From the NCBI RefSeq assembly GCF_000020965.1, contig NC_011297.1:496001-560000 (forward strand): a stretch of 64,000 nt of DNA, in the 5' to 3' direction. The translations under genes and the position numbers were made by a program. Below the pieces are notes generated by a model that saw only the letters and a list, made by a program, of their open reading frames with translations, searched no databases and was not told where the DNA came from. The DNA comes from Dictyoglomus thermophilum H-6-12. Its GTDB lineage: Bacteria; Dictyoglomota; Dictyoglomia; Dictyoglomales; Dictyoglomaceae. This document shows positions 1 to 64,000 of this stretch, one piece after another. How positions within the stretch are numbered: the stretch's first letter is position 1; every line of letters starts with the position of its first letter.

Positions 1-7
1 TGGTTGG

Positions 8-727
8 TTGGTGGTTTTAATTATTTTCCTTCTCACTATATTTATTGTGTTCTTCTCAAGTTATGGAAGACCATTTTTTAGAGATAGAGGGCCTGGATTT
101 TACTATAGAGAATGGAAGTATCCTTTTAAAGAAGATATAAAAGGTCTTGATTTGGAGATCTCTACAGGAGTAAGAGTTGTGAGATTGGAGGCTTTAAAAG
201 ATAGGGAAAATTTATTGCATATAAGTTCTAATTGGGATTTTTATATTGATAAGTTGATAGAAGAAAAGAGGGATGGGGAATTAGGACTTTCTTTAAAAGT
301 TGAAGGTGAAAAAGAGACGGGATTTAGGATTTTTGGGGATGATAAGAAGCTTGATCCAATAAATATAAATATTAATCCTGAGATTCCTCTCAGTTTAAAG
401 TTTGATGTAGGAGTGGGAGATGCAACTTTGAATATGAGGGAGTTCAGATTGAAAGATCTTTCAGTAAAAGGGGGCGTTGGAAGATTAAAAATATACTTAC
501 CATCTTCTCCTTGTTATGTGGAAATAGAAGGTGGAGTGGGTAGCGTAGAAGTATATGTGCCAGAGGATATGATTTTGGACCTATCTGCAGAGACTGGTTT
601 AGGGAAAATTTCTGTAGATAAGGAGATAAAACAGGAAAAAGGGGGAGAAAAGGGAGTTATACGTTTGAAGGTTAGGTCAGGGGTAGGAAATATAAAGATC
701 CTTTCGGAAAAGAAAGAAGTAATTTGA
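8..727 (+). CDS. membrane-anchored toast-rack-like protein, possibly 5'-truncated by window edge
   Basis: This protein of about 239 residues opens with one hydrophobic segment (residues 2-18). A basic linker follows, and then a long beta-rich region with repeated glycine-centred strands such as DVGVGD, GGVGRL, GGVGSV and RSGVGN. That pattern suggests a toast-rack or DUF4097-like adhesin fold displayed outside the membrane. The first possible start is a TTG at base 8, but the frame stays open to the left edge, so the real start may lie outside the window. It converges with the LacI gene and ends 3 bases before that gene's stop. The function is not known, and the fold call rests on repeat rhythm only. 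Confidence 0.6.
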   Translation: MVVLIIFLLTIFIVFFSSYGRPFFRDRGPGFYYREWKYPFKEDIKGLDLEISTGVRVVRLEALKDRENLLHISSNWDFYIDKLIEEKRDGELGLSLKVEGEKETGFRIFGDDKKLDPINININPEIPLSLKFDVGVGDATLNMREFRLKDLSVKGGVGRLKIYLPSSPCYVEIEGGVGSVEVYVPEDMILDLSAETGLGKISVDKEIKQEKGGEKGVIRLKVRSGVGNIKILSEKKEVI

Positions 728-729
728 TT

Positions 730-1746
730 CTATCCTGCGGATCTCCTCCATATAAAAGTAGCGGGAAGGATTATAGGTTCAAAATTGTTAGGGTTATCAA
801 GGATATGTAAGAAAAGTTTTGCCGCCTCTTTGCCCATTTCTTCTATTTCTTGTCTTACTGAGGCAAGAGGCGGTTCTATTTTTCCATCAATATATAGATC
901 ATCAAAGCCAATTACAGCGATATCCTCTGGGACTTCCCAGTTTTCTTCAAATATGGCATTCATAGCCCCTATAGCCATATAGTCACTGCAGGCGAGGACT
1001 GCAGTGGGTGGATTGTTTATTTTTAGCAATTTTTTCATAGCTTTATATCCCCCATCTATTGTGAGACTATCCTCTACTATCAGTTTTGGATCTGGCTTTA
1101 TTCCATATTTTTTGAGGGCTAAAATATAGCCTTCATATCTATCTTGAATAAAGTTGTAATTACTGTTTCCTTTTAGTAATGCTATTCTTTTATGTCCTTT
1201 TTCAAGAAAATAGGTGGTAGCCTCAAAAGCACCCCTTACGTTGTCAGTGTCTACATAAGGATAATTTTTTATTTTCGAGGAAACTCTACCTACAGTTACA
1301 AAGGGTATATTTTCTTCGTAAAGGATTTCTGGAAAAGGGTCATCTTTTTTCACATTAGCGAGTATGTATCCATCCACAATTCCTCTTTTATATAAGGAAA
1401 TATATTTCTGAGGAATATATGGAGATTCAATCATAGATAACATGATATTGTATTCTTTTTTGTCAAATATTTCTGTCATTCCTTTTATTAGTGGAGGAAA
1501 GAAGGCATCTGATAATACAAAACCTCTCTCGTAGGGTATTAAGAGAGCTACAATCTGAGTTTTTGTTTTAGATAATTTTTGAGCAAAGGCACTGGGATGG
1601 TAGTCGTACTCTTGAATAATTTTCAAAACTTTTTTCCTTGTTTTTTCACTTACATTAGGACTACCATTTATAACTCTTGATACTGTGGCTACCGATACGT
1701 TGGCAAGTCTTGCTATATCTCTTATATTGATTTTAACCTTCCTCAA
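730..1746 (-). CDS. LacI-family transcriptional regulator
   Basis: A 338-residue repressor of the usual LacI/GalR length. The N-terminal helix-turn-helix (residues 8-30) reads DIARLANVSVATVSRVINGS, and the hinge region follows. The rest is a periplasmic-binding-like sugar-sensing domain with the typical late motif IAVIGFDD. Start is TTG at 1746 with GAGGTGG six bases upstream. It diverges from the oppA-like operon followed by three GH5 genes, so it most likely senses a beta-glucan or mannan oligosaccharide and controls that operon. Candidate operators lie at 1815-1835 and 1906-1920. The effector cannot be read from the sequence. Confidence 0.93.
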   Translation of the reverse strand: MRKVKINIRDIARLANVSVATVSRVINGSPNVSEKTRKKVLKIIQEYDYHPSAFAQKLSKTKTQIVALLIPYERGFVLSDAFFPPLIKGMTEIFDKKEYNIMLSMIESPYIPQKYISLYKRGIVDGYILANVKKDDPFPEILYEENIPFVTVGRVSSKIKNYPYVDTDNVRGAFEATTYFLEKGHKRIALLKGNSNYNFIQDRYEGYILALKKYGIKPDPKLIVEDSLTIDGGYKAMKKLLKINNPPTAVLACSDYMAIGAMNAIFEENWEVPEDIAVIGFDDLYIDGKIEPPLASVRQEIEEMGKEAAKLFLHILDNPNNFEPIILPATFIWRRSAG

Positions 1747-1780
1747 TATTTACCACCTCAAAGTTTTTTATTTTCTTGAT

Positions 1781-1809
1781 ATTATACAACAACAAAGTAA
1801 ATCAATAAA
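1781..1809 (-). promoter_or_regulatory. putative promoter of the LacI-type gene
   Basis: On the minus strand a TATAAT hexamer (1781-1786) lies 35 bases before the TTG start. At 17-bp spacing there is only a weak -35 match, TTTATT (1804-1809). The perfect palindrome at 1815-1835 sits directly upstream of it. Confidence 0.45.
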
Positions 1810-1814
1810 GTAAT

Positions 1815-1835
1815 ATGATTTCAATCTGAAATCAT
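1815..1835. promoter_or_regulatory. perfect 9-bp inverted repeat in the lacI/oppA intergenic region
   Basis: ATGATTTCA and TGAAATCAT flank the 3-base spacer ATC, giving a 21-base site with no arm mismatch. It lies just upstream of the lacI -35 and about 75-96 bases upstream of the expected oppA transcription start. The site looks like a dimeric-protein operator, and which regulator uses it is not known. Confidence 0.55.
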
Positions 1836-1875
1836 TAAAAACCTTTAAATTATTTAATTTCAGTTTAAAATTATG

Positions 1876-1904
1876 TTGACACTTGAAATTGCTTATTATA
1901 AAAT
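1876..1904 (+). promoter_or_regulatory. oppA operon promoter
   Basis: TTGACA (1876-1881) is separated by exactly 17 bases from TAAAAT (1899-1904). Expected transcription start is near 1911, giving an oppA leader of about 100 nt. Confidence 0.75.
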
Positions 1905-1905
1905 T

Positions 1906-1920
1906 ACTAACGAAATTAGT
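1906..1920. promoter_or_regulatory. putative LacI-family operator over the oppA start site
   Basis: The inverted repeat ACTAA-CGAAA-TTAGT overlaps the predicted +1 of the oppA promoter, where a repressor would block initiation. The divergent LacI-type protein (730-1746) is the natural candidate. The site differs in length and spacing from the 14-bp palindrome at malE and the barrel operon. Confidence 0.55.
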
Positions 1921-1930
1921 TCCACTTAGG

Positions 1931-1941
1931 AAGGAGGTGAT
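1931..1941 (+). promoter_or_regulatory. leader anti-SD complement (STAB-SD-like), oppA mRNA
   Basis: AAGGAGGTGAT is an extended match to the 16S rRNA 3' end, but it lies 73 bases before the oppA start, which has its own SD (GGGGGAGGAG). The only ORF it could serve is ATG GTT TAA, only 2 bases after the SD core and so too close for normal initiation. The same element occurs in the malE and barrel-operon leaders. Confidence 0.55.
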
Positions 1942-2013
1942 GGTTTAAAAATCAAAAATCTTTAAAATCGTTTTTCTTTTAAATTTTATTAAGTTTGGGG
2001 GAGGAGTGATTAG

Positions 2014-3957
2014 ATGCGTAGTAAAAAGGGTTTAATAATTTTGTTTGTTTTGGTTTCTGTCCTTTTGTTATCAGGTGTAATTAATGGACAAAAAGAAAAA
2101 GTTGTGAGCTTACCTTTCTGGGATACACCAGGATTAGTTCCCTATTACTGGCAGGCACAACATATTTTAGCACAAGGCACTATTTTTGAGGGACTTTATG
2201 GTTATGCACCAGATCCTAAGAGCCTTGGTGGTGTAAAGGTTGTTCCAGTTATTGCACAAAGCTATAAAGTTTCAAAGGATTACAAAGTATGGACCTTCAA
2301 ATTAAGAAAAGATAAAAAATGGTCTAATGGTGATCCAGTAACTGCAAAAGACTTTGAATGGTCATTCAAATACTATGCAAGTCCTAAGATTCCAGACCTT
2401 CCTGCATGGGCAGGCCCACTTCAGTTCTTTGAAAACTTCTGGGCAGTGAAATCTGGAGCAGTTGATCCTGATAAACTTGGTGTAAAAGCTCTTGATGATT
2501 ATACATTGGAAATAAGACTTTCTACACCAAGATATGATATGAAAGAGTGGCTCTGTGTAGCTCAAGCTGTTCCAATCCACAGAAAAACTGTTGAAGCAGA
2601 TCCACAAAACTGGTGGAGACCTGGAAAGATCGTTGTCAATGGTCCATACATTCCAGTATCATGGACTCCTGGAAAGGACATGGTACTTGTAAAGAATCCC
2701 AACTATGTTGGTGAAAGAGGAAACGTGGATAGAATAGTACTTAAGTTCGGTGGACTTGGAATTCAACAGTATCAAGCAGGAGAGCTCGATGCTGCATTGA
2801 TCAATAATGTTGCTGAGTACAGATATGTAACATCTGATCCTAAACTTTCGAAAGAATTCCACGAGGATGTAATGGATTGCTTCTGGAACGGATATCAATG
2901 GTCTCGTGGATTTGATCCTATAATGGATAATGAAAAATTAAGAAAAGCTCTTGCTATGGCAATAGACAGAGAAAAACTTTGTAAAGACGTACTTGGAGGA
3001 AGAGCATTACCTCTTAATAAATATTGGCCTGACGGTAATCCTATTGGTGATAAACTTAAGGGAATACCCTTTGATGTAAACCAGGCTAAGAAGCTTCTTG
3101 CTGAGGCTGGATATCCAAACGGAAAAGGTTTGAAGACTCTTGTCTTCTACATCACTGGTGGTGGTGATCCAGTAGTAGAGTTCATAGTAGATCAATGGAA
3201 GAAGAACCTTGGAGTAAATGTAATAATTGAGAACATAGAATCTGGATTGTACTGGAACTCCTATGTATGGCCTAGCTTCTCACCTGATGCAAAGGCTGGA
3301 TTCACAGTAATGGGTGCACCAATGAACAACTTAGAGATTGGTGCGTTGTTCAAGAACTCTGACCATACACCTTGGTTCTTTGATTTCCCAACCTCTGCAA
3401 GAAAGAGATATTATGAGTTACAACAAGAGCAAGATGCATGGTTAAGAAAAGATGGCGGACTTACCGAAGCAGATTGGAAGCCACTTCTTGAGAAGAGAAA
3501 TACGCTATATGAAACTTATAAGAAGATTGTATCGACCGAGCCTGAAAAATTATGGGTTGCAGAACTTACTAAATCACCTACCTGGTATGAAAGATTTGAT
3601 GAACTTTACGAAAAATGGAAGGCTGCAAAAACTAATGCAGATAAGACCAATTACTGGAGACTTGCAGGAAGAGAAATTGTAGGACAAGAAATATTCCAGA
3701 ACTGGTATCTCAATATGACAGAGAGAGCAAGAAATGCTATAAGATGGAGATATAGAGCAGTTAATAGACCATTTAGTGAAGCAGTAAAGATTGTCCATTA
3801 TGGATTACAACTCATGCAAGATGCTTACTACATGGTACCAGTATACCTTGCAAAGGCTCAATGGGTACAAAATCCAAAACTTGAGGGCTTGATGCTCTAC
3901 AAGTTCTCTTGGGGTCCTGGATTCTTCAACTTCAAGTGGCTCAATCTCAAAGACTAA
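2014..3957 (+). CDS. extracellular solute-binding protein, family 5 (oligosaccharide/peptide ABC transporter)
   Basis: This 647-residue protein opens with a lysine-rich signal peptide and a hydrophobic core (residues 7-24). A mature domain of the SBP_bac_5 (DppA/OppA) family follows, with WTFKLRKDKKWSNGDPVTAKD near residue 90 and EKLRKALAMAIDREKL near 310. Family 5 proteins bind peptides in many bacteria. In Thermotogales-like thermophiles the same family often binds cello-, manno- or xylo-oligosaccharides. The LacI-type regulator upstream and three GH5 genes downstream favour a beta-linked oligosaccharide here. The start at ATG 2014 follows GGGGGAGGAG. A stem-loop at 3972-4000 separates it from the permease genes, which should raise its level relative to them. 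Confidence 0.9.
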   Translation: MRSKKGLIILFVLVSVLLLSGVINGQKEKVVSLPFWDTPGLVPYYWQAQHILAQGTIFEGLYGYAPDPKSLGGVKVVPVIAQSYKVSKDYKVWTFKLRKDKKWSNGDPVTAKDFEWSFKYYASPKIPDLPAWAGPLQFFENFWAVKSGAVDPDKLGVKALDDYTLEIRLSTPRYDMKEWLCVAQAVPIHRKTVEADPQNWWRPGKIVVNGPYIPVSWTPGKDMVLVKNPNYVGERGNVDRIVLKFGGLGIQQYQAGELDAALINNVAEYRYVTSDPKLSKEFHEDVMDCFWNGYQWSRGFDPIMDNEKLRKALAMAIDREKLCKDVLGGRALPLNKYWPDGNPIGDKLKGIPFDVNQAKKLLAEAGYPNGKGLKTLVFYITGGGDPVVEFIVDQWKKNLGVNVIIENIESGLYWNSYVWPSFSPDAKAGFTVMGAPMNNLEIGALFKNSDHTPWFFDFPTSARKRYYELQQEQDAWLRKDGGLTEADWKPLLEKRNTLYETYKKIVSTEPEKLWVAELTKSPTWYERFDELYEKWKAAKTNADKTNYWRLAGREIVGQEIFQNWYLNMTERARNAIRWRYRAVNRPFSEAVKIVHYGLQLMQDAYYMVPVYLAKAQWVQNPKLEGLMLYKFSWGPGFFNFKWLNLKD

Positions 3958-3971
3958 TTTGTGGTAAAATT

Positions 3972-4004
3972 GGGGGGGGGAGGGTTTATACTCTCCCCCC
4001 TTTT
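3972..4004 (+). terminator. intercistronic stem-loop between binding protein and permease genes
   Basis: A G-rich arm ending GGGGGGAG pairs with CTCTCCCCCC across a short loop and is followed by TTTT. The hairpin is strong with a short U-run, so it probably acts as a partial terminator or a 3' protector of the oppA message. The permease gene starts 30 bases later with its own SD (GAAGGAGG). Confidence 0.6.
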
Positions 4005-4029
4005 AAATTTATATAGAAGGAGGTAGAAG

Positions 4030-4992
4030 ATGGGCCTTTTAAAGTATATTTTACGAAGACTTTTTACTATCTTTGTATCAATCATAGTAGTGATAATAAT
4101 AACCTACGTACTCATGTGGCTTGCACCTGGTGATTTCTTTAATATTGCTCAATTTCAGGCAAGTGCTGGTAAAATTGCCACATTGACTCCTGAACAGCTC
4201 CAGGTATTAATAAAGGGTTTTGAAGAAAAATATGGATTAAATGTGCCTTTGTGGAAGCAGATATGGAATTATTTAAAAGATGCTTTTAGGTTTAAGTTTG
4301 GACCTTCTTTTTCTAACCCCAATGAGCCTATAGAGGTCCAGATAGCAAGAAGATTTCCTGTAACCGCAACTCTTGCTATACTTGCCATGGCTCTCGCTGT
4401 TGTTGTGGGGATCCCTCTTGGGGTTATTGCTGCTTTGAAGAGGAATACTTGGGTTGACTATGTTACTATGTTTATTTCAATGATAGGAAGTATAATTCCT
4501 GCATATCTTATTGGTGTTATAATGGTTATTATATTTAGCGTTTATTTGAGATGGCTTCCTACCTCAGGTTGGGAAACCCCTAAACAAATGATCATGCCTG
4601 TTATTACCGTTGCTGTAGGTCCCATGGCTATAATTGCAAGGTTTACAAGGTCAAGTCTTCTTGACGTGTTGAGCCAGGACTACATAAGAACCGCTTATGC
4701 AAAGGGTGGAACTGATAGAGCAGTAATTATGAGGCATGCTCTGAGAAACTCACTCTTACCTGTGGTTACCGTTATTGGACCTCAACTTGCGTTTCTCTTT
4801 ACTGGAACAGTTTGGATTGAGAACTTATTTAGAGTGCCTGGTCTTGGACAGCTCTTTGTTAATGCTGCTTCTATGAGAGATTATCCTCTACTTGTGACTT
4901 CGACTTTTATTCTCTCTCTATCAGTTATGTTAATGAACCTTTTGGTTGATATTATTTATGCCTTCTTAGATCCTCGAATTAAATATCAATAA
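4030..4992 (+). CDS. OppB/DppB-type ABC transporter permease
   Basis: A 320-residue inner-membrane permease of the usual OppB length. It starts with the family's amphipathic MGLLKYILRRLFTIF and first membrane helix, has about six helices in all, and carries the cytoplasmic EAA-type loop (DYIRTAYAKGGTDRAVIMRHALRN shape, residues 218-240) that docks on the ATPases. Start ATG follows AAGGAGG. It is the second gene of the operon and pairs with the OppC-type permease 41 bases downstream to form the channel for the family 5 binding protein. Confidence 0.93.
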   Translation: MGLLKYILRRLFTIFVSIIVVIIITYVLMWLAPGDFFNIAQFQASAGKIATLTPEQLQVLIKGFEEKYGLNVPLWKQIWNYLKDAFRFKFGPSFSNPNEPIEVQIARRFPVTATLAILAMALAVVVGIPLGVIAALKRNTWVDYVTMFISMIGSIIPAYLIGVIMVIIFSVYLRWLPTSGWETPKQMIMPVITVAVGPMAIIARFTRSSLLDVLSQDYIRTAYAKGGTDRAVIMRHALRNSLLPVVTVIGPQLAFLFTGTVWIENLFRVPGLGQLFVNAASMRDYPLLVTSTFILSLSVMLMNLLVDIIYAFLDPRIKYQ

Positions 4993-5032
4993 AAAAATGG
5001 TTTTAGTGAACTATAGAAGGAGGTTTTGCTAA

Positions 5033-5905
5033 ATGGAGGTTGCAATAAAGCAAAAAACAAGAAGAGCGAGTTATTGGTCTGCTGCTTGGAGAAGATTCAA
5101 AAGAAACAAGATGGCCGTTGCAGGACTGATTTATATCATTATTATAACCATAGCAGCCATATTTACTCCATTGATTGCTCCATATCCTTATGATGAACCC
5201 CATTATGCTTACACCTTTCAACCGCCAAGCGCTAAATTTTGGTTTGGTACAGATGACTTAGGAAGAGATATGTTTAGTAGAAACTTATATGCTATGAGAA
5301 ATGCACTTTTGATAGGATTTGGTTCTCAGATAGTGGTATTGATCATAGGTGTAATAATTGGTTCTATAGCTGGATTTCGTGGTGGAATGGTGGATACATT
5401 TCTTATGAGGGTTACTGACATAATGTATGCTTTTCCTACATTCCTTTTTAACGTTATATTAGTCACGGTTATGGGGAGAGGTCTATTTACTATTTTGGTG
5501 GCTGTAGGTCTTACAGGATGGGCTGGCATGGCAAGGCTTGTTAGAGGAATGGTTATGTATCTTAAGCATGCTGAATTTGTTGAGGCAGCAAGAGCTCTGG
5601 GAGCTAAAGATAGCTATATTATTAGGAAGTATATTTTACCAAATATGTTAGGTCCTATAATTGTGAGTCTTGCTTTTGGAATACCTAATGGAATATGGGT
5701 AGAATCTGGTTTGGCATTGATTGGTATGGGGGTAAGGCCTCCTATGCCTTCTTGGGGAAATATGATCGGTGCAGGTTTGGGTTATATCATGGCATTTCCT
5801 CATATGGTTATCTTTCCAGTTTTAACTTTTGCTCTTACTCTTCTCGCCTTCACATATGTAGGTGATGGTTTAAGAGATGCATTTAATCCAAGGAGTGAGG
5901 TATAA
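5033..5905 (+). CDS. OppC/DppC-type ABC transporter permease
   Basis: A 290-residue partner permease. It has the long cytoplasmic N-terminus with SYWSAAWRRFKRNKMAVAG that is typical of OppC, then about six membrane segments, the FGTDDLGRDMFSRN motif of the first periplasmic loop and the EAA loop (EFVEAARALGAKDSYI, about residue 180). The start follows AAGGAGG. The next gene's ATG is 4 bases after its stop, so translation is likely coupled. Confidence 0.93.
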   Translation: MEVAIKQKTRRASYWSAAWRRFKRNKMAVAGLIYIIIITIAAIFTPLIAPYPYDEPHYAYTFQPPSAKFWFGTDDLGRDMFSRNLYAMRNALLIGFGSQIVVLIIGVIIGSIAGFRGGMVDTFLMRVTDIMYAFPTFLFNVILVTVMGRGLFTILVAVGLTGWAGMARLVRGMVMYLKHAEFVEAARALGAKDSYIIRKYILPNMLGPIIVSLAFGIPNGIWVESGLALIGMGVRPPMPSWGNMIGAGLGYIMAFPHMVIFPVLTFALTLLAFTYVGDGLRDAFNPRSEV

Positions 5906-5909
5906 AGCC

Positions 5910-6890
5910 ATGGCAGAACTGTTGAGAGTTAATAATTTAAAAACTTACTTTGATAGATATGATGGTGTGGTTAAAGCTGTTGATGGTGTGAGTTATAAAT
6001 TGGATTATGGAGAAACATTGGCTATTGTGGGAGAAAGTGGTTCTGGAAAAACTCAATCGGTTCTATCTCTCGTGAGGCTCATTAAAGGAAATGGAAGAAT
6101 TGTAGATGGAGAAGCTATCTTTGAAGGAAAAGACTTGTTAAAGCTAAGTAAAGAAGAACTGAGACAAATAAGAGGTAAGGATATTTCCATAGTCTTCCAG
6201 GATCCTATGACCAGTTTGAACCCTATAATGAGAGTTGGTATCCAAATAATGGAGCCTATAATATGGCACAAAGTAATGTCAGATAAGGAAGCAAGAGAAA
6301 GGGCTATTGAGCTTTTGAGAGTTGTGGGAATTCCGGAATATAAAACAAGAGTATGGGATTATCCGTTCCAATTTTCGGGTGGAATGAGACAAAGAGTCAT
6401 GATTGCTATTGCTCTTGCATGTAATCCAAAACTTGTTATTGCCGATGAGCCAACAACAGCGTTAGATGTTACAGTTAGAGCTCAAATACTGAATTTGCTC
6501 TCAGATATGAAGGAGGAGTTTAAAACTAGTGTTATATTTATAACCCATGATATTACTCTTGCAATGAATTTTGCAGATACTATAATGGTGATGTATGCAG
6601 GAAAGATTGCAGAGTATGCTCCAATAGAGAAATTTATAAAGAATCCTTTGCATCCATATTCTAATGGTTTGATTACTTCTACTCTTGATATAAATGCAAA
6701 AGAGGGTTCTTTAAGACCTATACCTGGTAACCCTCCAAGCTTAGTCAACCCACCTTCTGGTTGTAGGTTCCATCCAAGATGTCAATATGCTCAGGATATT
6801 TGTAAAGAGGTAGAGCCAGAATATAGAGAAGTAGAAGATGGGCACTATGTAGCTTGCCATCTTGTGAAGGGAGGAAAATTCAATGCCTGA
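5910..6890 (+). CDS. OppD/DppD-type ABC transporter ATP-binding protein
   Basis: A 326-residue ATPase. It carries Walker A GESGSGKT, signature FSGGMRQR, Walker B LVIADEP and the H-loop FITHD. The C-terminal oligopeptide-transporter extension has the cysteine pattern GCRFHPRC...DICKEV...ACHL. The frame is open further upstream to 5877, but ATG 5910 has the better SD (AAGGAGTGAGG) and gives the standard N-terminus [14 protein letters not shown]. It overlaps the OppF-type gene by 8 bases. It energises uptake through the two permeases. Confidence 0.92.
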
Positions 6891-7830
6891 ATTATTAGTT
6901 GTTAAAAATCTAAAGAAGTATTTTCCTGTAAGAGGAAAACTATTGAAAGCAGTGGATAATGTATCTTTTTCCATAGAACAAGGAGAGACTTTAGGGCTTG
7001 TGGGAGAAAGTGGATCTGGTAAATCTACTCTTGGAAGAAGTATATTAAGACTTATTGAACCTGATGATGGGGAAATAATATTTGATGGTGTTGATATAAG
7101 AAAGCTTAGTGGGGAAGAATTAAGACAAAAGAGAAGATTTATGCAGATAATATTCCAAGATCCTCTCGCATCTTTGAACCCTGTAATGACTATAGGACAA
7201 AATATCGAGGATCCGCTAATAATTCATAATATAGGTACTAAAGAGGAAAGAAGAAGGGCCGTTGAAGAGCTACTGGAAATAGTAGGTCTTGGAAGAGATG
7301 TTATAGATGCTTTTCCTCATGAGTTTTCAGGAGGACAGCAGCAGAGGGTAGGAATAGCAAGGGCTCTTGCTTTGAATCCTAAATTTATCGTGGCAGATGA
7401 GCCTGTATCCTCATTAGACGTTTCAATTCAGGCTCAAATTGTTTCTCTCCTTTACGAGCTTAAGAGAAGATTTAAAATATCTTATCTCTTCATATCTCAC
7501 GACTTAGCTGTAGTAAGGTATCTATCGGATAAAGTAGCAGTTATGTATTTGGGAGCAATGATGGAGTTGGCTCCTAAGGAAGAGTTGTATCAGAATCCAT
7601 TGCATCCTTATACTAGGGCTCTACTTGCTTCTGTGCCTAAGATGCCAAGAGATGGAGAAAGACAAACAAGATTCCCTGCTCTGAAAGGTGAGGTGCCATC
7701 TCCAATAGATCTTCCTCCTGGTTGTAGGTTCCAAAGCAGATGTGAGTATGTGATGGATGTATGTAGAAAACAGGAGCCTGCGTTTAGGGAAGTATCTCCT
7801 GGACACTTTGTGGCTTGTCATTTAGTTTAA
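6883..7830 (+). CDS. OppF/DppF-type ABC transporter ATP-binding protein
   Basis: A 315-residue ATPase with Walker [10 protein letters not shown], signature [15 protein letters not shown], Walker [14 protein letters not shown]-loop LFISHD and the C-terminal cysteine motif GCRFQSRC...DVCRKQ...ACHLV. The start overlaps the end of the OppD-type gene, and GAAGGGAGGAAAATTC provides the SD. It closes the five-gene transporter. The first GH5 gene follows after 55 bases without a visible terminator, so transport and hydrolysis genes are probably co-transcribed. Confidence 0.93.
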
Positions 7831-7885
7831 GTTTGAATGTATTTGGGGTGAGAGGGGAAAATTAATTAAAGAGGAGGGGAAGCTA

Positions 7886-8884
7886 ATGAAAAAGATTGTA
7901 TTTTTATTTTTGTTAGTTTTCTTTATTTTTAATATAAATGGCTATTCTCAGGAAAGACTTCCAATAAAGAGAGGAGTAAATTTAACAGGGCTTGAAGCTC
8001 CTTTTGAGGGCTCTTGGGGAGTTTATGTTAAAGATGAGTATTTTGAATTGGTTAAAAAGGCAGGTTTTGATCATATAAGGCTTCCTGTAAGATGGAATGG
8101 ACATGCTGCTTACGAACCTCCTTATACCATTAGGAGTTATATTTTTGATAGGGTAGATCAAATAATTAATCTTGCTTTTAAAAATAAGTTATATGTGATA
8201 ATTAACATTCATAATTATGAGGAAATAATGCAAAATCCTGAGAAGCATAAAGAAAGATTTCTTGCTCTATGGAAGCAAATAGCGGAGCATTATAGGAATT
8301 ACCCAGATAGTTTATGGTTTGAGCTTTTGAATGAACCCAATACTAATCTTACCCCTCAACTTTGGAATGAGTATTTAGCTGAAGCTATTAAGGTAATAAG
8401 AGAGACTAACCCTACAAGAAAGATTGTGGTTGATACTGCTAACTGGGCGAATTATAGTACCATATCCTTTTTAAAACTTCCTGAAGATAAAAATTTAGTG
8501 GTAAGTTTTCATTACTATAATCCTTTTAATTTTACTCATCAAGGGGCAGATTGGGTTCAACCTCAACTTCCTGTAGGGGTAAAGTGGACAGGTTCTGATC
8601 AAGAAAGGAAGGCTATTGAAAGGGAACTAGATTTTACTGTTGAGTGGGCAAAAAGAAATGGAAATGTACCTCTTTATATGGGGGAGTTTGGAGCCTATCA
8701 TAGGGCAGACATGGAATCAAGGGTGAGATGGACGGATTTTGTAGCAAGGTCTGCGGAGAAAAGAGGAATTGCTTGGGCATATTGGGATTTTGCTTCGGCA
8801 GGATTTGGTGTATATGATGGATTAAATAAGATGTGGAGAATGGATCTTCTTAAGGCTTTGATTCCTGATACAAAGATAAAATAA
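7886..8884 (+). CDS. secreted GH5 endoglucanase/mannanase
   Basis: A 332-residue glycoside hydrolase family 5 enzyme with a signal peptide (MKKIVFLFLLVFFIFNINGYSQ). The TIM-barrel landmarks are all present: FDHIRLPVRW, the acid/base Glu in WFELLNEP (about residue 153) and the nucleophile Glu in LYMGEFGAY (about residue 267). The SD is GAGGAGGGG. It is the first of three GH5 genes behind the transporter and the only one with a signal peptide, so it likely makes oligosaccharides outside for import. Substrate (cellulose, beta-glucan or glucomannan) cannot be fixed from sequence. Its 3' part shares an 84-bp near-identical block with the next gene. Confidence 0.92.
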   Translation: MKKIVFLFLLVFFIFNINGYSQERLPIKRGVNLTGLEAPFEGSWGVYVKDEYFELVKKAGFDHIRLPVRWNGHAAYEPPYTIRSYIFDRVDQIINLAFKNKLYVIINIHNYEEIMQNPEKHKERFLALWKQIAEHYRNYPDSLWFELLNEPNTNLTPQLWNEYLAEAIKVIRETNPTRKIVVDTANWANYSTISFLKLPEDKNLVVSFHYYNPFNFTHQGADWVQPQLPVGVKWTGSDQERKAIERELDFTVEWAKRNGNVPLYMGEFGAYHRADMESRVRWTDFVARSAEKRGIAWAYWDFASAGFGVYDGLNKMWRMDLLKALIPDTKIK

Positions 8885-8905
8885 AGTATGGAGGATTATC
8901 ATAAG

Positions 8906-9844
8906 ATGGGTAAAATTCCTATTAGACGTGGAATTAATTTCGGAGATACTTTAGAGGCTCCTTATGAAGGAGCTTGGGGTGGACATATAATAAAGGATGA
9001 GTATTTTAAGCTTATTAAGGATGCGGGTTTTGACCATGTTAGAATTCCAATAAAATGGAGTGTTTATACTCAAAAAGAGTATCCATATTCTATTGAGAAA
9101 AGAATCTTTGATAGGGTTGATCACTTGATAGAAGAAGGTTTTAAAAATAGTCTCTATATTGTTATAAATATCCATCATTATGATGAGATTATGGAAGAAC
9201 CACTAAGGGAAAAAGATAGATTTTTAGCCATATGGAGGCAAATTTCGGAGCATTATAAAGATTATCCTGATCAGCTTTATTTTGAGCTTTTAAACGAGCC
9301 AACTTATAATTTAAACAGTGATTTATGGAATCAATTTTTAAAAGAGGCAGTTGAAGTCATAAGGAAAACCAATCCGGAAAGGAAGATTATTATAGGGCCA
9401 GATAATTGGAATAACCTTTATAATCTTCCCAAATTAGAAATTCCTGAAAACGATAAGAACATTATAGTTACTTTTCATTATTACAATCCTTTTCCCTTTA
9501 CTCATCAAGGAGCAGGATGGGTTAAAGTTAATTTGCCTGTAGGGGTTAAGTGGTTGGGTACAGAAGAGGAGAAAAAAGATGTAGAAAGGGAACTTGATAT
9601 GGCTGTGGATTGGGCAAAAGAGCATGGTGATATACCTCTTTATATGGGAGAATTTGGAGCATATTCAAAGGCAGACATGGAATCAAGGGTGAGATGGACG
9701 GATTTTGTAGCAAGGTCTGCAGAGAAGAGAGGAATTGCTTGGGCATATTGGGAGTTCTATTCTGGATTTGGGGTTTTTGATTCTGAAAAAAATGAGTGGA
9801 GAAAGCCTCTGCTCAAGGCTTTAATACCTGAGACAAAGATATAA
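8906..9844 (+). CDS. intracellular GH5 glucanase/mannanase, paralog of the preceding gene
   Basis: A 312-residue GH5 enzyme without a signal peptide, collinear with the mature part of the upstream gene. Acid/base motif is YFELLNEP and nucleophile motif is LYMGEFGAY. An in-frame ATG at 8888 exists, but the only SD (GGAGG, 8890-8894) lies inside that extension, so ATG 8906 is preferred. This gives an N-terminus MGKIPIRRGINFG that matches the mature end of the paralog. It probably hydrolyses imported oligosaccharides in the cytoplasm. Tandem duplication with one copy losing or gaining the signal peptide is the simplest history. Confidence 0.92.
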   Translation: MGKIPIRRGINFGDTLEAPYEGAWGGHIIKDEYFKLIKDAGFDHVRIPIKWSVYTQKEYPYSIEKRIFDRVDHLIEEGFKNSLYIVINIHHYDEIMEEPLREKDRFLAIWRQISEHYKDYPDQLYFELLNEPTYNLNSDLWNQFLKEAVEVIRKTNPERKIIIGPDNWNNLYNLPKLEIPENDKNIIVTFHYYNPFPFTHQGAGWVKVNLPVGVKWLGTEEEKKDVERELDMAVDWAKEHGDIPLYMGEFGAYSKADMESRVRWTDFVARSAEKRGIAWAYWEFYSGFGVFDSEKNEWRKPLLKALIPETKI

Positions 9845-9864
9845 AAAGAATAGGAGTAATAAAT

Positions 9865-10860
9865 ATGAAGGTTAAAAATATTATCCCCAGATGGAAGGGA
9901 TTTAATCTTACAAATATGTTCCTTTTTCATTCTGCGAGAGATTTTGAGGAAGAGGATTTTAAGTGGATAAGTGATTGGGGATTTGATTTTGTTAGGGTTC
10001 CTTTGTGTTATAGATTATGGATAGAAGATGATGATATCTATAAGATAAATGAGAGGTTTTTGGAGAAGATAGATAAAGTTGTAGAATGGGGGCAAAAGTA
10101 TAATATTCATGTTTCTTTAAACTTTCATAGGGCGCCTGGTTATTGCGTAAATAACGAATTTATCGAGAAATTTAATCTTTGGAAAGATAAGGATGCTCTT
10201 GATGCTTTCTGTTTTCATTGGGGGGTTTTTGCAAAAAGATACAAAGGTATCTCTTCAAAAAGTTTAAGCTTTAATTTAGTTAATGAACCTTTACACCCTT
10301 CTCCCGAAGTTATGACAAGAGACGATCATAACAGAGTTATAAGGTATACAGTGGAATATATAAGAAAAATTGATTCAGAAAGATTGATTATTATAGACGG
10401 AATTTCTTATGGTAATGTACCTTTGCCAGAGCTATCAGATCTTAATGTGGTTCAGAGTTGTAGGGGTTACCTTCCTATGGGACTTACTCATTATAAGGCA
10501 AATTGGGTGGGAGGAGAGAATTGGCCAGAGCCTAAATGGCCAGGTGCTTGGCATTATGGAGAGATATGGGATAGAGAGAGACTTGAAAAACATTATGATG
10601 AATGGGCAAAGTTAATAAGTATGGGGATAGGTGTTCATTGTGGTGAGGCAGGAGCATATAAGTTTACACCTCACAAGGTAGTGCTTGCATGGCTTAGAGA
10701 TCTTCTTGAAATTTTAAAAGAAAGGGATATAGGTTTTGCATTATGGAATTTTAAAGGACCTTTTGGAATTCTTGATTCAGATAGGGAAGATGTGGACTAT
10801 GAAGATTGGTATGGACATAAACTTGATAGAGAGATGTTGAAATTATTACAAGAATACTAA
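9865..10860 (+). CDS. GH5 glycoside hydrolase, divergent third copy
   Basis: A 331-residue GH5-like cytoplasmic enzyme with no signal peptide. The conserved barrel positions are FVRVPLCYRLW, the acid/base Glu in FNLVNEPLHP (about residue 145) and the nucleophile Glu in VHCGEAGAY (about residue 258). It is far more divergent than the two preceding copies and has His/Cys around the nucleophile in place of Met, so its specificity probably differs. It is the last gene of the transporter/GH5 operon and converges with the minus-strand propeller gene, overlapping it by 4 bases. Confidence 0.88.
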   Translation: MKVKNIIPRWKGFNLTNMFLFHSARDFEEEDFKWISDWGFDFVRVPLCYRLWIEDDDIYKINERFLEKIDKVVEWGQKYNIHVSLNFHRAPGYCVNNEFIEKFNLWKDKDALDAFCFHWGVFAKRYKGISSKSLSFNLVNEPLHPSPEVMTRDDHNRVIRYTVEYIRKIDSERLIIIDGISYGNVPLPELSDLNVVQSCRGYLPMGLTHYKANWVGGENWPEPKWPGAWHYGEIWDRERLEKHYDEWAKLISMGIGVHCGEAGAYKFTPHKVVLAWLRDLLEILKERDIGFALWNFKGPFGILDSDREDVDYEDWYGHKLDREMLKLLQEY

Positions 10861-12041
10861 GGAGAGGTTTTTTTAAAGATTTCTATCTTGTATCCGTCTT
10901 TTCCAGAAAGCATTGTTATTAGGAAGTTTTCATCTCTTGAAAACTGAATGTCTTCTACAAAGTATTCTTCTTTGAAGTTAATTTTATTTTGGGTTTTGGT
11001 ATATCTGTTTACAATATTAATTTCTTTTGAAAGGGAAGCAAAGTTCTTGCTTATAGCATAAGCAAGATAGGTTTGAGATGGTGAAAGAGAAGGATTAGAA
11101 CCTAAATAAGTTTCTATTAGGTTCTTGCTTTTAATGTCAAAAATATTTATGGTATTATTTCCTTCTAATATTAGCAGGTTTTCAAGAGGACTAAATCTTA
11201 CGTATCCCGAAATTGAGGCTTTAAAAACTTCGTTTAAAGTTTTCAAATCAAATATCTTAGTACCAGATTCTTCTGTAGAGATGGCAATTAATTTGCTGTT
11301 TTGAGCTATGTCAAAGTCAATGACTGTTGTATTTGGAAGAAGATTATATTCTTTTTGCTTGCTTAAATCATAAATTTTTAGTCCATAAGATTTATTGAGC
11401 TCCTGAGGATAAGTTACATTTCTAAGTATTACGAAATTGTCATCTGTAGAGAATGCTATGTTATCAAAGTTTATTTCCTTAGAACTCCAACTAATGATCT
11501 CTTTTAAATCTGGATAAGATAGAATTTTGTATTCATAATAATCTTCGATTGGGATAAAATTTAAAAATAACTGACTTATATGATTTTTGATGAAAACAAA
11601 CTTAGCAGTATTAGATATATCTAAGTCTTCGATAATTTCGGTCTTGGAAATTAAGAAATTGTTTTTATCTTTTCTATTGTATTCTATGTTAAAAGGAAGT
11701 TCTATTTTGTTATTCTTAAGGGGATTCCATAAGATTATATAGGGTTCGTTGTTTATTACTGCTATATCACCGTTGGATAGTATTTTAAATTTAACAATAT
11801 AAGTGTTGAAGTTTTGAGCTTTTGAAGACTTAACTTTTAGTTTTGTTTCTTTGAAAGTATTAAGATCCAAAAGAGTAATTTGGTCTTGGAAGGCATAAAT
11901 TAGAGAATTATTATAAGTAAGAAAATAATTGAGTGCTTCTGTACCTATAACTATAGATTTTGTAGGTACAACATCGAAGTTTTGAGAAAGAATGTTTCCT
12001 ATAGTTAGTAGAGCTATACTGCCTATGATAATCTTTTTCAT
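10857..12041 (-). CDS. exported beta-propeller-like protein of unknown function
   Basis: A 394-residue protein with an N-terminal signal-peptide-like segment (MKKIIIGSIALLTIGNILSQ). The rest is a series of short beta-strand repeats such as ALNYFLTYNNSLIYAF, KLIAISTEESGTKIFDL and YVRFSPLENLLILEG, with WD40 or YVTN spacing. No catalytic motif is visible. It begins 24 bases after the stop of the ABC exporter gene on the same strand, so it is likely the last gene of that operon. A periplasmic or surface propeller is inferred. Confidence 0.7.
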   Translation of the reverse strand: MKKIIIGSIALLTIGNILSQNFDVVPTKSIVIGTEALNYFLTYNNSLIYAFQDQITLLDLNTFKETKLKVKSSKAQNFNTYIVKFKILSNGDIAVINNEPYIILWNPLKNNKIELPFNIEYNRKDKNNFLISKTEIIEDLDISNTAKFVFIKNHISQLFLNFIPIEDYYEYKILSYPDLKEIISWSSKEINFDNIAFSTDDNFVILRNVTYPQELNKSYGLKIYDLSKQKEYNLLPNTTVIDFDIAQNSKLIAISTEESGTKIFDLKTLNEVFKASISGYVRFSPLENLLILEGNNTINIFDIKSKNLIETYLGSNPSLSPSQTYLAYAISKNFASLSKEINIVNRYTKTQNKINFKEEYFVEDIQFSRDENFLITMLSGKDGYKIEIFKKTSP

Positions 12042-12064
12042 TTTTTAAATATTCTCCTAAGTTT

Positions 12065-14017
12065 CTACTTGTTAGCATAATTTAAACTTTGGAGTTTGTA
12101 AAGATGGTAATATATGCCTCTCTTTTTTATTAGTTCTTGATGATTTCCTTTTTCTACAATTCTTCCTTTATGCATTACATATATGGTGTCTACTTTTTTG
12201 ATTGTGGAGAGCCTATGAGCAATTATGATACTTGTTCTACCTTGAATTACTTTCTCAATGGCATCCTGTATGAGTTTTTCTGTTTGTGTGTCTATATTAG
12301 CAGTGGCTTCATCAAGGATGAGGATTTTAGGGTCAAAGACAAGGGCTCTTGCAAAAGCAATAAGCTGACGTTGTCCAGCAGAAAGGGTTGCACCTCTTTC
12401 TTGTACAGGTGTGTAGTAACCTTGAGGAAGTTCTCTTATAAATTTATCAGCATTTACTAATTTTGCTGCTTCTATTACTTTTTCTTCCGGGATGTCATCT
12501 CTATTAAGCCTAATATTTTCTAAGATGGTGGTTGCGAATAAGTGTACATCTTGTAATACAACACTTATTTGTCTTCTTAGGTCACGTAAGTCAATATCCT
12601 TTATGTTTATACCATCTATTAGAATCTCTCCCTTTTGTACATCGTAGAATCTTGTAATAAGGTTGATTATAGAAGTTTTTCCTGCACCTGTGGCTCCTAC
12701 AAAAGCTACTTTTTCTCCTGGCTCTATCTTGAAAGATAGGTCTTTTAAGACCCATTCTTTATCATAGGCAAACCACACATTTTTAAATTCTATTTCTCCC
12801 CTTAGGTTGTTTAATCTGATAGGATTTGGAGGAGAGTCTATAGTTATTTTTTCATCTCTTAAAAGGAAGATTCTTTCTGCAGATGCCATAGCATCCTGTA
12901 ATATATCATATTTTTCTGCTAAATCCTGTATGGGCTGGAAAAAGCTACCAAGATAAGATAAGAAGAGAAATATAGTTCCAAAGGACATTTGATTATTCAT
13001 AATTTGCCATCCACCAAAGAATATTAAAAAGGCAGAAACAATACTACCCAGAGCACTCACTGCTGGTCTGAAAATTGCATTTACGAAAACATTTCTTAGT
13101 TGTGCTTCTAATAATTTATTATTTATCTCTTTGAATTCTTTTTCGTTTTCTTTTTCTCTTGCAAAGACTTGGGTTACTCTTACTCCGTTTATATGCTCTG
13201 CTAAATAGGCGTTTAGTCTTGCAAGTCTTATTCTAAAATTACGGTAAGCTTCCCTTGCATATTTTCTAAATATGAAACTTATATATCCCACTATAGGGAG
13301 TGAGACAATACATATCAAAGCTAGTTTCCAGTTTATTATGAGCATTACTATTGAAAGTCCTAAAATTAAGAATATGTCTACCACAAAACTTGTGATTACT
13401 GAGTTATACATTTGTTGAAGAGTTTCGATGTCGTTAGTAACTCGGGTGACAAGTCTTCCTACTGGATTTTTGTCAAAAAAACTTAAGGGAAGTTTGAGTA
13501 TGTGTTCAAAGAGTTCTTTGCGCATATCGAAAATAATTTTTTGCGAGGTAAGGTTTAATATATAAACTTGGGCATATGTTAATATAAAGATAAGAATTAA
13601 GATTAAGAAATAATTTAATGCCGATTTTTTAAGATTATTGATATCTTTAAATCTTACGATAGTCCTATCTTTTAAGCTTAATTTATTTAAATCTTCAAGT
13701 AATATGTATTTTTTGCCCTCAAAGTTTTTTATTATCCCATTATATCTTTGTAGAAGGTCTATGGGGATCTTCTCATCTATATAATAGACTCTTATTTCCT
13801 TACCATTTATGGAAAGAGTTTTTATAGGGTTTATACTTTTGTCTATAGAGTTTTTAATTATATAAGGATTTACAAGTTTTAATAAGGTTATAAGGATAAT
13901 GAGCACAAGAGCAAGAATAAGATAGCGCAGATAAGGTTTTGCATATTTTAGTAATCTTCGCATTATTCTTGAATCATAAGCTTTTCCTAATATTTCCTCT
14001 TCAGGATAATAATTCAT
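12065..14017 (-). CDS. ABC exporter half-transporter (catalytically canonical subunit) with a large loop insertion
   Basis: A 650-residue fused transmembrane/ATPase protein. Six helices occupy about residues 30-340 and the NBD about 405-645, with Walker A GATGAGKTS near 443, Walker B ILILDEATANID and H-loop IIAHRLSTI, all canonical. The signature is LSAGQRQ instead of LSGGQ. Between helices 1 and 2 there is an extra segment of roughly 65 residues (about 55-125) that should face outward and is absent from the partner. It overlaps the partner gene by 17 bases. The pair resembles the heterodimeric TM287/288 class of drug or lipid exporters, and the substrate is unknown. Confidence 0.9.
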   Translation of the reverse strand: MNYYPEEEILGKAYDSRIMRRLLKYAKPYLRYLILALVLIILITLLKLVNPYIIKNSIDKSINPIKTLSINGKEIRVYYIDEKIPIDLLQRYNGIIKNFEGKKYILLEDLNKLSLKDRTIVRFKDINNLKKSALNYFLILILIFILTYAQVYILNLTSQKIIFDMRKELFEHILKLPLSFFDKNPVGRLVTRVTNDIETLQQMYNSVITSFVVDIFLILGLSIVMLIINWKLALICIVSLPIVGYISFIFRKYAREAYRNFRIRLARLNAYLAEHINGVRVTQVFAREKENEKEFKEINNKLLEAQLRNVFVNAIFRPAVSALGSIVSAFLIFFGGWQIMNNQMSFGTIFLFLSYLGSFFQPIQDLAEKYDILQDAMASAERIFLLRDEKITIDSPPNPIRLNNLRGEIEFKNVWFAYDKEWVLKDLSFKIEPGEKVAFVGATGAGKTSIINLITRFYDVQKGEILIDGINIKDIDLRDLRRQISVVLQDVHLFATTILENIRLNRDDIPEEKVIEAAKLVNADKFIRELPQGYYTPVQERGATLSAGQRQLIAFARALVFDPKILILDEATANIDTQTEKLIQDAIEKVIQGRTSIIIAHRLSTIKKVDTIYVMHKGRIVEKGNHQELIKKRGIYYHLYKLQSLNYANK

Positions 14018-15770
14018 CTTCCTCCCTCTCTAACTCTGATTCTATTTTTTGCTGTTCAAATAATTCGGCATAAAATCCTCTAAGCCTCATTAACTTATTG
14101 TGGTCTCCTCTTTCTATGATTTTTCCATCTTTTAACACAATGATCTCATCTGCTTCTTGAATTACTGAAAGTCTCTGAGCAATTATTATTAAGGCTTTAT
14201 CTTGTCTTAATTCTAAGAGATTTTCAAGAATTTGTTTCTCAGTTTTTGAGTCTACTGCAGACAATGCATCATCTAAAATGAGGATAGGAGGATTTATGGC
14301 TAAAGCTCTTGCAATAGCAATTCTTTGTTTTTGACCTCCAGAGAGGGTTACTCCTCTTTCTCCTACAATAGTATTTATGCCATCGGGAAATTCTTTTAGG
14401 TCTTCTTCTAAGGCTACAAGTTTGATGAGCTTGTATATTTCTTCATCACTTAGGTCTGGCTTTGCAAACCTTATGTTGTTGGCAATAGTATCAGAGAACA
14501 AAAAGCTATCTTGGGGGACAAATCCTATATTTTTTCTGAGATAGTATAGGGATAAATTTTTAATTGGGATATCATCAATGAGAATTTCTCCTTTTTGGAT
14601 ATCAAATAGTCTAGGTATAAGGCTTACGAGACTTGTTTTTCCCGAGCCAACAGGACCTGTTATTCCTAAGAATTTCCCTGGTTTAACCTCAAGGGAGATG
14701 TCTTCAAAAACCCATTTTGTACTTTTTGGGTATTTAAAATATACATTCTTAAAAGTTATATAACCTTCTAATCTTTCTCTCTTTATAGAATTAGGAGAAT
14801 CTTTTATATCAGGAACCTCATCGAGTACCTCATTTATTCTCTCAAGAGATGCCTTACCTCTTTGGAAATTATTGACTACCCATCCAAGGGCATTCATAGG
14901 CCAGATAAGGAGACCTAAATATGAGTTAAAAGCAATGAAGTCACCAAGGCTTATATTTCCTCTTATTACTTCTAAGCCTCCAAATAAAAAGACAAATAAA
15001 ACAGAGAATCCTGCTAATAGTTCAATGGTTGGAAACATAAATCCCCATGCCTTAACTAAGTTAATATTTTTATTTAATAAATCTTGGGCTCTTTCTACAA
15101 ATTTTTTAAGTTCTGCTTCTTCTTGTACGTAAGCTTTGACTACTCTTATTCCAGCTATGGTCTCTTCTGCTTTGTCAGTTAATTTTGCAAAACTATCTTG
15201 TACAAGTCTAAACCTTCTATGGGTTATTTTCCCAAAGAAAGTTATTGTTAACGTAATTAGAGGAAGGGGAATAGCAATATAAAGGGTGAGCTTGGGACTT
15301 ATACTTAGTAGAAAGAAGATAGAAAGAGTTCCAAGAAAGATTGTATCTAATAGCATAACTATTCCAAAAGCAAACATTTCTCTTACAGCTCCTAAGTCAT
15401 TTGTAGCAAGAGCCATTAGTTCTCCTGTTTTTTTGTAATTAAAAAAGTTTAGAGAAAGAGTTTGTAAATGAGTAAAATACTTTTCTCGAATTTGCGCTTC
15501 TAATCTTCTTGCTGTGGCAAGAATTTGCATTCTCCAGAAAAAACGAAATATGGCAGTTAGTATTGCTAAAAGTAATAATGCAATAAATACTAACAGTAAA
15601 CTCTTAAAGGTTAAGGTTCCTTTGTTAAGATAATCTACACCCCAACCGATTAATTTTGGGGATATAAGTTGGAAGATATCGGTAAGGAGTAGGAAAAATG
15701 CTCCTGTGATATATTTCCATTTATACTGCCATAATAGCTTTTTAATATGTCTGAACAATGGTTTATTCAT
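14001..15770 (-). CDS. ABC exporter half-transporter with degenerate ATP site
   Basis: A 589-residue TMD-NBD protein. Walker A is GPVGSGKTS near residue 375 and the signature LSGGQKQRIAIARAL is canonical. The Walker B catalytic Glu is replaced by Asp (ILILDDALSAVD) and the H-loop His by Gln (IIAQRLSVI). Together with the LSAGQ signature of the downstream partner these define one degenerate and one working nucleotide site, as in known heterodimeric exporters. A -10-like TAAAAT (15782-15787) with TTTACA 17 bases upstream would give a leader of only about 5 nt before the ATG. Confidence 0.92.
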   Translation of the reverse strand: MNKPLFRHIKKLLWQYKWKYITGAFFLLLTDIFQLISPKLIGWGVDYLNKGTLTFKSLLLVFIALLLLAILTAIFRFFWRMQILATARRLEAQIREKYFTHLQTLSLNFFNYKKTGELMALATNDLGAVREMFAFGIVMLLDTIFLGTLSIFFLLSISPKLTLYIAIPLPLITLTITFFGKITHRRFRLVQDSFAKLTDKAEETIAGIRVVKAYVQEEAELKKFVERAQDLLNKNINLVKAWGFMFPTIELLAGFSVLFVFLFGGLEVIRGNISLGDFIAFNSYLGLLIWPMNALGWVVNNFQRGKASLERINEVLDEVPDIKDSPNSIKRERLEGYITFKNVYFKYPKSTKWVFEDISLEVKPGKFLGITGPVGSGKTSLVSLIPRLFDIQKGEILIDDIPIKNLSLYYLRKNIGFVPQDSFLFSDTIANNIRFAKPDLSDEEIYKLIKLVALEEDLKEFPDGINTIVGERGVTLSGGQKQRIAIARALAINPPILILDDALSAVDSKTEKQILENLLELRQDKALIIIAQRLSVIQEADEIIVLKDGKIIERGDHNKLMRLRGFYAELFEQQKIESELEREEDELLS

Positions 15771-15781
15771 AACAATAAATA

Positions 15782-15810
15782 ATTTTATAGCTAATTGTTT
15801 TTTTTGTAAA
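15782..15810 (-). promoter_or_regulatory. putative promoter of the ABC exporter operon
   Basis: On the minus strand TTTACA (15805-15810) and TAAAAT (15782-15787) are 17 bases apart, directly in front of the ATG at 15770. The implied leader is nearly absent. Confidence 0.45.
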
Positions 15811-15847
15811 CAAGGATTATAAAAAGTTTTGTCTAAAAATTTAAAAA

Positions 15848-15882
15848 ATGAAGGAGAGGGGTTTTCTTTCCCTCTCCTTCAT
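15848..15882 (-). terminator. terminator of the barrel/DOMON/GH57 operon
   Basis: An 11-bp stem, GAAGGAGAGGG (15850-15860) with CCCTCTCCTTC (15870-15880), is followed on the minus strand by CATTTTTT. It lies 13 bases beyond the GH57 stop codon. Confidence 0.8.
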
Positions 15883-15892
15883 TCGGGGGCTT

Positions 15893-18800
15893 TTATTGGT
15901 TCATAAGGATCCTAAGGGGGATCAAGGGGAGTTCTACATAAACATTTTCTTCTTCATCTTCACTACTTACCCATTTAGACAATATATCTTCTTGTTTTGT
16001 TCCAGGGGGAACTATCATATCTATAATGTTAGGATCTCCATAGAAGTCGTCTCCACCACCAAATCTCCATTGTTTTGCTTCTTCTTCTACCTCTCTTACT
16101 CTCCAACTTCCAGGTCTGGGGTATCCTTCTTGCCCACATAATATTACAAGGATTTTCCAATCTGGGGTTACAGGACCTAAATATTTTTCAGGCACTGATA
16201 TTGTTATGGTTCTTTCTATGGGGTCTGCAGTTAATTGAACAACTCCTTTTATTTCTTTTAATTGTACTTCTCCCTTTTCATCTAACGCTGGAACTACTAA
16301 TTCTTGAATCCATCCCTCAGCCCATATTGCTTTATTCCATCCTTCTGGGATATTGGCCTGCCTTCCTGGTAATGCTTGATAATAATATGGCCCTTCTTTA
16401 CCATCGTTTATGTATATATCTATGGTTTGAACTGACACTCCTGTAGGAGATCCCCATGGATTTTCTAAATCTCCTCTAATTTTAACTTTGAATACAATAT
16501 CGTCCTTGCTTTTACCCATTTCTACATGAATTATGTCAAAGACTCCAGGTTTAAACACAGGAGCTGTTGGATAAACAACCTTGCCCCATCCATAATCATC
16601 TCCTGTTGGATCATCAATGGAGAAATATGTAATATCTAATTTTTTCTCAGGCACAGTTAGATATATAGGCGCATAATATGGAACTACATCTTCTGGTTCT
16701 TCTTTTCCAAATACCACATTGATTGCTATTCGATCTCTCCCTTGAACTTTGAGTTCTTTAAAAGGTACACCTATTTCCACATATTTCTCAGAAATCCCTG
16801 CTTTTAATGTAGATTGTTGTTTCCAGGAGTTGTTGCCTAAGGCTTGATTTAGAATGGCCTCTAATTCTCCTGTAGAATTAATTTTAGAGAAGTCAATTAG
16901 GACTTCGTATGCTATTCCGTATCCTAAAGTTTTGTTTCCATTTCTAGGATATAGGTTATATTCCTTTTGATTAGGATTGGAGAAGTATATGGCAAGGTAG
17001 TAGGGTTTTCCAAAATAATCTTTGAAATTAGTCTTTGATTCTACTAAGAAGTATACATTGTCATTATCTAATCCTAAATACAATTTCTCTATAAAGTCTG
17101 CAGGTTTTACGGAAAGTCCTGTCCCTTTTTTAGCAAGATAAATAGCAGCATTTTTCCACTCATCTTCTGGATTAATTAAGCCATCAATATTAGGTGTGAA
17201 TTTTGCTTGTATATTTTGTAATGGTTTTTCTTCACCTATTTTTACTATTGGGAGGAAAAGTTCTTGGGGGATATCTTTGCCGATTAATTTGTAAACATTT
17301 ATAAGATGTTTTCTAAAGAGTTCGTCAAAGGCAAGATCATTTGTAGAATCTTGATCATCTCCATACCACCAGAACCAGTCGCTACCTTCTGCTGCATATA
17401 GCTCAAACCATGCTTTTTCAATATTGTTTCTTAAAGAATCTGGATTTAATACAGGAGAGATGGTTTTTCTCTGTTTTAAGGTTTCATATATTAATTCTGT
17501 TCTTGCCTTGTCTAAAAGTTCCCATGCTTTGTTTTCTTCTTGTTCTCCTACCCAAGTGAGGAAGGTTCCATCAAGCCATGATCCTGCATGGAGTTTTTCT
17601 ATCTTTTTAATTGGAGGGAACTTGTTTAAATAATCTGTTAATCTTACAGTTTCAATGTATGGGCTATCAGTAAGTAATTTATATAGGGTGTGGAGAAATT
17701 CTTTTCCATCATTTTCGTAATATTCCCAACAGTTCTCACCATCGAGAATTACCGTCACAAGATATGGTTTATTATCGTCTTTTACTTTTTCATAGATACT
17801 CTCTAATCGATTAACAAAATCTTTAGCTGCGTTTTCTCCTTTCATTCCGCTATAAACAAAACCGATTTTATCCGAGAGATTTTTGTCTCTAAATACCATG
17901 TATACTTTTTTTCCTTGTTCCTCTACTACATATGGTTGGTAAAGGATATCAGTATTTACCACATTACCTCTCGAGTCTCTGATAATAGGAGTATTAAGAG
18001 ATTTTGCAAGTACATCTTCATCGCTTGCCATCCACATAAATCCAGCACTACTTACTATGGGTATGATATCTTGGCTTACTGATCCTTCTGAAGGCCAGAG
18101 ACCCTTGGGATTACTCTTGAAGAACTTTTTGTAGTAATTTACAGCCATAGAAAGCTGAGAAGATGCATCATCGGCATAATTTATTGTAGCGTTAGGTAAG
18201 GCTATGTCTTGTACTGCAATCTTAGCAGATTTTATATCTACTAAGAGAGGTAATATGGGATGGAAGAAAGGTGTAGTAGTTACTTCTATTTGTTTGTTTT
18301 TCTGTAATTCTGCGTATAGTGGAATAATCTTTGACATTATTTCATATTGTTTATTTATAACTATTTTTTTATCCTCTTCTGTAAAATCTCTGCCTTTTTC
18401 TATAAGTCTTGAAAGATCCTTATCATACTTTTGGAAATCAGGATCAAACCATGCTAAATTGAACCATACTTGTAAATCTCTAAAGTCCTGAGTAGTAAAG
18501 GTTTGAATTGCTTTTGCTATTATTGTATCATCTATAGACTGACCTCTCTTATTCAAAAGTTCCCAATATCTGGGGAATCTCTTAATTATTCTATCCCAGT
18601 TAACGTCAAAGAATCTTCTCAGTATAAATTCCTTATCTTCTAAAGTAAGTTGATCAGCTGGTTTCTCTGTAAGAAGTAGATACTTATCTTTTATACCCTT
18701 TTTTGTATATAGTTCTAATTGATATAGTAGGGAAGGTACCATATTGAAATTAGCCTTTACTTGTGGGTAATTTTTTAAGATGTAGGCCATGTCGTAGTAG

Positions 18801-19030
18801 TCTTTTATGGCATGCATTCTTACCCAAGGAAGAATATTTAGATTTTGTTCGGGATCATAATATAGGGGTTGGTGGTTGTGCCATATGATGGCTAAATATA
18901 GTGGTTTTGCGACCTTTTGTACCTTAGGATTGTAAACATTTATAGGTATATCTTGAGAAAAACTTAAGGAGATTAGAGAAATTATTAGGAAAAGAAGAGA
19001 AAATATTAAGATCTTCTTCGTACTCTTCAT
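15893..19030 (-). CDS. secreted GH57 amylolytic enzyme with two C-terminal DOMON-like domains
   Basis: A 1045-residue exported protein with a signal peptide (about residues 1-26). The GH57 catalytic region (about 40-600) has WHNHQP (50-55), the putative nucleophile Glu in GLWPSEGS (about 314) and the putative acid/base Asp in VILDGENCWEYY (about 429). Two beta-rich modules follow: one near 620-820 and one near 835-1030 that resembles the C-terminal domain of glucodextranases and the separate secreted protein encoded upstream. The architecture fits a cell-surface amylopullulanase or alpha-glucanase. It is the third gene of an operon with a barrel protein, and shares an operator with malEFG. 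The exact substrate is uncertain. Confidence 0.88.
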   Translation of the reverse strand: MKSTKKILIFSLLFLIISLISLSFSQDIPINVYNPKVQKVAKPLYLAIIWHNHQPLYYDPEQNLNILPWVRMHAIKDYYDMAYILKNYPQVKANFNMVPSLLYQLELYTKKGIKDKYLLLTEKPADQLTLEDKEFILRRFFDVNWDRIIKRFPRYWELLNKRGQSIDDTIIAKAIQTFTTQDFRDLQVWFNLAWFDPDFQKYDKDLSRLIEKGRDFTEEDKKIVINKQYEIMSKIIPLYAELQKNKQIEVTTTPFFHPILPLLVDIKSAKIAVQDIALPNATINYADDASSQLSMAVNYYKKFFKSNPKGLWPSEGSVSQDIIPIVSSAGFMWMASDEDVLAKSLNTPIIRDSRGNVVNTDILYQPYVVEEQGKKVYMVFRDKNLSDKIGFVYSGMKGENAAKDFVNRLESIYEKVKDDNKPYLVTVILDGENCWEYYENDGKEFLHTLYKLLTDSPYIETVRLTDYLNKFPPIKKIEKLHAGSWLDGTFLTWVGEQEENKAWELLDKARTELIYETLKQRKTISPVLNPDSLRNNIEKAWFELYAAEGSDWFWWYGDDQDSTNDLAFDELFRKHLINVYKLIGKDIPQELFLPIVKIGEEKPLQNIQAKFTPNIDGLINPEDEWKNAAIYLAKKGTGLSVKPADFIEKLYLGLDNDNVYFLVESKTNFKDYFGKPYYLAIYFSNPNQKEYNLYPRNGNKTLGYGIAYEVLIDFSKINSTGELEAILNQALGNNSWKQQSTLKAGISEKYVEIGVPFKELKVQGRDRIAINVVFGKEEPEDVVPYYAPIYLTVPEKKLDITYFSIDDPTGDDYGWGKVVYPTAPVFKPGVFDIIHVEMGKSKDDIVFKVKIRGDLENPWGSPTGVSVQTIDIYINDGKEGPYYYQALPGRQANIPEGWNKAIWAEGWIQELVVPALDEKGEVQLKEIKGVVQLTADPIERTITISVPEKYLGPVTPDWKILVILCGQEGYPRPGSWRVREVEEEAKQWRFGGGDDFYGDPNIIDMIVPPGTKQEDILSKWVSSEDEEENVYVELPLIPLRILMNQ

Positions 19031-19042
19031 GAGAACCCACCT

Positions 19043-19846
19043 CTACTTTACATAGATAAAGGGTACTTGAGCATACACATTCTTCTCAAATTTAGCATCA
19101 CTCTTATATTTACTTAAAATCTCAAATTGGTTTATATCCTCGTAATCTAATAGGTCTATAATATTAGGATCTCCATAAAAGTCATCACCACCGCTAAATC
19201 TCCATTGTTGAGCTGTAGATAAGACCTCTCTGATCCTACAAGACACAGGGTCCTGGGTTGGGAATCCCTCTTGTCCCATGATGAAAACTTGAAATCCCCA
19301 ACCTTTTTGGAAGTTGTCACCAAGGGTCTTCTTAGGTACAGGTATGGTTATGGTATTGCCATCGACAGTTACTCCTTTAGAGGGGAAGACACAATACTTA
19401 TACATTTCAGGAGCTGCATTTTTTACAGAACTTTTTAGCTCTGTAGGCCAACCTTCTACGAGTATGGCTAAATCCCATGCACTTTCCGGTGTGGTTTGGG
19501 CTCTTACACCTGGGATAAAATCCCTGAATCCTGAATCTTTCTTATGATCCTTATCAATATATATATGGATCGTTTGTAAGGAAATTCCTAATGGACTTCC
19601 CCAAGGATTCTCTATAGGTACTCTGAAGGAGATCTTGAAATATACATTATCATTATCGGCATCTATTACTACTTTTGTCATATCAAAAGTACCAGATTTA
19701 AAAACTGGGTCTGTAGGATAGGTGTATGTTCCAGGCCCCTTGTCGTCGTTTACAGGATCGTTGAATATAAGAGGATATTTTACAGGTTCAGCAAAAACAA
19801 TAGTGGAAAGAAGTATTAAGGAAATTAAAATTAATAACTTTTTCAT
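19043..19846 (-). CDS. secreted glucodextranase-C/DOMON-like protein
   Basis: A 267-residue protein with signal peptide MKKLLILISLILLSTIVFA. The mature part is a single beta-sandwich domain homologous to the C-terminal domain of the GH57 enzyme downstream: both share NPWGSP, QTI.IYI, EGW, QQWRF/KQWRF and GGDDFYGDPNIID. The frame extends upstream to 19915 across a hairpin, but AAGGAGGG directly precedes ATG 19846, so that start is preferred. It lies 12 bases before the GH57 gene. A carbohydrate-binding or surface-retention role in starch breakdown is inferred, with no catalytic residues visible. Confidence 0.85.
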   Translation of the reverse strand: MKKLLILISLILLSTIVFAEPVKYPLIFNDPVNDDKGPGTYTYPTDPVFKSGTFDMTKVVIDADNDNVYFKISFRVPIENPWGSPLGISLQTIHIYIDKDHKKDSGFRDFIPGVRAQTTPESAWDLAILVEGWPTELKSSVKNAAPEMYKYCVFPSKGVTVDGNTITIPVPKKTLGDNFQKGWGFQVFIMGQEGFPTQDPVSCRIREVLSTAQQWRFSGGDDFYGDPNIIDLLDYEDINQFEILSKYKSDAKFEKNVYAQVPFIYVK

Positions 19847-19870
19847 TTTATAGCCCTCCTTGAATCTTTT

Positions 19871-19899
19871 TAAGGGGGGAGAATTCTCCCCCCCTTTTA
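19871..19899 (-). terminator. stem-loop between the barrel gene and the DOMON gene
   Basis: A run of six or more G pairs with a run of C around GAATTC, located between the barrel stop (19905) and the SD of the next gene. There is no long U-run on the minus strand. A 3' protector or partial terminator that keeps the first gene most abundant is likely. Confidence 0.55.
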
Positions 19900-19904
19900 A
19901 TTTT

Positions 19905-21311
19905 TTAGAAATCAAAAGAAATTTTTGCTCCTATTTGTTTTACAAAGTCGGTTACAGAACCTTCTTCTGATGGAGCATTACCAAAGTAGAGAGAAGCATT
20001 GTTAAGTTCAAGAGCTAGATAGTAGGTATTATGAGTTGTGCTACTATCTTTAAGAAGTTGAGATATTGCTCTAAGATTTACATTCTTAGCTAAGTTATAG
20101 AGAGCGTTTAAGTACAGGTATGATTTGCTTGCTGAATAATTCCCAGCTAAGTAGACATTTAATTTATCGAAGGTGGTTGAAAGATTTCCATAAATTTCTG
20201 TATTTCCTCCGATTGGTTGATATAACTTTCCATAAATTGAGAGATTTTGTAAAGGTACAAAGGTTGTTTCAAGAGTAATGTTAGTGGAACTATTACTATC
20301 TACTGTTGAATTGGCCACTGTTCCCTTAACAGTTAGGTTCTTATTTACTACATATGTTACTATACCTTTTAGATTAGTAGTTTTTTGGTTTATATTTTCT
20401 CTATTTATTAGTTCTACAATTGGTTCAAAGGATAAATTGGAAAGTGGGGTAATTACGGAACCAAGCTTAAAGTATGTACCATAAGATCCACTTTCTCCAG
20501 GAATAAGTTGAGTTTGATCAGTTTTGAACCAGTTAAATTGATTGATATAACCTCCATCAACTTTTTTGGCTGTGCCGTAAATTTTTACAACAGGTGTTAG
20601 CTGAGTTGAAAAGTCACCATATAGGACCATTCCACCTTCAGAGCCAGTATCAAAGGAGCCCTTGCCGTATATTCCTTCTGCTTTTACGTCTACATTGGCT
20701 AATTTTCCAGTTACATCTACTCCGAATAAACTCTTTCCTTGGTTAGCAACACCCCAATTAGCACCCATTGCTGTAAATCCAAGAGTTAGGTTTTGAAATG
20801 CTCTTTTTAATCTTAAGTAAGAGATTTGATCTGACGAATTAATACCTGCTAAGAAGTTTGTATCAAATACTTTTCCAGAAACTTCAATTCCATTTCCCCA
20901 TATCCATGAAGATCCAGGAAGATCACCAGGCTTATTCAAAAGCAATGGATCATCAAAAGGAGTTGCATTTTCCTTGTAATATACTCTTAAGTTTAGAAGG
21001 GAGCTTTTAACAGTGAGATGTGCCTTTTGTACCTCCACAATTCCAGGACCAAAAAGATCGCTATAATTGGGATATAAATGAAGTTCAAAATAACTTTCTA
21101 AGAAGCTTGAAGGTTCTGCTTTTACTCTAAAATAGGTGTTCCAATAATCTAAATTTACTGGACCTAACGTGTTAGAGTAGTTTCCATTTGAGTCTTTTAA
21201 GAACTCGCTGTGGACTCCAATTTCGCTGTAGCCATAAAATGTAACTCCTTGAGCGTAGGCAAAAGAAACTATAAAGATGAGGATCAAACTTAGTAACAAT
21301 ACTTTTTTCAT
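19905..21311 (-). CDS. outer-membrane beta-barrel (porin-like) protein
   Basis: A 468-residue protein with a signal peptide (MKKVLLLSLILIFIVSFAYAQ). It then has many alternating amphipathic strands separated by polar turns, and ends GAKISFDF with the C-terminal phenylalanine typical of barrels inserted by the BAM machinery. It carries no recognisable catalytic motif. It is the first gene of the operon containing the DOMON-like protein and the GH57 enzyme. A maltodextrin-conducting porin is the natural inference, by analogy of position with LamB rather than by sequence similarity. SD is AAAGGGGGT. The leader is about 145 nt and contains two palindromic operators and an extra AGGAGGTGAT. Confidence 0.82.
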   Translation of the reverse strand: MKKVLLLSLILIFIVSFAYAQGVTFYGYSEIGVHSEFLKDSNGNYSNTLGPVNLDYWNTYFRVKAEPSSFLESYFELHLYPNYSDLFGPGIVEVQKAHLTVKSSLLNLRVYYKENATPFDDPLLLNKPGDLPGSSWIWGNGIEVSGKVFDTNFLAGINSSDQISYLRLKRAFQNLTLGFTAMGANWGVANQGKSLFGVDVTGKLANVDVKAEGIYGKGSFDTGSEGGMVLYGDFSTQLTPVVKIYGTAKKVDGGYINQFNWFKTDQTQLIPGESGSYGTYFKLGSVITPLSNLSFEPIVELINRENINQKTTNLKGIVTYVVNKNLTVKGTVANSTVDSNSSTNITLETTFVPLQNLSIYGKLYQPIGGNTEIYGNLSTTFDKLNVYLAGNYSASKSYLYLNALYNLAKNVNLRAISQLLKDSSTTHNTYYLALELNNASLYFGNAPSEEGSVTDFVKQIGAKISFDF

Positions 21312-21400
21312 TTTTAATACCCCCTTTAATTTTTTAGCAATCTTAGGAACAGAAATTAACTTGAATTAGTTATTAATTCTTCTCAGCATTTACTGCTCTT

Positions 21401-21410
21401 ATCACCTCCT
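21401..21410 (-). promoter_or_regulatory. leader anti-SD complement (STAB-SD-like), barrel operon mRNA
   Basis: On the minus strand AGGAGGTGAT lies 90 bases before the barrel ATG, which has its own SD. The next ATG is 15 bases away and would give only MLRRINN, a spacing too long for normal initiation. Confidence 0.55.
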
Positions 21411-21423
21411 AAACACGTGTTAA
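21410..21423. promoter_or_regulatory. putative sugar-repressor operator O2, barrel operon
   Basis: TAAACACGTGTTAA is centred on CACGTG and matches 11 of 14 positions of CTAACACGTGTTAG. Its centre is 29 bp from the second copy at 21439-21452. Confidence 0.6.
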
Positions 21424-21438
21424 TTTTAATTTATAAAA

Positions 21439-21452
21439 ATTACACGTGTTAG
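21439..21452. promoter_or_regulatory. putative sugar-repressor operator O1, barrel operon
   Basis: ATTACACGTGTTAG matches 12 of 14 positions of the palindrome CTAACACGTGTTAG and lies at about +3 to +16 of the predicted transcript. The malE operator matches the same consensus at 13 of 14. Confidence 0.65.
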
Positions 21453-21462
21453 TTTTAATAAT

Positions 21463-21492
21463 ATTTTAAAAAAGAGTTTTTTAATTTGTCAA
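21463..21492 (-). promoter_or_regulatory. promoter of the barrel/DOMON/GH57 operon
   Basis: On the minus strand TTGACA (21487-21492) and TAAAAT (21463-21468) are separated by 18 bases. Transcription is expected to start near 21455. Confidence 0.65.
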
Positions 21493-21511
21493 GGATATTT
21501 TTAAAACAGTC

Positions 21512-21958
21512 TTAAATTGTTTTAAAATCCTTTAATCTTATCTCAATTACTTTTTGAGAAACCTGAAAAATACTTGATATCTTCTGATAGGGTAGGTTTA
21601 AATATCTCTTAAGAAAGAAATCAGGAAGAAGCAGGGAGGCGGCAAAAGTGTTAGCTTCTTTTTCAAGCTTAGGGTTTTTACTTATTGGATAATCAAAATA
21701 AATTTGTTTATTTGAATGGTGAAGTAAAAAGTGGCCAAGTTCGTGGGCAATAGTGAATCTTTGTCTTAAAGGATTATCTCTTTTATTGATGAGTATCATA
21801 GGGTGATCATTATGGTTATACAATATACCAGAAATTTGTGAGGGTAGTTCTTGGAAGTGTACTTCTACCCCTAATCCATAAGCAATAATTTCAGGTTTTA
21901 TGGGAGGTTTTTTTATATAAAAAAGGGATAATAGATCTTTAATCAGTTCTTCGTACAC
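21512..21958 (-). CDS. ImmA/IrrE-family zinc metallopeptidase
   Basis: A 148-residue protein with the zincin helix HELGHFLLHH near residue 70, followed by the usual ImmA ANTFAASLLLPDFFL segment. The family cleaves or inactivates partner XRE-type repressors in response to stress. The gene overlaps the upstream XRE gene by 20 bases, so the two are co-translated. No integrase, attachment site or phage gene lies nearby, so this seems a chromosomal regulatory pair rather than a mobile-element switch. Its target is unknown. Confidence 0.88.
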   Translation of the reverse strand: MYEELIKDLLSLFYIKKPPIKPEIIAYGLGVEVHFQELPSQISGILYNHNDHPMILINKRDNPLRQRFTIAHELGHFLLHHSNKQIYFDYPISKNPKLEKEANTFAASLLLPDFFLKRYLNLPYQKISSIFQVSQKVIEIRLKDFKTI

Positions 21959-22256
21959 CTTTTTTACTCTCCAAGGATTTAATAAGTTGAATTATCATTC
22001 TTCTCTCATCTTCATCTAAGGAGGTCTTTGTCCTTAGAAAAGTCTCTATGGTTTCATCATTATCTTCGGAGAAGAAGTATGAAGTAGGAAGATTAAAGGC
22101 TTTTGCTATTCTTTCTAAAGCTTTTAAAGAGGGATTCTTAAGACCTCTTTCGATTAAGGAGATGTAGGATAAGGAAAGACCTGTTTTTTCTGCCAGATCT
22201 TCTAATTTCATATTATGTTTTTTTCTGGTTTCTCTTATCCTCTTCCCCACATTCAT
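21939..22256 (-). CDS. XRE-family helix-turn-helix regulator
   Basis: A 105-residue DNA-binding protein. The Cro/C1-type domain covers residues 3-60, with IRETRKKHNMKLEDLAEKTG and LSYISLIERGLKNPSL. A short C-terminal tail follows that may contact the ImmA-like partner encoded by the overlapping gene. It probably represses its own promoter and possibly others. No SD is obvious before ATG 22256. Confidence 0.88.
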   Translation of the reverse strand: MNVGKRIRETRKKHNMKLEDLAEKTGLSLSYISLIERGLKNPSLKALERIAKAFNLPTSYFFSEDNDETIETFLRTKTSLDEDERRMIIQLIKSLESKKGVRRTD

Positions 22257-22297
22257 ACTTAATATTTTATTATCAATTTGTCATTTTGTTAATAATA

Positions 22298-22323
22298 GGG
22301 GGACATTTGATAAAATGTCCCCC
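22298..22323 (-). terminator. terminator of the M42 peptidase operon
   Basis: An 11-bp perfect stem, GGGGGACATTT with AAATGTCCCCC around GATA, lies 12 bases beyond the last M42 stop. It is followed on the minus strand by TATTATT. Confidence 0.75.
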
Positions 22324-22334
22324 CTTGTCTTTAA

Positions 22335-23345
22335 TTATAAGAGACTTTCATCACTTTCTACTAATATTTTAAGAATTCTAATTGCATTTTCCACATCATT
22401 TATATCAATCATCTCATGGGGTGAATGCACATATCTTGTAGGTATGGAGAGAGTTCCAGCTGGAATACCTTCTCCTGTTCTTTGGAGTGCAGCAGCGTTG
22501 GTACCCCCACGAAGTAGAATTTCAATTTGATAGGGTATACCATTTTTCTCTGCTATATTTTTGAGTTTTTCCACTATTCTTCTATCACTAATAGAAGCAC
22601 TATCTTTTATTTTGATAGCAGGTCCCTTCCCTAGCTCAAGGGACATTCTCTTTGGGCCTTTAGGAGTGTCAGAATGGGCAGTTACATCAATGGCTATAGC
22701 AAGATCAGGTTTTATGTCAAAGGCAACTACGCTTGCTCCTACAAGTCCAATTTCTTCTTGAATGGAGAAAGTACCGTAGAGAGTGTAATAAGGGTTTGAT
22801 CTTTTAAAAACTTCAATTATTATGGCGCATCCTATTCTATCATCCATAGCTTTTGAGACCAATCTTTCTCCCAGATCTTTAAAATTTGCAGAGTATACAC
22901 CAAAGGTTCCAGGAGGAACAAGCTTTTCAGCTTCCTCTCTGCTTTTAGCTCCAATGTCTACAAATATCTTATCAAAATCAAGATTTTTAATGTTTTTGGA
23001 GAGCTCTTCTAAAGTTTCTCCTTCTACTCCTACAAATCCTTCTGCCTGAGGAAAAGCTATACTGCTTCCTAATAAATTATAAGGAGAAACTCCTCCAATA
23101 GGTTCTATTCTAATAAATCCTTTTTCATCAATATAAGTTGCAAGAACACCAATTTCATCCATATGGGCATCAAGGAGTATTTTCCCATCTTTTTTACCTT
23201 TTTTCCAAACGATTAGATTTCCAAGTTTGTCTATCTCATACCCGTCAATATATCCTTTTAATTCTTCCAGGATTGCATTTCTTATGTTATCCTCTCTACC
23301 ACTGGGAGATTTGATTTCCGTTAACTTTTTGATAAGCTCTTTCAT
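22335..23345 (-). CDS. M42-family glutamyl/leucyl aminopeptidase (copy 3 in the operon)
   Basis: A 336-residue cytoplasmic metallo-aminopeptidase of the tetrahedral TET class. Metal and catalytic landmarks are complete: AHMDEIGVL, KAMDDRIG, SIQEEIGLVGA, IAIDVTAHSD and the late RYVHSPHEMID. It is the last of three adjacent M42 genes, starting 1 base after the preceding stop, and is followed by a strong terminator. M42 enzymes release N-terminal residues from short peptides and form dodecamers. Three differing copies suggest complementary specificities or mixed complexes. Confidence 0.92.
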   Translation of the reverse strand: MKELIKKLTEIKSPSGREDNIRNAILEELKGYIDGYEIDKLGNLIVWKKGKKDGKILLDAHMDEIGVLATYIDEKGFIRIEPIGGVSPYNLLGSSIAFPQAEGFVGVEGETLEELSKNIKNLDFDKIFVDIGAKSREEAEKLVPPGTFGVYSANFKDLGERLVSKAMDDRIGCAIIIEVFKRSNPYYTLYGTFSIQEEIGLVGASVVAFDIKPDLAIAIDVTAHSDTPKGPKRMSLELGKGPAIKIKDSASISDRRIVEKLKNIAEKNGIPYQIEILLRGGTNAAALQRTGEGIPAGTLSIPTRYVHSPHEMIDINDVENAIRILKILVESDESLL

Positions 23346-23346
23346 T

Positions 23347-24351
23347 CTATAAGACCTCCTTTGTGAGTATTAAAGAAAGAAGCTTAAAAGTATTCCGATA
23401 GTCGTTGATATTTAACACACATATAGGGGAATGAATATATCTTGATGGAATAGAAATAACCAAGGAAGGAGTACCTGTAGTTATGGCAATTCTTGCAGCA
23501 TCAGTGCCTCCTGCGGTTCTCCTCTTTATCTGGTAAGGAATTTTATTTTCTTCGGCTACTTTTACGGCAAAATTAAAAAGCCTTTCATCATTTACATAGC
23601 CTCTGTGAGCAGGCGTGATAACTGGACCTTTGCCTAACTCTGAAGATCTTCTAGCTTCTGGAAACTCAGGATTATCTCCAGAGGTGGTTGTTTCTACCAC
23701 AATTGCGAGGTCAGGTTTTATCTTGAAAGCACAGGGTCCAGATCCTCTTAATCCTGTCTCCTCTTGGATTACAAAAGCGAAGAAGGTGTCGTAGTATAAA
23801 TCTAAATCTTTAAGTATTAAGTCTATCAATAGGGAACATCCCCCTCTATCATCTAAAGCCTTTCCAGATATCCATTCTCCATGTATCATAGCATTGGGTG
23901 CAAAGCTAACAAAGTCTCCTATTTTTACTTTTGCCTCAGCTTCTTGTTTTTTTGTGGCTCCAATATCTACTTTGATGTTTTCAAAAGATACCTTTTCATA
24001 TCCTTCCATAAGATGAATAGGTTTTGAACCTATAACTCCTAATATTTGTTTTTCTCCTATAACTACTTTTTTACCTAACACTACCCTAGGGTCAATAGAT
24101 CCTAATGGTAGTATACTTAGTTTTCCATCTTCTTCTATGTTGCTTACTATAAAACCAACCTCATCCATATGAGCTGAAATCATGAGTTTTTTGTTTACTT
24201 TGCCTTTTTTAAAGGCTATAAGGTTCCCTAATTTGTCTACTTCAATCTGGTCTACTTTGTCTTTTATCTTCTCTTTAATAAATTCTCTTACCTTTCCCTC
24301 AAAGCCAGAAACTCCTGGTATATCTGATAGCTCCTTTAAAAACAATTTCAT
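23347..24351 (-). CDS. M42-family aminopeptidase (copy 2)
   Basis: A 334-residue M42 peptidase with all expected positions: SAHMDEVGFI, KALDDRGGCS, VIQEETGLRG, IVVETTTSGD and RYIHSPICVL. It has Glu (VVETT) where copies 1 and 3 have Asp (LDVT/IDVT) as the metal ligand after the EE pair, a difference linked in this family to metal or substrate preference. It overlaps the upstream M42 gene by 4 bases, so translation is coupled. Confidence 0.92.
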   Translation of the reverse strand: MKLFLKELSDIPGVSGFEGKVREFIKEKIKDKVDQIEVDKLGNLIAFKKGKVNKKLMISAHMDEVGFIVSNIEEDGKLSILPLGSIDPRVVLGKKVVIGEKQILGVIGSKPIHLMEGYEKVSFENIKVDIGATKKQEAEAKVKIGDFVSFAPNAMIHGEWISGKALDDRGGCSLLIDLILKDLDLYYDTFFAFVIQEETGLRGSGPCAFKIKPDLAIVVETTTSGDNPEFPEARRSSELGKGPVITPAHRGYVNDERLFNFAVKVAEENKIPYQIKRRTAGGTDAARIAITTGTPSLVISIPSRYIHSPICVLNINDYRNTFKLLSLILTKEVL

Positions 24352-25358
24352 TCACCTCCTCTTGCAAGGAAAAAGCTTAAAAGTCTTGCTGTCTCTTCGA
24401 TGTCTCTTATATTTACTACCTCGTATGGGGTGTGCATATATCTTAAGGGAATTGAGATAAGTAAGGTGGAAATTCCTTCTCTTGCTATTTGTATACTATC
24501 GGTATCAGTACTGCTATGATTGCCATTGGGCTCTATTTGGTAGTTTACTGAAAGTTTTTCAGCCAAATTTTTGATTTTATTGAAATAGTCATAATCTATC
24601 ATTGGTCCTATGTCTAATACTGGTCCTTTTCCCGTTTCGATTTTAGGATAAGAGGGTCTTTGAATATCTCCATGGGTTACATCTAAGACTATGGCAAGCT
24701 CAGGGTTTATTTGATAGGAAGCATTTATAGCTCCAGATACTCCATCCTCTTCTCTTACAGAAAAGACAAAATAAATATCTCCACTCACTATAAACTGGTT
24801 TAATAATTCAAGGGTATAAAGAAGAGCTGTACAACTTGCTCTATTGTCCAAAGCTTTTCCTGCAATATATTTTTCATTTAATTCAAAAGCTTCCGAGTCA
24901 AAGGTAGCGAGATCTCCTATTTGAACTTTATCTGCTTTTTCTACTATATCTATGAAAAGATCATCAAAGGTAATATTTTTTTGTCTTATTTCTTCGGTCT
25001 GTAGATGGGGTTCTAACATGCCAACCACTCCGTAAGAAATGCCTTCTTTAGTGTGAATTCTTAATCTTTGAGATATTACTACTTTAGGATCTACTCCACC
25101 AAAGGTATGAATGCGAAAATAATTTCCGAATTCCTTTTTTGTTATTACAAAAGCAATTTCATCGGTGTGGGCGAAAAGAGCTATTCTTTTACCTTTACCT
25201 GGTCTTCTTACTATGAGGTTGCCGTGTTTGTCTATGTTTGTCTCCACATCAGCTATTTTTTTTGCAACATTTTCAATATATTCCAAGACTAGTTGTTCGT
25301 ATCCTGAGGGGCCATCAAGATTTGATAGATTTTTCAGAACTTCTTTAATTTCCACCAT
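24348..25358 (-). CDS. M42-family aminopeptidase (copy 1, most divergent)
   Basis: A 336-residue M42 peptidase, first of the three-gene operon. Metal-site positions survive, but several flanking residues differ from the other two: AHTDEIAFV in place of AHMDE(I/V)G, KALDNRAS in place of KALDDR, and VREEDGVSGA in place of QEE(I/T)GL. The final RYMHTPYEV is intact. It is probably active but with altered specificity. SD is AAAGGAGG before ATG 25358. It diverges from nth across 86 bases. Confidence 0.9.
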   Translation of the reverse strand: MVEIKEVLKNLSNLDGPSGYEQLVLEYIENVAKKIADVETNIDKHGNLIVRRPGKGKRIALFAHTDEIAFVITKKEFGNYFRIHTFGGVDPKVVISQRLRIHTKEGISYGVVGMLEPHLQTEEIRQKNITFDDLFIDIVEKADKVQIGDLATFDSEAFELNEKYIAGKALDNRASCTALLYTLELLNQFIVSGDIYFVFSVREEDGVSGAINASYQINPELAIVLDVTHGDIQRPSYPKIETGKGPVLDIGPMIDYDYFNKIKNLAEKLSVNYQIEPNGNHSSTDTDSIQIAREGISTLLISIPLRYMHTPYEVVNIRDIEETARLLSFFLARGGE

Positions 25359-25444
25359 GGAGCCTCCTTTCTTCTTTAAAAGTATACTTTGATTATACTA
25401 TGGGTGTGTTAAACTTTAGTAGCTTAATTTATGGAGGTGTTATT

Positions 25445-26077
25445 ATGGATAAAAAGGAATTTGTAATAGAGGTTTTAAAGAGACTAAGAACTCTTTATGA
25501 ACCTAAAATTGCACTAAATTTTTCCAATCCATGGGAGCTTCTTGTAGCTACCATACTTTCGGCACAGACTACCGATGAGAGGGTAAATATGGTTACAGAG
25601 AAGCTCTTTAAAAAGTATAAAACGCCTGAGGATTATTTAAAGGTCCCTTTGGAAGAGTTAGAGCAAGATATTAAGTCTATTAATTACTATAGAACAAAGG
25701 CTAAAAATATTAGGGCTTGTGCCCAAATAATTCTTGAGAAATATGGTGGTAAGGTGCCCGATACTATGGAAGAACTTCTGAAGCTTCCAGGAGTTGCTAG
25801 AAAAACTGCAAATGTTGTTCTTTCTGCAGGGTATGGTAAGAATGAGGGTATAGTGGTAGATACTCATGTAGATAGGCTTTCTAAAAGATTTAATTTAAGT
25901 AAGGAAAAAAATAGGGATAAATTGGAACAAGACTTGATGAAGATTGTGCCGAGGGAAGAATGGGCAAATTTTTCTTATCTTTTAATTCATCACGGAAGAA
26001 ATGTATGTAAGGCTAAGAATCCCAAATGTGATGAATGTATTTTAAATGATATATGTCCATCGGCATTTATCAAATAA
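25445..26077 (+). CDS. nth: endonuclease III (DNA glycosylase/AP lyase)
   Basis: A 210-residue base-excision repair enzyme. The helix-hairpin-helix LLKLPGVARKTANVVLS carries the catalytic Lys, VDTHVDRLSKR carries the catalytic Asp, and the 4Fe-4S loop near the end has the C-x6-C-x2-C-x5-C spacing (CKAKNPKCDECILNDIC). The frame extends upstream to 25400, but ATG 25445 is directly preceded by GGAGGTG and gives the standard N-terminus. It removes oxidised pyrimidines, which matters in a thermophile. It is transcribed alone and ends in a bidirectional terminator. Confidence 0.95.
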   Translation: MDKKEFVIEVLKRLRTLYEPKIALNFSNPWELLVATILSAQTTDERVNMVTEKLFKKYKTPEDYLKVPLEELEQDIKSINYYRTKAKNIRACAQIILEKYGGKVPDTMEELLKLPGVARKTANVVLSAGYGKNEGIVVDTHVDRLSKRFNLSKEKNRDKLEQDLMKIVPREEWANFSYLLIHHGRNVCKAKNPKCDECILNDICPSAFIK

Positions 26078-26110
26078 GAGGGGAGATTTTATCTCCCCTC
26101 TTCTAAATTT
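26078..26110. terminator. bidirectional terminator between nth and the aldo/keto reductase gene
   Basis: GAGGGGAGAT (26078-26087) pairs with ATCTCCCCTC (26091-26100) over a 3-base loop. T-rich sequence flanks it on both strands (TTCTAAATTTTT on plus, TTATTTG on minus). Confidence 0.8.
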
Positions 26111-27241
26111 TTAACGGGATAAGGTGTTGTGGACCATCTCTAAGAGGTCTCTTATGGCAAGACCTTGAGGACATTTAGTCTCGCATTCTCCACACTTCTT
26201 ACAATTTTCAGCTCTTTCTTCAGGCTTCATAGCATAATTATATTCCCATCTTGGTGCACCCCAGTCGTCATATCTTATACCTTCGTTGTAAATATAAAAG
26301 TTTCTTGGTATATCTACTCCATAGGGACAAGGCATACAATACCTGCATTGAGTACAATCTATGGCCTTTCTTCCTAAGAAGGCAAGTCTTAGTTTTTCTA
26401 TTAGTTCAAGGTCTTCTTTAGATAAGATATTTACTTCTGCTTTATCTGCAATTTCTAAGTTTTCCTTAACTTGCTCTAAAGTACTCATTCCAGAAAGTGC
26501 AAGGGAAACTTCTTTGTGATTCCAAACCCAAAGTAAGGCCCATTCTACAGGAGATCTTTTTATAGGATATTTTTCTATAAGCTCCATTACGTCCTTTGGG
26601 GGCCTTGCAAGTCTACCTCCTCTTAAAGGTTCCATCACCACGACTCCTATTCCCTTTTTACCTGCATATTCTAAGCCTTCTCTTCCTGCCTGGTAATCTA
26701 TATCCATGTAGTTATATTGGATCTGGCAGAAATCCCAGTCATGGGCATCAATTATTTTTTTGAAGGTTTCCAAGTCATCATGGAAAGAAAAACCAAAATA
26801 TCTGATAAGGCCTTTTTCTTTCATCTTTTCTCCCCATTCGATGGCTCCAAGATTATATATCTTTTGCCAGCTATCTTTGTTTAGAGCATGGAGGAGATAG
26901 AAATCTATATGATCAGTATCTAGTTTTTTGAGTTGTTCATTTAATAGCCTATCCATATCTTCTTTTTTGTTTACAAGCCATACAGGAAGTTTTGTGGCCA
27001 GGTAAGTTTTATCTCTGTAGCCATCTTTTAATGCCTTTCCAACTACAATCTCGCTTTGTCCCCCATGATAACCATAAGCTGTATCTACATAGTTTACTCC
27101 ATGATCAATAGCATATCTTATCATTTCAATGGCTTTAGGCTCATCAATTTGGGACTCTGTTCCTAATGTGGGAAGTCTCATTGCACCAAATCCAAGTACG
27201 GAAACGGTTACGTCAAGTTTTCCCATTTTTCTGTACTTCAT
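26111..27241 (-). CDS. aldo/keto reductase with C-terminal 4Fe-4S domain
   Basis: A 376-residue oxidoreductase. The AKR barrel covers about residues 1-285 with the tetrad signals DTAYGYHGGQSE (Asp, Tyr), LATKLP (Lys) and FYLLHALN (His). A ferredoxin-like tail holds two cysteine clusters, CTQCRYCMPCPYG and CKKCGECETKCPQG. This fused class is common in anaerobes and is thought to pass electrons between an iron-sulfur donor and a carbonyl substrate. The substrate is unknown. It diverges from a zinc dehydrogenase gene. Confidence 0.9.
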   Translation of the reverse strand: MKYRKMGKLDVTVSVLGFGAMRLPTLGTESQIDEPKAIEMIRYAIDHGVNYVDTAYGYHGGQSEIVVGKALKDGYRDKTYLATKLPVWLVNKKEDMDRLLNEQLKKLDTDHIDFYLLHALNKDSWQKIYNLGAIEWGEKMKEKGLIRYFGFSFHDDLETFKKIIDAHDWDFCQIQYNYMDIDYQAGREGLEYAGKKGIGVVVMEPLRGGRLARPPKDVMELIEKYPIKRSPVEWALLWVWNHKEVSLALSGMSTLEQVKENLEIADKAEVNILSKEDLELIEKLRLAFLGRKAIDCTQCRYCMPCPYGVDIPRNFYIYNEGIRYDDWGAPRWEYNYAMKPEERAENCKKCGECETKCPQGLAIRDLLEMVHNTLSR

Positions 27242-27314
27242 TTTTTATCCCTCCTTATTTTATAGAAAATTTTAGATTGAATATTGGTACAGGTGAACTA
27301 AAAAAGTAAATATT

Positions 27315-27358
27315 TTTTACAATTTCAAATTTTACTACATCATATTTAAATTGTAAAA
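27315..27358. repeat. 11-bp inverted repeat in the AKR/dehydrogenase promoter region
   Basis: TTTTACAATTT (27315-27325) and AAATTGTAAAA (27348-27358) are exact inverted copies with centres 33 bp apart, about three helical turns. The right arm ends one base before a TATAAT (27359-27364), so a protein bound here would touch the -10 of the dehydrogenase gene. Confidence 0.55.
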
Positions 27359-27393
27359 TATAATCAATAATAAAAATTTTGGGGGATCACAAG

Positions 27394-28407
27394 ATGATAG
27401 CTGCTGTTTGGAGAGGTGGAAAGATATCTTTAGAAGAATTACCTAATCCTGTTATTAAAAAAGAAGATGAAGTTATCATAAAAGTTCTTGCTTCAGGTAT
27501 ATGTGGTACTGATCTTCATGTGTTTTCTGGTAAAGCCTATGGTAAAGATGGGGTAATAAGAGGGCATGAGTTTTCAGGAAGGGTAGTGGAAATAGGAAAG
27601 GATGTAAAAGGAATAAAGGTAGGAGATTTGGTTGCTGTTGATCCCAATATAACATGCGGTCATTGTTACTTTTGTAAAAGGGGAGAAATAAATCTTTGTG
27701 AAAATCTTGTTGCTTTAGGCGTAGATATTAATGGGGGATTTGCAGAATATTGTGTGGTGCCATACAAGCAATTATATGTTTTTTCAGAAAAGATATCTCC
27801 AATAGAAGGAGCAATGATGGAGCCTGTGGCATGTGCTCTTCATGGTATTGAAAGGTTAAATGTCGGGCCAGGAGATACAGTGCTTATTGTGGGAGGAGGA
27901 GCTTTAGGTCTGGTATTGTTACAACTTGCTAAGCTTTCTGGAGCTTCTAAAGTTTTCTTAGTGGAAAAAGTGGAGTGGAAGAGAAAGATAGCAAAAGATC
28001 TTGGGGCTGATATTGTTATAGATCCTTTGAAAGAGAATGTGGAAGAGATTGTTAAAGAGAATACTTATGGAAGAGGAGCTGATGTGGGTATCGAAGCTGT
28101 AGGAAAGACGGAAACAGTAAAGACTGTTTTAGGTAGTGTAAGGAGAGGTGGAAAAGTTTTGATCTTTGGTGTATCTTCTCCTGAGGATTTACTTAGCATT
28201 TCTCCTTATGATATATATTTTAGGGAATTAACAATTATGGGATCTTTTGTAAATCCCTTTACTAATTCAAGAGCTTTATCTCTCATTGAGGAGGGAAAAA
28301 TAGACGTAAAAAAGATTGTTTCTCATAGATTTTCTATAGAAAAGATAGATGAAGCCATTAAAGTAGGACTTTCAGGGGATGCCTTGAGGGTTATAATAAA
28401 TTTCTGA
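27394..28407 (+). CDS. zinc-dependent medium-chain dehydrogenase (polyol/threonine dehydrogenase-like)
   Basis: A 337-residue MDR enzyme. It has the catalytic zinc site GICGTDLH and GHEFSG, structural zinc cysteines CGHCYFCKRGEINLC, and the Rossmann motif VGGGALGLVLLQ near residue 170. TTG 27379 is also in frame, but GGGGGAT precedes ATG 27394 at good spacing. Substrate is a secondary alcohol such as a polyol or L-threonine, and sequence alone does not decide. A 16-base gap leads to the CvpA-like gene. Confidence 0.88.
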   Translation: MIAAVWRGGKISLEELPNPVIKKEDEVIIKVLASGICGTDLHVFSGKAYGKDGVIRGHEFSGRVVEIGKDVKGIKVGDLVAVDPNITCGHCYFCKRGEINLCENLVALGVDINGGFAEYCVVPYKQLYVFSEKISPIEGAMMEPVACALHGIERLNVGPGDTVLIVGGGALGLVLLQLAKLSGASKVFLVEKVEWKRKIAKDLGADIVIDPLKENVEEIVKENTYGRGADVGIEAVGKTETVKTVLGSVRRGGKVLIFGVSSPEDLLSISPYDIYFRELTIMGSFVNPFTNSRALSLIEEGKIDVKKIVSHRFSIEKIDEAIKVGLSGDALRVIINF

Positions 28408-28422
28408 AGAGGTGATTTAGGA

Positions 28423-28839
28423 ATGGTATTTGATATTATATGTGCAATTACCGTGTTGGGGCTTGCTTTAAAGGGTATAAAGGAAGTATTTTTTAATAGG
28501 CTTGCTTTAATTGTAGCTTTGATAATAGCTTTTACTTTTTCTTCTGTGCTTATGCCTATTTATGTGAAATATGTGAGGCTTCCAATAAATCTTTCCTCTA
28601 ATATCTCAAGTTTTGTGTTAACCTTTGTGTTGGCGTATCTTCTTTTAACTCTTCCAGGTTTTTTTCTTAAGGTAGCAGTTGGGGGTTTTGTGCTTATAAT
28701 AATTTATGGTGTTATTTTGAATTTTATTCCCATGGGATATCAAAAAATGATCGTCGAAAATTCTTATATCTATTCCCTTATAAAGCCTATAATTGGATTT
28801 ATATTAATGCTTTTTAGGTTTTTAAAAATTGTTAGATGA
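28423..28839 (+). CDS. CvpA-like small membrane protein
   Basis: A 138-residue protein with four hydrophobic segments (about residues 1-18, 25-47, 58-100 and 118-135) and the length and layout of CvpA/colicin V production family proteins. SD is GAGGTGAT. It overlaps the next gene's start by 4 bases (ATGA type). The physiological role in this group is unclear. The family call is moderate because membrane sequence diverges quickly. Confidence 0.6.
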   Translation: MVFDIICAITVLGLALKGIKEVFFNRLALIVALIIAFTFSSVLMPIYVKYVRLPINLSSNISSFVLTFVLAYLLLTLPGFFLKVAVGGFVLIIIYGVILNFIPMGYQKMIVENSYIYSLIKPIIGFILMLFRFLKIVR

Positions 28840-29702
28840 GAATCTTCGCAGTTTCCGATCTTCATCTGGATTATTTGAGAATTAAAAAGGGACTTAAAGT
28901 TTCTGAAGAGAGAGAACTGCTAAAAACTCTTTTAAATGTTGTATTGGATAAAAATATTGACATCTTTATTTTTGCTGGAGATATTTCTGCCAAAATTTGG
29001 GAGGTAGAATTATTTTTAGAAGTGTTTAGTAGCTTCTCAGGAGTAAAGGTTTTTGTTCCGGGAAATCATGATATTTGGAAAGAAGGAGAAATTACCAGTG
29101 ATCAAAAATATTACAAAATTCTTCCCAAACTCTGTAAAGAATATGGTTTTGCCTATTTGCCTTTTGAGCCTATTAAGCTTAATGATTTAGTAATTGTTGG
29201 CACTATGGGATGGTATGACTATTCTTTTGGAGATAGCTATTATGATAAAAGTGATTTTGATAGGGGAGAGTATGGGGGAATTAAATGGCGAGAGGTTTAT
29301 TGGGGACTTGCAAGGTTTTGTAATAATGGAAAAATACTTAGTAACGAGGAAGTTTATAATTTAATATATGATGAATTTAAACATCATCTTTTAAAGATAG
29401 AAAAGGGCAAAGATAAAATTGTTGTAAGTCATTTTATACCTTTTGAGGAAATTTTATTTATCAAGAATTTCTTTTCTGCTTATCTTGGTAGTAAGAAGTT
29501 CGGAGAGATTATTTTGGAACATGGAATTAACAAAGTTATATGTGGACATGAACATAGAAGTGGCATTTTCAGTGTTAACGGCATAACCATATATAAGCCT
29601 ACTGTAGGATATGCAGAATCTACAGAATCTTTACTTTCAAGATATGATCAAAATTCTATACTAATAGAATTATCAGACAATCACAGGTTTTGTGTGATAT
29701 AA
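28836..29702 (+). CDS. calcineurin-like metallophosphoesterase
   Basis: A 288-residue cytoplasmic phosphoesterase. The five metal motifs are in order: SDLHLD (residues 6-11), FAGDIS (about 45), PGNHDIW (about 77), the later VSHF, and CGHEHRSG near 240. Overlap with the CvpA-like gene suggests co-translation. Substrate cannot be told; members act on nucleotides, phospholipids or proteins. It converges with the ROK gene, overlapping it by 30 bases. Confidence 0.87.
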   Translation: MRIFAVSDLHLDYLRIKKGLKVSEERELLKTLLNVVLDKNIDIFIFAGDISAKIWEVELFLEVFSSFSGVKVFVPGNHDIWKEGEITSDQKYYKILPKLCKEYGFAYLPFEPIKLNDLVIVGTMGWYDYSFGDSYYDKSDFDRGEYGGIKWREVYWGLARFCNNGKILSNEEVYNLIYDEFKHHLLKIEKGKDKIVVSHFIPFEEILFIKNFFSAYLGSKKFGEIILEHGINKVICGHEHRSGIFSVNGITIYKPTVGYAESTESLLSRYDQNSILIELSDNHRFCVI

Positions 29703-30836
29703 TTCTAAGGCTTTGTATATAGCTCCATAAACTACTGTTTTAGGATATAAGGCTGAAGGTATGATTTTAACAGGAATTGGAAGATAGTATTCTATGGTTG
29801 GTTTTATTTTTCTCATAAGGATGTTTAAAAACTTACCCACTATGCCACCTACTATTATAACTTCAGGATCAATTACACTTACTATGTTTACTATAGCCTT
29901 TCCGAGATATTCTCCTACCTTGTCAATTAAAACTTTTATCTCGTCCACTTTGTCATAATCATCAAATATTCTCTCTAAAAGGGTATACTTGGAATCAAAT
30001 GATTTTGCTTTTTCGATGATTCTTGCTCCTGAAACAACCCATTCTAAGGCACCTAAAGGAGTGTATTCTACTCCTGGGAAGTTTTCGTGATGATTATCTA
30101 CTACCATATATGCAACTTCTCCTGCAAATTTATTACTCCCCTCATAAAGTTTTCCATCTATAACGATGCCTGCCCCAACTCCAGTACTTAAGTTTAAGTA
30201 AACAATATTTTTAAGCCCTTTTCCAGCTCCTTTCCACATCTCTCCCATTACACCCATATTTACATCATTCTCTAAAATCACCTGTGTTCCTGGGAAGCCT
30301 TCTTTTACCAAATTTTGAAGAGGAGCATGATTCCATTCAGGCAAGTTAGGGGCAAAGATTAATTTTCCTTCTTCTATAATACCTGCAATTCCTAAGGCAA
30401 TTATCTTTAAATTTTTTTCTTCCACATTGTTTTCTTTTAGAAATTCCTTCATTATGTTAATGAAATTTTCGGGTTTCATCATGTTTTTTTGTCTTAATTC
30501 ATTAAGAGATAATACCTTTTCGTATAGTATCTCTCCACACAAATCTGATAAGGCAAAGCGCATAATAGAACCCTCAATATCTCCTGCAAGAAAGTAACCA
30601 TGTCTTGCATTGTACTTTAAAAGAATTCCTTTTCTGCCTTTGGAACTTTTTCCTTTTCCTACTTCGATTACAAGACCTTCTTTTAAAAGATCTTTTATAT
30701 GAGTAGATACCGTAGGACGGCTTAATCCTAATCTTCTTGCAATTTCCGCTCTTGATATAGGACCCTCCTCTCTTAATAACTTTAAAATCTGTCCTTTGTT
30801 AACTTCATCTATTAATTGAGGTCTTCCTATTTTCAT
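29673..30836 (-). CDS. ROK-family transcriptional regulator lacking the ROK zinc site
   Basis: A 387-residue NagC/XylR-type protein. The winged helix-turn-helix covers residues 10-70 (GPISRAEIARRLGLSRPTVSTHI), followed by a ROK sugar-kinase fold with ENDVN and the glycine-rich STGVGAGIVIDGKLYEG. The usual GEIGH histidine is Tyr here (GEVAYM), and the usual CxCGxxGCxE cluster is replaced by a cysteine-free stretch (VEYTPLGALEW), so the structural zinc appears lost. It probably senses a sugar. SD is GGGGAGAAA, and a promoter lies at 30885-30913. Confidence 0.87.
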   Translation of the reverse strand: MKIGRPQLIDEVNKGQILKLLREEGPISRAEIARRLGLSRPTVSTHIKDLLKEGLVIEVGKGKSSKGRKGILLKYNARHGYFLAGDIEGSIMRFALSDLCGEILYEKVLSLNELRQKNMMKPENFINIMKEFLKENNVEEKNLKIIALGIAGIIEEGKLIFAPNLPEWNHAPLQNLVKEGFPGTQVILENDVNMGVMGEMWKGAGKGLKNIVYLNLSTGVGAGIVIDGKLYEGSNKFAGEVAYMVVDNHHENFPGVEYTPLGALEWVVSGARIIEKAKSFDSKYTLLERIFDDYDKVDEIKVLIDKVGEYLGKAIVNIVSVIDPEVIIVGGIVGKFLNILMRKIKPTIEYYLPIPVKIIPSALYPKTVVYGAIYKALELYHTKPVIV

Positions 30837-30884
30837 CGCTTTTTCTCCCCACTTATAAAATTTTTAAAAAAAGTTTTTAAAATA

Positions 30885-30913
30885 AAGATATAACGAAAGA
30901 TAATTTTTGTCAA
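30885..30913 (-). promoter_or_regulatory. putative promoter of the ROK regulator
   Basis: On the minus strand TTGACA (30908-30913) lies 17 bases from TATCTT (30885-30890). The leader is about 40-45 nt. Confidence 0.45.
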
Positions 30914-30970
30914 TAAAAAATAAACACACCCTTAAAATTTCAGATTTTTACTTATTTTTATTTGTTAAGT

Positions 30971-30999
30971 TTGACTTTTTGTTGAAAAAAGTCTATAAT
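30971..30999 (+). promoter_or_regulatory. mnmA promoter
   Basis: TTGACT (30971-30976), a 17-base spacer and a perfect TATAAT (30994-30999) place the transcription start near 31006, about 25 nt before the ATG. Confidence 0.7.
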
Positions 31000-31030
31000 T
31001 TTTTATAAATTCATACTTAAAAAGTATAAA

Positions 31031-32068
31031 ATGCCCATTAAGGTAGCTGTAGGAATGAGTGGTGGTGTTGATAGTTCTACTACTGCATACCTTCTTAAAA
31101 AAGAAGGGTATGAAGTTATTGGTTTGACCATGAATATTGCTTATTCTGATTCTATTAAGGATGCCGAGAAAATTGCAAAATATCTTAATATACCTCATTT
31201 TTATGTGGATCTTAGGAAAGAATTTGAAGAACAGATAATAAAATATTTTATAGATTCCTATAAGAGCGGTTATACCCCTAATCCTTGTACTTTTTGCAAT
31301 AGGATAATAAAATTTGGACTTTTGCTTAAAAAAGCTCAAGAGTTGGGAGCAGAATATCTTGCAACGGGACACTACGTAAGGAAGGTTTGGGATGAGGAGA
31401 AGAAGGTATTTTTGTTGAAAAGAGCTAAAGATCTCAAAAAAGATCAGTCTTATTTTTTAGCCTATCTTACTCAGGAGCAGATTGAAAAATCGCTCTTTCC
31501 TTTAGGAGATTTAACGAAAAATGAAGTTAGGAAATTAGCCGAAGAGATAGGGCTTTTTGTTTCTGACAAGGAAGAAAGTCAGGACATCTGCTTTTTACCA
31601 GATAGAGATTATAGGAAATTTTTGAGTAGGTATCTTGTGGAAAAGAAGGGAAAAATTATTACAGAAGATGGTGTAGAAGTAGGTTATCATGATGGAGTTT
31701 TTTCTTTTACTATAGGGCAGAGAAGGGGATTGAGAGTGGCTTTGGGAAAACCAGTATATGTAAAAAAGATAATCCCAGAAGAAGGGATTGTGGTTGTAGC
31801 AGATAGAGAAAAGATTTTCTCAAGAGAGGTATATGCAAAGAATGTAAATTATCCTTCGGGAATGCCAAGAGAAAAGGAATTAGAAGTCAAGGCAATGATA
31901 AGGTATAATATGGAGCCTCAGCCTGCTCTTTTAAAGATTCTTTCTGAGAAAGAAATTTATTTAACTTTTGAAGAACCCCAGTGGGCTATAACTCCGGGTC
32001 AAATATTAGTCTGTTACAAAGATGATTACGTATTATGTGGTGGGGTAATTGAGGAGAAAGAAAATTGA
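31031..32068 (+). CDS. mnmA: tRNA-specific 2-thiouridylase
   Basis: A 345-residue enzyme that thiolates U34 of Lys, Glu and Gln tRNAs using sulfur relayed from a cysteine desulfurase. It carries the PP-loop GMSGGVDSS (residues 8-16), the first catalytic cysteine in NPCTFCNR, the second in QDICFLPD, and GQRRGL near 235. It starts at ATG 31031 with no recognisable SD in a 25-nt leader, unlike most genes here. A cysteine desulfurase fragment is at the far end of the window but is not linked to it. Confidence 0.95.
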   Translation: MPIKVAVGMSGGVDSSTTAYLLKKEGYEVIGLTMNIAYSDSIKDAEKIAKYLNIPHFYVDLRKEFEEQIIKYFIDSYKSGYTPNPCTFCNRIIKFGLLLKKAQELGAEYLATGHYVRKVWDEEKKVFLLKRAKDLKKDQSYFLAYLTQEQIEKSLFPLGDLTKNEVRKLAEEIGLFVSDKEESQDICFLPDRDYRKFLSRYLVEKKGKIITEDGVEVGYHDGVFSFTIGQRRGLRVALGKPVYVKKIIPEEGIVVVADREKIFSREVYAKNVNYPSGMPREKELEVKAMIRYNMEPQPALLKILSEKEIYLTFEEPQWAITPGQILVCYKDDYVLCGGVIEEKEN

Positions 32069-32155
32069 ACTTGAAAAGTAGTTTCTTTTAGGGACGTATT
32101 TTGACCCTATTCCTTTTTATAATCTTACTTAGAAATTTTAGGGGAGGTGATACCC

Positions 32156-32766
32156 TTGAAAAAGAGAAGTTTTTTAACTTTTTTCCTTTTTTTTCTCTTT
32201 TATTTTTCTCATCTTACTACAAGCAACTTTAGCCCAAAGCAGTAGATCATGGAGTTTATCCGATGAGGAAATTAAAGATGCTTTAGATACTGCTAAGAGA
32301 TACAAAAATGATCTTTCCCCAATTGTTCGGGATTATATTCTCTCTTATGGATCATATGAGCCAACCATTATGATAGTTACCCCATATTTAGGCTTAGTAA
32401 TAAATGTTGAGAGAATATTATAAAAAATATATGGAACCTGCTAAAGATTATATCGAAAATACTTCGAAGCTTTATGAGGAAAGATTATTTGTAGCAGCGC
32501 AAATTTATGGAGATAGAATAGATTTTGCTAAAGATTATCATTGTGTAATAAAAATTGGAGAAAAAATAGTACAACCTATAGAGAACGAAAGTCTTAAAAA
32601 AGATGTGGCAGAACTTACTGACAAATGGCCCTACTCTCCTGCTTATAAAGCAACTAATCTTTATGTTTTTCCTACTTCAGAGATATTAAGAGACGCCAAA
32701 GTAGAGATTATCCTTATTGGAGATGAAGAATATATATTCAAAGCAGATCTTTCAAAATTAAAGTAA
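32156..32766 (+). pseudogene. exported protein gene broken by two frameshifts
   Basis: Three adjacent frames together encode one protein of about 200 residues. The first part starts at TTG 32156 after GGGGAGGTGAT and encodes MKKRSFLTFF, then fails. In the next frame a hydrophobic core and AQ cleavage site (FIFLILLQATLAQ) complete a signal peptide, followed by SWSLSDEEIKDALDTAKRY. At about 32405 the reading must shift again into the frame running to 32766 (YYKKYMEPAKDYIENTSKLY). Both shifts correspond to one extra base: the first fits a T8 run at 32187-32194, the second falls in GAGAGA. The family is not recognised. Sequencing error or transcriptional slippage at T8 is the alternative to decay. 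Confidence 0.7.
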
Positions 32767-32776
32767 ATATTTTTAA

Positions 32777-32808
32777 AAGGGGGAAAGATTTTTTTCTTTC
32801 CCCCTTAT
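32777..32808 (+). terminator. terminator after the broken exported-protein gene
   Basis: AAGGGGGAAAGA pairs with TCTTTCCCCCTT across a short T-rich loop, directly downstream of the stop at 32766. No other feature is seen in the rest of the 338-base gap to 33105. Confidence 0.65.
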
Positions 32809-33104
32809 ATTAACATTTCTGTATAAGGTTATTAAAAATTTTTTACTTTTACGGGAAAGACAAGATTTTCGTAAAAAATATTTTATATTGGCTAGTTCAC
32901 ATTAAGAAAGATGTAAGTATTGTTTTCTCATAGTTGAAAAATATTTCTGGTTTTATTTTTTCATTTCTTTTATTCTCCGTTAACCTCTCAGTGCTTAAAA
33001 AATTACTTTGCTAAGTCTCCCTTTTATTTACTTCCCCCTTCTTCTAAATTTCCAAAGAACATGATATATATAGATCAAATTATCTTAAGAAAGGAGGATA
33101 ATAT

Positions 33105-33675
33105 ATGTATTATAAAAAACTTATAGGTAAAAGATGTTATTTGTCACCTATTGATATAGAAGATTGCCAGAAATATACAAGATGGGTAAATGATATGGAG
33201 GTAGTTATTGGACTTACTATAGCATCAAATTTATATACAGAGCAAAAGGAGAGAGAAGTTCTAGAAAGACTTTCAAAATCTGATTATAATTTTGCCATTG
33301 TGGATTTAGAAAGAGAGGAGTTAATTGGAAATATTGGTTTTGTTAATTTGGATTTAATAAATAAAGTGGGAGAGTTGGGGATATTTATTGGTAATAAAGA
33401 TTATTGGGGAAAGGGATATGGGATGGAAGCAATACAACTTCTTTTGGACTTTGGGTTTAACATGTTAAATCTTCATAATGTATATCTTAGAGTATTTTCT
33501 TTCAATAAACCTGCAATAAATTGTTATAAGAAGATAGGATTTAAAGAAGTTGGTAGAATAAGGGAGGCAAAGCAAATAGCAGGAGAGATATGATATTATT
33601 ATTATGGATATATTGGAGAACGAGTATAAATCAATTTATATTAAGGATTTAGTAGAAAAGAAAAAGCAATACTAA
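33105..33675 (+). pseudogene. GNAT (RimJ/RimL-type) acetyltransferase with a C-terminal frameshift
   Basis: The first frame gives 162 residues of a RimJ/L-like N-acetyltransferase, with GIFIGNKDYWGKGYGMEAI as the acetyl-CoA segment (about residues 90-110) and VFSFNKPAINCYKKIGFKE near the end. It stops at 33593 in the middle of the family's last strand. In the neighbouring frame the expected continuation YDIIIMDILENEYKSIYIKD runs to TAA 33675. Restoring one GA in the GAGAGA run near 33585-33590 joins both parts. The truncated protein keeps the CoA-binding core and might still fold, so functional loss is likely but not certain. SD is AAAGGAGG. Confidence 0.75.
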
Positions 33676-33927
33676 CTCCTAATTAGCTTAAAGGGCTTTT
33701 TTCTTCTTTCTTTGTCCATTTTTCTTTTTAAAGATCTAAATAAAGCCAAGAAAGAGGAATACTTTATATATACTCCTAAATATCCATCTTTTCTCTCTTC
33801 TTCTATTTTTTTCTTAAAAAGTTAACAATTCTTTCTATTTCCTTTTACTGTATAGCAGTTGAGAAGAAGGACTTTGAATATATCTTAGAACTATAGAGAG
33901 ATTTTGTATTCCATCAAACTCTTAAAT

Positions 33928-33956
33928 TTGAAAAATTTTTCTTTTTGTATTATAAT
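33928..33956 (+). promoter_or_regulatory. trp operon promoter
   Basis: TTGAAA (33928-33933), exactly 17 bases, then a perfect TATAAT (33951-33956). Transcription would begin near 33963, just upstream of T-box stem I. In 33676-33927 I see no gene or clear element. Confidence 0.8.
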
Positions 33957-33984
33957 TTATTCCACAATTTAAGATAGTGATCTA

Positions 33985-34278
33985 TTAAAGGCTGTGAACA
34001 GGAGGAGTAGCTCCCAAGCGGGATCCAGAGAGGCCGGGTGAGGTGGAAGCCGGCTATCTGCGCGGGGAGTGAATGGGCCTGGGAGCCGCATACTGAAAGG
34101 GAAGATGATATTCTTCCCGAGTAAGCTATGCCGGAGTAGCCACCGTTATCAAGGCGAAGGGTATCGGAGGCGAGGATGACCTCCCGTACCTGAGAACGAG
34201 ATGGGCATTGTAGCCCAAGAAAGGTGGCACCGCGAGAGTAAACCCTCTCGCCCTTTTAAAAGGGCGAGAGGGTTTTTT
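33985..34278 (+). ncRNA. tryptophan T-box riboswitch (tRNA-sensing leader)
   Basis: A GC-rich structured leader in AT-rich DNA. Stem I carries the usual landmarks: GGAGGAGTAG, CCAGAGAGGCCGGGTGAGG-type loops and a specifier loop AGTGAATGGGCC, where TGG at 34074-34076 is the Trp codon. The conserved T-box AAGGTGGCACCGCGAG is at 34221-34236. Its bulge reads TGGC, which pairs with a tRNA ending GCCA, as expected for bacterial tRNA-Trp with G73. A terminator follows at 34243-34278. Uncharged tRNA-Trp should stabilise the antiterminator and allow transcription of trpEGDCFBA. Confidence 0.95.
34243..34278 (+). terminator. T-box-controlled terminator
   Basis: CCCTCTCGCCCTTTT (34243-34257) is perfectly complementary to AAAAGGGCGAGAGGG (34258-34272), followed by six T. 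The 5' arm can instead pair with the T-box region. Confidence 0.92.
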
Positions 34279-34324
34279 ATTTATGGGCTTTTTGAAATTT
34301 TTCTCAAGGGAGGTGGTCCCAATT

Positions 34325-35728
34325 GTGGAAAAAGTTTTATCAACCAAAACATACGTACCGATAATTTATGATTTTCCAGGAGATTTTGAGACTCCGTCAA
34401 GTTTGTTATTTAAGGTAAAAGATGAAGATTTTTTGTTTCTTTTGGAAAGTGCGGAGGGGGGAGAGAGGATTGGTAGATACTCTTTTATAAGCTGGAAGCC
34501 TAAGGAAGTATTAACTTTTGAGAATAATGTAGATTTTGATATTTTAACTTATCTTTCTCGTAGATTTCCTGTAATAAATGTAAAAGATGGGAAGAATCTT
34601 CCGAGGTTTGTTGGAGGTTTGGTTGGATACTTTGGTTATGATTTAGTAAGGCAGTGGGAAAAACTTCCTGATTTAACCTATGATCCTATAGGTTTTCCTC
34701 TTGCGGAATTTCAACTTGTAGATTTTTTAGTAGTTTTTGACCATCTTAAGAGGAGAATAAGTGTAATTTTTCTCATACCTGAGGAAGAGAGAGAAGATCC
34801 TGAAATAAAAGAAAGGATAGAAGAAAAACTCTCTGAGATCAAGAATGTATTTAAGAAACCAGTGGATAATATCTATAAAGCAAATGACATAGCTAATACA
34901 CGTATAGAAAATTTGACTTCACAGGAAGAATATGAAGAAAATGTTAGAAAAGCAATAGAGTATATTAAGGCGGGAGAGATATTTCAAGTAGTTTATTCTC
35001 AAAGGTTTTACACCAGGTATGAAGCTGACCCTTATCTTCTCTATAGGGCTTTAAGGTTTGTAAATCCTTCTCCATATATGTTCTTTTTAAAATTTAAGGA
35101 CAGATATCTTATAGGCTCATCTCCTGAAGCTCTTGTGAAGGTGGAGGCTGGAAAAGCAGAGATAAGGCCGATTGCGGGAACCAGAAGAAGAGGTAAGGAT
35201 GAAGAGGAAGATATGGCTCTTGAGAAGGAGCTTCTTGGGGATGAGAAGGAAAGAGCTGAGCATACTATGCTTCTTGATCTTGCAAGAAATGATCTTGGAA
35301 GGGTTGCAAAGATTGGGACTGTAAAATGTGAAGATTTGATGCATGTGGAGAGATATTCTCATGTAATGCATTTGGTAAGTACAGTTACTTGTGAGGTTAG
35401 GGAAGATATTCATCCTTTTGAAGTTTTAAGAGCTTCTTTTCCTGCAGGTACAGTTTCTGGGGCTCCCAAGGTTAGAGCTATGGAGATAATAGAAGAACTT
35501 GAAAAATACCGTAGGGGACCATACGCGGGAGGAGTTGGTTATTTCTCTTTTAATGGTAATTTGGATACCTGTATAACCATAAGGACCTATTTTTTGAAAG
35601 GTCAGGATTTATTCATACAAACAGGGGCTGGTATTGTTTACGACTCTATTCCTGAGAGGGAATATAAAGAATGCATAAACAAGGCAAAGGCTCTTTTTGA
35701 AGCTATAAAGATTGTGGGGGATATTTAA
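34325..35728 (+). CDS. trpE: anthranilate synthase component I
   Basis: A protein of about 467 residues that converts chorismate to anthranilate with ammonia supplied by TrpG. The N-terminal part has the LLES element (FLLESAEGG) used for tryptophan feedback inhibition. The C-terminal chorismate-binding domain has [32 protein letters not shown] and [18 protein letters not shown] 34325 has a clear SD (GGGAGGTGG), whereas the in-frame ATG 34283 sits 5 bases after the terminator U-run with no SD. It is first in a complete trp operon. Confidence 0.95.
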
Positions 35729-35729
35729 G

Positions 35730-36308
35730 ATGGTGTTGTTAATAGATAATTATGATTCTTTTACTTACAATTTGTTTCAATATGTGGCTGAGTTTTGCGA
35801 AGTAAAAGTTTATAGAAATGATAAGATAACTGTTGAGGATATTTATAAACTAAAACCTCAAGCAATAATCATATCACCAGGCCCTTCTATACCTGAAAAT
35901 GCTGGAATAAGTATTCCTGTAGTAAAAGAGTTTAAGGATAAATTACCTATACTTGGCATATGTCTTGGCCACCAGGCTATAGCTTCTGCTTTTGGTACTA
36001 AGATTATAAGGGCTCCAATTCCTGTTCATGGTAAAGTGTCCTATATCTATTATTCTCAGAATCCTATCTTTGAAGGTGTAGAGAATCCCTTTGAGGCTAC
36101 AAGATATCATTCCCTTGTGGTAGATGTAGAATCCTTAAATCCTTCTCTAAAGGTTATAGCTTGGACTCAGGATAAACTTATCATGGGGATTCAATATGAA
36201 GATAAGCCAGTATATGGATTGCAGTTTCATCCTGAGTCCATATTTACAACTTCTGGAAAGAGAATAATAAAAAACTTTTTAAAATTAGGGGGTGTCATCA
36301 GTGGTTAA
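35730..36308 (+). CDS. trpG: anthranilate synthase glutamine amidotransferase subunit
   Basis: A 192-residue class I glutaminase. It starts MVLLIDNYDSFTYNLFQYV, has the nucleophile Cys in LGICLGHQAIA (about residue 78) and the His-Glu pair in LQFHPESIFT near 170. It delivers ammonia to TrpE. ATG 35730 lies 1 base after the trpE stop, so translation is coupled. It is not fused to TrpD, unlike in several other bacteria. Confidence 0.95.
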   Translation: MVLLIDNYDSFTYNLFQYVAEFCEVKVYRNDKITVEDIYKLKPQAIIISPGPSIPENAGISIPVVKEFKDKLPILGICLGHQAIASAFGTKIIRAPIPVHGKVSYIYYSQNPIFEGVENPFEATRYHSLVVDVESLNPSLKVIAWTQDKLIMGIQYEDKPVYGLQFHPESIFTTSGKRIIKNFLKLGGVISG

Positions 36309-37311
36309 GGAGTATCTTAAAAAGATATCTGAAGGTAAACACTTAACCTTCGATGAGGCAAAGGAGATAGTGCTTAGTATTGATAGAGAAGAGATAACTG
36401 AAGCACAACTTGGAGCTGTTCTTTTAGGATTGAGGTTAAAAGGAGAAAATCCAGAAGAAATAGCTGGTTTTGTAGATGTTTTACATGAAAAGGCAAAGAA
36501 AATACCTAATAGAACTCCAGCTGTGGATGTTTGTGGTACTGGAGGTGACAAGTCTAATACTTTCAATATCTCTACAGCTGTTGCTTTTACCCTTGCAAGC
36601 TTAGGGGTGAGGGTAGCAAAGCACGGTAATAGAGCCATGTCAAGCAAGGCAGGTAGTATTGATGTAATTGAGGCCTTAGGATTTAAGTGTAGTGATAATC
36701 CAGAAGAGATTGCAAGGGATATAGATGAAAAAGGTATAGGAATAATCTTTGCTCCTTATTTTCATCCTGTGGTGGGTAAAGCTGTGAAGGTAAGAAGAGA
36801 ACTTGGTATTGGAACCATATTCAATATGGCAGGTCCTATGTTAAATCCTGCAAATTTGTCTGGTCAAATTCTTGGAGTATATTCTGAGAAGGTCATGCGT
36901 AATATGGCTGAAGCTTCTTTGATCTTGAAAAAAGACAATATACTCTTCTATCATGGTAAGGATGATGGAATAGATGAGATTTCTCTTTCGGGAAAGACGA
37001 TTTTTGCTTATCTTAAAAATGGTAAGATAGATTATTTTGACTTTTCTCCAGAAGATATTGGAATAAAGAGATATCAAAAGGAGGAATTTAAGGGTGGAGA
37101 TGCCCAAGAGAATGCAAAGATATTGGAAGATATTTTTAAAGGTGTGGCCAAGGAGTCTCATATTGATATTGTGGCAGTGAATAGTGCTTTTGCCCTTTGG
37201 GTTTTAGGAAAAGTAAAGAGTGTAAAAGAGGGTTTTGATATGGTAAAGGAACATATCATGAAAGGAAAGGTTTATGAATTTGTTGAGACGTTAAGGGGGA
37301 GGACGGCATGA
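36301..37311 (+). CDS. trpD: anthranilate phosphoribosyltransferase
   Basis: A 336-residue enzyme that joins anthranilate to PRPP. The signature VCGTGGDKSNTFNIST (about residue 78) binds PRPP, and KHGNRAMSSKAGSIDVIEALG follows. GTG 36301 gives the standard start MVKEYLKKISEGK with AGGGGGTG as SD. A second in-frame GTG at 36292 would lie inside that SD. It overlaps trpG by 8 bases. Confidence 0.95.
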   Translation: MVKEYLKKISEGKHLTFDEAKEIVLSIDREEITEAQLGAVLLGLRLKGENPEEIAGFVDVLHEKAKKIPNRTPAVDVCGTGGDKSNTFNISTAVAFTLASLGVRVAKHGNRAMSSKAGSIDVIEALGFKCSDNPEEIARDIDEKGIGIIFAPYFHPVVGKAVKVRRELGIGTIFNMAGPMLNPANLSGQILGVYSEKVMRNMAEASLILKKDNILFYHGKDDGIDEISLSGKTIFAYLKNGKIDYFDFSPEDIGIKRYQKEEFKGGDAQENAKILEDIFKGVAKESHIDIVAVNSAFALWVLGKVKSVKEGFDMVKEHIMKGKVYEFVETLRGRTA

Positions 37312-38084
37312 ATATTCTTGATAAGCTCGTGGAGGAAAAGAGAAAGGTAGTTTTCAATAAGATATATAAAATACCAACCACCTTCCCTGAGAAGGAAAAG
37401 GATTATTTCTTTAAGATTTTAAATCAAAATAGGTTTAATATAATAGGAGAGGTGAAACCTGCCTCTCCTATAAAAGGTAAGCTTCTATCTCTTCCCATAT
37501 CCGAAATGGCCAAGATATATGATGATGCTAAAGAGATATCTGCCATATCTGTCCTTACTGCTGAGTCCTTTTCTGCAAGTATGAATAATCTTTCTTTGGT
37601 GAGGAAAATAACAAAAAAACCTATATTACAGAAGGATTTTGTCATAATACCTGAGCAAATCTATGAAGGAAGAATTTTAGGAGCTGATGCAGTTTTGCTT
37701 ATAGCAAGAGTACTTTCCGAAGGTGATCTCAAAGCCTTGTATAATCTTTGTTTAAAACTCGATGTTGAGCCTATAATAGAAGTTTATGATGAAAAAGATT
37801 TAGAAAAAGTGCTTAATTTGAGACCAAGAATTATTATGATAAATAATCGTGATCTCACAACCTTTAAAGTAGACATAAATAATACCTTAAAATTGTTGCC
37901 TTACATACCTTCTGATATTTTGGTGATAAGCGCAAGTGGTATAAAAGATAAGGAAGAGGTAAGAATTCTTTATGAAAGTGGAGTGAGAGCTATTCTTGTT
38001 GGAGAAAGTATTGTGACTTCTCAGAATCCTAAGAAAAAGATAGAGGAGCTTTTTGAAGTATGTGGGTTAAAATCTGTGGAATAA
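37308..38084 (+). CDS. trpC: indole-3-glycerol-phosphate synthase
   Basis: A 258-residue (beta/alpha)8 enzyme that closes the indole ring. Active-site motifs are GEVKPASPIKG (about residue 47), LQKDFVI (about 105), INNRDLTTFKVD and the phosphate-binding SASGI and LVGESIV near the end. ATG overlaps the trpD stop by 4 bases (ATGA). It is a separate protein and is not fused to TrpF as in enteric bacteria. Confidence 0.95.
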   Translation: MNILDKLVEEKRKVVFNKIYKIPTTFPEKEKDYFFKILNQNRFNIIGEVKPASPIKGKLLSLPISEMAKIYDDAKEISAISVLTAESFSASMNNLSLVRKITKKPILQKDFVIIPEQIYEGRILGADAVLLIARVLSEGDLKALYNLCLKLDVEPIIEVYDEKDLEKVLNLRPRIIMINNRDLTTFKVDINNTLKLLPYIPSDILVISASGIKDKEEVRILYESGVRAILVGESIVTSQNPKKKIEELFEVCGLKSVE

Positions 38085-38695
38085 CTGACATAATTAGTGC
38101 TTTACATTGTGAAATGGAAAAGGTAGATGCCATAGGTTTAGTTTTTGTTCCGTGGTCACCAAGATTTATATCTCGGGATAAACTAACAAGGATGGCTCCT
38201 CATTTGAAAAGACTTAACATAATGAGAATAGGGGTATTTGCTGACAATTCAGAGGAAGAAATCAGAAGTATTTTGGAGATTCTTCCTCTTGATGGGATTC
38301 AATTTCATGGCAATGAAGACGTTTCTTTTTTAAAAAAATTCAGCAAGTATTTTTTGATTCGAGCTTTAAATGTAGATGAGAGTGATAATCTTGAAGCTCA
38401 AATCAAAAAGTTCTCTAAAATAGCTTATATATTGTTGGATAAGAGTAAGAGTTCTAATATTAGTTTTGATGAGTTTATAGAAAAAGCAGGTAAGTATATA
38501 GATAATAAGACAATCATAGCAGGTGGTATAAATGAAAGTAATGTAGAAAAAGTTTTAGAACTTAAACCTTTTGGTTTGGATCTTTCCAGTGGGGTTGAGA
38601 TAGAAAAAGGAAAAAAAGATCTTGTTAAAATTTCAAATTTTATGAGAAAGGTGAGAGAATATGAGAAAAATAGAGCTGAAAAATCTTCCCGATGA
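38060..38695 (+). CDS. trpF: phosphoribosylanthranilate isomerase
   Basis: A 211-residue barrel enzyme. Its catalytic Cys is in VKICGITD (residue 5), IQFHGNED is near residue 77, and the phosphate-binding AGGINESNV and DLSSGVE are at the end. The start overlaps trpC by 25 bases, which is unusually deep. GGAGCTTTTTGAAGT supplies only a weak SD, so re-initiation from trpC is likely. The catalytic Asp in LLDKSKS is present. Confidence 0.93.
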
Positions 38696-39863
38696 AAGAG
38701 GATATTTTGGAGAATTTGGAGGAAGGTTTGTTCCTGAAACTTTAATGGAGCCTTTGCTTCAATTAGAGGAGGCATATAATAAGTACAAGAATGATGAAAG
38801 ATTTAAGCAGGAATTAGATTACTATCTTAAGACTTATGTGGGTAGACCTACTCCTCTTTACTTTGCAAGGAATCTTTCTGAGAAATTGAAGGCAAAAATA
38901 TACTTGAAAAGAGAGGATCTTTGTCATACAGGGGCTCATAAGATAAATAATGCTATTGGACAGGCACTACTTGCTAAATATATGGAAAAAAAGAGATTAA
39001 TAGCAGAAACTGGAGCTGGACAGCATGGGGTTGCTACGGCAACTGTGGCAGCACTTTTTGGATTCAAATGTACTGTGTATATGGGCGAAGAGGATTGCGA
39101 AAGACAAAAAATTAACGTTTTAAGAATGAAACTTTTAGGGGCAGAGGTCATTCCTGTAAAAGTAGGATCAAAAACTTTAAAAGAGGCAATAAATGAAGCG
39201 TTGAGAGATTGGGTGGCACATCCAGAAGATAGTTATTATCTTTTAGGATCAGTGGTAGGTCCTCATCCTTATCCTGTAATTGTAAGAGATTTTCAAAAGA
39301 TAATAGGAGAAGAGGTCAAGAAGCAAATATTAGAGTTAGAAAATAGACTTCCTGATTACTTAGTTGCTTCTGTCGGAGGAGGGAGTAATTCTATAGGACT
39401 TTTTTATCCTTTTCTGGAGGATGATGTAAAGATCATAGGTGTTGAAGGAGGAGGAAAAGGCTTGGAGTCTGGTTTACATTCTGCTAGTATCAACTTTGGA
39501 AGAGTAGGTGTTCTTCATGGGGCTAAGATGTATCTTATCCAAGATGAAAATGGAAATGTTTCTCCTACTCACTCCATATCTGCTGGATTAGATTACCCTG
39601 GAGTAGGACCAGAACACAGTTTCCTTGCTAAGATTGGCAGAGTAAAATATGATATTGCTACAGATGATGTGGCGTTAAAAGGTTTTTTGGCCCTCTCGGA
39701 GTTGGAAGGAATTATTCCGGCTTTGGAGAGTGCTCATGCCATAGGTTATGTGATTGAACACAGGGATGAATTTCCTGAAAAGGAGCCTATTATAGTAATA
39801 AACCTTTCTGGAAGAGGAGATAAAGATTTAGAAATAATATCAAAGTATGTGGGGGAGAAATAA
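38661..39863 (+). CDS. trpB: tryptophan synthase beta subunit
   Basis: A 400-residue PLP enzyme that condenses indole with serine. The Schiff-base Lys is in [10 protein letters not shown] (about residue 93), the catalytic Glu in AETGAGQHG (about 115), and the PLP phosphate loop is VGGGSNSIG near 240. It is a TrpB1-type chain, as expected next to trpA. The start [21 protein letters not shown] lies 35 bases inside trpF, so the two genes overlap. SD is GAAAGGTGAGAG. Confidence 0.96.
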
Positions 39864-40624
39864 TGGCTAACTTATTAGAGAAATTTAAAAATAGAGATAA
39901 ATCTTTGCTATTTGTTCCCTTTTTCGTTTCAGGTTTTCCTGACTTTGATTTTTTAGAGAAATTTTTATTTAAAAATAAAGATAAGATTGATATACTTGAG
40001 CTTGGAGTTCCTTTTTCGGATCCTGTAGCTGATGGACCTATTTTGCAGGAGATAAATTATAGAGCAATGGTAAAAGGTGTAAACTTAAACAATACTCTTG
40101 ACTGGCTTTTGGATTCGGGAATCACAAAAAAGATCGATGTTATTCTTCTTCTTTATTTTAATCTAATCCAAAACAAGCTTGAGGAAAAATTGAAAAGATT
40201 TAAGGAAGTAGGGATTAAAGGATTAGTAATACCTGATTTGCCATTGGAAGAAGCAGAAAAACTTATCCCTTTATTTAACGAACATAACCTTGATCTTATT
40301 CTTTTTATATCTCCTACTACTAGGGAAGAAAGAATTAGGAAGATCTTAGATATAGCTCCAAGTTTTTTGTATTGTATATCGGTTAAAGGAGTAACGGGTG
40401 AAAGGGACAGACTTCCCGAAGAAGGAGTAGCTTTTATAAGTAGAGTTAAGAAAGAGACTAATAAGCCTCTTGTTTGGGGGTTTGGTTTGGGTAGTAGTTA
40501 TCAGATAAATTCTCTTAAGGGGTTGGTAGATGGTGTGATTGTAGGTAGTGCAATAGGTAAAAGGCTTTTAAATAATGAGGATATTCAGGATTACTTTGAT
40601 GAGTTATATAAAGCTACGCTTTGA
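39863..40624 (+). CDS. trpA: tryptophan synthase alpha subunit
   Basis: A 253-residue barrel that splits indole-3-glycerol phosphate and channels indole to TrpB. Catalytic Glu and Asp lie in ILELGVPFSDPVADGP, and the flexible loop VKGVTGERDRLPE and phosphate-binding WGFGLGSS follow. Start overlaps the trpB stop by 1 base (TAATG). The operon probably ends here, or runs on into the dehydrogenase gene 27 bases later, since no terminator is visible. Confidence 0.95.
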   Translation: MANLLEKFKNRDKSLLFVPFFVSGFPDFDFLEKFLFKNKDKIDILELGVPFSDPVADGPILQEINYRAMVKGVNLNNTLDWLLDSGITKKIDVILLLYFNLIQNKLEEKLKRFKEVGIKGLVIPDLPLEEAEKLIPLFNEHNLDLILFISPTTREERIRKILDIAPSFLYCISVKGVTGERDRLPEEGVAFISRVKKETNKPLVWGFGLGSSYQINSLKGLVDGVIVGSAIGKRLLNNEDIQDYFDELYKATL

Positions 40625-40651
40625 AATCTAATATTAGGGAGGAATAGGGAG

Positions 40652-41878
40652 ATGAAAGCAGTTTGGTTTGAGGAAAGTATTCCCAGATATCTTATAAGTA
40701 AAGCTTTGGGGAGGGTTCATCATTCTTTCTATTATAATGTTTTTTCTTGTATAAGGTATGGGGATTATCCAGAACCAAAACTTCCCAGTGGAAAGTGGGT
40801 TAAAATAAAGACTTTGATGGGAGGTATTTGTGGTAGTGATATAGGACTTATCAAATTACATGATAGTCCTTCTACATCTCCTTTTGCATCTTTTCCTTTT
40901 GTTATAGGGCATGAGAATTTGGGGATTATTGTGGAAAAAGGAGACGAAGTAGAAGGTTTTGAAGTAGGAGATAGAGTTATAGCAGATCCTACATTATCTT
41001 GCAATGCAAGAGAGATATATCCTCCCTGTGAGAAATGCCAGAATTTTGAATTTTCCCAATGTATGAATTTTAATGAGGGTATAGTTTCTCCTGCACTTAT
41101 GATTGGATCTTGTAGAGATACTGGTGGAAGTTGGGGAGAGTATTATGTTGCTAATGAGTTCCAGCTTTTCAAAGTACCTGATAAAGTCACTAATGAGAAT
41201 GCTATTCTTGTTGATGCTTTTTGCTCAGCATTACATCCTGTGATGAGAAATTTTCCTAAGGACAACGATACGGTATTAGTGTTAGGGGCTGGGAGTATAG
41301 GTATAAATGTGGTTAGTGCCTTAAGAGCATTAGGAAGTAAAGCCAGAATTATTGTACTTGCAAGGTACAAGTTTCAAGGCGAATTTGCAAAACACTATGG
41401 GGCAGACGAGATTTTATATACAAAAGGTTTAAGCAAATGGGATTTATATAAGAAGGTTGCAGAGCTTACTTCTGGAAAGGTCTTAAAGCCTCTGCTTGGT
41501 AAACCAGTGATGGTGGGAGGAGCAGATGTGGTTTTTGAATGTGTAGGGAATGATGATTCTATAGATGATGCTTTAAGGTTTACAAAGCAGGGGGGTACTA
41601 CAGTTCTTGTAGGACTTGCAGGTATTACTAAGAAAGTTGATTGGACCTTTGTATGGTTTAAGGAATTGAGAGTAGCAGGTACTAATAGTAGTAGTGGAGA
41701 GATCTTTAGAGGAGAAAGAAAAAGAGGTTATGGTATAGCTCTTCAATTAATGGAAGAAGGACTTGATCTCTCTCCGTTGTTGACACATACTTTTAAATTA
41801 GAGGATTATAAAAAGGCAATAGAGATGAATTTCTTTAGAGGAAGGTATGGTCTTGTAAAATCGGCTTTTGTATTTTAG
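40652..41878 (+). CDS. zinc-type medium-chain alcohol dehydrogenase-like protein
   Basis: A 408-residue MDR protein, longer than the usual 340-350. It has the catalytic-zinc motif GGICGSDIG, the GHENLG loop, structural-zinc cysteines near residue 120 (SC, PPCEKCQNF, QC), and the Rossmann motif VLGAGSIGINVV near 210. The extra length lies in the N-terminal 40 residues and around 270-290. SD is GGGAGGAATAGGGAG. It follows trpA by 27 bases with no terminator. The convergent neighbours (a cyclodeaminase-like protein and an alpha-oxoamine synthase) make a threonine-dehydrogenase-like role possible but unproven. Confidence 0.82.
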   Translation: MKAVWFEESIPRYLISKALGRVHHSFYYNVFSCIRYGDYPEPKLPSGKWVKIKTLMGGICGSDIGLIKLHDSPSTSPFASFPFVIGHENLGIIVEKGDEVEGFEVGDRVIADPTLSCNAREIYPPCEKCQNFEFSQCMNFNEGIVSPALMIGSCRDTGGSWGEYYVANEFQLFKVPDKVTNENAILVDAFCSALHPVMRNFPKDNDTVLVLGAGSIGINVVSALRALGSKARIIVLARYKFQGEFAKHYGADEILYTKGLSKWDLYKKVAELTSGKVLKPLLGKPVMVGGADVVFECVGNDDSIDDALRFTKQGGTTVLVGLAGITKKVDWTFVWFKELRVAGTNSSSGEIFRGERKRGYGIALQLMEEGLDLSPLLTHTFKLEDYKKAIEMNFFRGRYGLVKSAFVF

Positions 41879-42549
41879 GTTATTTGTAAGATGCTTTCTA
41901 CTTCTTCATAGATTTTATCGGAGAGTAGGGTTCCTTCTTCTAATAGGGATAATGCTTCCTTTTGGGTATTTTTAACAAAATCTTTATCTCTTATACTTAC
42001 CAAATTAATCTTTACATTAAGCCAAGCTCCTTGGAGAGCAGCTTTGAGACATACTGCTCCTACGCCTATATCACTTACTGCATTAGGATTAGAATTTCCA
42101 AGAGATTTTTCTAATAGTCTTAATGCCTTTATGCTTTTTCTCATGATTTCAAGAGGTACAAGGGTTGCCTCTTTTAGGGCATTTTCTAAGGCTTCTTTTC
42201 TTCTATTTTTCTCTTCCTCAGTATTTTTTGGCATTTTTAAGGCTTTTGCTACTTTAAAAAAGGCTTCCGCATCTTTTTCTATTAACTCTAAAAGTTCTTT
42301 TTGAATTTTATTGTTTTCTTTTATTAACTCTAACATTAACTCTTCTTTGTCTTTAAATTTTTCTTTACCAATGGTGAGGTTTGCTACCATGGAAGATAGA
42401 GCAACTCCAATAGCACCTACGAGGGAGGAGGCTGCTCCTCCTCCGGGTGCAGGCTCTTGAGAGGCTAAAAGTTCTACAAATTCTGTTATAGCACGATCAA
42501 TAAGTTTTATCTTATCAGATGATTCCAACTTTTTTCCCTGCCTTTTCAA
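41875..42549 (-). CDS. cyclodeaminase/cyclohydrolase (FTCD C-terminal domain) family protein
   Basis: A 224-residue mostly helical protein with the family's glycine-rich [20 protein letters not shown] motif near residue 33. Stand-alone proteins of this family include methenyltetrahydrofolate cyclohydrolase (FchA) of clostridia and the formimino-THF cyclodeaminase domain, so a role in one-carbon folate metabolism is likely. The TTG start at 42549 lies inside the upstream gene (35-base overlap). A later TTG (42528) preceded by GGCAGGG is an alternative. Co-translation with the alpha-oxoamine synthase fits conversion of glycine-derived carbon. Confidence 0.82.
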
Positions 42550-43705
42550 AAATCTCTAAAGCTCTGTCTATTTGTTCTTCAGTATGGGTTGCCATATAGC
42601 TAGTTCTTAATAGTGATTGGTTGGGAGGAACTCCTGGAGGAAGTACAGGATTACAGTAAACTCCAAGATCAAAAAGTTCCTTCCACATGTAAATGGTCTT
42701 CCATCTATCTCTAATATATATTGGAATTATTGGAGTACAACTGTTTCCAATATCAAATCCAAGGGATTTCAAGCCCTCCCTCATCCTGTTTGCTATTTTC
42801 CAGAGGTGGTCAATCCTTTCAGGTTCTTCTTGCATAACTTCTAAAGCTGCAAGAGCTGCTGCTGTATTTGCTGGTGACATACTCGCTGAGAAGATAAAAG
42901 ATCTTGCAGTGTGTTGTATGTAAAATATTACCTCTTCATCTCCTGCAATGAATCCTCCGAGACTTGCAAAAGATTTACTAAAAGTTCCCATAATTATATC
43001 TACTTTATCTTCAAGACCAAAGTGGTTTGCTGTGCCTCTTCCATGATCTCCAAGAACTCCTATAGAGTGAGCATCATCAACCATTAACCTTGCTCCGTAT
43101 TTTTCACATAGTTTTACGATTTCGGGTAATGGAGCTATGTCTCCTGCCATAGAAAAGACCCCATCTACTATAACTAGTTTCCCTGCATTGTCGGGACAAG
43201 AAGCAAGTACTTTTTCTAAATCTTCCATATCATTGTGTTTAAATCTTCGCATTTCTCCTTGAGAGAGGCGGCATCCATCGATTATAGAGGCATGATCTTC
43301 TTTATCAGTTATAGCAATATCTCCCTTACCAATTAAAGCAGAAATAGTCCCAAGATTTGTCTGATATCCTGTTGAGAAGACAAGGGCAGCCTCTTTATGA
43401 AGGAATTCTGCAAGCTTTTCTTCTAATTCTTTATGAAGTTTCAAAGTTCCATTCATAAAGCGGGAACCTGTACAACTCGTACCATATTCTTTAATTGCTT
43501 TAATTGCTGCTTCTTTTACTTTTGGATGAGTGGTCAGACCAAGGTAATTATTAGATCCCAACATTATTAGCCTTCTGCCGTTAATAATAACTTCTGTTCC
43601 TTCGGTCTCTTCAAGGGGAAGAAAGAAAGGATAAATTCCTTGATCGATGGCTATTCTTGCCTCTTGCAAATATTCCGCTTTTTTTATCTTATCAAATAAA
43701 TCCAT
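42515..43705 (-). CDS. alpha-oxoamine synthase (glycine C-acetyltransferase / 8-amino-7-oxononanoate synthase family)
   Basis: A 396-residue class II PLP transferase. Motifs are [27 protein letters not shown], the PLP-stacking [15 protein letters not shown] and the Schiff-base Lys in [13 protein letters not shown] near residue 240. The family includes Kbl, BioF and serine palmitoyltransferase, which cannot be separated safely by eye. No bio genes are near. A dehydrogenase and a folate-type protein are, which favours Kbl (2-amino-3-ketobutyrate to glycine and acetyl-CoA). Confidence 0.85.
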
Positions 43706-43844
43706 ACTCCTTCACCTTCTTTTTTTTACATTTAGTAAGTATCAGTTATTATATCATCATTATATCTATGAATATAGCACTTTTGTAGTAATTTTTTCAA
43801 TAATTTAAGCTTTGACTTAATCAATCCTTTAATATTTCCTTAAA

Positions 43845-43873
43845 TTGACTTTTGATTTAATTTTTGGTTTAAT
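43845..43873 (+). promoter_or_regulatory. putative lactate dehydrogenase promoter
   Basis: TTGACT (43845-43850), 17 bases, TTTAAT (43868-43873). The -35 lies inside a partial inverted repeat TTAAAT-N9-ATTTAA (43840-43860). Confidence 0.5.
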
Positions 43874-43910
43874 ATACTTAGAATTTATACCAAAAAGGTA
43901 GGTGATATGG

Positions 43911-44867
43911 ATGAAAAAGATATTAATCGTAGGAGCTGGTGCTGTTGGTACATCTTTTGCTTATAGTCTCATTCATAAAGGTTTGGTAGAGGAGATTGTA
44001 CTTTACGATATAGATGAAAAAAAGGCAAAAGGAGAAGCCTTAGATTTAGCTCATGGAATATATTTTACAAAACCTGTTGAGGTAAGAGCTGGAGGATTAG
44101 AAGAGGCGAAAGATTCCGATATAGTGGTAATTACTGCTGGAGCAAAACAAAGGCCTGGGGAGACAAGACTACAGCTATTAGATAGGAATATTAGTATTTA
44201 TAAAGATCTTGTCCCAGAAATAGTTAAAAATGGCTTTAAAGGAATATTTTTGATAGTAACTAATCCTGTAGACGTTTTGACATATTTTGCTTATACCTTT
44301 TCCGGCTTTCCAAGAAATAGGGTGATAGGTTCAGGTACTGTTCTTGATAGTTCAAGATTTGCATATCTTCTTTCAAAACATTGTGATGTAGATCCAAGAT
44401 CTGTAAATGCTTATGTGATAGGAGAGCACGGAGATACTGCAGTATTAGCTTGGAGTTTAACGCATATTGGAGGAATTTCTATTTCAGAGTTTTGTCCTGT
44501 CTGTGGTAGAAGATGCTTTGACGAAGATGTCAAGAAAGCAATAATTAAAGAAGTTAGAGATTCAGCGTATAAAATAATTGAATATAAGGGTGCTACCTAT
44601 TATGCTATAGGTCTTGCTTTAGTAAATATAGTGGAAGCTATAGTCAGAGATGAAAATAGAATTCTTCCTGTTTCTACAGTTCATCCTCAAATTTTTGAAT
44701 TTAAAGATGTACCTTTGAGCCTGCCTTCTATAGTAGGAAGAAATGGAGTTAAAAAAGTTTTGCGGGTAAAATTGACAGAAGAGGAAGAGAAGGAACTTTA
44801 TAACTCGGCGAAGTTTATAAAAGAGGCCATAGATTCTTTTAGTTCTCTCTCCTTATCCTCACGTTAA
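43911..44867 (+). CDS. ldh: L-lactate dehydrogenase
   Basis: A 318-residue NAD-dependent dehydrogenase that reduces pyruvate to lactate in fermentation. It has the Rossmann motif VGAGAVGTS, and the substrate loop AKQRPGETRLQLLDRN carries Gln at the position that separates lactate (Gln) from malate (Arg) dehydrogenases. NPVDVLTY, SGTVLDSSRF and the catalytic His in IGEHGDTA follow. GTG 43902 is in frame, but GGTAGGTGAT fits ATG 43911 as SD. It is transcribed alone and ends at a GC-rich hairpin. Confidence 0.93.
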   Translation: MKKILIVGAGAVGTSFAYSLIHKGLVEEIVLYDIDEKKAKGEALDLAHGIYFTKPVEVRAGGLEEAKDSDIVVITAGAKQRPGETRLQLLDRNISIYKDLVPEIVKNGFKGIFLIVTNPVDVLTYFAYTFSGFPRNRVIGSGTVLDSSRFAYLLSKHCDVDPRSVNAYVIGEHGDTAVLAWSLTHIGGISISEFCPVCGRRCFDEDVKKAIIKEVRDSAYKIIEYKGATYYAIGLALVNIVEAIVRDENRILPVSTVHPQIFEFKDVPLSLPSIVGRNGVKKVLRVKLTEEEEKELYNSAKFIKEAIDSFSSLSLSSR

Positions 44868-44890
44868 ACCTCGCCTCCTCCTTTTAACCC

Positions 44891-44920
44891 TAAGCCCCGG
44901 GTCCCCCCTCCCGGGGCTTA
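44891..44920 (+). terminator. GC-rich hairpin after ldh
   Basis: TAAGCCCCGGG (44891-44901) pairs perfectly with CCCGGGGCTTA (44910-44920). There is no clean U-run (AACTATTATAAC), so termination may be Rho-assisted or inefficient. Confidence 0.65.
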
Positions 44921-44996
44921 AACTATTATAACTTTTAAAGTGTTTATTATTTTTGATATACTTTAATAAATTTTTTATTTTGGGGGAGATGATGTT

Positions 44997-45911
44997 ATGG
45001 ATAAAGAAGAAAGAAGTTATCAACAGCAACCCCAATATGAAGTAGTAGAAGATGCGATTTTGTCTTTAAAAGATATAGGCGATAGAGCTGTAGAGATAAG
45101 AGGTGTTCCTACAGGTATAGAAGGACTTGATAACCTCTTTTTTACTACTAAAATTGAGAAAGGAAAAACAAAAGTTGTACCTTTAGGGGGTATTCCTCAG
45201 TATAGTGTATTTAACTTAACAGGAATCTCTGATACAGGTAAAAGTCTTATGGGAGAACAATTTGCTATAAAGCAAGCCTCCCTGGGGAATGCAGTGGCAT
45301 TTATAACAGTAGAGTCTCCAGCTCATTTTGTGGCTACATCAATGAAATCCAGGGCTGCTGCGATGGGGGTTGAAGAAAATGTAATTGATGAGAATATTGT
45401 GTTTATTGATGCTGCATCTTATTCTAAACTAAGGGAAGATGTACCAACTCTTCTTGCAACTCTTGCCCATGCCATAAAGAAATATAAGATAAAATATACG
45501 GTTATAGATTCAATAACGGGGCTTTATGAGGCTAAAGAAATGATGGCAAGAGTTATTGTTCGTCAACTTTTTAACTTTATGAAGAAATGGTATCAAACGG
45601 CCATATTCATATCTCAAAAGAGATCTAGTCAAGAGGAATTTTCAGCAGAAGCTGCAGGAGGTTTTGCCATATCACATATAGTGGATGGAACTATGGTTCT
45701 TTCAAAGGTCTTGATTAGCAGTCAATATATGGAGAGAATGTATAAGAGACCAATGGGAGAGCTGGTTAGGCTTTTTAGGATAGATGGTTGTAGGATGTGT
45801 GGACATAGCACTGATACTTATCTACTGGAGATTGATAAAAATGGTTTGGTGAGAATTGGACAGTCTTTGAAAGAACTCTCTAAGGGGGTGAAGGTAGATG
45901 CCAATACTTAG
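44997..45911 (+). CDS. single-domain KaiC/RecA-superfamily ATPase
   Basis: A 304-residue ATPase with one KaiC-type core. An N-terminal segment of about 45 residues leads to VPTGIEGLDNLFF, then Walker A GISDTGKS (residues 76-83), FITVESPAHFV near 103, Walker B YTVIDSITGLY (about 167-177) and AIFISQKRS near 202. A small cysteine element CRMCGH (265-270) precedes the C-terminus. There is no second KaiC domain and no KaiA/KaiB nearby. It overlaps the downstream helix-turn-helix gene by 14 bases, so the two act together. From memory, such KaiC/near-KaiC pairs are known mainly from archaea. SD is GGGGGAGATGATG. Confidence 0.85.
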   Translation: MDKEERSYQQQPQYEVVEDAILSLKDIGDRAVEIRGVPTGIEGLDNLFFTTKIEKGKTKVVPLGGIPQYSVFNLTGISDTGKSLMGEQFAIKQASLGNAVAFITVESPAHFVATSMKSRAAAMGVEENVIDENIVFIDAASYSKLREDVPTLLATLAHAIKKYKIKYTVIDSITGLYEAKEMMARVIVRQLFNFMKKWYQTAIFISQKRSSQEEFSAEAAGGFAISHIVDGTMVLSKVLISSQYMERMYKRPMGELVRLFRIDGCRMCGHSTDTYLLEIDKNGLVRIGQSLKELSKGVKVDANT

Positions 45912-46281
45912 TGGCGACGAACTTCCTGTAAAAGAGGATGAACTCGATAACCTTGCCATGAAGACTTTTTTAAAGACATTGGATATACTGGGAGGTCCAA
46001 GAAAATTAATTCTTTACAGAAATCTTACATGGGTTCCGAGTCTTATTGAGGCTTGTTATGCGGTGATATTAAGAGATAGATATATGAAAACCGAAGCAGA
46101 GATAGCAGAGTTTCTTGGATTAACCAAGCAAACAGTGAGAAATATTCTTAAGGCTGATCCTGATGTGGTTCTTGATATTCTTGAAGATGAACTTAAGAAA
46201 AAGGAGATTAAAACTCATGTGGCAGGAGGGCTTGCAAAGTTAGCCTATAGAAAAGTAAAGGAGGAGTTTGGTATAGAGTAA
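45898..46281 (+). CDS. helix-turn-helix partner of the KaiC-like ATPase (near-KaiC regulatory domain type)
   Basis: A 127-residue protein. An acidic N-terminus precedes a helical segment (NLAMKTFLKTLDILGGPRKL). A helix-turn-helix follows near residues 62-90 (KTEAEIAEFLGLTKQTVRNILKADPD). A helical C-terminus rich in Lys and Glu completes it. The gene starts inside the end of the KaiC-like gene and stops 7 bases before the methyltransferase gene. The architecture matches what I recall as the near_KaiC probable regulatory domain (TIGR03879), always encoded beside a KaiC-domain protein. DNA targets and signal are unknown. Confidence 0.75.
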   Translation: MPILSGDELPVKEDELDNLAMKTFLKTLDILGGPRKLILYRNLTWVPSLIEACYAVILRDRYMKTEAEIAEFLGLTKQTVRNILKADPDVVLDILEDELKKKEIKTHVAGGLAKLAYRKVKEEFGIE

Positions 46282-46287
46282 AAGTAT

Positions 46288-47634
46288 ATGGTTAAAGTTG
46301 GAGAAGAATATCAGGTAAGGATTGAGAAGATAAATTCTCAAGGGCAGGGTATTGCTTATATAAATAGTTTTGTGGTTTTTGTGGATTATGCTCTTCCGGG
46401 AGAGGTTGTTAAAATTAAGATTCATACAGCTAAAAAGGACTATGCTGTAGGAAGAATAGTAGAATTTATAGAAAAAGATCCTCGAAGATGTGATCCTGTT
46501 TGTGAGGTTTTTTACGAATGCGGTGGTTGTCATCTAATGCATGTTAACTACGAATATCAATTAGAACTAAAGAAAATGATGGTAGAAGATGCTTTTAAAA
46601 GAATTGGAAAAATTGAAAAAGAAGTGAATCCAGTTATAGGAATGGAAAATCCTTATAGGTATAGAAACAAAGCTAAGATTCCTGTAGGAAAAAGAAGAGG
46701 AAAAATAGTTTTAGGATTTTACAAACCTAACACCCATTACATAGTGGACATAAATAAGTGTATAGTACACCATGAAGATACGGATAAGGTTATAGAAACT
46801 ACAAAAGAAGCTATTAAGAAGTTTCATATAGAAGTTTACAATGAGCTCCAACATACGGGACTTTTGAGATTTGTAGTAGTGAGAAGATCTTTTGCTTTTG
46901 ATGATCTTATGGTGATTCTTGTTTCGAAGGGTATGATTGATAATGCTAAAAAAGTTGCGAGATTTTATAAGTATAAGCTTAAGAATTTGAAATCTTTTTA
47001 TGTAAATATAAATCCTAAAAGAACCAATGAAATTTTTGGGGAAGAGAGTAGGCTTATATTAGGGGATGAGACGATAAGAGATAAAATTGGAGATTTTGTA
47101 TTTGAGATATCTCCTGTTTCTTTTTTTCAAATAAATTCTATCCAGACTGAAAAACTTTATAATAAAGCGTTAGAATATCTTTCTCCTAATAGTAGATTAG
47201 TTTTTGACGCATATTGTGGAATTGGTACTATCTCTCTTTTTCTGTCAAAGAAAGCAGAAAAAGTATATGGGATAGAAGTTGAGAGAACTGCCATTGAAGA
47301 TGCTTGGAAGAATGCAAGATTAAATAAAGTTAAAAATGTGGAATTTATTTGGGGAAGATCAGAAGAAGTGATACCAAGATTAATTGAGGATGGTAAGATT
47401 CCCGATGCTGTGGTACTTGATCCTCCAAGAAAAGGATGTGATCAAAATCTTCTTGAGAGTATAATTCGGGCTAAGATTCGCCAAATTATATATATTTCCT
47501 GTTATCCGTCGACTTTAGCAAGGGATATAAATATTCTTTTGAATGCTGGTTATAATTTAGTAGATGTTCAACCGGTGGATATGTTTCCTCAAACTTTCCA
47601 TGTGGAGACCATTGCACTACTTGAAAAAGATTAA
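46288..47634 (+). CDS. 23S rRNA (uracil-5-)-methyltransferase of the RlmD/RlmCD (RumA) type
   Basis: A 448-residue SAM-dependent RNA methyltransferase. An N-terminal TRAM domain (residues 1-60) is followed by iron-sulfur cysteines CDPVCEVFYECGGCH (about 72-86), then the SAM site VFDAYCGIGTISLF and DPPRKGCD, and the catalytic Cys in YISCYPSTLARD near 405. Several tRNA/rRNA m5U paralogs share this layout, so the exact target uridine is uncertain. It follows the KaiC-like pair by 7 bases and may share its transcript. Confidence 0.9.
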   Translation: MVKVGEEYQVRIEKINSQGQGIAYINSFVVFVDYALPGEVVKIKIHTAKKDYAVGRIVEFIEKDPRRCDPVCEVFYECGGCHLMHVNYEYQLELKKMMVEDAFKRIGKIEKEVNPVIGMENPYRYRNKAKIPVGKRRGKIVLGFYKPNTHYIVDINKCIVHHEDTDKVIETTKEAIKKFHIEVYNELQHTGLLRFVVVRRSFAFDDLMVILVSKGMIDNAKKVARFYKYKLKNLKSFYVNINPKRTNEIFGEESRLILGDETIRDKIGDFVFEISPVSFFQINSIQTEKLYNKALEYLSPNSRLVFDAYCGIGTISLFLSKKAEKVYGIEVERTAIEDAWKNARLNKVKNVEFIWGRSEEVIPRLIEDGKIPDAVVLDPPRKGCDQNLLESIIRAKIRQIIYISCYPSTLARDINILLNAGYNLVDVQPVDMFPQTFHVETIALLEKD

Positions 47635-47693
47635 AAAATAGTTAGGAAAAGTGATAAAATAGAAAATAAAAGTATCTTTATAGGAGGATTTAT

Positions 47694-48638
47694 ATGGATA
47701 TAGATAGGTATGTAGATTTCAAAGAAAAAGTTGTAAAAAACGTTTCAAAGGCAATAGTAGGAAAAGAAAAGATAATTGAGTTGATAGCGATTTCTTTTAT
47801 ATGTGGAGGGCATGTTTTATTAGAAGATGTACCTGGGCTTGGAAAAACTTTGATGGTAAAGGCTTTTGCTAAGACTGTTGGAGGATCTTTCAAAAGGATT
47901 CAGTTTACACCAGATCTTCTTCCCTCTGATCTTACAGGGATTAATTTTTATAATCAAAAGAAAGCAGAATTTGAGTTTAGACCCGGTCCTTTGTTTGCTA
48001 ATATCATTCTCGCCGATGAAATAAATAGGGCAACTCCAAGAACTCAAAGTAGTTTATTGGAGGCTATGGAAGAAAAACAAGTTACCGTAGACGGGGTTAC
48101 CTGGAAATTGCCCGATCCTTTCATGGTGCTTGCAACTCAGAACCCTGTAGAGACCTACGGAACCTTTCCTCTTCCTGAAGCAGAACTTGATAGATTTTTT
48201 ATGAGAATAAAGGTAGGCTATCCTACAAGGGAAGAAGAGATAGAGATTATAAATAGAAATAAGAAGAGAGATATATTAGAAGATGTGGAAAGTGTGATAA
48301 GTCTTGATGAGGTATATTATTTAAGAGATAACTTTAGTGAGGTTAGAATCTCAAGAGAAGTTATGGATTACCTTCTTGACATAGTTGAATACACAAGAAA
48401 TTCAGATTCCATTCTCCTTGGAGTAAGCCCAAGAGGAAGCATTGCCCTTTTTAAGGCAAGTCAAGTTTATGCCCTTTTCAATGGTAGGGACTATGTAATT
48501 CCAGAGGATATAAAATATTTGGCTCCTTTTGTGTTGAATCATAGAATAATCTCTATAGGAGCTTCCAGAACAAAGGATATCTATGAAAATATTAATATTA
48601 TTCTCGAGAATATAAAAGTTCCTTTAGAGGAAGTATAG
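47694..48638 (+). CDS. MoxR-family AAA+ ATPase
   Basis: A 314-residue AAA+ protein. Walker A is EDVPGLGKTLM near residue 45, Walker B ILADEINRATPRTQSSLLEAM near 105, and sensor motifs VLATQNPVE and GVSPRGSIAL follow. MoxR proteins act as chaperones that insert metals or mature secreted and membrane complexes, nearly always beside DUF58 genes, as here. SD is AGGAGG. It is first in a tightly packed run with the DUF58 and membrane-protein genes. Confidence 0.93.
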   Translation: MDIDRYVDFKEKVVKNVSKAIVGKEKIIELIAISFICGGHVLLEDVPGLGKTLMVKAFAKTVGGSFKRIQFTPDLLPSDLTGINFYNQKKAEFEFRPGPLFANIILADEINRATPRTQSSLLEAMEEKQVTVDGVTWKLPDPFMVLATQNPVETYGTFPLPEAELDRFFMRIKVGYPTREEEIEIINRNKKRDILEDVESVISLDEVYYLRDNFSEVRISREVMDYLLDIVEYTRNSDSILLGVSPRGSIALFKASQVYALFNGRDYVIPEDIKYLAPFVLNHRIISIGASRTKDIYENINIILENIKVPLEEV

Positions 48639-49758
48639 ATGGTATATCTTTTACTTTTTTTAATATTACTTGGTATTTTGTTAAATGAACTATCTAAAAA
48701 ATATACCTTAGATAGAGTATATTTTAACAGAAGTTTTTCAAAAAGAGTTGCAGAGATAGGAGAGGATATATACATAGAAATAACGGTTGAAAATAGAAAG
48801 ATAATTCCTGTTACTTTTCTTCAGGTTATTCAGGAATTACCTTCGATTATTGAGTATAAATTTCAGGTAAATAAGATAAGGACAAAGGATTTTTTATATC
48901 ATACTATGACTTTTTTCCTTCTTCCCTATCAAAGGATAAGGAGAAAATATCTTGCAACTTGTACAAAAAGAGGAAGGTATGTGTTTGGAAATGTAGAAAT
49001 CTGTGGTGGAGATTTCTTAGGATTAAATCTTAAGACTAAATCTATATCTCTTGTTCAGGATTTAGTGGTTCTTCCTAAAAGAAAAGATCTTGAAAAGGAT
49101 TTAATTCCTTATGGAAATTTTAATGGGGATGTTTCTGTAAAAAGGTGGATCATAGAGGATCCTACTATGATTATTGGGGTTAAGGAATATACTGGTAGGG
49201 AACCAGCTAAAACTATTCATTGGCCACTTTCTTTAAAACACCATAAGATACTTGTTAAAAATTTTGATTTTACCTATGAAAACAATGCAATGATATTTTT
49301 AAATGTAGAGTGTTCCAAACCTTATTGGATTAAAATGGATGAAAATAGTATTGAAGAATGCATATCTGTGGCAAGAAGTATAGGGGAGATATTTCATGAT
49401 AGAAAAGTTCCTTTTGGATTTACAACTAACTCGTTGATTTATGGTTTCTCAAGAGATGAGAATACTGTTTATCCTGGAATGGGGGATACCCATCTTCAGC
49501 TTTTTTTAGAATATTTAGGAAGGCTTTCTTATAATGTTAATGTTCCTTTTGAAGAGATTATAAAGGCTTTTATGAGGAATAATAATTTTATGATTTCTAC
49601 TTATGTAATAATTACGCCATATCTATTAAGAGAGTATATTCCTTATATTTCTGCCCTTGATACTGATTTAACCAAAGTAATAGTTATATCATACTATGAC
49701 GAAAATCTTGGTCTTCTTTCTCCAAGGGTGTTAAAGTACTCTTTAAGAAGGGAAAAAG

Positions 49759-49778
<20 letters not shown>
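48639..49778 (+). CDS. DUF58 domain protein
   Basis: A 379-residue protein starting directly after the MoxR stop. Two hydrophobic residues stretches at the N-terminus suggest a membrane anchor, followed by a beta-rich region. The DUF58 signature is VKEYTGREPAKTIHWPLSLK near residue 185, and the remainder resembles a von Willebrand-like fold. It overlaps the downstream membrane-protein gene by 20 bases. MoxR-DUF58-membrane protein sets are widespread, and their precise substrate remains undefined. Confidence 0.88.
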
Positions 49779-52846
<3,068 letters not shown>

Positions 52847-53308
52847 TTTATAAGGAACGTTTGATGGATGGATTTCAAAAACTAAGTAGCCTTCTTTTAA
52901 CTCTCCAGGTTTTAAGTAATTCCTTAAAAAAGTATTGTAATCTTTAAAAGTGTAGTATATGCTCCCAAAAGCGCTTACAGGATGGCTTTTTCCATCGTCA
53001 TCAATCAGGTTGAAATTATTAGCGGTAATTAATATCTCCTTTTGGGTTTTATTCCATAAAAACAGATTAATTACATAGAATACACCTTCGGGGAGATATT
53101 TAAAATCTGAATATAGTGGAAGTTCTTCTACTTTTTGTATTTTTTGTATGTATACTACTAAGCCGTCAAGATTTTCTCCTTTGACTTCTTTGCCTTGAAT
53201 TAAAAGAGGAACAGTCTCCCCAAAAGATAAACTAAGAAGAATTAAGCATACCAAAATTATGAATATACTCCACTTTTTCATTTATTATCCCCCTCAGTTT
53301 TTTGTTTA

Positions 53309-53317
53309 ATTATAGCA
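53309..53317 (-). promoter_or_regulatory. extended -10 promoter of the DUF4352-like gene
   Basis: On the minus strand TGCTATAAT matches the extended -10 consensus, with a poor -35. The same ATGCTATAATTAA is found in the malE promoter. Confidence 0.55.
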
Positions 53318-53324
53318 TATTTAC

Positions 53325-53359
53325 AGGAGTAAGGTAGGATTAACTCCTACCTTACTCCT
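53325..53359 (-). terminator. 15-bp perfect hairpin at the end of malG
   Basis: AGGAGTAAGGTAGGA (53325-53339) and TCCTACCTTACTCCT (53345-53359) pair completely across five bases. The stem includes the last malG codons and stop. No U-run follows, so it may protect the mal message or terminate weakly. Confidence 0.6.
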
Positions 53360-54197
53360 TAACAGCGCCTCGGGTTAGGCCTGAAACTATGAGATTTTGG
53401 AGGGATAAGAATAGTATAACAATGGGTAAGGCTCCAACGATGGATGCTGCAGCAAAATCTCCCCATCTCACATCATATAGTCCTGAGATAAAATTTCTTA
53501 AGCCAACAGCAAAGGTGTATTTAGAGGGATCTTTTAATATAATACTTGCTAACAAAAAGTCCGAGTATGTTCCAATAAAGGAATTAATTGCGACTACTGC
53601 TAAGATGGGAGTGGCAAGAGGAAGGATTATCTTGTAATAGGCTTGAAATCTTGTAGCACCATCAATTAAAGCTGATTCTTCTAAAGAGTCAGGAATACTG
53701 TCAAAAAATCCCTTCATAAGCCATATATTGTAGGGGATTCCTCCCCCAAGATAGACCATTATTAATCCTGATAGGGTATTTAAGCCTAAAAAGGGAATAT
53801 ATTTACCAATATGGAAGAGTAGCAAATATACTGCTACCATACCCATTACTGCTGGGAACATTTGTAAAATAAGTAAGGTTAGGAGAGAATACTTTTTACC
53901 CCAAAAATTAAATCTTGAAAAAGCGTAGGCTGCAAGGGATACAAAGAATACTGTGAGAATAGCAGTGGTCAATGATACTATTAGGGAGTTCTTAATCCAG
54001 TTAAAAAAACCAATTTCTTTTAAATTAGAATAATGTTCAAATGTTAATACTTCGGGAATTAATCTTTGTCCTACAAGCCCGCCTCCAGCTCTTAATGAGG
54101 CTGATATAGTCCATACTACTGGGAAAAAGGTGAATATTAGAATAAACCATATTATTAGATGTTTTGGAACTTGATCTAAAAATTTATTTCTCCTCAT
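53352..54197 (-). CDS. malG: maltodextrin ABC transporter permease MalG
   Basis: A 281-residue inner-membrane permease with six helices and the EAA loop EESALIDGATRFQAYYKIILP (about residues 177-197). The N-terminus RNKFLDQVPKHLIIWFILIFTFFPVVWTIS and the position after malF match MalG. It overlaps malF by 4 bases. The last gene of malEFG. No malK lies in the window, so an ATPase encoded elsewhere must energise it. Confidence 0.93.
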   Translation of the reverse strand: MRRNKFLDQVPKHLIIWFILIFTFFPVVWTISASLRAGGGLVGQRLIPEVLTFEHYSNLKEIGFFNWIKNSLIVSLTTAILTVFFVSLAAYAFSRFNFWGKKYSLLTLLILQMFPAVMGMVAVYLLLFHIGKYIPFLGLNTLSGLIMVYLGGGIPYNIWLMKGFFDSIPDSLEESALIDGATRFQAYYKIILPLATPILAVVAINSFIGTYSDFLLASIILKDPSKYTFAVGLRNFISGLYDVRWGDFAAASIVGALPIVILFLSLQNLIVSGLTRGAVKE

Positions 54198-55711
54198 TCG
54201 TATCTCACCTCTCGTTTAAACATTCCAGATATCCAAAAGTTGAAAAGACTTAGGGAGGCTACAATTATAAATACAATTATAGAGATGGTAGCTGCGAGGC
54301 CATAATCTTGACCCCTTCCGCCTTCAAAAGCAAGTTTGTAAGTATATGAAATGAGAATATCGGTGGTTCCTGCCACTGAGGATACATCAGCCATAGGAGG
54401 TTTTCCTCCAGTAAGGAGATATATTACGTTGAAATTATTAAAGTTAAAGGCAAAAGTGCCAACAATAAGAGGGCCTATAGCAGTGAGTAAGAGAGGAAGA
54501 GTTATATTTTTAAGCTGTTGAAAATAACTTGCACCATCCACCTTTGCTGCTTCGTAGAGCTCTTCTGGAATGCTTTGGAGAGAACCAAGACATACAGTCA
54601 TGGCATAGGGATATCCCAACCATAGATTAACAATAAATAAAGCAAGTCTTGCCCATTTCGTTTCTAAAAACCATGGTATCTTTACTCCAAAAAGAGAAGA
54701 GAGTATTCTGTTTACTACTCCCACCTCTGTGTTTAGAAGGCCAACCCAAATAAGTAAGGATATAAAAGAGGGAATGGCCCATGGTATAATGAGTAGGGTG
54801 CGGTATATTCCTTTGAATTTTAAATTTTTATCGTTCATGAGTAGAGCTAAGAATAGTCCAAAGGCGAAATTTATAAAAGTAGTTAAAGTTGCCCATAGGA
54901 CGTTCCAGGTGAAGACTCTAACAAAGGGTTTTGAAACCCGTTCGTCTTTAAAGAGTCTTAAGAAATTTTCTAAACCTACATAGGTTACAAAACCAGGTAA
55001 AATTTCTTGCCCATTTGGTCTTACAAAGAATCCATTTTGGGGGACCAACTTTTCTCCTGTAAGATTGTCTATTAGAACATCTTCTTCTGGAATGTATTTA
55101 TACCTCTGCTTATAAGTGGAAAAATTATTTAAATCTGACATCTGTAAAAAAATGCCATTCCCAATTTCAATTTTTAAGTTTTGCAATTTAGATATCTCAG
55201 AATATTTTTGGGTTTGAGGAAGCAGTTTATAACCAGCATATTCTGAGGGGAAATCTCCTTCAGCTATTTTTATTAATTTTTTATCCTCTACCTTATAAAT
55301 ATTATTGTTCTCGTCCTTAAAAAGAAGTAATATATCGCCAATTTTACTTTTATAAATTTCATACTTAAAATTTTGAGTATTTTCTGGCAAAAAAGTTTCT
55401 TTTTCTAATTGTTCTATTACTTGTGTCTTGGTTAGGATGTGTCCTGTTCCGTAATTTGTAAAGGCAATTTGAATTGTGTAGATGATAGGATAAATCATGA
55501 ACATAAACATGAGTAGAAAAGCTGGTACAATGTATTTCCAAGGATAGGTTTTAGGATTAACTATTAAAAGAGCAAATAAAAAAGTTGCAAGAAAGAAGAT
55601 TAAACCCCATATGAAACCTGCGATCATGCTTAAAATGTAGCTAAAAAATATTCCAATCACTACTACAATTCCAGCGTATATTATAGGAAGAAAAGATATG
55701 AAAAAACTCAT
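54194..55711 (-). CDS. malF: maltodextrin ABC transporter permease MalF with large periplasmic loop
   Basis: A 505-residue permease. It carries an N-terminal helical hairpin and a third helix near 65-85, then a periplasmic region of about 165 residues (roughly 88-250) like the P2 loop of enterobacterial MalF that grips the binding protein. Five more helices and the EAA loop EELYEAAKVDGASYFQQLKN (about 400) follow. The long loop supports a maltose/maltodextrin assignment over other sugar permeases. SD is AGGAGGG, directly after the malE-malF stem-loop. Confidence 0.93.
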   Translation of the reverse strand: MSFFISFLPIIYAGIVVVIGIFFSYILSMIAGFIWGLIFFLATFLFALLIVNPKTYPWKYIVPAFLLMFMFMIYPIIYTIQIAFTNYGTGHILTKTQVIEQLEKETFLPENTQNFKYEIYKSKIGDILLLFKDENNNIYKVEDKKLIKIAEGDFPSEYAGYKLLPQTQKYSEISKLQNLKIEIGNGIFLQMSDLNNFSTYKQRYKYIPEEDVLIDNLTGEKLVPQNGFFVRPNGQEILPGFVTYVGLENFLRLFKDERVSKPFVRVFTWNVLWATLTTFINFAFGLFLALLMNDKNLKFKGIYRTLLIIPWAIPSFISLLIWVGLLNTEVGVVNRILSSLFGVKIPWFLETKWARLALFIVNLWLGYPYAMTVCLGSLQSIPEELYEAAKVDGASYFQQLKNITLPLLLTAIGPLIVGTFAFNFNNFNVIYLLTGGKPPMADVSSVAGTTDILISYTYKLAFEGGRGQDYGLAATISIIVFIIVASLSLFNFWISGMFKREVRYE

Positions 55712-55730
55712 AAATTCCCTCCTTTTTTTT

Positions 55731-55764
55731 AGAGAGGAGAGGAAAAATGGATCCTCTCCTCTCT
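55731..55764 (-). other. malE-malF intercistronic stem-loop
   Basis: AGAGAGGAGAGGA (55731-55743) pairs perfectly over 13 bp with TCCTCTCCTCTCT (55752-55764). On the minus strand it is followed by eight A and the malF SD, not by U, so it is more likely a 3' stabiliser of the malE message than a terminator. Confidence 0.65.
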
Positions 55765-55782
55765 GAGATCTTTAAGATCTTT

Positions 55783-56976
55783 TTATTTTCTGGCTTTTAA
55801 GATGGCATCTTTTATTTGGGCCACAGCTTCTTTAAGGGCTACGTCAGGAGCCTTTTTACCAGAGGTTATTAGAGTCAAAGCATCTCCCATATAGCTCCAT
55901 ACAGGTCCCATTTCGGGAATATTAGGCATAGGTATTCCATCAGCTGCACTTGCTCCAAAGGCTTTAATATCAGGATTTGAAGAAACCACTCTATAGGCAT
56001 CTTTCCTGGCAAGAATTCTTGGGTCAGTTTCAAATAATTTGAGCTCTAGTTCTTTTGTTGCAAGGACTTCTAAAGCAAAGGTTTTTAGAATGGCAATATT
56101 AGGAGATCTTGAGTTTATCATAAATCCTTGTACTCCCACAAAAGGTCTCATGGGTTTTCCATCTATCTTAGGAAGTTTTGCCACACCATAATTTATTTTT
56201 GCTTTCTTTATATTGTCAATTTCCCATGGACCATTTATCATCATACCTAATTTACCTTCTGAGAAGAGGCTTGTGGTTGTTTGATAATCTACTCCTTGCT
56301 TTAAGATTCCTTCTTTAAATAAGTTGACAAGTTTTTCTACTCCTTTTATAGCTCCTTCGTTTGCAAGTCCAATGTCTAAAGGATCGAGACCATTGGGTGT
56401 TTCTTTAAATACATACCCACCTAATGCGGAGAAGAATGGGAAACTGAAGTAAAAGTTGTTGTAATCATAAAGGAAGCCGTAAATTCCTCCCTTTGTTAAA
56501 TTTTTTGCTATCCTTACTAACGATTCATAGGTGGTAGGAGGATTAGGAACCAAATTCTTGTTATATATTAATGCTACAGCCTCCATGGAATAAGGAATTC
56601 CGTAAAGTTTTCCTCCATAGGACATAGCTTGTAGAGTAACAGGTGTGAATTGATCTAAGACATTCTTAGGAAGAAAATCAATAGGAAGTAATAAGCCATT
56701 GATTACCAATTCTCCAATCCAATCATGAGCTCCTACAATGATATCTGGTCCTTCTCCTGTAGGTGCTGAAGTGATAAATTTAGGTTTTATATCACTAAAG
56801 CTTACTTCGTTAACTTCTACTGGTATTCCATACTTATTGCTGAAGTTCTTTACAAACTCTCTTAGTGCTTTTACTTGTGCTTCCGAGGTCCATATAGTAA
56901 TTTTACCGGGAACAGCTGCTTGAGATAGTGAGAAGACTATAATCAATAAAAGTGAGAGAATTAAAATCTTCTTCAT
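55783..56976 (-). CDS. malE: maltose/maltodextrin-binding protein
   Basis: A 397-residue extracellular binding protein. Signal peptide MKKILILSLLLIIVFSLSQA is followed by a family 1 solute-binding fold with GKITIWTSEAQVKALREF at the mature start, EGPDIIVGAHDWIGELV near 75, and the typical ATKELELKLFETDPRILARKDA late motif. It is first in malEFG and has its own SD (AAAGGGGGT). The leader of about 90 nt carries the CTAACACGAGTTAG operator and the additional AAAGGAGGTGAT. Confidence 0.93.
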   Translation of the reverse strand: MKKILILSLLLIIVFSLSQAAVPGKITIWTSEAQVKALREFVKNFSNKYGIPVEVNEVSFSDIKPKFITSAPTGEGPDIIVGAHDWIGELVINGLLLPIDFLPKNVLDQFTPVTLQAMSYGGKLYGIPYSMEAVALIYNKNLVPNPPTTYESLVRIAKNLTKGGIYGFLYDYNNFYFSFPFFSALGGYVFKETPNGLDPLDIGLANEGAIKGVEKLVNLFKEGILKQGVDYQTTTSLFSEGKLGMMINGPWEIDNIKKAKINYGVAKLPKIDGKPMRPFVGVQGFMINSRSPNIAILKTFALEVLATKELELKLFETDPRILARKDAYRVVSSNPDIKAFGASAADGIPMPNIPEMGPVWSYMGDALTLITSGKKAPDVALKEAVAQIKDAILKARK

Positions 56977-57041
56977 ATAATTTTACCCCCTTTTTGTTTT
57001 TAGTCTAAGAAAGAATTGAAGAAAAATCTTTAATCTTCCAA

Positions 57042-57053
57042 ATCACCTCCTTT
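57042..57053 (-). promoter_or_regulatory. leader anti-SD complement (STAB-SD-like), malE mRNA
   Basis: On the minus strand AAAGGAGGTGAT lies 66-77 bases before the malE ATG, about +13 to +24 of the predicted transcript. Directly after it a minimal ORF TTG GAA GAT TAA is possible. Confidence 0.55.
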
Positions 57054-57055
57054 AT

Positions 57056-57069
57056 CTAACTCGTGTTAG
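57056..57069. promoter_or_regulatory. putative sugar-repressor operator of malEFG
   Basis: On the minus strand CTAACACGAGTTAG matches 13 of 14 positions of the symmetric CTAACACGTGTTAG and overlaps the predicted +1. The barrel/GH57 operon has two related copies. Confidence 0.7.
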
Positions 57070-57072
57070 TTA

Positions 57073-57081
57073 ATTATAGCA
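57073..57081 (-). promoter_or_regulatory. malE promoter (extended -10)
   Basis: On the minus strand TGCTATAAT is a perfect extended -10. At 17-bp spacing only TTTAAA is present as -35. Confidence 0.7.
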
Positions 57082-57173
57082 TAGATTAAAATTTTTTTAA
57101 AGAGGGTAAGTTTGATTTTTGTGATATAATTTTTTCTGTCTAAAAGGCTTAAGGAAAGGAGATGTAACTGATT

Positions 57174-57650
57174 ATGAAGCTAAAAATAAATCTTTTCGAC
57201 GTTATAGTATTCATTATTATCCTTCTTGGAATTCTTGGATTTTTCCTTGTGAAAGAAGGGAAAACTCCTCTTGCAAAGGTCCAAGGGATTGAAAAGGATG
57301 TAGAAATCGATATGATAGTAAGAAATCTACCTCTTAACGATAAAGAGGTGATAAAACCCGGAGATAAGGCTTTTATAAGGATTAAAAATCAGCCCTTTGC
57401 TTGGGTAACGGTTAAAGATGTTAAAATCTATGATAAAAAGATGCTTGTTCCTAATTTTAATGGCACTTATACTTTTATAGATGATGTTAATAATCCATTT
57501 AATGTAGATATGCTTATAACTTTTACCTCGAGAGGTTATGTTACCGAGGATAGCGTGGTTCTTGGGGTTAAAGTTAAAGTGGGTATGCCAATAAGTGTTG
57601 AAAGTTATAAACTTGATGTTAATGGAGTTGTTTCTGCGCTAAGGTATTAA
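57174..57650 (+). CDS. DUF4330-like membrane-anchored protein
   Basis: A 158-residue protein with one N-terminal helix (FDVIVFIIILLGILGFFLV) and an extracytoplasmic beta-rich domain. VEIDMIVRNLPLNDKEVIKPGDKAFI and the pattern around VTVKDVKIYDKKM recall DUF4330. SD is AAAGGAGATG. It stops 3 bases before the O-antigen-ligase/GT9 fusion gene, which links it to surface glycan assembly. Function is unknown. Confidence 0.75.
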   Translation: MKLKINLFDVIVFIIILLGILGFFLVKEGKTPLAKVQGIEKDVEIDMIVRNLPLNDKEVIKPGDKAFIRIKNQPFAWVTVKDVKIYDKKMLVPNFNGTYTFIDDVNNPFNVDMLITFTSRGYVTEDSVVLGVKVKVGMPISVESYKLDVNGVVSALRY

Positions 57651-57653
57651 TTT

Positions 57654-59999
57654 ATGGAAAAATTGGTACAAATTTGGAGAGAAAGTTTAATATTTAGGTT
57701 TTTGAATTCCTTAGAAATTAATATAAAATCTAAAATTGAACCCATAATTACTACATCGTTCTTTTTCCCCTTTTTCCATTTTGTTTTGGAATATTATCTT
57801 TATATTTTCCTATTTTTACTTCCTTTTTTATCATCAGGAAAAATAGCTATTGGGATTTTTATAGCTTTTGTCTTATGGTTGGTTGATACGTTCTTGGCAA
57901 AGGATAGGAGATTTTTTGAGACTCTTGATACTTTTACTTTGCTCTATATTATATTTATGTTGATAAACCTTGCATCGACCTTTTTCTCACCTTATTTAGT
58001 GCCTGCTATAAAAGGTTATTTAAAGTTTTGTGTCTATTTTGGTTTATTTTTGGTCTTTAGGGATGTATTTAAAGATAAGGAAAAGATTAAAAGAGCTTTA
58101 TTTGTTATACTTTTTTCTACTTTTTTATTATCTTTATACTGTTTGTATCAATGGATAATAAAAGTTCCTCCCCTTGCAGGTTGGGAGGATGTTGAATTTG
58201 TTGGTGAGAATGTAACCAGGGTTTATGGGACTCTTCAAAATCCAAATCTTCTTGGTGGTTATCTCATTGGTGTTTTTCCTTTTATTCTTTCTTCCATTTT
58301 TATTTTTAAATTTAAGAGTGTACCTATCTTTGCAACTTTGCTTTCTTTTCTATCTATAATTTGGACTTATTCAAGGGGAGCTTATTTGGGCTTTCTGTTT
58401 TCCATGCTTGTATATTTTTACTTTATTTTTAGGATTATTTGGGGTTATTTAACTAAAAAGCAAAGAAAAATCATATTTGCTTTTATCATTTTGCTGTTTT
58501 TTGTGGGACTTGGAATTTTAATTAAGTCTTCTTATCTTCAAAAAAGAATACTTTCAGCTTTTACATTGTGGGGACATTCTTCAAATGCTACAAGAATCGT
58601 AATATGGCAGAGATCTTTCAAAATATTTAGGGATTTCTTCTTGACGGGAATAGGTCTTGGTAATGACGTCTTTAGAAGAGTCTATGCTTTTTATATGGAA
58701 CCAAGGTTTACAGCTCTTGCCTCTTATAATCTTTTTATGGAGATAGGGATTGAGGGTGGTATATTTGCCCTTTTGGTTTTTCTCTTGATGCTTTATTATC
58801 TTTTTAGTAGGTTTATTAGAAAATACAATCTATGGAACTTGGATTATAAGGTAATTGGAATAACTGCTTTTGCTTCAATTGTTGCTCCTCTTTTTCATGG
58901 TTTTGTAGATACTATTTGGTATAGACCTTACCCGCAAATAATTTTTTGGTTTTCTGTTAGCATAATTATAAACTTATTCAAAGAAAATAAAGAGTCAAAA
59001 GTTTTGCTTTTTAACCTGGGTGGATTAGGAGATCAAATTCTCTTTCTTCCTGTTATAAAAGCCATTAAAGAAAAACTTAATCCTAAGATCACCATAATAA
59101 CGGAAAGAAGGGGCAGAAAAATTTATGATATTTTAAGAATGAATGTAATAGAATTTAATCCTAAGGAAAAGCTATCTTTAAAAGATACATTGTATCTCAT
59201 AGCAAAGTTACATAGGGAGAACTATGATTTGTCGATTTCTACAGGCAAATCTCCTTTTGTACCTATTTTTATGTATCTTGTAGGTGCACCTGTAAGGGCT
59301 GGTTATTATGAGAATCCATTAAGTTTTCTATACACCCATAAGGCATCTTCTAAGAGGAATGAATATATGGCAAGAGTTCATTTTAGACTGGTAGAGGCAA
59401 TTTTTAAGGACGTCTCTTACTCCAATCCTGAATTAGAGCTTTCAGAGGATATAAAAGAAGAGACAAAGAAGAATACTGAAAAATACAATCTAAGACCTTT
59501 CGAATATGTCTTACTTCACCCAGGAATAAGTAAGATGAGTATTAAAAGAGGAATAGATAGAAGATGGCCTATGGAGAATTGGATAGAATTAATAAAAAGG
59601 TTAAAAGAGAACGATATTGAGCATGTAATTATATATGGGCCTGATGAAGAAGATAGTATAAGGGATCTAAAGGAGGAGCTTCCAAATAGTAAATTCGTTT
59701 CTCCTAAATCGTTAGAAGAATTTCTGGGATGGATATATTATTCTAAAGTTATGGCATGTTTAGACTCTGCACCTTTACATCTCGGTGTCGCTCTTAAAAA
59801 GCCTATCGTTGCTCTTTTTGGACCTACAAATCCTATGGAGATTGTGCCTATGGAGCCTATTTACCAAGTAGTGAAAATAGATCTTCCTTGCGAACCCTGT
59901 CTTTGGGATAAAAGAAAAAGAGTTTGCGAAGCCTTAGATTGTATGAAGATTCCTGTAGATTTGGTGTGGGAAAAGTTAATGATCTTTATAAAGGGTTAA
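57654..59999 (+). CDS. fusion of O-antigen ligase-like membrane domain and GT9 heptosyltransferase-like domain
   Basis: A 781-residue two-domain protein. Residues 1-445 hold about 11-12 membrane helices with the Wzy/WaaL features NPNLLGGYLIGVFPF and WTYSRGAYLGF. Residues 449-781 form a soluble GT9 glycosyltransferase: LLFNLGGLGDQILFLPV, ITERRG, VLLHPG, RRWPMENWIEL, MACLDSAPLHLGVAL and LFGPTNPMEI. GT9 enzymes transfer heptose from ADP-heptose to lipid A core, and the ADP-heptose genes face it directly on the other strand. The fusion would couple glycan polymerisation or ligation to heptosyl transfer. Its 3' end overlaps the hldC-like gene by 24 bases. Confidence 0.87.
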   Translation: MEKLVQIWRESLIFRFLNSLEINIKSKIEPIITTSFFFPFFHFVLEYYLYIFLFLLPFLSSGKIAIGIFIAFVLWLVDTFLAKDRRFFETLDTFTLLYIIFMLINLASTFFSPYLVPAIKGYLKFCVYFGLFLVFRDVFKDKEKIKRALFVILFSTFLLSLYCLYQWIIKVPPLAGWEDVEFVGENVTRVYGTLQNPNLLGGYLIGVFPFILSSIFIFKFKSVPIFATLLSFLSIIWTYSRGAYLGFLFSMLVYFYFIFRIIWGYLTKKQRKIIFAFIILLFFVGLGILIKSSYLQKRILSAFTLWGHSSNATRIVIWQRSFKIFRDFFLTGIGLGNDVFRRVYAFYMEPRFTALASYNLFMEIGIEGGIFALLVFLLMLYYLFSRFIRKYNLWNLDYKVIGITAFASIVAPLFHGFVDTIWYRPYPQIIFWFSVSIIINLFKENKESKVLLFNLGGLGDQILFLPVIKAIKEKLNPKITIITERRGRKIYDILRMNVIEFNPKEKLSLKDTLYLIAKLHRENYDLSISTGKSPFVPIFMYLVGAPVRAGYYENPLSFLYTHKASSKRNEYMARVHFRLVEAIFKDVSYSNPELELSEDIKEETKKNTEKYNLRPFEYVLLHPGISKMSIKRGIDRRWPMENWIELIKRLKENDIEHVIIYGPDEEDSIRDLKEELPNSKFVSPKSLEEFLGWIYYSKVMACLDSAPLHLGVALKKPIVALFGPTNPMEIVPMEPIYQVVKIDLPCEPCLWDKRKRVCEALDCMKIPVDLVWEKLMIFIKG

Positions 60000-60470
60000 A
60001 ATTCTGTTTATTATTTGAGTTGTGGAGAATCCCTCTAAAAGTGGAACTATAATGACTTTTCCGCCATAACTTTTTACAATTTTTGCCTCAGGGAGATCTT
60101 CTTCTTTATAATCTCCTCCTTTTACATGAATATGAGGTTTGATGGTTCTTATTATATTTTCTGGGGTTTCTTCATCAAAAAGTACTGTGTAATCAACACA
60201 TTCTAAGCTGGATATTATTTTCAATCTGCTTTTTTCGTCAAAGATAAGTTTTTTTTCTCCTTTGATTTTTTTTACAGATTCATCACTGTTGATACCAACT
60301 ATCAAGATATCTCCAAGACTTTTAGCTTTTTCAAGGAGGGTGATATGACCTGGGTGTAGTATTTCGAAACAACCATTAGTAAAAACTATAATTTTATTCT
60401 CTTTCCTTAAATTATCGGCTATTTCTGATATCTCTTCTTTTGTTTTGATTTTTCTCTCAGAATTCCACAT
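59976..60470 (-). CDS. rfaE2: D-glycero-beta-D-manno-heptose 1-phosphate adenylyltransferase
   Basis: A 164-residue nucleotidyltransferase equal to the C-terminal half of HldE. FTNGCFEILHPGHITLLEKAK (residues 30-50) carries the HxGH site, INSDESVKKIKG follows, and HVKGGDYKEEDLPE is near 115. It forms ADP-D-glycero-D-manno-heptose from heptose 1-phosphate. It overlaps the kinase gene by 14 bases. Here kinase and adenylyltransferase are separate proteins, whereas enteric bacteria have them fused. Confidence 0.93.
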   Translation of the reverse strand: MWNSERKIKTKEEISEIADNLRKENKIIVFTNGCFEILHPGHITLLEKAKSLGDILIVGINSDESVKKIKGEKKLIFDEKSRLKIISSLECVDYTVLFDEETPENIIRTIKPHIHVKGGDYKEEDLPEAKIVKSYGGKVIIVPLLEGFSTTQIINRILTLYKDH

Positions 60471-61458
60471 AATTTTTATCTATTTTTATATTTTGAGGAA
60501 TTACTTGCACAATTTCTTCAGGAGTCACAGTACTAGTTCCTAATTTTCTCACCACTACACTAGCAGCAAAATTTGATATGAGAGCAGCTTCGAGAGAGTT
60601 TGCTCCACAAGATAGGGCTAAGGATAATGCAGATATTACAGTATCTCCAGCTCCTGTCACATCTCTAACCTCTACCTTAAGGGCAGGAATGTAATAGTAG
60701 GAATCTTTTTGATAAAGAAGCATTCCTTTTTCTCCTCTTGTAATGATTATTCCTTCCCCTTCTATTATTTCTAAGAGCTTTTGAGCACAAGATATGATAT
60801 CAAAGTTTTCCTCCATGTCTGTGGCAATCTTTGCCTCTTTTTCGTTAGGGGTGATGTAGTTTACTCCTTTGTACTTGGTAAAATCTTTTCCCTTCGGATC
60901 TGTTAATATTTTTTTACCTTTAGCTTTGGCAAGGTCAATAACCTTTTTTGTAAAAGAGGGTGTAAGTACTCCTTTTGCATAATCCGAAAGGAGAAAAAGA
61001 TCTATTTTGTCAATATTTTCCTCAACTTTTTTTAGTAAGTTTATCTCTATTTCCCCCTTTATAGGGTGTCTTTTTTCTCTATCCATTCTTACTACTTGTT
61101 GACTTAGTGCAATAAGTCTTGTCTTAGTAGTTGTAGGTCGTTCTTTATCTTTTATCATAAAGTTTTCTATTTCTTTTTGTTGAAGAAGATTTAAAATTTT
61201 TTCTGCTCCCTGATCATCTCCTACTACTCCAAAAAGGATAGGCTCTCCTCCGAGGCTTTTTATGTTATTAGCTACATTTCCTGCCCCTCCAAGCACATAT
61301 TTTTCTTCTTCAATTTCTAAAATAGGGACAGGAGCCTCAGGCGAGATTCTTTCAATCTTCCCTATGATGTATTCATCGATCATAATGTCACCTATTACTG
61401 CGATTCTTTTTCCTTTCCAAGATTGAGTTATTTCTAAGAGTCTTTCTCTAATATCCAT
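60457..61458 (-). CDS. rfaE1: D-glycero-beta-D-manno-heptose-7-phosphate kinase
   Basis: A 333-residue PfkB-family kinase, equal to the N-terminal half of Hld[17 protein letters not shown] near residue 20, [16 protein letters not shown] near 57, [12 protein letters not shown] near 190 and the catalytic [13 protein letters not shown] near 265 are in order. It phosphorylates heptose 7-phosphate at C1. It overlaps the GmhA-GmhB fusion gene by 25 bases. Confidence 0.93.
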
Positions 61459-62504
61459 TTTGCTGCCTCCAATAAGTTTTTGGCTGAAAAATCAGCAAGA
61501 GGATCCTCCTTCCCTAATATTATGGTTTTACATCCAGCTTTTTTACCTGCTTCTACATCACTACTTTTGTCTCCAATCATATAAGATTTTTCTAAATCTA
61601 TATTCCAATCTTTTGCTGCTTGAAGTAACATTCCTGGGTTTGGTTTTCTGCATTCTCCCTCAAGATAAGGACAATAATAAAAATCATCTATATAGACTTC
61701 CTCTTTTGACAGAGTGTAGTATAAGTATCTATGGAATTTATCTACATCTTCTGTAGTATAGTAACCTCTCTCTACTCCAGACTGATTAGTCACTACAATA
61801 ATTAGAAATTTCTTTTGTAATAGTTTTAGAGCCTCTATCACATAGGGTAAAATTATCAGATCTTCTGGTTTATAAACATAACCTTTGTCTTCATTTATAG
61901 TCCCATCTCTATCAAGGAAAATAGCACGATTTTTAGATGGGAATAATTCTTCTTCTATTAGATCACATAAGATATGTCCTATGGTAATATGGGCTTCTTG
62001 AATATGGGGGGTCATGTGAAAGGGTACAACAATAGAGATATCAGCATATTTAATCATCTCTCCTCCGTTTTTTCCAGAGAGAGCTATGGTTGTTCCTTTA
62101 AGTTCTTTTGCTTTTTTTAAGGCTTTTACTACATTAGGAGAATTTCCTGATGTGCTTATCCCAATGACCACATCTTCTTCTTCTAAAAGAGCTTCAACCT
62201 GTCTTTCAAATACCTCATCGAATCCGTAATCATTAGATATAGAGGTAAGATTTGAAGAGTTTGTGGTAAGGGCGATGGCAGGAATGCCTTTTCTCTCTTT
62301 TAGAAATCTTCCTACAAGTTCTGCAACTATGTGCTGAGCATCTGCAGCGCTTCCCCCGTTTCCAAAAATAAGTACTTTTTTACCTTTTTTGTACTTTTCC
62401 ACAATCATCTTTGCAGCCTTTTTGATATCGGGTAGTAGATATTCTTCTACAAGTTTTAAGGTAAAGTTATGTTTCTTGAGTCTAACTTTTATTCTTTCTT
62501 CCAT
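61434..62504 (-). CDS. fusion of sedoheptulose-7-phosphate isomerase (GmhA) and heptose bisphosphate phosphatase (GmhB)
   Basis: A 356-residue bifunctional protein. Residues 1-185 are Gmh[21 protein letters not shown] (47-65), [11 protein letters not shown] (115-124) and [16 protein letters not shown] (169-184). Residues 192-356 are GmhB, a HAD phosphatase with [15 protein letters not shown] (Asp198, Asp200), [11 protein letters not shown] near 240, four zinc-site residues around [16 protein letters not shown], and [14 protein letters not shown]. It catalyses steps 1 and 3 of ADP-heptose synthesis, with the kinase encoded next performing step 2. It overlaps the UDP-sugar dehydrogenase gene by 1 base. 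Confidence 0.92.
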
Positions 62505-63805
62505 TATTGCCTTCCTACTCCTTTATAAATAAATCCCATCTCTTTTATGGTTTTAGGATCGAGTAGGTTTACTCCATCAATTATTATAGGGGTTTTCATT
62601 ACATCTTTTATTTTTCTAAAATCTAATTCTTTAAACTCTTTCCATCCTGTGAGGATAACAAGACAATTGGAGTCTTTAGCTACATCGTAGGGATTATCAT
62701 AATACTCAATATCTTGAATTTCTTTTTTTGCCTCATCTATTCCTAATGGATCATAAGCTTTAATTTTCGCTCCATCATTCTTAAGCATTTTTATTATTCT
62801 TAGAGCCAATGAATTCCTTACATCATTTGTATCAGGTTTGAAGGTGAGTCCTAATATACCTATGGTTTGATTATCTAAAAATTCCCCTAAGAAGAATTTG
62901 ATTTTATAGATGATTTGTCTTATTTGATGCTCATTTTTTTCAAAAATACTTATAAGTAGACTTGGGTGATATCCCTCTTTTTCTGCCATTTTAATAAGGC
63001 CCATAAGATCTTTTCCTAAGCATGGTCCTCCAAATCCAATACCAGGCTGTAGATAATCTTTTCCTATTCTTTTGTCATATTTCATTCCTTCGATAACTTC
63101 TTTTATGTCAATTCCAAATTTTTCTGCAATATTTGCAATCTCATTTATGAAAGATATCCTCATGGCAAGAAAAGCGTTAGATGCGTATTTTATTAATATA
63201 GCAGCATTGGGGGATGTTACCACAATGGGAGCGTTTAATGGAAGGAAAACTTCTTTTAACTTTTCAATGGTTTCAGGGTTTTCTGCTCCTATAACTATAC
63301 GAGATGGGTTGAAAAAGTCGTAAACTGCATTTCCTTCTCTTAAAAACTCTGGAACAACAGCCAGTTCGAAATCTTGATCCTTACGTTTACCATATTTTTC
63401 AAATATTAGAGTTATCTTTTCTAAAGTTCCTATTGGAACAGTGCTTTTTATTGCTATTATTTTTTTATCCTTTATATTCTGAGCAAGATTCTCAGAGACT
63501 GATATTATTTGGGAAAGATCTACATTTCCATCTTCTTTAGGAGGAGTATTTACACATACAAAAATAATTTCTGAGTTTTCTAAAAGTTCTTGAATATTTG
63601 TGGTAAATGTTATTCTCTTATTTTCTATATTTCTCTTTAATAGTTCATCTATATTCTTCTCTTTAATTGGAGAGATGCCGTTTTTTAGTTTTTCGATTTT
63701 TTCATAGTCTACATCGAAGCAGGTTACTTTATTACCAAAATCAGCAAGACCAAGACCTGTTACAAGTCCTATATATCCTGTTCCTACAATACCTATCTTT
63801 CTCAA
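62504..63805 (-). CDS. UDP-glucose/UDP-sugar 6-dehydrogenase
   Basis: A 433-residue NAD-dependent dehydrogenase. It has the Rossmann motif [17 protein letters not shown] at the N-terminus, [14 protein letters not shown] near 150, the catalytic Cys in [13 protein letters not shown] near 262, and [15 protein letters not shown] in the C-terminal domain. It oxidises the sugar C6 to an acid for surface polysaccharide. The start is TTG 63805, because GAAGGAGG lies at ideal spacing, although the frame extends to 63847. UDP-glucose is the default substrate; UDP-ManNAc or UDP-GlcNAc relatives cannot be excluded. It is first in the ADP-heptose operon. Confidence 0.9.
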
Positions 63806-63854
63806 TGTTTCCTCCTTCAATGGTTTTTTCCTTAAAGATTTTATCACAAAATTT

Positions 63855-64000
63855 TTACTCTGTTCTACTCATCCTCCACTCTTGTCTATCTGGTGAGATG
63901 GATCTTAATTTCTCTATTGTGTTCTCCAAAACTTTTATGGTATAATCCAAGTCTTCCTTCTGGGTATATAAACCTATAGTAAATCTTATAGATCCTTGGG
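63855..64000 (-). CDS. cysteine desulfurase, C-terminal fragment (runs out of the window)
   Basis: The last 48 codons before TAA 63857-63855 read GSIRFTIGLYTQKEDLDYTI and then a helical tail ending SPDRQEW. The first part matches the C-terminal motif of NifS/IscS-type desulfurases (S.RFSLG.YT..EE.DYTI). The rest lies beyond base 64000. The gene ends 50 bases before the dehydrogenase start, with no terminator seen. Confidence 0.8.
   Translation of the reverse strand, partial: QGSIRFTIGLYTQKEDLDYTIKVLENTIEKLRSISPDRQEWRMSRTE

Follow-up and report, generated by a model that had tools for sequence, protein, structure and literature searches.

A KaiC-like ATPase with a single domain and the small, probable helix-turn-helix (HTH) protein encoded directly behind it have been found to co-occur with reverse gyrase in bacteria as well as in archaea, and in several lineages the pair adjoins the reverse gyrase gene in apparent operons, which together constitutes the new result of this analysis. 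The pair itself is not new, since both families, TIGR03878 and TIGR03879, had been in NCBIfam beforehand, and the unit in the window, i.e., the whole analysed stretch of 64,000 nucleotides from Dictyoglomus thermophilum H-6-12, is by its sequence a further example of an already catalogued, uncharacterised family pair. As a tentative explanation, to which we assign a probability of about 0.45, the pair may be a thermophile unit for the heat adaptation of DNA topology, likeliest one that depends on ATP and regulates or assists reverse gyrase together with other heat-response genes. A catalogued pair without an assigned function that tracks reverse gyrase in both domains of life is a concrete candidate for the regulation or assistance of this enzyme, and the reverse gyrase association is the part that merits follow-up.

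The two open reading frames overlap by 14 nt and have been recovered just as originally predicted (Table 1). The ATPase matches TIGR03878 over the full profile (positions 1-259 of 259; 460.9 bits at a cut-off of 232.2; 1e-138) and contains a single copy of the KaiC/RecA domain PF06745 (Pfam, 3e-55), and the partner matches TIGR03879 equally completely (1-91 of 91; 135 bits, cut-off 65.1; 9e-40). Adjacency to a KaiC-type ATPase gene, which is a membership feature of TIGR03879, has been found in the window and recurs in relatives. These matches and the recurrent pairing bear out the prediction of a one-domain KaiC ATPase that overlaps a small, probably DNA-binding partner; a second KaiC domain is absent from the 304 residues, and kaiB is missing as anticipated, a search of the complete genome with PF07689 having given no match. 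The statement that such pairs have no assigned function has held as well, NCBIfam labelling the partner a 'probable regulatory domain' only. In a survey of 290 bacterial genomes across ~260 genera, for which matches above cut-off have been counted, the ATPase occurs in 21 and the partner in 19 genomes, and since all 19 partner genomes also carry the ATPase (Fisher p ~8e-28), the pairing goes beyond chance. Two bacterial genomes have the ATPase without the partner, one at a contig edge and the other with a short partner remnant directly downstream. The order of ATPase followed by partner, with a short gap or overlap, is repeated across dozens of loci; two Aquificales-type genomes hold the two genes apart and have retained both. 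One genome (G095) contains two TIGR03878 copies, on contigs C12 and C2 (403 and 247 bits).

Table 1. Features of the gene pair, with positions counted from the first nucleotide of the window.
Feature	Position	Strand	Remarks
ATPase gene	44997..45911	+	304 aa, KaiC-like RecA-fold, TIGR03878 thermo_KaiC_2
Beta-hairpin insert, family-specific	45138..45182	+	aa 48-62, before the GGIP segment; gap in profile alignment
Walker A GISDTGKS	45222..45245	+	aa 76-83
Candidate catalytic Glu106 (ITVES)	45312..45314	+	invariant, 66/66
Walker B TVIDS (Asp171)	45498..45512	+	D171, S172 invariant
Hyperconserved loop SQKRSSQEEFSAEAAGG	45612..45662	+	aa 206-222, nearly invariant
Insert of ~12 residues	45717..45755	+	aa 241-253, relative to KaiC and KaiC_1; alignment
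RIDGCRMCGH	45777..45806	+	aa 261-270; CRMCGH = 45789-45806
Partner gene	45898..46281	+	127 aa, TIGR03879 near_KaiC_dom, all-helical
LTW motif, invariant	46024..46032	+	aa 43-45; alignments
Helix-turn-helix region	46093..46152	+	aa 66-85; weak Pfam HTH and sigma-70 region 4 matches
C-terminal motif THVAGGLAKLAY	46213..46248	+	H107, A109, G110, A113, A116 invariant

Conservation has been counted over 66 non-redundant members of the ATPase family. The signatures of the RecA/KaiC superfamily are present and invariant (G76-K82, E106, D171 and R266, the last in register with KaiC), G76, D79, T80, G81 and K82 of the Walker A motif being unchanged in 66/66 members, and ATPase activity is predicted from these intact signatures. 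Glu106 stands at the position of the catalytic glutamate pair of KaiC CI, and its candidate role is one that we presume by homology. The genuine additions relative to KaiC are the beta-hairpin and the short insert at aa 241-253. The hairpin is missing from KaiC and KaiC_1 proteins in the profile alignment and has been modelled as strands 48-54 and 57-62 by AlphaFold2; the ATPase model (pLDDT 89.8) finds its closest PDB fold in PH0284 (2dr3, TM 0.82 by target length). The loop SQKRSSQEEFSAEAAGG sits at the position of the L2 loop of RecA, which binds DNA or partners, and a partner- or DNA-binding role would suit it, because it is nearly invariant and yet of low confidence in part of the model (pLDDT <50 for aa 217-222).

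The model of the partner (pLDDT 84.7) consists of helices throughout; two of them, 66-73 and 77-85, form an HTH-like pair and fit the HTH region. A fold search of the PDB with this model has returned no significant match, with HTH domains of ParB as the top ones, and the probable DNA binding is thus based on Pfam HTH matches that are weak (E ~0.001, every one below cut-off). The window partner is a short form without the C-terminal extension of ~90 residues of most other members; short forms measure ~125-135 aa, and long forms, with an extra C-terminal domain, ~200-220 aa (L015, L018, L022, L028 and most Campylobacterota).

Reverse gyrase has been described as the only protein that is universal in hyperthermophiles and missing from mesophiles (PMC6878951). 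Scored with TIGR01054 above cut-off, it has been found in 14/19 bacterial genomes with the partner and in 4/271 without, counts that, like all co-occurrence counts given here, are not fully independent of ancestry. For the bacterial ATPase, 15 genomes hold both, 6 the ATPase only, 3 reverse gyrase only and 266 neither (p ~9e-18), and the link persists both without Dictyoglomota (4e-11) and when counted by family (4e-11), the ATPase being present in 9 of the 11 bacterial families with reverse gyrase. The archaeal set has comprised 297 genomes that are related to one DPANN archaeon and have been taken as archaea. There, reverse gyrase occurs in 64/66 genomes with the partner and in 15/231 without (both, partner only, reverse gyrase only, neither: 64/2/15/216; p ~1e-47), and the corresponding counts for the ATPase are 21/2/58/216 (p ~1e-11). 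Among 14 named control genomes, reverse gyrase exceeds the cut-off in Thermus, Thermotoga, Methanocaldococcus and Sulfolobus, and the partner is present in the first three of these and in none of the 10 genomes without reverse gyrase. Within one genus, G025 carries reverse gyrase together with ATPase and partner, and G172 has none of them above cut-off; the pair without reverse gyrase above cut-off has been seen in G020, G052, G080 and G284 and in the archaeal G474 and G518. Such co-occurrence may reflect thermophily alone. An incomplete literature search has retrieved no paper that connects the pair with reverse gyrase, KaiC and reverse gyrase being co-mentioned in a single paper, and there incidentally.

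Since co-occurring genes alone could merely mark thermophily, apparent shared operons provide evidence beyond it. In the flanks examined, reverse gyrase is the commonest neighbour of the pair apart from the pair's own genes. ATPase, partner and reverse gyrase follow one another in the same direction in Nitratiruptor and other Campylobacterota (L084, L094, L103, L107, L118), with partner and reverse gyrase usually overlapping by 4 nt, and they are also consecutive in G549, a relative of a DPANN archaeon, and in G416 and G557. Reverse gyrase is the divergent neighbour of the pair in Hydrogenothermaceae (L109) and lies 2-7 kb from it in G514 and G424, and in the sister genus within Dictyoglomaceae (L193/G004, L194/G005) it is followed by a TIGR03877 KaiC gene and a TIGR03879 partner, which form a second pair. 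Rough estimates put the probability of such adjacency by chance at ~2e-7 for 7/66 loci and at ~8e-4 when four lineages only are counted. Small trees of ATPase and reverse gyrase both group the Campylobacterota and the archaeal G416/G557/G514/G424, and the L109 and G004/G005 copies are placed differently, with low support. In the archaeal locus L192 (G510), a TIGR03877-like KaiC gene has been found directly upstream of reverse gyrase.

The window genome itself has the pair and reverse gyrase ~0.8-1.1 Mb apart (the lower value holding around the circle, if the genome is circular), so that a connection between them would have to work in trans, and it places the pair beside genes for a dehydrogenase and an RNA-methyltransferase-like protein. 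Its reverse gyrase gene, at 2323-7468 of locus L195 (G000:C1:1676000-1684000), stands directly behind recF, and both are divergent from grpE and dnaK, whose promoter region contains a heat-shock operator that resembles CIRCE with approximately one mismatch. Within the window, no CIRCE operator has been found near the pair, a comparison of four Dictyoglomaceae genomes has revealed nothing clear in the way of a conserved operator upstream of it, and no structured RNA has been detected at the pair, the sole match in the window being a T-box leader RNA elsewhere (33985-34258, + strand, 106 bits). In Nautiliaceae the pair adjoins pyruvate kinase, and in five WOR-3/Hydrothermota loci it heads a conserved four-gene order that continues with DUF505 and a ClpP-like SDH-type serine protease (PF01972); a DUF505 gene adjoins the pair in the archaeal locus L204, too.

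The original prediction had regarded such pairs as mainly archaeal, which the distribution does not support. A scan of named genomes has yielded 327 related loci, and the best 80 of these belong overwhelmingly to thermophilic bacteria of many phyla (the bacterial groups being Aquificota, Campylobacterota, WOR-3/Hydrothermota, Desulfofervidaceae, Kryptoniota, Aminicenantes, Calditrichota and Thermotogota) and otherwise to a few DPANN archaea, with hosts that are largely vent and hot-spring organisms; in the archaeal set, the ATPase is present in 23/297 genomes. As to the question raised with the prediction, whether homologs are widespread in bacteria and have a known role there, they are widespread in thermophilic bacteria, and a role is not known. 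Neither does the phylogeny favour the suggested lateral transfer from archaea. In the ATPase tree, a bacterial group contains the window protein as sister to that of Candidatus Thermokryptus, with which it shares 76% identity, and archaeal sequences lie mainly on the side opposite to this group. Because the window copy nests among bacteria in this position, no sign of a recent archaeal transfer is seen, and an archaeal origin of the copy finds no support in the tree. A transfer of the ATPase between bacterial phyla is likely, since the more distant copy of the sister Dictyoglomaceae genus groups with Calditrichota and a single Dictyoglomaceae clade has been rejected (AU p 0.02, in a data set with long branches). 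Cargo of mobile elements or phages has been rejected, as searches have returned no match in phages and viral contigs and a single one in plasmids, on the Thermomicrobium megaplasmid.

Under the reading that we prefer, an ATP-dependent unit for the heat adaptation of DNA topology, the ATPase would assemble into a ring that holds ATP between adjacent subunits, R266 and H270 reaching the nucleotide of the neighbour there like the K-x-R-G-[ST]-x-H segment of KaiC. We infer that both proteins are in contact and that the HTH partner would bind DNA or the DNA-topology machinery according to the nucleotide state of the ring, the presumed direction of regulation being that the unit would regulate or assist reverse gyrase and other heat-response genes in an ATP-dependent manner. 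In Pyrococcus furiosus, PF1931 (KaiC-domain) and PF1932 (predicted regulator) are strongly heat-induced, carry motifs of the heat-shock regulator Phr and are probable Phr targets (PMC10746257); from their description and adjacent numbering, PF1931 would correspond to a TIGR03877 protein and PF1932 to the associated near_KaiC partner. The rgy gene of Nautilia rises >100-fold upon heating (PMC2628731). That the pair is, beyond this, a dedicated and previously unrecognised reverse gyrase partner system, i.e., an ATP-gated regulator or loading factor common to bacterial and archaeal hyperthermophiles, appears rather unlikely to us; if true, the pair would join reverse gyrase as a second such marker protein of high-temperature life.

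The varied neighbours of the pair, its unlinked position in the window genome, the genomes that hold it without reverse gyrase and the heat induction of PF1931/PF1932 as part of a general heat-shock regulon would all agree with a general ATP-dependent thermophile regulator of many heat and energy genes, whose link to reverse gyrase consists of lifestyle and co-transfer only. However, lifestyle alone would not lead one to expect that the pair shares apparent operons with reverse gyrase in three or more separate lineages, and we hold this explanation to be doubtful. We regard as improbable that the pair acts as an accessory of DNA repair or recombination like archaeal RadC, with the ring working on ssDNA or RadA/RecA and the HTH partner targeting it to DNA, for the ATPase does not reach the cut-offs of the repair models, RadB included, and the only repair gene that recurs beside the pair is reverse gyrase. 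Such a role would fit the common RecA/KaiC superfamily, the conserved loop at the L2 position, the presence of SSO2452 among the sequence matches of the ATPase, the hexamer rings reported for RadC proteins and their modulation of RadA (PMC4080772), and the discussion of reverse gyrase in DNA repair, too (PMC2628731).

The CRMCGH string, which the original prediction had taken for an added element and a possible redox gate, is present, but it is not an addition. Joint and profile alignments place RIDGCRMCGH opposite the K-x-R-G-[ST]-x-H segment of KaiC and KaiC_1 with no gap, R266 and H270 being conserved and in register, and identify it as the counterpart of this segment, which in KaiC reaches the nucleotide of the neighbouring subunit. 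R261, D263, G264, R266 and H270 are invariant in the 66 members and C265 is kept in 65/66, whereas the second cysteine is C in 42/66 and replaced by S, T or A or lost in 24/66, KaiC having S/T at this site. A redox- or metal-gated switch with the CxxC as redox sensor would draw on the retained first cysteine and on the two cysteines of the window protein; the variable second cysteine and the homology to a nucleotide-contacting segment make it very improbable, and a family-wide redox or metal site at the CxxC has been rejected on these grounds. The KaiC homology by itself would also admit a primitive timekeeper akin to the cyanobacterial oscillator, to which we give practically no credence, as the genome is without KaiB, the ATPase has a single domain and the hosts of the best loci live largely at vents and hot springs. 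With 35 bits on the circadian KaiC model TIGR02655 (cut-off 546) and KaiB absent, this reading has been rejected.

Compared with known systems, the window ATPase shares the RecA/KaiC ATPase core with the CI domain of cyanobacterial KaiC, whose K-x-R-G-[ST]-x-H is in register with GCRMCGH, and differs from this two-domain clock protein with its KaiA/KaiB partners in its single-domain architecture. ArlH, a KaiC-like, ATP-binding putative regulator (PMC8978795), is archaellum-specific, and its model gives the window ATPase 44 bits at a cut-off of 215. Archaeal RadC (SSO2452, RadC1/RadC2) likewise has a single RecA/KaiC domain, but the sequence similarity of SSO2452 is weak, and RadC acts with RadA in recombination, with no HTH partner described in the part of the source that was accessible (PMC4080772), whereas the window ATPase has a probable one. 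The TIGR03877 (thermo_KaiC_1) proteins of the PH0284 family have the same fold, are also paired with a TIGR03879 partner and lie beside reverse gyrase in some genomes; they lack both inserts of the window ATPase as well as the GCRxCGH variant, and with 61.3 bits at a cut-off of 307.25 the window protein is not a member. From the pair of TIGR03878 and TIGR03879, finally, nothing essential separates the window unit, which scores far above both cut-offs, has its genes adjacent as in dozens of loci and carries the short form of the partner.
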